27,608 nucleotides of DNA from a virus, in the IMG/VR virus record IMGVR_UViG_3300030107_006512, positions 1 through 27,608 of that record. One strand, given 5' to 3'. Below the pieces are notes generated by a model. That model was given only the letters and a program-made list of their open reading frames with translations, did no database searches and was not told where the DNA came from. A program made the position numbers and the translations under genes. Positions 1-27,608 of the stretch are shown piece after piece. Position 1 is the first letter of the stretch, and every line of letters begins with the position of its first letter.

Positions 1-159
1 ACAAGGTAATTTTGTAAGTGTATCTTTCATAATATTGTACACTTCATCATGATTATAAGTACAAGTTTTACCATTTTTGAATTCAACATTAATAGTTGTG
101 TTTTTACCTATTAGTGATTTTCTGATTACAAATCTTTTAGAGTTAATAGTGTTTTTCAT
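1..159 (-). CDS. N-terminal fragment of a leftward phage protein of unknown function
   Basis: An ATG on the minus strand at 159-157 opens 53 uninterrupted codons that run off the left edge, so only the N-terminus is present. The peptide begins MKNTINSKRFVIRK and is basic at first, then reads like a small alpha/beta protein (NVEFKNGKTCTY, then a helix around HDEVYNIMKDTL). There is no signal peptide or membrane segment. I do not recognise the family. Its leader, 160-230 read leftward, is A-rich with repeated aactaataac units and no Shine-Dalgarno sequence, like the leaders of the rightward genes. It is the only gene transcribed leftward, so it probably begins another module (replication or early genes) diverging from the virion module. 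Confidence 0.6.
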   Translation of the reverse strand, partial: MKNTINSKRFVIRKSLIGKNTTINVEFKNGKTCTYNHDEVYNIMKDTLTKLPC

Positions 160-367
160 AATTTTAAATTTTAAGTTATTAATTGTTATTAGTTATTAGT
201 TGTTTATTATATTATCAATTGTTATTAGTATTAACGTTCGAAAGTGTTAGTTTGTTTAGTGTGTGACAAAGTGTCATATGAGTTGGACAAACTGTCATAG
301 TATGTCATACTGTCATATATTATATGTCATATTGTCATATTAGAATATTAAGTGATATATTAGTAAT
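160..367. promoter_or_regulatory. Divergent intergenic control region
   Basis: A gene-free stretch of about 208 bases lies between the leftward gene and the first possible rightward ORF. The left half is the A/T-rich leader of the leftward gene. The right half is filled with TGTCATA repeats. Any promoters for the two divergent transcription units should lie here or in 560-891. I could not pick out a convincing Bacteroidetes-type TAnnTTTG promoter by eye. Confidence 0.5.
264..339 (+). repeat. Six TGTCATA iterons with one TGACA-aag-TGTCA inverted copy
   Basis: Exact TGTCATA copies start at 272, 293, 303, 311, 325 and 333. The first is preceded by TGACA at 264-268, making the perfect inverted repeat TGACA-aag-TGTCA (264-276). 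Start-to-start spacings are 21, 10, 8, 14 and 8 bases, so this is a cluster of binding-site-like words rather than a tandem repeat. Such clusters in a divergent intergenic region usually bind a repressor, activator or replication initiator. Which of these applies is not shown by the sequence. Confidence 0.7.
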
Positions 368-559
368 ATGAATGAGAATATAAATAATGAAGTTAATGAA
401 GTTAATAATGATTTAATTATTATATCTTTTAAGGGAGGCATAGTTATAAGTATTTATTTGTTACATAGTTATTATCAATATAAATTCGTATTAACTTTCG
501 TAGAAAAAAAGATAAAAAATAAATTAGTAAATATAAGAAAATTCTGTATATATACATGA
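368..559 (+). CDS. Doubtful small protein, 63 aa
   Basis: This is an open frame with ATG start, just downstream of the TGTCATA repeats. It encodes an Asn/Glu-rich N-terminus (MNENINNEVNEVNNDL), a hydrophobic stretch at about residues 16-33, and a Lys-rich end. I do not recognise a family. The composition is what random AT-rich DNA produces, and the region around it is dense in regulatory-looking repeats, so it may not be a gene. In favour are the divergent position and a leader ending in an A/T-rich stretch before the ATG. I keep it as a low-confidence candidate, perhaps a small membrane or early-expressed peptide. Confidence 0.3.
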   Translation: MNENINNEVNEVNNDLIIISFKGGIVISIYLLHSYYQYKFVLTFVEKKIKNKLVNIRKFCIYT

Positions 560-586
560 AAAAGCTATAAAAAAAGGGGCGGAGGC

Positions 587-790
587 ATGAAAAAAAACGA
601 TTTTACTAGGAAAAGAAGGAAAAAAAAGGGAGGGGGGACGCTACACGTCTCTATTTGTAACAACTTTTTTAGATCTGAGCAATGTACCGGTACATATAAT
701 GAGAAGGTACCTTTATATCTCCCGCCCTTAATGATAATATACTACGTATATTATCTAGATAGGAGTAATATATATATAATAGATTTATAA
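587..790 (+). CDS. Doubtful small basic protein, 67 aa
   Basis: The ATG at 587 follows a GGAGG that ends only two bases before it, too close for a normal Shine-Dalgarno interaction. The peptide starts with a very basic run (MKKNDFTRKRRKKKGGG) and continues with no recognisable domain. Three perfect palindromes (682-695, 704-713, 733-755) lie inside the frame. This suggests the DNA is constrained as a regulatory or structured element and the open frame is accidental. If real, the basic N-terminus would suit nucleic-acid binding, but nothing else supports that. Confidence 0.2.
   Translation: MKKNDFTRKRRKKKGGGTLHVSICNNFFRSEQCTGTYNEKVPLYLPPLMIIYYVYYLDRSNIYIIDL
682..695. repeat. 14-bp perfect palindrome ATGTACCGGTACAT
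   Basis: The sequence ATGTACCGGTACAT equals its own reverse complement. It is GC-rich at the centre, which is uncommon here, and lies 50 bases upstream of a longer dyad. Its size fits a homodimer operator, but no function is shown. Confidence 0.6.
704..713. repeat. 10-bp palindrome AAGGTACCTT
   Basis: This perfect palindrome lies nine bases after the 14-bp palindrome and shares its GGTACC/GTAC core. Alone it could be chance; with its two neighbours it adds to a cluster. Confidence 0.45.
733..755. promoter_or_regulatory. 23-bp perfect dyad, candidate operator
   Basis: GATAATATAC at 733-742 and GTATATTATC at 746-755 are exact reverse complements separated by TAC. Ten-base perfect arms with a 3-base centre are typical of operators bound by helix-turn-helix dimers. 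A 3-nt loop makes a stable RNA hairpin possible but tight. It lies about 140 bases upstream of the first fibre gene. Confidence 0.55.
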
Positions 791-891
791 ATTACACGTA
801 TATTTCAGTATTTACACAATTCTAGCAATTATTTATGTAAAAAATTAAAATAACCTGTAAGTATATCTATAGACAAACACAAGAATAAGAT

Positions 892-1437
892 ATGGCACAA
901 ATAATATCATACCCAAAGGGAACCCCAAAAACTGGAGACTATTTATTAGGAATAGAAACCTCCACTGCAGGAGCACCTATTAATCCCACTAAAAGATTTA
1001 AGATTAGTGATGTAATTAATTCAGCTGCAGGAGTAGTTGAGAGTACTGTTACTGTAAGTAATGCGGAATGGTTAGCTTTAAATGGAGCTCCTAAAACTTT
1101 AATAGCAGCGCCTGGTGCTAATAAAGCAATAAAAGTAACTGAATTATCAATATTTTTTGATTATGGTACAACTAATTTCACATTTGCTGGGAATATAATA
1201 GTTGAAATAAATTCAGGAGGAAGTGCTCAGTTAGGAATAGTAACATCATTTGACAGTCCTTTAGCTGCGGATACTATATATAGTTTACCTGTAACTGGTG
1301 GTGCAAGCAATGGTATAAAACTAGCTACAAACACAGCTTTGATTTTATCAACAAGTGGTGGTGGTGGTGCTACCGGTGGTGATGGTGTTGTAAAAGTTAA
1401 AATGAGATACGAAATATTAGACACTACTAATTTTTAA
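892..1437 (+). CDS. Fibre-type virion protein, 181 aa, with shared N-terminal docking motif
   Basis: This is the first certain gene of the rightward module. It starts MAQIISYPKGTPKTGDYLLG, and residues 1-42 contain a pattern (SYP, then D-x-L-x-x-x-T, then NPTKR) also found at the start of the next gene. The rest is rich in Gly, Ser, Thr and Ala with alternating hydrophobic residues, as expected for beta-structured virion proteins, and has a Gly-rich loop near residue 155. It is short for a complete fibre, so it may be a fibre base, a small head or tail fibre, or an adaptor. The gene ends three bases before the next start, so the two are very likely co-transcribed. The exact role is inferred from composition and position. 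Confidence 0.7.
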   Translation: MAQIISYPKGTPKTGDYLLGIETSTAGAPINPTKRFKISDVINSAAGVVESTVTVSNAEWLALNGAPKTLIAAPGANKAIKVTELSIFFDYGTTNFTFAGNIIVEINSGGSAQLGIVTSFDSPLAADTIYSLPVTGGASNGIKLATNTALILSTSGGGGATGGDGVVKVKMRYEILDTTNF

Positions 1438-1440
1438 AAA

Positions 1441-2757
1441 ATGCCTATAATATATTCATATCCTGTTACCAATGATTTGAGTGACGATGATTTGTTTATA
1501 ATAACTGATACTGATAGTACAACAACTAATCCTACAAGATCTTTAGCATTAGGTAATTTAGTAAAGTACGTAAAGGAATCAGCTGGTCCAGGAGTAGGTA
1601 CACAAAATAGAATACCTAAATTTAAAAATACTGGAACTACTACATTAGACGATTCAATATTATTACAAAACGCATTGGCAACAAGCGTAGCTGTTGATGG
1701 TGATTTAACCTTTGCTGACAATAAAAAAATATTATTAGGTAGTTCTTCAGATTTACAATTATATCATAATGCAACTGATAGTTTAATAGAAAACAGTACA
1801 GGAGATATAGATATTATTAATAAGGCTACTGATAAAAATGTAACAATTCAAGCTACTAGTGATCATACTGGAGTAGATGTTACAGATCAATATTTAGCTT
1901 TATTACCAACTTTTATCTCAACAGCTACTAATCCAGGTGCTTTATTTATATATAAAGATGTGTTAATGGCTTCTGATGATTTAAAAATCAGAATGGGTGC
2001 TAGTCAAGATTTAGAAATATATCATGATGGCAGTAATTCTTATATAGCTGAAACAGGAACTGGAAGATTAATAATTTCTGGTGGTTCAGATGTTCAAATC
2101 CAATCACCGGCGGGTGAAATAATGGGTGATTTTAATGGTAACAATAGTGTTGATTTATATTATAATAATGTAAAGAAATTTGAAACTACAAGTACAGGTA
2201 TTACCGTAACAGGTACACAATCATCTTTTTCAGGACAAGTCACAATACCAACAACTCCTGTAGCATCCACTGATGCAGCATCAAAAGCATATGTAGATAG
2301 TTTAACAGCAAGAAAAATATTTACCTCAACATCGTTAGATACAACCACTGATTATAATACAACTGGTGTTCAAACTCCTATAGTTTGGGATTCAGAAATC
2401 ATAAAAGATAGTATATATACACATGACAATGCTGTAAATCCTGAACAGGTTACAGTTACTGAAGCAGGAACTTATCGCGTATACGCAATGTTAACAGCAA
2501 CGACACCCTCGCAAAGAGTTCAAGTTTTATTAAGAATAGCGGTTAATGGAACTGCTACAGGTAGAATAGGAGCAGGTATGTATATAAGAAATCAAAACGC
2601 TATTACAGAGTCATCTGGTATTATAGAAGAAACAATAGTATTAAGTGCAAACGATATTATAACAATAACTGGTGAAAGAGGAGGTAATTCTTCCGGAGCT
2701 AGTGGTACCCAAGGAGTATCAGGGGCATCATTTTTTAGTATAGAAAAAATAGCTTAA
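1441..2757 (+). CDS. Tail fibre / receptor-binding protein with C1q/TNF-like C-terminus
   Basis: Three regions can be seen in these 438 residues. Residues 1-45 repeat the docking motif of the preceding gene (IIYSYP, DDDLFIITDT, NPTRS). Residues 90-270 hold two shaft-like repeats centred on LQLYHNATDSLIE and LEIYHDGSNSYIA, ending in the common phage fibre motif DAASKAYVDSL. From about residue 285 a beta-rich domain with EAGTYRVYAMLTA and VQVLLRIAVNG looks like the TNF/C1q jelly roll that often caps receptor-binding fibres. A trimer with an N-terminal anchor and a distal adhesin is the likely form. There is no S74 chaperone domain, so folding help may come from elsewhere. Fibre identity is well supported; the jelly-roll call is moderate. 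Confidence 0.8.
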   Translation: MPIIYSYPVTNDLSDDDLFIITDTDSTTTNPTRSLALGNLVKYVKESAGPGVGTQNRIPKFKNTGTTTLDDSILLQNALATSVAVDGDLTFADNKKILLGSSSDLQLYHNATDSLIENSTGDIDIINKATDKNVTIQATSDHTGVDVTDQYLALLPTFISTATNPGALFIYKDVLMASDDLKIRMGASQDLEIYHDGSNSYIAETGTGRLIISGGSDVQIQSPAGEIMGDFNGNNSVDLYYNNVKKFETTSTGITVTGTQSSFSGQVTIPTTPVASTDAASKAYVDSLTARKIFTSTSLDTTTDYNTTGVQTPIVWDSEIIKDSIYTHDNAVNPEQVTVTEAGTYRVYAMLTATTPSQRVQVLLRIAVNGTATGRIGAGMYIRNQNAITESSGIIEETIVLSANDIITITGERGGNSSGASGTQGVSGASFFSIEKIA

Positions 2758-2790
2758 GTAAAAAATTTAAAAAACAAGTAATAATAACAA
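2757..2790 (+). repeat. Copy 2 of an AT-rich intergenic element
   Basis: The 34 bases starting AGTAAAAAA right after the fibre stop match 28 of 34 positions with those at 11931-11964 after the holin gene. Looser similarity exists at 837-867. It lies at a gene boundary where a new transcript could start. Low complexity weakens the case. Confidence 0.3.
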
Positions 2791-2844
2791 TATACCTGCT
2801 CGGTTAAGAGCATAAAACCAAATATAAACTTAAAACCAAATATT

Positions 2845-3135
2845 ATGACGTTTTATTATCAGACTAGAACGTGGAATAGTCAACCACAGGTTTCTGAACA
2901 AACCAAAGAGCTATGGAAACACATAGCGGATAAGAAAAACTGGAGGATAGTTCAACTACCCAACGGTTTTTATCAAACCGAGTACCAAGACCTCGAAAAA
3001 AAAGATACTTGGCACGATGTAACAAGGCGTGAAACCGTTGAAGGAGCTGAAGCAGCTATCGACTCATCAGTTGATCATTATGCTAAAAAGCTCGAATATA
3101 TAAGCGGGCCGAAAGTCGTGAAAACCTTTAAATAA
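2845..3135 (+). CDS. Conserved-looking small phage protein, 96 aa, unknown function
   Basis: The protein starts MTFYYQTRTWNSQPQVSEQT and continues with a Trp/Tyr-rich segment (WRIVQLPNGFYQTEY) that looks like a small beta-hairpin, followed by a helix (VEGAEAAIDSSVDHYAKKLE). There is no signal peptide or membrane span. I do not recognise the family. It lies between the fibre genes and groEL, 31 bases before the chaperonin start, and probably shares its transcript. Base composition is less AT-biased than in the flanking genes. A role in virion assembly is a guess from position only. Confidence 0.6.
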   Translation: MTFYYQTRTWNSQPQVSEQTKELWKHIADKKNWRIVQLPNGFYQTEYQDLEKKDTWHDVTRRETVEGAEAAIDSSVDHYAKKLEYISGPKVVKTFK

Positions 3136-3166
3136 CATAAAATAAAATCTAATTAAATTAAATACT

Positions 3167-4711
3167 ATGATTGTTAAAAATCTAAATTTTGGCACAGATG
3201 CCAGAGATCAGGTATTTAAAGGTATAGAAAAACTCACTAACGCTGTTAGCTCCACATTAGGGGCTAGCGGCAAGTGTGTAATACTAGAAGATGCTAAAGG
3301 AAATCCAACTATTACTAAAGATGGTGTAACTGTAGCAGATTCTATTATACTTTTAGATCCAGTAGAAAATATGGGTGCTACTTTAATTAAAGAAGCAGCA
3401 CGTAAAACAGTAAAAGAAGCCGGGGACGGAACAACTACAGCTACTCTATTAGCACATGCTGTATTAAAAGAAGCATATTCAAACATTGATAAAACAAATA
3501 CTAGAGATATAAAAGAAGGTATTTTATCAGGAGTAGAAAAAGTAGTTAAATATTTAGAAAAAAATAGTGTACCTGTTTCAGGAGATATGATAGATCAAAT
3601 TGCTACAATATCCACAAACAATGATAAAGAATTAGGTAAATTAATAGGAGATGCTTTTAGAGCCGTAGGTCAAACAGGTGTTGTAATAATGGAACCATCT
3701 ACTGCTGGTGAAACTAAAGTAGAAGTAGTAGAAGGTGTAGAATACAATAAAGGACTTTTAAATCCTAATTTTATTACCGATAAAGAAAAAAATATTTGTG
3801 AATTAAATAATCCTTTAGTAATGATTGTTGATTCAAGAATTGATTCAATAAGACAAATACAAAGTGTATTAGAAAAAATCATAAAAACTAATAAATCATT
3901 ATTAATTATAGGAGAAGTAGATCCTGCTGTTTTATCAGGATTAGTAATGAATAAAATAAAGGGTACTATTAAAGTAAATGTAATTGATCCACCAGCTTTT
4001 GGATTAAGACGTAAAGAAATTTTAGAAGATTTAGCATTACTTACAAATTCACAAATAATAGACGAAGGTTTAGGAGATGATTTAAATACAATACAACTTG
4101 ACTACCTAGGTACTTGCTTAAAATCAACTACTAGTAATGATCAAACTATAATTCAAATAGAGGAAACAACTGAAGAAGTTGATAAAATAATTTCTAAAAT
4201 CAAAAAAGATTTAAAGAAAAAATTAAAACCTCATGAAGTAATAGGATTAGAGCATAGATTAAAAAGATTAAGTGCTAAAGTTGCTATAGTTAAAGTAGGT
4301 GCAAATTCAGATATTGAATTAAAAGAAAAACAAGATAGAATAGAAGATGCTATCTGTGCTACAAAAGCCGCTATTAAAGAAGGTATAGTATCAGGTGGAG
4401 GTGTTGCGTTATTAAACGCCGCTCTTAATACAAATGAAGAGAATATAGGAGAAGAAATATTAAGTAGAGCAATTTTAGCTCCATTTAAAACGATTCTAGA
4501 AAATGCTGGTATACAGCCTACAACTCCAGAAAAAGAAGGTTTTGGAATAGACGTGGTTACGGGAAATATGGTACATATGATTGATACTGGTATTATTGAC
4601 CCACTATTAGTTACTAAAAGCGCTTTAACTAACGCGGCTTCAGTAGCAGCTACTATTTTATCAACTGATTGTGTAATTAATAACATTAGAGTAGATGAAA
4701 GCAGTAGGTAG
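3167..4711 (+). CDS. groEL: Phage-encoded chaperonin GroEL (Cpn60)
   Basis: GroEL forms ATP-driven ring complexes that fold proteins in the cytoplasm. This 514-residue protein aligns along the whole family. It keeps ITKDGVTVA with Asp52, AGDGTTTAT with Asp87, the SGGGVALL loop (409-416) and RIEDAICAT with Asp394, equivalent to E. coli Asp398. The ATPase core therefore looks intact. In the apical domain, EGVEYNKGLLNPNF places Leu197 and Asn201 where E. coli has the substrate/GroES-binding Tyr199 and Tyr203, while the following Phe is kept. The C-terminus stops at VDESSR without the flexible GGM-repeat tail, which explains much of the shorter length (E. coli 548). The gene overlaps groES, placed downstream, by 17 bases. 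It probably folds capsid, fibre or other phage proteins. Confidence 0.96.
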   Translation: MIVKNLNFGTDARDQVFKGIEKLTNAVSSTLGASGKCVILEDAKGNPTITKDGVTVADSIILLDPVENMGATLIKEAARKTVKEAGDGTTTATLLAHAVLKEAYSNIDKTNTRDIKEGILSGVEKVVKYLEKNSVPVSGDMIDQIATISTNNDKELGKLIGDAFRAVGQTGVVIMEPSTAGETKVEVVEGVEYNKGLLNPNFITDKEKNICELNNPLVMIVDSRIDSIRQIQSVLEKIIKTNKSLLIIGEVDPAVLSGLVMNKIKGTIKVNVIDPPAFGLRRKEILEDLALLTNSQIIDEGLGDDLNTIQLDYLGTCLKSTTSNDQTIIQIEETTEEVDKIISKIKKDLKKKLKPHEVIGLEHRLKRLSAKVAIVKVGANSDIELKEKQDRIEDAICATKAAIKEGIVSGGGVALLNAALNTNEENIGEEILSRAILAPFKTILENAGIQPTTPEKEGFGIDVVTGNMVHMIDTGIIDPLLVTKSALTNAASVAATILSTDCVINNIRVDESSR

Positions 4712-4955
4712 AAATTTAATTATACAAAAAATAGAAGAAGGAACCACTCAAACTGATGGAGGATTATTTTTAAATAAAAATGATCGTAGTGATATTAGAT
4801 ATATAGAAGCAGTTGTATTATCAGTTGGTGAAGAAGTAGGTGGTTTAAAAGAAAAAGATAAAATATTTTATGATAGACACGCTGGGCATCAAATTGAAAT
4901 AGATGATTCTATTTATCATGTGATTAAAGCGCAAGACGTCGTCGTTGTTTTATGA
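4695..4955 (+). CDS. groES: Phage-encoded co-chaperonin GroES (Cpn10)
   Basis: GroES caps the GroEL ring. The 86 residues show the family order: MKAVGRNLIIQKI first strand, a mobile loop at about 15-32 with GGLFL in place of the E. coli GGIVL tripeptide, VVLSVG, KEKDKIFYD, and a DVVVVL C-terminal strand. It is about ten residues shorter than the bacterial protein. The start lies inside groEL (4695, overlap 17 bases), so translation may depend on ribosomes finishing groEL. The stop overlaps the next start as ATGA (4952-4955). The order groEL then groES reverses the usual bacterial operon. A hydrophobic mobile loop fits binding to the adjacent phage GroEL or to the host's. Confidence 0.93.
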   Translation: MKAVGRNLIIQKIEEGTTQTDGGLFLNKNDRSDIRYIEAVVLSVGEEVGGLKEKDKIFYDRHAGHQIEIDDSIYHVIKAQDVVVVL

Positions 4956-5398
4956 AAAGGCTATCGGCAGGAGATTTAAAAGATCTCAATCTGCTTAAAC
5001 ACTATCGCATTATCCGTAAGTGGGCTTGTAAAAACAACGGCTTAACAGATGCTGAGCTGGAATTATTAATATATTTAGATTGTGTGGATATGTTTACTAT
5101 TGATGATTTTAAAATAGGTACATATTCATATAGTTGGAATAATAGACGTTGGAACAAATTAATACAAAATGATTGGATAGTAGTTTGGAGACATCGAAAT
5201 AGAACAACACAAAAATATAATATTTATAAAATTTCTTTTAAAGGTAAACAATTAATACAAAGAATTTACCGTATAATGCTAGGGGAAGATGATATACCTA
5301 CTAGTGAAAGAAGAAATAAAATAATGAAAGGAAATACATATATGGATAAAGTTTTACAAACATCTATATATAATGTAAATAAAGATAAAAACAGATAA
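4952..5398 (+). CDS. Winged-helix-like protein, 148 aa
   Basis: The gene begins in a 4-base ATGA overlap with groES, so it belongs to the chaperonin operon and is probably translationally coupled. Residues 10-110 read as a winged helix: an N-terminal helix (HYRIIRKWACKNNGLT), a helix-turn-helix (DAELELLIYLDCVDMFTIDDF, then WNNRRWNKLIQNDWI) and a basic two-stranded wing (VVWRHRNRTTQKYNIYKIS), followed by a helix and a Lys/Arg-rich tail. This resembles MarR-type or replication-initiator winged helices. It could regulate the late operon or bind a dyad such as that at 733-755, but no partner is shown. No enzymatic motif is visible. The fold call is moderately sure and the function unknown. Confidence 0.7.
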   Translation: MKRLSAGDLKDLNLLKHYRIIRKWACKNNGLTDAELELLIYLDCVDMFTIDDFKIGTYSYSWNNRRWNKLIQNDWIVVWRHRNRTTQKYNIYKISFKGKQLIQRIYRIMLGEDDIPTSERRNKIMKGNTYMDKVLQTSIYNVNKDKNR

Positions 5399-5399
5399 T

Positions 5400-6059
5400 A
5401 TGGCAATAGGTACAGCATCAACTCTTTCTTCCGGCTCTGGTCAGAATATGAACACGGGTATTATGCCTTTTGTACCAGGAAGTGGTTTTGGACAAAATAT
5501 GATTTCTCAAGCAGCACAAGCGGTTCAAGCAATTAAAGATACAAAAGCTCCTAATGAAGGTTCAGGTGGATTACTTGGTGAAATTGAAAAACTAGAACAA
5601 TTAATAAACTCAAGAGGTGGAAAAGGTGGGTTTCTAGGTACAGCTTTACAAAGATCTTTAGATACTAAAATAGAAGAATATAATAATAATGCATTAAGAA
5701 CAGGTGGTCGTAAATATGGTGAAGCTGTTGATGATGAAAATTATTTAGCAAGAGTAGCTAAAAGAAGAGCCTCTTTTGAAGCAATGAATAGTGCAGAAAC
5801 AGAACCAACTTCTACTTTAGGAGTAGTACCGGCTCAATTTCAAGGAGAAACATTAGAAGAAAACAATACAAATATGAGTTTACAATCTCCAGGCGTTGAT
5901 ACAATGTCAGCTGCAAATAACACAGTTATAGGTGGAGTACCTGTAAGCACAGTAGGTGGTGGTTTTTCACCTAATACAACTAATACATCTAAAGGCATAT
6001 ATGGTAATGCTTTTGACAGACAAAGAGCATTTAAAAAACCATTAATAAAACTAACATAA
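5400..6059 (+). CDS. Low-complexity virion-associated-type protein, 219 aa, unknown
   Basis: The start follows the previous stop by one base (TAATATG). The protein is rich in Gly, Ser, Asn and Thr, with a predicted helix around residues 34-46 (ISQAAQAVQAIKD), another at about 58-70 and a charged helix near residues 85-130 (ARVAKRRASFEAM). The C-terminal third is disordered-looking (NTTNTSKG) and ends with a basic RQRAFKKPLIKL. This is the look of internal or minor virion proteins, but I recognise no family. Its place between the chaperonin operon and structural genes suggests a virion or assembly role. Co-transcription is likely given the one-base spacing. Confidence 0.6.
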   Translation: MAIGTASTLSSGSGQNMNTGIMPFVPGSGFGQNMISQAAQAVQAIKDTKAPNEGSGGLLGEIEKLEQLINSRGGKGGFLGTALQRSLDTKIEEYNNNALRTGGRKYGEAVDDENYLARVAKRRASFEAMNSAETEPTSTLGVVPAQFQGETLEENNTNMSLQSPGVDTMSAANNTVIGGVPVSTVGGGFSPNTTNTSKGIYGNAFDRQRAFKKPLIKLT

Positions 6060-6071
6060 AAATAAATTATT

Positions 6072-6290
6072 ATGCACAATAAAAAATATGATCCATCAAT
6101 GGAAAAATTAAAACCAGGAACTAAAGTTGGTATAGTAGGAGAATCTCATATATGGGATGGACCTCTAGATCAAGTAGGTAGGCCTCATGGTAAAGGTTGG
6201 AGCGCTGGTATTACAGGGATGCAAATATTAAAAGCACCTTCAATGTACAAAGCCGGCCCAATAACGCAAAATGCAAAAGAATATAAATAA
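6072..6290 (+). CDS. Small hypothetical protein, 72 aa
   Basis: The protein reads MHNKKYDPSMEKLKPGTKVG then GESHIWDGPLDQVGRPHGKGW and ends NAKEYK. It is rich in Gly, Pro and Lys, without a predicted membrane span or a motif I know. The start is preceded by aaaataaatt, the usual A/T leader, and the gene lies 12 bases after its neighbour. Context in a run of closely spaced genes supports it being expressed. Function unknown. Confidence 0.55.
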   Translation: MHNKKYDPSMEKLKPGTKVGIVGESHIWDGPLDQVGRPHGKGWSAGITGMQILKAPSMYKAGPITQNAKEYK

Positions 6291-6307
6291 TAAATTAAAA
6301 CTTAAAC

Positions 6308-6790
6308 ATGGCAAATAATCAACCATTTAGTTCGGTCCCAGTTATTCCTAGTGATACATTGAATATTCCTCAACCTGGAATTATAACTTCTGGAACAAAT
6401 TCTACAGTAGGTACTGTTTTAACAGATGCAGCTCAGGATTTTTTACCTAGCACTACCAATGCAAATGGATATAATATCTCTGGAGGAGATGTTGTATATG
6501 CTGGTGGCGCTATAGACCAAATTGAATCAGTAAGATCAATTACTACTCTTACAATGAGTACAAGTACAGCTGCCGCTACTTATGATATATATAAAGGTAA
6601 TCTTGATGGTGAGACTGCTTTTACTTTATTTGTAGGTACTGGAGGTGCGGGTTCTACATTAAAACTAAGAACCCCAGCAGGAGATGATGTAACACTTAAT
6701 AATATTCCTGATTCTTCATTTATTCCTTTACAAGCTATTAGAGTTTTCGCAACGGGAACAACTTGTAGTGATATTTTAGCACTTAACTAA
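6308..6790 (+). CDS. Beta-rich virion structural protein, 160 aa
   Basis: The N-terminus reads FSSVPVIPSDTLNIPQPGII, and the body has repeated small-residue beta patterns (GDVVYAGG, TTLTMSTS, TLKLRTPAGDDVTL). The end, IPLQAIRVFATGTTCSDILAL, follows a pattern I associate with small beta-barrel virion proteins of marine phages. That match is from memory of the style, not from a search. No transmembrane or enzymatic motif is visible. It likely decorates the head or forms part of a fibre or spike base. The next gene starts one base after the stop, so the two are probably made together. Confidence 0.6.
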   Translation: MANNQPFSSVPVIPSDTLNIPQPGIITSGTNSTVGTVLTDAAQDFLPSTTNANGYNISGGDVVYAGGAIDQIESVRSITTLTMSTSTAAATYDIYKGNLDGETAFTLFVGTGGAGSTLKLRTPAGDDVTLNNIPDSSFIPLQAIRVFATGTTCSDILALN

Positions 6791-6791
6791 A

Positions 6792-6965
6792 ATGCCGGGC
6801 GGACCAAGTATGTTGGCTAATGCCAACGCGATATTAGCAGTACCTTTAACTATACAAGGTGGTGGTGGACCTAGTCCTGTAACTTGGTTTATATTAGCTG
6901 AGAATGGTGATATATGCGAAACTGAAGCTGGAGGTAATTTAATGGTTCAAGAAGTAGCTCCATAA
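6792..6965 (+). CDS. Small protein, 57 aa, between two structural genes
   Basis: ATG at 6792 follows the preceding stop (6788-6790) by one base and opens 57 codons ending in TAA at 6963-6965, 23 bases before the next fibre. The product begins MPGGPSMLANANAILAVPLT, then has a GGGG loop and a short hydrophobic strand (TWFILAENGDICETE). It fills the gap exactly and keeps the codon style of its neighbours, so it is probably real despite its size. The Ala/Gly content suits a minor virion component. I know no family for it. Confidence 0.65.
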   Translation: MPGGPSMLANANAILAVPLTIQGGGGPSPVTWFILAENGDICETEAGGNLMVQEVAP

Positions 6966-6988
6966 CAACTTAAAATAAAAATAATAAA

Positions 6989-8371
6989 ATGGCAAATATA
7001 AAATTTTCAGCATTTACAGCTGAAACAGATCCAACTCAAATAGATTTTTTAGTTGGTTACCAAAGTTCAACTATGAAAAAAATATCCCCTAGCAATGTAG
7101 GTGGTGGTGCTACTGATTTAAATGGTTTATCAGACTGTTTAGTTGATGGCAATTCAGTTTATGTTGCAGAAGTACCTAGCGGTTTAAGTGGTAACCCAAT
7201 TGACAATACAGTATTTGGAATAGATGCTGGAGATGGTTTAACAACCGGATTTGGTAATACTTTTATTGGATTTGAAGCAGCAAAACTAATAACAGATTCT
7301 GATAATATGGTTATTATTGGAAGACAAGCAGCTAACGCAAGTTCTTCAAATGGAGATAGAACAGTAGCAATAGGTTATGATGCTTACGGAAGTTCAATAT
7401 CAACAGACAACGTAGCTGTAGGATATGCAGCTTCACAATTTAGCGGAGTTAATTTTTGTGTAGCTGTTGGTCAAAGCGCTGCTATATTCAATTCGGGTGC
7501 TCAATCAGTATCTATAGGGCCTAGTACAAATTATAGTAATTCAGCTACTGGCACTGTATCAGTTGGTTATCAAGCAAGTTACTCTCAAACATCAGGCGCA
7601 AATAACACTAATCTAGGTTATCAAGCAGGTTACGGAATATCAACAGATGGTAATAATACTAACATAGGTTATGAAGCAGGTGCAGCAGGTATAGGTGCTA
7701 ATAACACTTTTATTGGTGAAGGTGCTGGAAAAGGTTATAATACAGGAACTTCAATAGCAGGAGACAATATTGCAATAGGTGTTGACGCTATGAATCAACG
7801 TAGAGGTGGTTCAGGTGGTAATACTGTTGTAGGTAATAATGCTTATAAAAATACTGATGGTGGAGCTGAAAATGTAGTTATTGGTAAAGATGCAGTACCA
7901 ACAGCAACAACAGGAAGTAACAATGTTGTTATTGGACACGCTGCTGATTTAAGCGCTGGATCAGATAACAACTCTACTGTAATAGGAGATACAGCAGCAG
8001 GAAATGGTGATAATACAATTACATTAGGTAATGGATCTATAACTGGTTTGCATTGTCAAGTAAGTACTATATCAGCTTTATCAGATAAAAGAGATAAAAC
8101 AAATATTGAAGAGTCTAATTATGGATTAAACATAATAGATTCTTTAAATCCTGTAATCTTTGAATGGAATCAAAGAGACGGAAACAGAAAAGGATTAAAA
8201 GATTTAGGATTTATTGCTCAAGATTTACAAGAAGTAGATGATGAATTTTTACAACTTGTTAATTCTAAAGACCCAGAAAAATTACAAGCAAGTTATGGAA
8301 GATTAATTCCTGTACTTGTAAAAGCAATAAAAGAATTAAAAGAAGAAATAGAACAATTAAAAAAATCTTAA
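6989..8371 (+). CDS. Tail fibre with YadA-like head repeats and S74 self-cleaving chaperone
   Basis: Residues 1-38 (MANIKFSAFTAETDPTQIDF, VGYQ, KKISPSNV) resemble the docking motif of the fibres at 892 and 1441. About residues 80-345 form roughly a dozen repeats of the type N-T-x-I-G-x-x-A-G, as in trimeric YadA head domains and phage shafts. The C-terminal 96 residues form an intramolecular chaperone of the endosialidase type (peptidase S74): LSDKRDKTNI gives Ser365 and Lys370, spaced as in the known Ser-Lys cleavage pair, followed by GLNIIDSLNPVIFEWN, GFIAQDLQE and a terminal coiled coil (KAIKELKEEIEQL). By family knowledge the chaperone trimerises the fibre and then cuts itself off before the Ser, leaving about 364 residues in the virion. 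Confidence 0.9.
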   Translation: MANIKFSAFTAETDPTQIDFLVGYQSSTMKKISPSNVGGGATDLNGLSDCLVDGNSVYVAEVPSGLSGNPIDNTVFGIDAGDGLTTGFGNTFIGFEAAKLITDSDNMVIIGRQAANASSSNGDRTVAIGYDAYGSSISTDNVAVGYAASQFSGVNFCVAVGQSAAIFNSGAQSVSIGPSTNYSNSATGTVSVGYQASYSQTSGANNTNLGYQAGYGISTDGNNTNIGYEAGAAGIGANNTFIGEGAGKGYNTGTSIAGDNIAIGVDAMNQRRGGSGGNTVVGNNAYKNTDGGAENVVIGKDAVPTATTGSNNVVIGHAADLSAGSDNNSTVIGDTAAGNGDNTITLGNGSITGLHCQVSTISALSDKRDKTNIEESNYGLNIIDSLNPVIFEWNQRDGNRKGLKDLGFIAQDLQEVDDEFLQLVNSKDPEKLQASYGRLIPVLVKAIKELKEEIEQLKKS

Positions 8372-8617
8372 ATGTATAAAAACACAATAAAATCAGAAAA
8401 TACACCAGATTCACATAAAAAAGTAATTACAGATCAACTTGATCACCAATTAGCTCAAATAGCAGCTGGAAATAATGTAGACTCAATTAAGACTCATTTT
8501 GAATGGGTGTTGATTAATGATTTTTATAAAAACGAATTATCAAGCGATAAAATAACAGAAATGGAATCTTATTTAGATGCTAATTACGCAGATAAACACC
8601 AAGATATACCATCATAA
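8372..8617 (+). CDS. Small helical protein, 81 aa, unknown
   Basis: The start is the base right after the fibre stop (TAAATG), so it is probably translated from the same message. The protein is acidic and helical: HKKVITDQLDHQLAQIAAGN, then SIKTHFEWVLINDFYKNELS and a final helix (ITEMESYLDANYADKH). There is no membrane span or known motif. Possible roles include a fibre-assembly helper, given its place directly behind a fibre gene, but this is position-based inference. Confidence 0.6.
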   Translation: MYKNTIKSENTPDSHKKVITDQLDHQLAQIAAGNNVDSIKTHFEWVLINDFYKNELSSDKITEMESYLDANYADKHQDIPS

Positions 8618-8625
8618 TATAGTAT

Positions 8626-8660
8626 AAACAATAACAACAACAATAACAAAAACAATAATT
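8626..8660 (+). promoter_or_regulatory. CAA/AAC-rich leader
   Basis: The 35 bases before the ATG at 8661 are almost pure A and C with some T (caataacaa units) and can hardly fold. A similar leader precedes 10548. No Shine-Dalgarno sequence is present. This is probably an unstructured translation-enhancing leader of the Bacteroidetes type. Confidence 0.4.
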
Positions 8661-9368
8661 ATGGCATATAAACAAAACAATCCTTTATCACGTCAAAAAT
8701 GGGGTGGTAATAAAGATGAATTCCATAGACATATGGATGCTGAAGGTCACATGACTAAAAGTGGCGTAGTAGGTGGTGGTAAATATGGTAAAGGTGGTCA
8801 TTATAAAGATTATGAAGGAACATCTAGAAAATCTTCAGAAGAAGGTATGTCTAGACAAAAATATGGTGGTAATAAAGGTGATTTAAGAAGATCAGCACCT
8901 AGAGATTACGAAGCACCTTCAAGACATGGATCTATGAAAGGTGATCAATCTGCTACTCATGTAGATTATGCACATTATAAAGGAACTGATAAAGGATACC
9001 ATGGACACACAGGTGCTTCTCATGGTGATCAATCTGCTACACATAGAGATTATATGATAGATCCTAGAACTCATTCTCCAATAAGTAATGCTAGTCATTA
9101 TGGTATTCAAGGAGTAAATGAATCAGATTGGATAAAATACGGAGGAGATGTAATAGATGAAACAGCTCAAAAACACGAAGGTATGTCTAGAATGTCATCT
9201 CCTTTAAATAGTGATGATAGATGGATACAAGACGCATTTGATGATGTTAAAGCAAGAGGTACTGAAGGTGTTTGTACCGGAGATAAATTTGGTAGTTCAA
9301 GTTGTCCTCCAGGTAGTAAAAGATACAATATGGCTAAAACTCTTAGAAAAATGGCTAAAAATAGATAA
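8661..9368 (+). CDS. His/Gly/Lys-rich repetitive protein, 235 aa, unknown
   Basis: The protein contains 14 histidines and short internal duplications: SRQKWGGNKDEFHR with SRQKYGGNKGDLRR, and GDQSATHVDY with GDQSATHRDY. Tyr, Gly, Ser and basic residues dominate the first two thirds, which look disordered. The end is more ordered (CTGDKFGSSSCPPGSKRYNM then a basic helix AKTLRKMAKN), with two Cys nine residues apart. It has no membrane span or catalytic motif. It is followed two bases later by another His-rich gene. Histidine clusters could bind metal or act as a pH-sensitive or DNA-binding disordered region. It may be a minor virion or internal head protein; I recognise no family. Confidence 0.6.
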   Translation: MAYKQNNPLSRQKWGGNKDEFHRHMDAEGHMTKSGVVGGGKYGKGGHYKDYEGTSRKSSEEGMSRQKYGGNKGDLRRSAPRDYEAPSRHGSMKGDQSATHVDYAHYKGTDKGYHGHTGASHGDQSATHRDYMIDPRTHSPISNASHYGIQGVNESDWIKYGGDVIDETAQKHEGMSRMSSPLNSDDRWIQDAFDDVKARGTEGVCTGDKFGSSSCPPGSKRYNMAKTLRKMAKNR

Positions 9369-9370
9369 TT

Positions 9371-9982
9371 ATGGGATACAATAAAAAAGGACATCACGGA
9401 CATTATAGTGGTAATGCACACCACTCTAAACATCACATGGTAAACTCATGGGAAGAAGAAGATGTAAAAAGAGGTAGAAAACTAGAGCATGAGGGACATT
9501 CAGGTCATGCTGAAGCATTATTTGATGATGCTCATGATAGTTACAATTGGCATCCTGGAATGCATACTCATGCTGAACATGCGCTATCTAGACATAGATC
9601 AGGGCATTTAGATAACGCAACACCAGGGGAAATAAGTTTAAGTAAAGAAGATCTTGCAAATAAAAAATCCAAAAGAGCAACAGGGTTAGGATCTATTGAT
9701 TTTGCTAAAAAAGCTGGAACAACCTCAATGCCAGATAAAGATTATGAAAATCTAGAAGTTGGTACAGCACCAAAAATAGGTGAACTAGGTGCCGAACTAA
9801 TTGGAACAGAAGCTTTACGTACAGCAGCGGGTAAAGCAGGTAGACTTAAAAGCTATGAAAGATTAAGTGAACAAAGGTATCCAGAACAAGGAATAGGTAG
9901 AGGATTAATTCGCGCAAAAGAAAATGCACGAAAGATTAAAATGATGCAGAATATTGATAACAAATTAAAAAGACAACAATGA
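9371..9982 (+). CDS. Protein with strongly His-rich N-terminus, 203 aa, unknown
   Basis: Seventeen histidines fall within the first 80 residues (GHHGHYSGNAHHSKHH, later HPGMHTHAEHALSRHR), after which histidine disappears. Residues 90-203 are a basic helical region (LGAELIGTEALRTAAGKAGR, RGLIRAKENARKIKMMQNID). The split suggests a metal- or proton-binding head on a DNA- or protein-binding tail, though neither is demonstrated. It starts two bases after the previous His-rich gene and overlaps the following start by four bases (ATGA, 9979-9982), so the three genes probably form a co-translated set. I recognise no family; an internal virion protein is one possibility. Confidence 0.6.
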   Translation: MGYNKKGHHGHYSGNAHHSKHHMVNSWEEEDVKRGRKLEHEGHSGHAEALFDDAHDSYNWHPGMHTHAEHALSRHRSGHLDNATPGEISLSKEDLANKKSKRATGLGSIDFAKKAGTTSMPDKDYENLEVGTAPKIGELGAELIGTEALRTAAGKAGRLKSYERLSEQRYPEQGIGRGLIRAKENARKIKMMQNIDNKLKRQQ

Positions 9983-10473
9983 GTTTATTAGATAATATAA
10001 AATCTAGCTTTTTAGGTAATAGAAATAGTTTTAATGTAACTTTTAATAATAGAAATCCATTAAGCTATGTAGGAGATGCAAGTATACCTTCTCATGGTTC
10101 TTCTATACAAACACAAATGGAAGCTCCTGCTGTAGAAGATGTATATAAAGCTCATAGTCCTAAAGAATATTTAGCTGCAGAAACTAAAATGCATCAAGCA
10201 AAAGGTGGAGCACTTGGAAAAGTAGCTTCAGGGGTAATAGGTGCGGTTGCTGGTAAAGCTTTTGGTATGGAAGGAGGTTTTGGAGAGAGATTTATGGAAG
10301 CTGGAAAAAAGGGTATATTCGGTGTAGGTTCTAAACAAGAAGATGATAGTTTTTTTAAAGATGATGGAAGTGGAGAATTAAAAGATGACAAAAAATTTAA
10401 ATCTGAATATGACTCAAATGAAGTAATGGAAGAATACTGTGAACGAAATCCTAATTCTTACTTTTGTGGTTAA
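9979..10473 (+). CDS. Small protein with Gly-zipper-like segment, 164 aa, unknown
   Basis: It is translated from an ATGA overlap with its neighbour. Residues 75-101 (GGALGKVASGVIGAVAGKAF and on) form a Gly/Ala-rich hydrophobic segment of the sort that packs in membranes or helix bundles. The following part is very acidic and basic (DDSFFKDDGSGELKDDKKFK), and the end has two cysteines (CERNPNSYFCG). A membrane-active segment in a soluble-looking protein recalls ejection or internal virion proteins of short-tailed phages, but this is a guess. The N-terminal 60 residues are Asn/Ser-rich. No known family. Confidence 0.55.
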   Translation: MSLLDNIKSSFLGNRNSFNVTFNNRNPLSYVGDASIPSHGSSIQTQMEAPAVEDVYKAHSPKEYLAAETKMHQAKGGALGKVASGVIGAVAGKAFGMEGGFGERFMEAGKKGIFGVGSKQEDDSFFKDDGSGELKDDKKFKSEYDSNEVMEEYCERNPNSYFCG

Positions 10474-10500
10474 TAATATAACAGTCATGGATCTGTATAA

Positions 10501-10547
10501 AACCAAAAACAATAAACAATAAACAATAACAATTAAAAACAAAAATT
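10501..10547 (+). promoter_or_regulatory. A/C-rich leader with AATAAAC-type repeats
   Basis: The leader contains aacaataaacaataaacaa and leads straight into the ATG at 10548. It has no Shine-Dalgarno sequence and almost no G, like the leader at 8626-8660. It is likely an unstructured leader for efficient initiation. Confidence 0.4.
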
Positions 10548-10982
10548 ATGGCAAAATGGATTAATTTTAACGTAGTCGGCGGTGTTACTGACGGACAAGG
10601 TGCTACTCCTGCTCCACAAATGGACGGAGATAATTTACTACTAGCAGATAGCGTATGTGCTGTAGAAGTTGCTGCAACTGCTGCGGGTGCTCCAGATGAT
10701 GGTGCAATCAAAATAACACTAACGCTAACAAACGCAACAGCTGCACATGACACATGTGAAGTATTAATAGCAACTTCAGATGTTGCAAGTGCTTCACCTA
10801 ATAATAACATACCAAGTTCAGCTAATTATGTAAATGCAGTTAAAAAAGCTGTAAACAGAGCTCTTACTGCAAACCCAGGTGGTGTTAAGTCAACGGTTAC
10901 TTTACCACTAGATACAGCAGACCCAACAGCTGCTTATGATCCAGCACTTAGAGTGTACTTTAGAAGTTTCTCAATCACATAA
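10548..10982 (+). CDS. Ala/Thr-rich putative virion protein, 144 aa
   Basis: The protein (MAKWINFNVVGGVTDGQGAT and on) is rich in Ala, Thr, Val and Asp, with a predicted beta-sandwich feel (IKITLTLTNATAAHDTCEVLI) and a helix (YVNAVKKAVNRALTA). It ends RVYFRSFSIT. Codons and GC are less AT-biased than in nearby genes, resembling the capsid gene, which suggests high expression. A long unstructured leader precedes it. A decoration or other abundant virion protein is a reasonable guess. No motif proves this. Confidence 0.6.
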   Translation: MAKWINFNVVGGVTDGQGATPAPQMDGDNLLLADSVCAVEVAATAAGAPDDGAIKITLTLTNATAAHDTCEVLIATSDVASASPNNNIPSSANYVNAVKKAVNRALTANPGGVKSTVTLPLDTADPTAAYDPALRVYFRSFSIT

Positions 10983-10984
10983 TT

Positions 10985-11140
10985 ATGAAACCTAGAGGTC
11001 TTGGAGACAGGATTGAAAACTTTACAAAAGCAACGGGCATCAAGTCTGCTGTTGATAATATATCAAAAGCAACTGGTGTCCCTTGTGGATGTAATAAAAG
11101 AAAAACAATATTAAATAAAATGTTTCCTTCTAAAAACTAA
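10985..11140 (+). CDS. Small basic protein with duplicated ATG(I/V) motif and CGC, 51 aa
   Basis: ATG at 10985 lies two bases after the preceding stop and opens 51 codons to TAA at 11138-11140. The next gene starts three bases later. The peptide has two similar halves, IENFTKATGIKSAVD and VDNISKATGVPCGC, followed by a basic tail (NKRKTILNKMF). The PCGC pair could bind a metal or form a disulfide. The pattern looks familiar from other phages of this type, but that is memory rather than a search. Function is unknown. Tight spacing on both sides supports it as a real gene. Confidence 0.65.
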   Translation: MKPRGLGDRIENFTKATGIKSAVDNISKATGVPCGCNKRKTILNKMFPSKN

Positions 11141-11143
11141 TAT

Positions 11144-11470
11144 ATGGCTTTTAAGATTAACCCTCCTTATAACGTAGATTGGACACCTATCTATACTAGT
11201 AAAATAGAAGATGGAGCATTAGGTAAAGGTAATAAAAACGGTACAATATTAATATCAGAAGAACTTCATAACAACGAAGATAGAGAAAGTGTTATTGAAC
11301 ATGAAAAAGTACATTTAGATCAAATAAAAAGAGGTGATTTAGATTATGATGAGAAATGCGTGTATTGGAAAGGCAAGTGTTATAAAAGAAGTAAAATGAA
11401 TGAAGGTCATCCTAATTTACCTTGGGAAAAAGAAGCTTATGACAAAACAGATGACTACGAATCATTATAA
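11144..11470 (+). CDS. Small zincin-like protein with HExxH motif, 108 aa
   Basis: The protein has a single HEKVH motif (His53, Glu54, His57) in a helix (ESVIEHEKVHLDQI), the signature of zinc metallopeptidases. A further Glu97 in WEKEAYDK lies 40 residues later and could be the third zinc ligand, as in gluzincins. Two cysteines (Cys72, Cys79) lie between. It is far shorter than typical zincins, so it may be a minimal peptidase domain. There is no signal peptide. It lies directly before the holin gene (two bases between them), which suggests a lysis role such as cutting peptidoglycan cross-bridges. A virion maturation protease is the alternative. The metal-site reading is good; the function is inferred. 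Confidence 0.65.
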   Translation: MAFKINPPYNVDWTPIYTSKIEDGALGKGNKNGTILISEELHNNEDRESVIEHEKVHLDQIKRGDLDYDEKCVYWKGKCYKRSKMNEGHPNLPWEKEAYDKTDDYESL

Positions 11471-11472
11471 AT

Positions 11473-11928
11473 ATGGCAAAGAAAAAATTTAAAGATACAA
11501 CCGTTGGGCAGCTTTTATTTGGCGCTGCATCTGTAATAAATCCTACACTAGGAAATGTATTACAAGGTGTAACATCTCCTAAAGAAGCTATAGAAGCTAT
11601 CACCAAATCAGATGCTCCTGCAGATGATAAAATAAAACTTCAACAAATAATTTACGAACAACAGAATAAAGAAATAGAAGCTATTACATCAAGATGGGAA
11701 GCTGATTCAATGTCAGATTCTTGGTTGAGTAAAAACGTACGTCCATTAGTTTTAGTATGGTGTATAGTTATATTTTCATTAGCTGGTATTTTAGATAGTA
11801 TAGAAACATTACCATTTCATATAAATGAATTATGGAATGATACTTTTGAAAAAATAATGATGTCTGTTGTTTTAGCTTATTTTGGTGGACGAAGTAGTGA
11901 AAAAGTAACAAGTATATTTAAGAAATAA
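11473..11928 (+). CDS. Holin, GTA/3TM-like family
   Basis: Holins form membrane lesions that time lysis. The 151-residue protein has the recognisable core SRWEADSMSDSWLSKNVRP (73-91), then a membrane span at about 91-108 (LVLVWCIVIFSLAGIL), a second at about 127-138 ending in AYFGGRSSEK, and an N-terminal amphipathic or hydrophobic stretch (11-30, VGQLLFGAASVINPTLGNVL). This arrangement matches the family usually called GTA holin / Holin_3TM. The N-terminus is basic. Its upstream neighbour is the HExxH protein and no classical lysozyme or amidase is nearby. The call is from motif memory and is fairly sure. Confidence 0.8.
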   Translation: MAKKKFKDTTVGQLLFGAASVINPTLGNVLQGVTSPKEAIEAITKSDAPADDKIKLQQIIYEQQNKEIEAITSRWEADSMSDSWLSKNVRPLVLVWCIVIFSLAGILDSIETLPFHINELWNDTFEKIMMSVVLAYFGGRSSEKVTSIFKK

Positions 11929-11930
11929 AT

Positions 11931-11964
11931 AGTAAAAACCTTAAAAAATAAGTAATTATAATTA
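11931..11964 (+). repeat. Copy 3 of an AT-rich intergenic element
   Basis: AGTAAAAA-cc-TTAAAAAA-t-AAGTAAT matches the element at 2757-2790 in 28 of 34 positions. It follows the holin stop and precedes the next gene cluster by about 70 bases. It may be a phage promoter or processing site. Base bias makes chance similarity possible. Confidence 0.3.
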
Positions 11965-12031
11965 AGGTAAATAAAATTAAATTAAGTGAAACAATTATTA
12001 TATTGGTTAATAACAAATTAAATTAAATAAA

Positions 12032-12292
12032 ATGGCAGAAAAAGAAATTAAAAAAATTACAGAAGAAGAACTAAAGACAGTTAATGAAAATAATGCTAAA
12101 TTAGGAAAAATCTTACAAGATATTGGGCTTTATGAAGCTGAAAAACACGCATTATTACATGTATTAGCTGGAGTAAATAAAGATATACAAGATTCTAAGA
12201 AAGAATTAGAAGAGAAATATGGATCTATAAATGTCAATTTAGAAGATGGTTCTTATACAGAAATAGAAGAAGAAACTACTAAAGATAAGTAA
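12032..12292 (+). CDS. Small coiled-coil protein, 86 aa
   Basis: The protein is almost entirely helical and charged: KEIKKITEEELKTVNENNAK, then AEKHALLHVLAGVNKDIQDS and KKELEEKYGSI, with heptad-like hydrophobics that suggest a coiled coil over residues 8-65. A short acidic tail follows. The start is preceded by aaattaaataaa and starts a new gene cluster after a 103-base gap. No known domain. Small coiled-coil proteins like this occur near packaging genes in many phages, but the role is not shown. Confidence 0.65.
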   Translation: MAEKEIKKITEEELKTVNENNAKLGKILQDIGLYEAEKHALLHVLAGVNKDIQDSKKELEEKYGSINVNLEDGSYTEIEEETTKDK

Positions 12293-12293
12293 A

Positions 12294-12521
12294 ATGGACA
12301 GCGTAATACGTAAAATCAGTATAGGTGCTGATTATAAAAATGACGCTATGCACTATGCTATTGGACAACAAGTTTATGGTGGACATGAAATATCACATAT
12401 CTTGTTTAATGAAAAAGATAGTTCTTATAATATTCATATACAAAAAAATCAAGAAATATTACCATGGAAAAAATTTAATTGCAACATGGCTATATCTATT
12501 GAATATGATCTTGAATATTAA
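12294..12521 (+). CDS. Conserved-looking small protein, 75 aa, unknown
   Basis: The protein reads MDSVIRKISIGADYKNDAMH, YAIGQQVYGGHEISHILFNE, then NIHIQKNQEILPWKKFN and ends SIEYDLEY. It looks like a compact beta-rich domain with one short helix. I have seen similar proteins in uncultured marine phages, but this is recollection, not a search. It starts one base after its neighbour and its stop overlaps the next ATG (TAATG), indicating a tightly packed operon. No enzymatic motif or membrane segment is visible. Another frame at 12325-12537 is only its shadow. Confidence 0.6.
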   Translation: MDSVIRKISIGADYKNDAMHYAIGQQVYGGHEISHILFNEKDSSYNIHIQKNQEILPWKKFNCNMAISIEYDLEY

Positions 12522-13126
12522 TGAAAAGTTTATATAATTTTATTATAAAACCAATTGGAGAAAGATATAATAATGAAGTTAAAGTAGAAAATAAAAAACT
12601 TATATTAAATACAAAAATAGAAAGTTTTAAGTTTGTTAATAGACAAGCGGTAGTCGTAGAAACTCCTTTAGCTTTTAATACTCCAATACAAAAAGGTGAC
12701 ACTATAATTGTTCATCAAAACATATTTAGAAGGTTTTATAATATGAAAGGAAAACAAGCAAACAGTAGATCTTATTTTAAAAATAATCTATATTTTGCAT
12801 CTCTAGATCAAATTTATCTATATAAAAATAAAGATAAATGGTATTCTTTTGGAGACAGATGTTTTATAAAACCTTTTAAAAACTCTAATTCTCTATTAAA
12901 TATAAAAGAAGAACCTCATGTAGGTGTTTTAAAAATAGGGAATAAAAAATTAAAAGCGCTTAATATTAACACAGGTGATAAAATAGGTTTTAAACCTGGT
13001 GGTGAATGGGAATTCATTATAGATAAAGAGCGTTTATATTGTATGAAATCAAATGATATTGTTATAAAATATGAGTACAAAGGAAACGAAGAAGAATATA
13101 ATCCAAGCTGGGCAAATAGCAGTTAA
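12521..13126 (+). CDS. Putative tandem GroES-like (co-chaperonin-type) protein, 201 aa
   Basis: The protein seems to hold two GroES-like beta barrels. The first (residues 6-112) starts NFIIKPIGE, has a possible loop, then VVVETPL and IQKGDTIIVHQNI. The second (113-186) starts CFIKPFKN, then HVGVLKIGN, INTGDKIGFKPGGEWEFIID, and ends with the typical MKSNDIVIKYEY strand. The GD-x-I-x-F, EFIID and DI features match the order of canonical GroES strands. Each half has the FIKP-like opening and the GD pair, which supports internal duplication. It is distinct from the classical groES at 4695. It starts in a TAATG overlap and lies just upstream of the terminase genes, so head assembly is a plausible setting. 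The GroES-like fold is inferred by eye. Confidence 0.5.
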   Translation: MKSLYNFIIKPIGERYNNEVKVENKKLILNTKIESFKFVNRQAVVVETPLAFNTPIQKGDTIIVHQNIFRRFYNMKGKQANSRSYFKNNLYFASLDQIYLYKNKDKWYSFGDRCFIKPFKNSNSLLNIKEEPHVGVLKIGNKKLKALNINTGDKIGFKPGGEWEFIIDKERLYCMKSNDIVIKYEYKGNEEEYNPSWANSS

Positions 13127-13349
13127 AGAATTAATTAAAGTTGCTAAAGAACCTATAATAGATTATGGTCCTGATATTTCCGCAGATAGACTTAAAAACG
13201 CTGCAGCTACTAAAAAATTAGCAATATTTGATGCGTTTGAGATATTAAATAGACTGGAAGAAGAAAAAAATCTATTAGAAAACAAACCTAAAGTAGAAGA
13301 AAAAAAAGAGACTAAATTTAAAGGTTTTGCGGAGGGGAGGTCTAAATAA
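13071..13349 (+). CDS. Candidate small terminase subunit, 92 aa
   Basis: The protein has helical segments KKNIIQAGQIAVKELIKVAK and ISADRLKNAAATKKLAIFDA, continuing with FEILNRLEEEKNLLE, then a Lys/Glu tail. It lies directly before the large terminase gene, overlapping its start by one base (TAATG), the usual place for TerS. It lacks a clear helix-turn-helix and is small for TerS, so this is a positional call; a terminase accessory is the alternative. The ATG at 13071 makes it overlap the preceding gene by 56 bases. No later ATG exists in the reading frame, so the overlap appears genuine. Confidence 0.45.
   Translation: MSTKETKKNIIQAGQIAVKELIKVAKEPIIDYGPDISADRLKNAAATKKLAIFDAFEILNRLEEEKNLLENKPKVEEKKETKFKGFAEGRSK
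13331..13340 (+). promoter_or_regulatory. Strong Shine-Dalgarno-like sequence before terL
   Basis: GGAGGGGAGG ends eight bases before the ATG at 13349, an ideal spacing. Nearly all other starts in the window have no such sequence. It also encodes part of the upstream protein (EGR). Confidence 0.5.
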
Positions 13350-15565
13350 TGTACGAGCAAACTTTATATAAAATATTACCAAACCATATTAAACCTAAAA
13401 TTATTAAAAAAAATAATAGGTATAAAAAATGGGAATATGGTTATAATAAAGACCATGATATAGTAATTATTAGTAAATCAGGAATGATTGGAGATATTTA
13501 CGAAATACAAGGTTTAAAAATTGCTCTTCCTAAAACCCCTAAAGAAGTACATAAGTTTAGTAATAATAAATGGCAGCGAACTGATTTACCTAAAGTTTTA
13601 AGTAAAATCAAAAGTGTATTTGAATGGGATAAATACCCTGAAGATTTTAAAGAAAAATGGTATGATTTTATTGACGAAGAGTTTAATAAAAGAGATCAGG
13701 GATATTGGTTTTATAATAAAGGAATTCCTACTTATTTAACAGGAACACATTATATGTATTTACAATGGAGTAAGATTGATGTTGGTGCTCCAGATTTTAG
13801 AGAAGCAAATAGATTATTTTTTATATTTTGGGAAGCATGTAAAGCAGATGTAAGGTGTTATGGTATGTGTTATCTTAAAAATAGACGTTCTGGTTTTTCC
13901 TTTATGGCTTCTGGTGAAGTTGTTAATTTAGCTACTATATCAAGTGATTCAAGATATGGAATATTATCTAAAACTGGACCTGATGCTAAAACTATGTTTA
14001 CTGATAAAGTTGTACCAATATCTGTTAATTATCCATTCTTTTTTAAACCGATTCAAGATGGTATGGATCGACCTAAAACAGAATTAGCCTATAGAGTACC
14101 AGCTTCTAAATTTACTAGAAGAAAAATTGTAACAGGTGAAGTAGAAGAAGATTTACAAGGATTAGACACTACAATAGATTGGAAAAATACAGGAGATAAT
14201 AGTTATGATGGTGAAAAATTAAAATTATTAGTTCATGATGAAAGTGGTAAATGGGAAAAACCTAATAACATATTAAATAATTGGAGAGTTACTAAAACGT
14301 GTTTAAGGTTAGGTAGTAGAATTATAGGAAAATGTATGATGGGTAGCACTTCTAACGCACTAGATAAAGGAGGAGCTAATTTTAAAAAAATATATGAAAG
14401 TTCAGATGTTACAAAACGAAATGCCAATGGACAGACTCGCAGCGGATTATATAGTTTGTTCATACCTATGGAATGGAATTACGAAGGATACATTGATGCT
14501 TATGGATTACCTGTATTCGAAACACCGACAACACCCAAGGAAGATCCACATGGTCAAAAAATACATTTAGGTGTAATAGATTACTGGAAAAATGAAGTTG
14601 ATGGTTTAAGTGAAGATCAAGATGCTTTAAATGAATTTTATAGACAATTTCCCCGTACAACTAAACATGCGTTTAGAGATGAGTCTAAAAATTCATTATT
14701 TAATTTAACCAAAATATATCAACAAATAGATTGGAATGCTGATATATCTAATAGTAACGTAGTTACACAAGGTAATTTTCAATGGATTGGAGGAATAAAA
14801 GACACAGAAGTAGTTTTTGTTCCTAATAAAAATGGAAGATTTTTTATAACCTGGGTTCCACCTATAAGATTACAAAATAATATAACCTTTAAATTAGGTA
14901 AAAAATATCCAGGTAATGAACATCTTGGTGCATTTGGATGTGATAGTTATGATATATCAGGAACAGTAGATGGAAGAGGTTCTAATGGATCTTTACACGG
15001 TTTAACTAAATTTAGTATGGAAGATATTCCACCTAATCATTTCTTTTTAGAATATATAGCTAGACCACAAACTGCTGAAATATTTTTTGAAGATGTGTTA
15101 ATGGCGTGTGTATTTTATGGAATGCCAATACTTGCAGAAAATAATAAACCTAGATTATTATATCATTTTAAAAGAAGAGGTTATAGAGGTTTTGCAATGA
15201 ATCGACCAGATAAAATATATAATAAATTATCTGTAACAGAAAAAGAAATTGGAGGTATTCCAAATTCTAGTTTAGATATTATTCAAGCTCATGCTTCAGC
15301 TATTGAAACTTATATTGAAGAAAGATTAGGGTTGTTAGAAAATAATAATTATGGAGATATGTATTTTCAAAGAACACTAGAAGATTGGGCAAAATTTAAT
15401 ATAAATAATAGAACAACTCACGATGCTTCTATTAGTTCAGGTCTGGCAATTATGGCTTGTAATAAAAATAAATATAGACCAGTTCCAAAAATTATAAGAC
15501 AAAATTATGATTTAGGAATAAAAAAATACGATAATACAGGGTCATTATCAAAAATCATAGATTAA
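13349..15565 (+). CDS. terL: Large terminase subunit (packaging ATPase-nuclease)
   Basis: TerL pumps DNA through the portal and cuts it. In this 738-residue protein the ATPase domain has a Walker A-like loop at 177-185 (KNRRSGFSF, no classical GKT), a Walker B at 292-298 (KLLVHDE, Asp297/Glu298) and a coupling-type motif at 327-336 (GKCMMGSTSN). The nuclease domain has an RNase H-type first aspartate in GAFGCDSYD (Asp532), a middle acidic region (ILAENNK, about 595-600) and a later Asp692 (THDASISSGLA). The N-terminal 110 residues add an extension. It starts in a one-base overlap with its neighbour and ends directly before the portal, the usual order. The identity is strong from the overall pattern. 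Confidence 0.85.
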   Translation: MYEQTLYKILPNHIKPKIIKKNNRYKKWEYGYNKDHDIVIISKSGMIGDIYEIQGLKIALPKTPKEVHKFSNNKWQRTDLPKVLSKIKSVFEWDKYPEDFKEKWYDFIDEEFNKRDQGYWFYNKGIPTYLTGTHYMYLQWSKIDVGAPDFREANRLFFIFWEACKADVRCYGMCYLKNRRSGFSFMASGEVVNLATISSDSRYGILSKTGPDAKTMFTDKVVPISVNYPFFFKPIQDGMDRPKTELAYRVPASKFTRRKIVTGEVEEDLQGLDTTIDWKNTGDNSYDGEKLKLLVHDESGKWEKPNNILNNWRVTKTCLRLGSRIIGKCMMGSTSNALDKGGANFKKIYESSDVTKRNANGQTRSGLYSLFIPMEWNYEGYIDAYGLPVFETPTTPKEDPHGQKIHLGVIDYWKNEVDGLSEDQDALNEFYRQFPRTTKHAFRDESKNSLFNLTKIYQQIDWNADISNSNVVTQGNFQWIGGIKDTEVVFVPNKNGRFFITWVPPIRLQNNITFKLGKKYPGNEHLGAFGCDSYDISGTVDGRGSNGSLHGLTKFSMEDIPPNHFFLEYIARPQTAEIFFEDVLMACVFYGMPILAENNKPRLLYHFKRRGYRGFAMNRPDKIYNKLSVTEKEIGGIPNSSLDIIQAHASAIETYIEERLGLLENNNYGDMYFQRTLEDWAKFNINNRTTHDASISSGLAIMACNKNKYRPVPKIIRQNYDLGIKKYDNTGSLSKIID

Positions 15566-17962
15566 ATGAAGATAAATTATAATACTAATAGTATATTTCC
15601 TAGCCAAGTGGTTAGTGAAGCCGAAAAATCGAGCTGGGAGTATGGTGAGCAGGTTGCGCAAGCTATAGAAAGAGAATGGTTCAACCAAGGTCGTGTTAAT
15701 GGTAATAGATATTTAACTACATGGAATAATTATAATAGATTAAAATTATACGCAAGAGGTGAACAACCAACTCAAAAATATAAAGATGAACTTTCTATTA
15801 ATGGTGATTTATCTTATTTAAATTTAGATTGGAAACCAGTACCTATTATATCTAAATTTGTAGACATACTAACTAATGGTATATCTAATAAAGATTATGA
15901 TATAAATGCTTTTGCCCAAGATCCAGGATCGGTACAAAAAAGAACTAATTACGCAGAAATGTTAGCTCAAGATGTATTTGCTAGAGATACTATGAAGCGA
16001 ATAACAGATATGTTAGGAAGTGAATTATTTAATACTACTATTCCTGAAGAAAATCTACCGCAAACTCCAGATGAATTAGAGCTTCATATGCAATTAAGTT
16101 ATAAACAAGCTGTAGAAATTGCAGAAGAAGAAGCTATAAATCAAGTATTAGATTATAATAAATGGGATTTAATAAGACGTAGAATTAATTATGATTTAGT
16201 TACTTGTGGAATTGGTGCTGTTAAAACAAGTTTTAATTTAGCTAATGGAATTACTATTGATTATGTTGATCCAGCTTATATGGTATATTCTTATACAGAA
16301 GATCCAAATTTTGAAGATATATATTATGTTGGTGAATTAAAAATGTTAACCTTACCTGAAATAGCTAAATTATATCCATATTTATCTAATGAGGAATTAG
16401 AAAAAATACAAGAATCACAAGGTAATAGAAGTTATTTATATGGTAATGGTCCATGGGATCAAAATACTATTCCGGTATTATTTTTTGAATATAAAACTTA
16501 TATAGATCAAGTATTTAAAATAAAAGAAAATCAATATGGTTTAGAAAAAGCATTAGAAAAACCCGATACTTTTAATCCACCAGAAAATGATAATTTTGAA
16601 AAAATAGGTAGAACTATAGAGGTTTTATATCAAGGAGCTAAAGTGTTAGGAACTAATACTATGTTAGAGTGGAAAATGGCTGAAAACATGACAAGACCAT
16701 TTGCAGACACTACAAAAGTTGAAATGAATTATGCTATTTGTGCTCCTAGAATGTATAAAGGTAGAATCGAATCTACAGTGGGTAGAATTACCGGTTTTGC
16801 TGACATGATTCAAATAACTCATTTAAAACTACAACAGGTTATTGCTAGAATGGTACCAGATGGTGTGTTTTTAGATATGGATGGGCTTGCAGAAGTTGAT
16901 TTAGGTAATGGTACTAATTATAATCCAGCCGAAGCTTTAAATATGTATTTCCAAACTGGTTCTGTAGTAGGTAGATCATTAACTCAAGATGGAGAATTAA
17001 ATAGAGGCAAGGTGCCAGTGCAAGAATTATCTTCTGGATCTGGTCAAGCAAAAATACAATCTTTAATATCTACTTACAATTATTATTTACAAATGATAAG
17101 GGATGTGACGGGATTAAATGAAGCAAGAGATGGATCAATACCAGATAAAAACACATTAGTTGGTTTACAGAAATTAGCAGCACAAGCTTCTAATATAGCT
17201 ACTAAACATATTAATAATGCTAGTTTATACTTAACATTAAGAATATGTGAAAATATATCTAGAAAAATAAAAGATGTTTTAGATTATCCTTTAACGGCTA
17301 ATTCATTTAAAGATAGTATAACAGTTTTTAATACAGAAACTTTAAAAGACATTGATAAATTAGCTTTACATGATTTTGGTATATTTTTAGATTTAGAACC
17401 AGATGAAGAAGAAAAAGCTCAATTAGAACAAAATATACAAGTAGCTTTATCTAGTGGTGGTATTGATTTAGAAGATGCAATTGAAATACGTCAAATACGT
17501 AATTTAAAACTAGCTAACCAAATGCTAAAACAAAAACGTAGACGTAAATTACAACGTGAAAGACAAATGCAAGCTGAAATGGCTCAACAACAAGCAGCAG
17601 CTAATACTCAAGCTACTCAAGCAGCTGCTGAAGCAGAAGTTCAAAAACAACAAGCTCTAACTAGTGAAAAAGTTAATTTTGAACAAGCTAAATCTCAATT
17701 TGAAATTCAAAGAATGCAAACTGAAGCTGAGATTAAAAAAGAATTAATGGCTCAAGAATTTAACTATCAACTACAATTACAGCAAGCTAAAGTTCAAGCT
17801 GAAGACAAAAAAGAAAAAGAAATAGAAGATAGAAAAGATAAAAGAGTAAGAATACAAGGTACACAACAAAGTGAAATGATAGATCAAAGAAAAAATGATT
17901 TATTACCTATAGATTTTGAAAACAAAGAACAAGGTAGCATGATGCCACCTATGTCTATGTAA
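15566..17962 (+). CDS. Portal protein with long Gln-rich coiled-coil C-terminus
   Basis: The portal is the dodecameric ring at one capsid vertex through which DNA enters. The 798-residue protein starts MKINYNTNSIFPSQVVSEAE. The core (about 20-600) has helical and beta segments typical of large phage portals, including NYDLVTCGIGAVKTSFNLAN and GITIDYVDPAYMVYSYTEDP. From about residue 625 to 770 it turns into a long Gln/Ala/Lys/Glu coiled coil (MAQQQAAANTQATQAAAEAE) like the barrel or crown of large portals. It starts one base after the terminase stop and precedes the scaffold-like gene. Motif-level proof is limited, but place, size and composition agree. Confidence 0.8.
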   Translation: MKINYNTNSIFPSQVVSEAEKSSWEYGEQVAQAIEREWFNQGRVNGNRYLTTWNNYNRLKLYARGEQPTQKYKDELSINGDLSYLNLDWKPVPIISKFVDILTNGISNKDYDINAFAQDPGSVQKRTNYAEMLAQDVFARDTMKRITDMLGSELFNTTIPEENLPQTPDELELHMQLSYKQAVEIAEEEAINQVLDYNKWDLIRRRINYDLVTCGIGAVKTSFNLANGITIDYVDPAYMVYSYTEDPNFEDIYYVGELKMLTLPEIAKLYPYLSNEELEKIQESQGNRSYLYGNGPWDQNTIPVLFFEYKTYIDQVFKIKENQYGLEKALEKPDTFNPPENDNFEKIGRTIEVLYQGAKVLGTNTMLEWKMAENMTRPFADTTKVEMNYAICAPRMYKGRIESTVGRITGFADMIQITHLKLQQVIARMVPDGVFLDMDGLAEVDLGNGTNYNPAEALNMYFQTGSVVGRSLTQDGELNRGKVPVQELSSGSGQAKIQSLISTYNYYLQMIRDVTGLNEARDGSIPDKNTLVGLQKLAAQASNIATKHINNASLYLTLRICENISRKIKDVLDYPLTANSFKDSITVFNTETLKDIDKLALHDFGIFLDLEPDEEEKAQLEQNIQVALSSGGIDLEDAIEIRQIRNLKLANQMLKQKRRRKLQRERQMQAEMAQQQAAANTQATQAAAEAEVQKQQALTSEKVNFEQAKSQFEIQRMQTEAEIKKELMAQEFNYQLQLQQAKVQAEDKKEKEIEDRKDKRVRIQGTQQSEMIDQRKNDLLPIDFENKEQGSMMPPMSM

Positions 17963-17966
17963 TATT

Positions 17967-17983
17967 AACTATTTAATTATATT
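17967..17983 (+). repeat. 17-bp leader repeat, copy 1
   Basis: AACTATTTAATTATATT stands six bases before... the short tail that leads into the scaffold start at 17989, and is repeated exactly at 20804-20820 before the next gene after the capsid gene. It may be a promoter, processing site or translation leader. Confidence 0.5.
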
Positions 17984-17988
17984 TTATT

Positions 17989-19236
17989 ATGGCAAACAAA
18001 AAAGAGGCCGTCGAGGTCAAACAGGAAGGTGACTTTAAAATAAAGTCTAAACCTAAAAAACCTAAACAATTAGCTATTAGTGATCAAGAAATAGCTAAAG
18101 TAAAAATTGATAACACAAAACCTGAAGCTCAAGGAGAAGTAATTCCAGAGGTAGCTAAGGTAGATTTAACTAAAAAACTAGAAGAAAATGCCGTTCCAGA
18201 GTCAAAAACAGCAGGATTATCTGAGGATAAACCAGCCGGAGATATACAAAGAGTGGATGACAAAGTACGGTCCGTTCAAGAGGATGACGTCAAAACAACC
18301 GAGACAACTACAGATACTCCGATCACAGAGATTATTGAAGAGATAAAAGAAGAACCAGTTAAACAAACTGATAATGTAGTAGTAGATGAGGTATCACCTC
18401 CTCAACCTCAATTACCAGAAAACGTAGATAAATTAGTAAAATTTATGGACGAAACTGGTGGAACAGTAGAAGATTATGTAAAACTTAATAGAGATTATTC
18501 AAAATTAGATGATGATTCTTTATTAAGAGAATATTACAAACAAAGTAAACCTCATTTATCTGGAGATGAAATTAATTTTTTAATAGAAGATAAATTTAAT
18601 TTTGATGAAGAGATAGATGAACAAAGAGATATACGTAGAAAAAAACTAGCTTATAAAGAAGAAGTTGCACAAGCTAAAAAGGATTTAGAAAGTTTAAAAA
18701 ATAAGTATTATGCTGATATTAAACAACGTCCAGGTGTAAATCAAGAACAACAAAAAGCTATGGATTTTTTCAATCGTTATAATAAACAGCAAGAAAATAT
18801 AAAGCAAAGACAAGAAGAGTTTAGAAGTCGTACTAATAATCTTTTTAATGAAGAATTCAAAGGTTTTGATTATTCAGTAGGAGATAAAAAATTTAGATAT
18901 AAGATTCAAGAACCTTCTAAAGTGGCTAATTCTCAAGTTGATATTAATAATTTTGTTGGAAAATTTTTAGATGACAAAGGAAATATTAGTGACACTGCAG
19001 GTTACCATAAAGCTTTATATGCTGCGATGAATGCTGACAAATTAGCTTCTCATTTTTATGAACAAGGAAAAGCAGACGGTGTTAAAGACATAGTTGCTAA
19101 ATCCAAGAACCCAGCTGCGGAAGCGCCAAGGCAAGTTGCCGGTGGGGATGTTTTTGTAGATGGATTAAAAATAAGATCTATTAGTGGAACAGATTCGTCA
19201 AAATTGAAAATCAAAAAACGAACATTTAATAATTAA
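17989..19236 (+). CDS. Putative scaffold protein, 415 aa
   Basis: The protein is strongly charged and mostly helical. The first 140 residues are disordered and acidic/Lys-rich (KSKPKKPKQLAISDQEIAKV), the middle is a long helix with coiled-coil character (AYKEEVAQAKKDLESLKNKY), and the end is basic (LKIKKRTFNN). Scaffolds are commonly of this kind and are encoded between portal and capsid genes, as here. No protease motif is visible. It lies 26 bases after the portal and 11 before the capsid gene. The assignment rests on position and composition. Confidence 0.7.
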   Translation: MANKKEAVEVKQEGDFKIKSKPKKPKQLAISDQEIAKVKIDNTKPEAQGEVIPEVAKVDLTKKLEENAVPESKTAGLSEDKPAGDIQRVDDKVRSVQEDDVKTTETTTDTPITEIIEEIKEEPVKQTDNVVVDEVSPPQPQLPENVDKLVKFMDETGGTVEDYVKLNRDYSKLDDDSLLREYYKQSKPHLSGDEINFLIEDKFNFDEEIDEQRDIRRKKLAYKEEVAQAKKDLESLKNKYYADIKQRPGVNQEQQKAMDFFNRYNKQQENIKQRQEEFRSRTNNLFNEEFKGFDYSVGDKKFRYKIQEPSKVANSQVDINNFVGKFLDDKGNISDTAGYHKALYAAMNADKLASHFYEQGKADGVKDIVAKSKNPAAEAPRQVAGGDVFVDGLKIRSISGTDSSKLKIKKRTFNN

Positions 19237-19247
19237 AATTTAGAAAA

Positions 19248-20735
19248 ATGGCTTTAACCCCACAATTTGGATCGATAATCCCTAGTCAAGCTCAAGAAGT
19301 TTTGGCTTCAAATTATCTTCAGTGGAATGATTCAGCTACTGCCGCAACCTTTGCTGGTTGGGGATCTGCTAGTGCTGCTTTAAGACAGTATCTACCAGAA
19401 ATCTATGAACAAGAAGTTGAGCGTTATGGAAACAGAACGTTATCAGGCTTTTTGAGAATGGTTGGTGCTGAGCTTCCAATGACAAGTGACCAAGTAATCT
19501 GGTCAGAACAAAATAGATTACATGTTGCATATGATATTACTGCTGGTAACGTTGTTGCCGGACCTCCAACTACTCTTACAATGAGTGCTGGAGATATTAA
19601 TGTTATATCAGCAAGACAATCAGTAGTTGTATTAGATGACTTCGGAAACGAAGCTAAATGTCTAGTATCAGTTTCTACACCAGGAGCAGGTGGTGTAATT
19701 ACTGTTGAACCTTATAATCAAACTTGGGCTGCATCAGGATTAACTGGAGCACTAAAAGTATTTGTTTATGGTTCTGAATACACTAAAGGATCTACTACAC
19801 CTAATTTTGGTGCTGGAGGTGCTGTTGTATCTAATTATGCTAATAATCAAGTAATTAGTATTGAGCCACAAGTTACTCAATATGTTAATAACCCTATCAT
19901 TATTAGAAATAAATACGTTGTAAACGGTTCTGATATGGCTCAAATCGGTTGGATTGAAGTAGCTACAGAAGATGGAACAGGTGGATATTTATGGTATCTT
20001 AAAGCTGAGTCTGAAACAAGACTTAGATTTGAAGATTATCTAGAAATGGTATGCGTAGAAGCTGAGCAAACAGTTGGTGCTGGTGCTGGTACAGTTGGTG
20101 CTGGTACTTCAACCGCTATAGGATCTCAAGGTCTTTTCTCAGCTGTTCAAGCTAGAGGTAACGTAATGGTTGGATTTGGTGCTGCTGCTGGTTTAAGTGA
20201 CTTTGATGAAATTCTTAGAAACTTAGATACTCAGGGAGCAATTGAAGAAAACATGCTTTTCTTAAATAGATCTACTGCGTTAGACTTTGATGACATGTTA
20301 GCTGGTATCTCTGGTGGTACTGCTGGTGGTACTGCTTATGGACTATTTGAAAACTCAGAAGAAATGGCTTTAAACTTAGGTTTTAGCGGTTTCAGAAGAG
20401 GTTCTTACGACTTTTATAAAACAGACTGGAAATACTTAAACGACGCTTCAACGCGTGGTGCAATGACTGGTCCTGCTTCTATAGAAGGAGTATTAGTTCC
20501 TGCTGGTACAACTACAGTTTATGATCAAATTCTTGGTACTAACATCAGACGTCCTTTCTTACACGTAAGATATAGAGCGTCTCAAGCTGATGATAGAAGA
20601 ATGAAATCATGGCTAACTGGTTCTGCAGGTGGAGCATTTACTTCAGATCTTGATGCAATGGAAGTTAACTTCCTTTCAGAAAGATGTTTAGTAACTCAAG
20701 CTGCTAACAACTTTGTATTATTCAAAGGAGTGTAA
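19248..20735 (+). CDS. Major capsid protein
   Basis: Predicted to form the icosahedral shell. The 495-residue protein starts MALTPQFGSIIPSQAQEVLA, then LRQYLPEIYEQEVERYGNRT resembles an N-terminal arm, followed by mixed alpha/beta segments (QVISIEPQVTQYVNNPIII) and Gly/Ala-rich loops. Codons are visibly less A/T-biased at third positions than in neighbours, a sign of high expression. It lies after the portal and scaffold, and a hairpin follows it, as expected for the most abundant transcript. An HK97-like fold is expected from the family rule but was not tested. Confidence 0.85.
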   Translation: MALTPQFGSIIPSQAQEVLASNYLQWNDSATAATFAGWGSASAALRQYLPEIYEQEVERYGNRTLSGFLRMVGAELPMTSDQVIWSEQNRLHVAYDITAGNVVAGPPTTLTMSAGDINVISARQSVVVLDDFGNEAKCLVSVSTPGAGGVITVEPYNQTWAASGLTGALKVFVYGSEYTKGSTTPNFGAGGAVVSNYANNQVISIEPQVTQYVNNPIIIRNKYVVNGSDMAQIGWIEVATEDGTGGYLWYLKAESETRLRFEDYLEMVCVEAEQTVGAGAGTVGAGTSTAIGSQGLFSAVQARGNVMVGFGAAAGLSDFDEILRNLDTQGAIEENMLFLNRSTALDFDDMLAGISGGTAGGTAYGLFENSEEMALNLGFSGFRRGSYDFYKTDWKYLNDASTRGAMTGPASIEGVLVPAGTTTVYDQILGTNIRRPFLHVRYRASQADDRRMKSWLTGSAGGAFTSDLDAMEVNFLSERCLVTQAANNFVLFKGV

Positions 20736-20745
20736 TCATTTATAT

Positions 20746-20802
20746 AAGGTTAGGGCGTCAAAAAGCGTAAGCTCAAAAAGGCGCCCATATACCTTTATTT
20801 TT
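20746..20802 (+). terminator. Structured hairpin after the capsid gene
   Basis: AAGGT (20746-20750) pairs with ACCTT (20791-20795), and GGGCGTC (20753-20759) with GGCGCCC (20780-20786, one G-T pair). The apical loop holds an inner AGC-GTAA-GCT hairpin (20764-20773) with a GNRA-type GTAA tetraloop between two A-runs, and TATTTTT follows. It is likely a terminator or attenuator that makes capsid message exceed downstream message. Confidence 0.65.
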
Positions 20803-20803
20803 A

Positions 20804-20820
20804 AACTATTTAATTATATT
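20804..20820 (+). repeat. 17-bp leader repeat, copy 2
   Basis: AACTATTTAATTATATT is identical to 17967-17983 and ends five bases before the ATG at 20826. In both copies the following gene starts ATTATGGCAAA or close to it. It sits just after the capsid terminator, as a promoter or leader would. Confidence 0.5.
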
Positions 20821-20825
20821 ATATT

Positions 20826-21653
20826 ATGGCAAAAAAAGAAAAACAAACAGATGTTGTAGAAGCTCCTGTTAAAGAAGCACCACAACCTGTAAAAGAAATA
20901 CCAGTTGTTAAAAAAGATAGCTGGGAAATAAAAGACAGAACTTATATACTTAAAGGAGGTAAAGAACCTTTAACGTTTACTATTCCAGGTAAACACACGA
21001 GGAAACATGCGCTACTTTGGTTTGACCCTAAAACAAACACCCAAAGAGAATTAAGATATGCAACCAATCAAGCTTCACCATTTGCAGATGAACAAAAAGG
21101 AGAAGCTACATTAGGACATATTATTTTTCGTGATGGTACTTTAAATGTACCTAAAGAAAATCAAGCTTTACAAAAATTATTATCTTTGTATCATCCAATG
21201 AAAGATCATAGGTACACAGAACATTTACCAGTAATGATTGCAGAAGATGAATTAGATGTAATAGAATGGGAGATTGATGCTTTAAATACTGCAAAAAATA
21301 TGGATATAGAGCACGCAGAGGCGATTGTAAGAGTAGAATATGGATCTAAAGTAAATAAATTAAGCTCTAAAGAATTAAGAAGAGATTTATTATTACTTGC
21401 TAAAAAGAATCCTAAATTATTTTTATCTTTAGCTGCAGATGAAAACGTGAAATTAAGAAACTTTGCAGTAACCGCTTGTGAACAAGGAATAATTAAAATG
21501 GCACAAGATCAAAAAAGTTTCAAATGGGGAACTAATGATAGAAAGTTAATGACAGTTCCTTTTGATGAAAATCCTTATTCAGCTTTAGCTTCATGGTTTA
21601 AAACTGATGAAGGTGTAGAAGTATATAAGTCTATTGAAAAAAGACTAAAATAA
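20826..21653 (+). CDS. Unknown virion/assembly protein, 275 aa
   Basis: The N-terminal 32 residues are disordered and Lys/Pro-rich (KKEKQTDVVEAPVKEAPQPV). A beta-rich part follows (SWEIKDRTYILKGGKEPLTF). The C-terminal half is helical with Leu-rich helices (SSKELRRDLLLLAKKNPKLF, then NVKLRNFAVTACEQGIIKMA) that could resemble HEAT-like repeats, and ends SWFKTDEGVEVYKSIEKRLK. No enzymatic motif is visible. It lies between two hairpins, after the capsid gene, and so is probably its own short transcript. A head-completion or head-tail connector function is possible from position. I do not recognise the family. Confidence 0.6.
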   Translation: MAKKEKQTDVVEAPVKEAPQPVKEIPVVKKDSWEIKDRTYILKGGKEPLTFTIPGKHTRKHALLWFDPKTNTQRELRYATNQASPFADEQKGEATLGHIIFRDGTLNVPKENQALQKLLSLYHPMKDHRYTEHLPVMIAEDELDVIEWEIDALNTAKNMDIEHAEAIVRVEYGSKVNKLSSKELRRDLLLLAKKNPKLFLSLAADENVKLRNFAVTACEQGIIKMAQDQKSFKWGTNDRKLMTVPFDENPYSALASWFKTDEGVEVYKSIEKRLK

Positions 21654-21662
21654 ATACTAAAT

Positions 21663-21694
21663 AATATATGGGCAGATTCGTCTGCCCTTATATT
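21663..21694 (+). terminator. UUCG-loop hairpin, candidate terminator
   Basis: GGGCAGA (21670-21676) and TCTGCCC (21681-21687) pair perfectly around a TTCG tetraloop. The stem extends with AATATA (21663-21668) and TATATT (21689-21694) across one T-T mismatch. It is the strongest hairpin in the window. The 3' side lacks a long pure U-run, so partial termination or RNA stability are both possible. Confidence 0.7.
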
Positions 21695-21711
21695 AAATTA
21701 ATACAAATATA

Positions 21712-22497
21712 ATGGCAGTAAACGTAGATATAGTTTATCAAACGGTTTTATTAATCCTCAATCAACAACAAAGAGGTTATATGACTCCAGATGAGTTTAA
21801 TAAAGTTGCAACTCAAGTTCAATTAACTATATTCGAGGGTTACGCAAGTGATTTAAATCAACAATATAGATCCTCGCAAAATGACACGGACTATGGGAAC
21901 CATATTAAAAATATAGAACTAAAACTGCAACCTTTTCAAAAATATATTAATAATACTAGTTTAGTTGGTGCTATTACAGGTACTAATCCTTTTACTTTAA
22001 ATATATATGATTATACCAATCCTACAGCTCCAATACCTGGAGTTATAGGAGATTTTTATAGATTAGGTTCTATAATGTATAAAGGTGCGAAGTTGCATCA
22101 ATATTCACAAAGAAATGAGTTAACACAGTTATTACTTTCCCCCTTAACTCAACCTACAGATGATTTCCCCGTATTTTTATACGAGGCAGGCGCTGCAGCT
22201 ACTCCTAATAATGGATTATTATATATATATCCAACTAGTATTACTAATGCTAATAATTTAGACATAGCTTATTTAGCTAAACCTAAAGATCCTAAATGGG
22301 CATATACTTTAGATGCTGGAACCGGGGCATATTTATATGATGCGAGTCCATCTCAAGATTTTGAATTAGATATATCAGAACAAACAGAAATAATATTAAG
22401 AATACTAGCTTATGCAGGTATTATAATACAAGATCCTTCTATAGTTCAAATAGCAAGTCAAGCTGTAACAAGTGAAGATAACAAAGAAAAAAGTTAA
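21712..22497 (+). CDS. Neck/connector-type virion protein, 261 aa
   Basis: The N-terminus (AVNVDIVYQTVLLILNQQQR, GYMTPDEFNKVATQVQL) is helical, the middle is beta-rich (TNPFTLNIYDYTNP) and the end is LDISEQTEIILRILAYAGII. Helical ends and a beta core fit head-tail connectors, and the place after capsid and before the tail genes agrees. The likely role is closing the head or joining the tail. The similarity to connector proteins of Bacteroidetes phages is recollection, not a search. It is three bases from the next gene. Confidence 0.55.
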   Translation: MAVNVDIVYQTVLLILNQQQRGYMTPDEFNKVATQVQLTIFEGYASDLNQQYRSSQNDTDYGNHIKNIELKLQPFQKYINNTSLVGAITGTNPFTLNIYDYTNPTAPIPGVIGDFYRLGSIMYKGAKLHQYSQRNELTQLLLSPLTQPTDDFPVFLYEAGAAATPNNGLLYIYPTSITNANNLDIAYLAKPKDPKWAYTLDAGTGAYLYDASPSQDFELDISEQTEIILRILAYAGIIIQDPSIVQIASQAVTSEDNKEKS

Positions 22498-22500
22498 TAA

Positions 22501-23772
22501 ATGAGCACAACACCAAATGGTGGATTAATCACCGAAACTAATCAACAATATTACGCGGGTGCGCAGGGATTTACAACGGCAGCTCCACAGCAAGATTTTA
22601 TATTTACATTTGATACTCCTTTATATTTAGGTTCTCCAGATCCTACAAATGTAGATTATGCAAAAAATAATTTTAAATTATATGCTAGTTCAGATGGTAT
22701 AACTTATACCGAATTAACTGCAATTAATTGGGGCGCGCAATATCCTTATACTTTAGAAATTCAAGGTGATGGTACTAGTAAAATATCATTAGGGGGTAAT
22801 CTTCCAGCTAACCACATATTAGTTGCTCAATTAAAAATATTAACAGGTGGTCAATATGGTGATAGAGATGCTTATGGAAATACAACAGAAGAAAATTATG
22901 GAAATTATTCTTATACTTCTTTAAAAGATGTGGTTAATAATTTTATTGTAGGATTCGTAGGGCAAGATAAATTAATACCTAGAGTTAATAGAACAGATGT
23001 AATATTTCATGCTAAAAGAGCTTTACAAGAATTTAGTTATGACACATTAAAAAGTATTAAATCTCAAGAATTAACTATACCACATAATTTAAGTGTAGTA
23101 CTACCTCAAGATTATGTTAACTATGTTAGAATATCACGTATAGATGAATTAGGTGTTCAACATATAATTTATCCTACTAATAACTTAACAGATAATCCTT
23201 ATAACATGCCTATCCAAGATGATCAAGGTCTTCCAACCCAAGATAATTTTGGAGATAATATAGAAGGTACATCGATTGTTGAAGAACAATGGAACAAAGC
23301 TAATACAAATTTAATAAATCAAGATTATAATTGGGATTTATTTAATAATGGTATGGACTGGATAGGATATAACTGGGGTTATGGAGGAATGTGGTATTGG
23401 AATTGGGGTGAGCAATATGGATTAGTACCTCAATGGTCACAATATAACGGATGGTTTAATATGAATGAAAGAGAAGGTAAAATAGCTTTTTCTAGTAATT
23501 TAAGAGGTCAATTAATAATATTAGAATATATCTCAGATGGTTTAGCTTATGATTTAGATAGTAGAGTACCTAAATTAGCAGAAGATGCAATCTATGCTTA
23601 CATTAGTTATGCTATTTTAGCAGGAAGAATAAATCAACCAGAATACATTGTACAAAGATTAAAAAGAGAAAAAAGCGCTAAACTTAGAAATGCTAAAATT
23701 AGATTATCTAATATTAAGATAGATGAAATAGCTCAAGTAATGCGAGGTAAAGCTAAGTGGATAAAACGATAA
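22501..23772 (+). CDS. Putative head-tail adaptor/tail tube protein with N-terminal extension, 423 aa
   Basis: About the first 130 residues form a beta-rich extension (FIFTFDTPLYLGSPDPTNVD). The following part has FHAKRALQEFSYDTLKSI, then LPQDYVNYVRISRIDELGVQ, which recalls short-tailed-phage adaptors (T7 gp11 or P22 gp4 role). Residues 275-318 hold eight tryptophans with Tyr and Gly (GYNWGYGGMWYWNWGEQYG). The C-terminus is a basic helical region (LKREKSAKLRNAKIRLSNIK). It is followed four bases later by the long tail protein. The assignment is based on context and is moderate. Confidence 0.6.
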   Translation: MSTTPNGGLITETNQQYYAGAQGFTTAAPQQDFIFTFDTPLYLGSPDPTNVDYAKNNFKLYASSDGITYTELTAINWGAQYPYTLEIQGDGTSKISLGGNLPANHILVAQLKILTGGQYGDRDAYGNTTEENYGNYSYTSLKDVVNNFIVGFVGQDKLIPRVNRTDVIFHAKRALQEFSYDTLKSIKSQELTIPHNLSVVLPQDYVNYVRISRIDELGVQHIIYPTNNLTDNPYNMPIQDDQGLPTQDNFGDNIEGTSIVEEQWNKANTNLINQDYNWDLFNNGMDWIGYNWGYGGMWYWNWGEQYGLVPQWSQYNGWFNMNEREGKIAFSSNLRGQLIILEYISDGLAYDLDSRVPKLAEDAIYAYISYAILAGRINQPEYIVQRLKREKSAKLRNAKIRLSNIKIDEIAQVMRGKAKWIKR

Positions 23773-23776
23773 AATT

Positions 23777-26700
23777 ATGCCAGAAATAACTAATAATTTT
23801 CTAAAGTCCAAAATGAATAAAGATTTGGACGATAGATTAATACCAAATGGCGAATATAGAGATGCTATAAATCTACAAATTAGTAGATCTGAAGGCTCAA
23901 GTGTTGGTGAATTTGAGAATATTCTGGGAAACAGTTTAGTAAATAATGGATATTTACAAACCGGAAGTACAAAAAATACTGTAACTGGTTCAATTTCTGC
24001 TTATCATTCTCAAGTTATTGGTCAGTATACTGATGAACCTAGTGGAAATATTTTTATATTTAGCACAACTAAAAACACTGGTTTAGACCCAACAGATCTT
24101 GCTTATACTAGAGGAACTGGACAAACAGATAGAGATATAACTGTTAACACTAATCCAGCTGGTGTTACTATAGGTGAGACTATAGTATTATATAATGGAA
24201 CTGTAATATTAAACCCCCAAGTATTAGGTATTAAAGTAGGTATGTCTGTTTGGGGACCAGGAATTGATGGGGCTACTACACCAGGAGATCCAATTGTAAG
24301 CGAAGTAAATACAGGTAATATAAAAATTTCATGGAATCCAGCAGGATTAGGAACAATAGCGGCTAATTCATCTTTAACGTTTGGATGGAATAATACTATT
24401 CATGTTTATAATGTTAACACAGGAGAGTTAAAATTATTAGTAAAAGGTGGTTTTTTAAATTTTAATATAGAATCTAAAATATATGGAATAAACTTGTTAG
24501 AAGGTTTATTATTTTGGACAGATAATAGAAATCAACCTCGAAGAATAAATGTAAATGATGCTATTGCAAATGCTGCTTCTTCACTTTTCTTATCTCCAAC
24601 TTATTATACTAATGAAGATCAAATATCTGTAGCTAAATATTATCCTTATGAAGTACCTTTAGTTTTAGAACAAACAGTATTAACAGACGCTCAAGTAAGT
24701 AGTGGAGTTTATCCAGCGGCAGGAGCTGCTGTAAATATAAGAGGATATGAAGTAACTTTAAGTGCAGATCCCGCAGGTTTAGGAATAAAAATTGGTGATT
24801 TAGTAACAGGATTTCCAGGTCAAGGAGATCAAGAGCTTTGGGAGGTTATTTGGATGGAATCTGGAGGTACTTTTAAAATTGTAGTTTATAATAATTTTAG
24901 TAATAGACCAGGGACTGTTCCTAATCCTGGCGCGTGGACTGGAACATCATTAACATTTTCACGTCCTACAATGACTAATGAAAGTGAAGTAAAAAAAGAA
25001 AATGGTTTTACTACTACATTAACTGGTGGTGCAGGTGCTATTAGTGCTGGAACTCTTTTTACTTTAAATTATCCTTTTAATAATACAGCTGGTGATCCTA
25101 GTGGACAACCAACTCCTCAAGTAGGTGATTATATAACGAGTACTACTATGAGCGGTGGTATTACATTAGCTGATGAGATATGTGTTCAAAACATAGATAA
25201 TATTATACCTGGTACATCAATAAGTTTAAGTTTAACTAAACCAATTACCGCTGTTCTTGGAGATGATATTACTATAGGTGCTAATCCTGATTATAATTCT
25301 ACCTTTACAGGTGATCCTGATTTTATAGAAGATAAATTTGTAAGATTTAGTTATAGATTTAAATTTATAGATAATGAATATTCTATTATAGCGCCTTTTA
25401 GCCAAATATGTTTTATACCTAGACAATTTGGATATTTTGGTGGAGGTCAACAAGAGAGTAATCAAGATATGATTGATACTTATTCAAGTACTGTTGTGGA
25501 ATGGTTTGAAAATAGAGTTAATAATATTGGGTTAAAAATTCCTTTACCTTCATTAGGAGCTAGAGTTGCTAAAGCTTCTTCTACAACTGTAGGTGCAGTA
25601 GCAGCAGGTACTCCTATTAATATTAGTTTATTAGATGGGGTTATAAGTTTAGGAAACATTGTAAACAGTTTTGACACAGGGGTTGCAATACCGGCTAATA
25701 CTATTGTAACGGGTGGTGATTTATCTACCACTATTGAATTAAGTAATGATGTAACATTAGTTAATCCTACTTATTTTAATTTTATTCCAGATGCTTTAAC
25801 GTCTTTAACAGAAAATCATCAAGTAAAAGCAATAGAAATTATTTATAAAGAATCAGATTCATTAAGTACTAAAGTTTTAGAATCTTTAGATGTAATAGAT
25901 GATATAGCTACTACAGATATTTCTACTATTCCTAGTACTAGTGATGCAGAATATTATTATACATATAAATATAAATCTAGTAAACCTTATAAAACTTTAC
26001 CAGAAAATCAAACAACAAGAGTATATGATAAAGCTCCAATTAAAGCTTTAGCTCAAGAGGTTACAGCTAATAGAATAACTTATGGGAATTTTGTAGAAAA
26101 TCATACACCACCTAGTGCTTTAGATTATGAAACTTTATATAATGATAAATCTATATCTTATAATAACTATGTTCAATATCCTAACCACTCAGTAAAACAA
26201 AACAGAAATTATCAAGCTGGTTTTGTATTAGGTGATAGATATGGTAGACAATCAAGTGTAATATTATCATCTAATGATAATAATGAACTTACTGCAGGAT
26301 CTACAGTTTATGTTCCTTATAAAACTTGGAATGAAGTTCAATTTACAGGTGGATTAACTACATATGAATGGTTAGGCAGCGTGTTAAGAGTTAAATTAAA
26401 TAATGGTATTAGTAGCACATCAGATAGTATTACAGGTGAACCTGGAATTTATAAATCTTATAATAACACTGAGGTTGATTCAGCTTCAATAGTTAACGGT
26501 GGAGCAGGTTATGTCGTAGGTGATACGTGTACTACTGTTGCTTTACCTGGAAACATAGGGCTAGGTGCTGGATTTACATTCACTGTACAAAGTGTAGCAG
26601 CTGGTGTTATAACAGGTATTAAAATTACTAAACGTGGTAGTGGTTACGCTAATGGTCAAGTTTTGGATGTTGTTGGTGGTACTGGTACATTAGCACAATT

Positions 26701-27608
26701 AGCTGTTACAGTAAACCCACCAAATGTGTTAGGTTGGCAATCTTATAAAATAGTAGTAAAACAACAAGAACAAGAATATTATAATGTTTATCTTCCTGGA
26801 TATGTAGATGGTTATCCTGTAACATTAGCAAAAGATAGAGGAAGAGTAGCATTTGCATCTTTATTTAGTGATAATATAAACAAAGTACCAAGAGATTTAA
26901 ATGAAGTAGGACCATTACAAACAGAATTTTCTGCTTCAGTACTATTATATGGTAGAGTAAATAACCCTTCTATTAATAATAGAAATTTACCCACAGGTGA
27001 ATATTATACTAACAGACCTGTTCCTTGGAATACACAATATTTTCCAGGTAGAAAAGCAGATGAGGTTACAACTATAGGACCAATAGGCCAAGGTGGCTTA
27101 GAGTTAGCTAATTCACCATTCTCCGCAAGTGCAGTTCAAGGAGAATTTACTAATACTACATCTATATGGGATCAAGGAACCGGTACTACTGTTGCTCAAA
27201 ATCCTCAATTACCATGGGGACCAGCAGGTGCTGATCAAAGTTTTTATAATGTTGAGCAAAATCCTTTAGCTATAGGTGTTAAAGTAGGGAGTGATGAACC
27301 GCAGCCTCAATTAACAACTACAGGTAATACTGTTTTAAACACTTTAGGTGCTTATGTAACTAATAACGCACTTGTAGATCCTCCTACTGTGAATGTTATG
27401 TGTATGAATCCTTTTTTAAGTATTTCTGAAACAGAACCAGTTGAAAGTGCTTTAGATATATTTTGGGAGTCTTCAACTACAGGTGATTTTGCAGCATTAA
27501 ATAGACAAGTAGTAGCTGATTACGCAGGAGTAAGTGGAATGTCAATTACAAGTGCAAGTACTCCTGAAAATGATGCAAGTGGAACAACTATACCTCTTGC
27601 TGCTTCTT
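23777..27608 (+). CDS. Very large tail (nozzle-type) protein, N-terminal 1277 residues, 3'-truncated by the window
   Basis: ATG at 23777 follows the preceding stop by four bases, and I read the frame through to the window edge with no stop: 1277 complete codons. The start, KSKMNKDLDDRLIPNGEYRD followed by INLQIS, is a pattern I associate with large tail proteins of marine phages. Residues 756-775 (KALAQEVTANRITYGNFVEN) and 801-820 (YPNHSVKQNRNYQAGFVLGD), with DRYGRQS just after, belong to the same type. Residues 908-979 look like an inserted GSGY/GGTGT beta domain. Residues 1210-1229 (MNPFLSISETEPVESALDIF) suggest that further beta domains follow. A nozzle or tail-tube tip such as T7 gp12 or P22 gp10 is the likely role, inferred from order and size. 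Confidence 0.8.
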   Translation, partial: MPEITNNFLKSKMNKDLDDRLIPNGEYRDAINLQISRSEGSSVGEFENILGNSLVNNGYLQTGSTKNTVTGSISAYHSQVIGQYTDEPSGNIFIFSTTKNTGLDPTDLAYTRGTGQTDRDITVNTNPAGVTIGETIVLYNGTVILNPQVLGIKVGMSVWGPGIDGATTPGDPIVSEVNTGNIKISWNPAGLGTIAANSSLTFGWNNTIHVYNVNTGELKLLVKGGFLNFNIESKIYGINLLEGLLFWTDNRNQPRRINVNDAIANAASSLFLSPTYYTNEDQISVAKYYPYEVPLVLEQTVLTDAQVSSGVYPAAGAAVNIRGYEVTLSADPAGLGIKIGDLVTGFPGQGDQELWEVIWMESGGTFKIVVYNNFSNRPGTVPNPGAWTGTSLTFSRPTMTNESEVKKENGFTTTLTGGAGAISAGTLFTLNYPFNNTAGDPSGQPTPQVGDYITSTTMSGGITLADEICVQNIDNIIPGTSISLSLTKPITAVLGDDITIGANPDYNSTFTGDPDFIEDKFVRFSYRFKFIDNEYSIIAPFSQICFIPRQFGYFGGGQQESNQDMIDTYSSTVVEWFENRVNNIGLKIPLPSLGARVAKASSTTVGAVAAGTPINISLLDGVISLGNIVNSFDTGVAIPANTIVTGGDLSTTIELSNDVTLVNPTYFNFIPDALTSLTENHQVKAIEIIYKESDSLSTKVLESLDVIDDIATTDISTIPSTSDAEYYYTYKYKSSKPYKTLPENQTTRVYDKAPIKALAQEVTANRITYGNFVENHTPPSALDYETLYNDKSISYNNYVQYPNHSVKQNRNYQAGFVLGDRYGRQSSVILSSNDNNELTAGSTVYVPYKTWNEVQFTGGLTTYEWLGSVLRVKLNNGISSTSDSITGEPGIYKSYNNTEVDSASIVNGGAGYVVGDTCTTVALPGNIGLGAGFTFTVQSVAAGVITGIKITKRGSGYANGQVLDVVGGTGTLAQLAVTVNPPNVLGWQSYKIVVKQQEQEYYNVYLPGYVDGYPVTLAKDRGRVAFASLFSDNINKVPRDLNEVGPLQTEFSASVLLYGRVNNPSINNRNLPTGEYYTNRPVPWNTQYFPGRKADEVTTIGPIGQGGLELANSPFSASAVQGEFTNTTSIWDQGTGTTVAQNPQLPWGPAGADQSFYNVEQNPLAIGVKVGSDEPQPQLTTTGNTVLNTLGAYVTNNALVDPPTVNVMCMNPFLSISETEPVESALDIFWESSTTGDFAALNRQVVADYAGVSGMSITSASTPENDASGTTIPLAAS

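Follow-up and report, generated by a model that had tools for sequence, protein, structure and literature searches.

Chaperonin genes and their neighbours

The window, meaning the whole stretch of DNA analysed, is a linear IMG/VR record of 27,608 bases. It encodes a chaperonin pair in which groEL lies ahead of groES, followed by a gene for a winged-helix protein (Table 1). The 514-aa GroEL matched Pfam Cpn60_TCP1 (E=1.3e-56) and the PHROG groEL family (8e-137), its group I chaperonin domain was full-length (PF00118 spanning 23-506), and the ATPase/chaperonin motifs DGVTVA, GDGTTT, and RIEDAI were retained. The C-terminal GGM tail, which is common in bacterial GroELs and non-essential, was found in 0 of 116 relatives. 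The 86-aa GroES was identified by Cpn10 (PF00166, E=6e-11) as well as by PHROGs, and the hydrophobic mobile loop GGLxL was conserved in the 23 sequences compared. The earlier note had read this locus as groEL preceding groES with a 17-base overlap, coupled through ATGA to a winged-helix-like gene. Its coordinates were correct to the base, Pfam and PHROG agreed on the chaperonin genes, the join at 4952 was confirmed, and AlphaFold2 and Foldseek returned a MarR-type fold for the third product. The groEL/groES overlap, ATGAAAGCAGTAGGTAG, reads VDESSR-stop in the groEL frame and MKAVGR... in the groES frame, and the third ORF begins within groES. The coupled block starts one gene before groEL, at 2845. 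A homologue of this first gene, o2845, was present in 127 of 164 loci. Searches of PHROGs, PDB, and phage records with its product found no relative of note; one PDB match (E=0.0016) was to the designed protein ThreeFoil.

Table 1. Positions of the features at the locus, counted from the first base of the window.
Feature	Positions	Strand	Evidence and remarks
Promoter-like box ACAAGTAATAATA	2774-2786	+	motif ACAAGTRAYWATA; putative promoter
H-type pseudoknot	2794-2811	+	S1 2794-2796 with 2802-2804; S2 2798-2801 with 2808-2811; covariation
Two exact TAAAACCAAATAT copies	2813-2825, 2831-2843	+	directly 5' of the first start codon
o2845, 96-aa conserved protein, function unknown	2845-3135	+	first gene of the block; conservation
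groEL, group I chaperonin without GGM tail	3167-4711	+	Pfam, PHROG, motifs
groES	4695-4955	+	Cpn10 domain; 17-nt overlap with groEL
MarR-like winged-helix protein, 148 aa	4952-5398	+	predicted fold; ATGA overlap with groES
Tandem-GroES-like protein, 201 aa	12521-13126	+	phrog_13932 E=9e-24; AlphaFold pLDDT 88; Cpn20 fold

Two other regions were noted. The stretch from the MarR-like gene to the lysis genes (5400-10982) was variable among relatives (tail fibre, S74 proteins), with conserved flanks. A giant ORF (23777-27607) extends past the window end and gave weak, sub-cut-off matches to the crAss muzzle protein and a PHROG virion protein.

Relatives, host, and GroEL phylogeny

Among phage records, the closest match to the window TerL was that of Podoviridae sp. 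ctfjg026 (MW202828; 64% identity), the Flavobacterium elemo phages matched at 45%, and Cellulophaga phages also matched. The clade consists of uncultured marine relatives of flavobacterial podoviruses (Cellulophaga phi38:1, elemo, Panino). Since the TerL relatives are flavobacterial phages and the cellular GroELs nearest to that of the window come from flavobacteria (about 43% identity), the host of the window phage and of its clade is probably a flavobacterium.

GroEL was compared with cellular copies, as the earlier note had proposed, in a quick tree whose deep order is unsure because long branches meet deep. The window clade (99) grouped with elemo, Panino, and MW202828, then with phi38:1 and phi14:2, and the clade and the phage group containing it fell outside the sampled cellular GroELs. 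SJC03 was placed among Bacteroidales, and the GroELs of Vibrio phages near Gammaproteobacteria. The topology fits an old phage lineage, with separate later captures. The idea that the phage recently acquired groEL from its host was unsupported, given the modest identity of the best cellular match and the placement outside cellular sequences, the depth of which is unsure.

Gene order and overlaps across the clade

IMG/VR loci were collected as the best 80 for each of two queries (groEL and the MarR-like protein), with some contigs common to both sets. groEL, groES, and the MarR-like gene were on one strand in all fetched loci whose contig reaches them. In the 130 distinct loci from these best-80 sets, groEL and groES overlapped by 17 nt in 94 and by 20 nt in 34, and groES was joined to the MarR-like gene by the 4-nt ATGA overlap in every one. 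The two groEL/groES exceptions were L084, with a 1-nt overlap, and L129, with a split groEL. In L129 groEL occupied two frames (3822-5360), a frameshift or an assembly error, and the operon was otherwise typical. Protein identity among these relatives fell to about 62% for GroEL and 48% for GroES. The overlaps were conserved far beyond chance (128/130 at 17 or 20 nt; 130/130 ATGA).

In cellular genomes groES came first in 78 of the 78 loci where both genes were found, which bears out the statement that bacterial operons usually start with groES. The order varied among phages outside the clade: groEL was first in elemo, MW202828, and Panino, groES was first in immuto, SJC03, cthkR962, and phi38:1, and no groES adjoining groEL was found in the Vibrio phages examined. 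A groEL match was present in 254 phage records, many of them near-identical elemo records, of which one was inspected (groEL then groES).

The earlier note had presented the reversed order and the winged-helix neighbour as unusual, with the proviso that they would be a family norm if most viral groEL genes had them. Within the clade this is what the survey of viral groEL loci found, because the order, the overlaps, and the neighbour are the clade norm, and the claim of novelty does not hold there. The reversed chaperonin order is ordinary for the clade, and the leader pseudoknot is the part of greater interest. As far as the tools show, what is new about the genes is the clade-wide invariance of their coupling. 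The suggestion of joint control fared better: drawn originally from the overlaps of one genome, it now has stronger footing in a conserved single leader and invariant overlaps, and it is kept here as a proposal, as is the earlier note's idea that the overlaps might fix translation ratios.

A covarying pseudoknot in the leader

Many relatives have one common leader upstream of o2845. In the window, the pseudoknot reads ACC-T-GCTC-GGT-TAA-GAGC, and an AACCAAA element of the leader is conserved in relatives. Across 126 loci the promoter-like motif ACAAGTRAYWATA had 60 matches on the coding strand and 0 on the other, a bias partly due to all genes lying on one strand. Intergenic DNA made up 19% of the sequence and held 52 of the 60 matches, mostly 27-89 nt before an ORF, a count that is partly by construction because the motif was first noticed in the same leaders. 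A near-match to the box (ATAAGTAATTATA) was seen in the region from the holin gene to the next ORF (11943-11956). Panino, elemo, and MW202828 (L002, L004, L165) have Bacteroidetes-type -7 boxes (TATATTTG, TATCTTTG) directly before groEL, a position unlike that in the window clade. Two other candidate signals were set aside: sigma-70-like promoters were not in excess (24 versus 20.9, sd 4.4, in shuffles), and terminator-like sites were all on the minus strand.

In 43 aligned sequences 98.7% of the pseudoknot cells were paired versus 90.1% (sd 1.1) in shuffles, a percentage that is partly by construction because the alignment was picked for motif fit and omitted 4 of 47 distinct cores, whose loops were long or carried an additional base. 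Sliding the partner strand dropped pairing to 11-44%. Compensatory changes on both sides occurred in 4 of the 7 pairs, a level reached by 0 of 500 shuffles; the first S1 pair was CG in 24 and AU in 17 of the 43. Two crossing helices with compensatory changes, the hallmarks of an H-type pseudoknot, were thus both present. A blind IMG/VR scan was carried out with a pattern that fixed S2, the GG of S1, and AACCAAA and left the 5' strand of S1 free. It returned 119 matches, 80 of them before an o2845 homologue. S1 paired in 76 of these 80 leaders versus 2 of 38 matches elsewhere (3 of 39 before L333, the o2845 leader of L010's contig, was reassigned). The motif occurred once in the window when both strands were searched, and an Rfam search of the leader gave no family at the gathering threshold and chance matches only. 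Both the leader pseudoknot and the promoter-like box that accompanies it are new as far as the tools show.

The leader repeat could also be viewed as DNA. Short palindromes are the targets of MarR-type proteins, and the inverted repeat TGCTC-N6-GAGCA lies downstream of the promoter-like box and ahead of the first gene, where a DNA operator of the MarR-like protein would mediate classic autorepression and the pseudoknot pairing would be incidental. We consider this improbable. The distance between the arms ranges from 5 to 8 nt, which would disturb a dimer site, and an operator would not account for a second helix that covaries independently, nor for S1 pairing in the blind scan that is near-complete before o2845 and rare elsewhere. 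Moreover, the repeat was absent upstream of groEL in MW202828 and Panino, both of which have a MarR-like gene.

The pseudoknot is specific to this operon and belongs to its first gene, o2845. It was absent from about a third of 84 distinct leaders, several of which had a plain hairpin instead, and loci without o2845 were also without it. The hairpin (ATGC...GCAT) was seen at the pseudoknot's place upstream of o2845 in L054, L057, L058, L063, L065, L068, and L080. Since the pseudoknot co-occurs with o2845, it may serve that gene alone or may also govern the chaperonins. We tentatively advance, as a serious possibility that falls somewhat short of being probable, that it is an unrecognised cis-acting element, confined to the head of the chaperonin operon, which sets the timing or amount of the chaperonins, possibly by sensing a phage protein, for example the o2845 product.

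That the pseudoknot tracks o2845 instead of groEL as such would also suit another account, in which it serves o2845 only, the overlaps are mere genome compaction, and the genes are translated independently. Phage genes often overlap briefly. However, compaction by itself would not preserve the ATGA join in every distinct locus of the best-80 sets, and the groEL/groES overlap lengths are near-invariant despite the divergence of both proteins. We therefore regard this account as unlikely.

The MarR-like protein

A Pfam search of the ORF at 4952-5398 gave no match at E up to 1, and its sole clear PHROG match was a family of unknown function. The AlphaFold2 model, built with 29 relatives, had a mean pLDDT of 91.5 and showed a winged-helix fold with terminal dimerisation helices. 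The Foldseek PDB matches listed for it were MarR-type regulators (prob about 1, TM about 0.46-0.5, best E=3.9e-3). On the predicted fold the protein is MarR-like, and it is not filed here as a MarR family member; as far as the tools show, the modelled MarR-type fold is new for this ORF.

Its position leaves room for another role. In the window the gene sits among tail and lysis genes, and the phi38:1 homologue is flanked by annotated structural proteins, so that the product might be a virion or lysis-module protein reusing the fold instead of a DNA-binding regulator. The fold itself is typical of MarR, however, and the stretch comprising the recognition helix and wing is basic (10 K/R and 1 D/E in 43 residues); the phi38:1 homologue, for its part, is annotated as hypothetical and not as structural. 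A virion or lysis role is accordingly judged quite doubtful, and a DNA-binding role is preferred. IMG/VR searches with the winged-helix proteins of MW202828 and Panino yielded 1 and 6 loci, too few for a wider survey.

A second, tandem-GroES-like protein

A further candidate co-chaperonin is encoded close upstream of the terminase. This 201-aa protein belongs to a PHROG GroES family (phrog_13932). Among PDB entries its modelled fold was closest to that of the tandem Cpn10 protein Cpn20, with a match along the whole chain (E=4.5e-5). Its sequence profile had no match among PDB Cpn10 chains, and Cpn10 sequence similarity was otherwise weak or absent. The assignment rests mainly on the predicted fold, for which we call the protein tandem-GroES-like. 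The family was found in 77 phage records; these are the elemo, phi38:1/Calle, MW202828, and Panino phages, and the groEL searches gave matches in all of them. A single GroES together with a MarR-like homologue was seen in phi46:3, of the Pachyviridae, a phage that did not appear among the groEL matches listed. The putative tandem-GroES-like partner is new as far as the tools show.

A model for the operon

Building on what was directly observed (the genes, predicted folds, overlaps, covariation, and clade-wide conservation), we consider it probable that the locus represents the usual chaperonin operon of a large uncultured marine phage clade, with one transcript, a leader pseudoknot, coupled translation, and a MarR-like regulator. 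o2845, groEL, groES, and the MarR-like gene would form one transcription unit, probably starting from the promoter-like box at 2774, and the single transcript would most likely be late. At its 5' end the mRNA would carry the small pseudoknot, which lies some 33 nt ahead of the first start codon and may tune translation or stability. groES and the MarR-like gene would be translated mainly by ribosomes terminating on the preceding gene, through the 17/20-nt and ATGA overlaps, and the output of both would thereby follow that of GroEL. GroEL and its own GroES could then form a working folding chamber, with bulky virion proteins as presumptive clients. The most likely role of the MarR-like protein is to bind phage DNA, by which it may adjust transcription of the operon or of neighbouring genes.

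Phage GroELs are known, and an account of their expression control was not found in this analysis. In this clade such control could be tested in a natural and abundant setting: a chaperonin operon whose overlaps are near-invariant, which has a MarR-like gene of its own, and whose RNA leader covaries. Should the pseudoknot regulate the operon, it would count as a new RNA element of phages and could help to show at what point they require a folding machine of their own. With the tandem-GroES-like partner, the question arises whether GroEL in these phages is capped by two different lids.

Comparison with known systems

Marine relatives of phi38:1 with GroEL have already been published, as 36 genomes of group 2 of marine Bacteroidetes phages (PMC5332604). 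Group 2 belongs to the same broad phage group as the window, and its GroELs are related to those of Cellulophaga phages; the passages on GroEL found in that paper do not mention GroES, gene order, overlaps, a MarR-like gene, or a leader.

The crAss-like phages cr108_1, cr111_1, and phi14:2 resemble the window in that groEL precedes a small regulator and TerL, and in cr108_1 and cr111_1 a GroES-like gene lies between the regulator and TerL. The crAss 10-kDa chaperonin was the only crAss protein matching the window GroES (Prob 92%). Ancient synteny of groEL, regulator, GroES, and TerL was considered and rejected: the VpsT-like regulator had no profile homology to the MarR-like protein (Prob below 1%), and no GroES was detectable in the ORF that overlaps groEL in cr108_1 and cr111_1. 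The crAss-like order is a positional resemblance only. Chloroplast Cpn20 likewise resembles the phage 201-aa protein in full-length fold without a sequence-level Cpn10 match in PDB.

Further parallels are in flavobacterial phages and their relatives. Elemo phages share with the window the order of groEL and groES, which lie on a single strand and in elemo overlap by 1 nt, and the tandem-GroES-like protein, and differ in having no MarR-like gene alongside, no detectable o2845, and no upstream pseudoknot. The GroEL of MW202828 is only about 34-36% identical to that of the window, and no pseudoknot precedes its gene; groEL and groES nevertheless overlap in the same order, next to a MarR-like gene that is convergent on the other strand. 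In phi38:1 the MarR-like gene lies apart from groEL. Maribacter phage Panino carries GroEL and GroES (PMC11590407), with a small ORF separating the two genes and the MarR-like homologue on the opposite strand. Because the MarR-like gene is distant from groEL in phi38:1, and Panino and MW202828 encode it on the opposite strand, its coupling to the chaperonin genes is not required everywhere. Panino nonetheless shares with the window both a groEL that comes first and a MarR-like homologue, located about 1.5 kb away.
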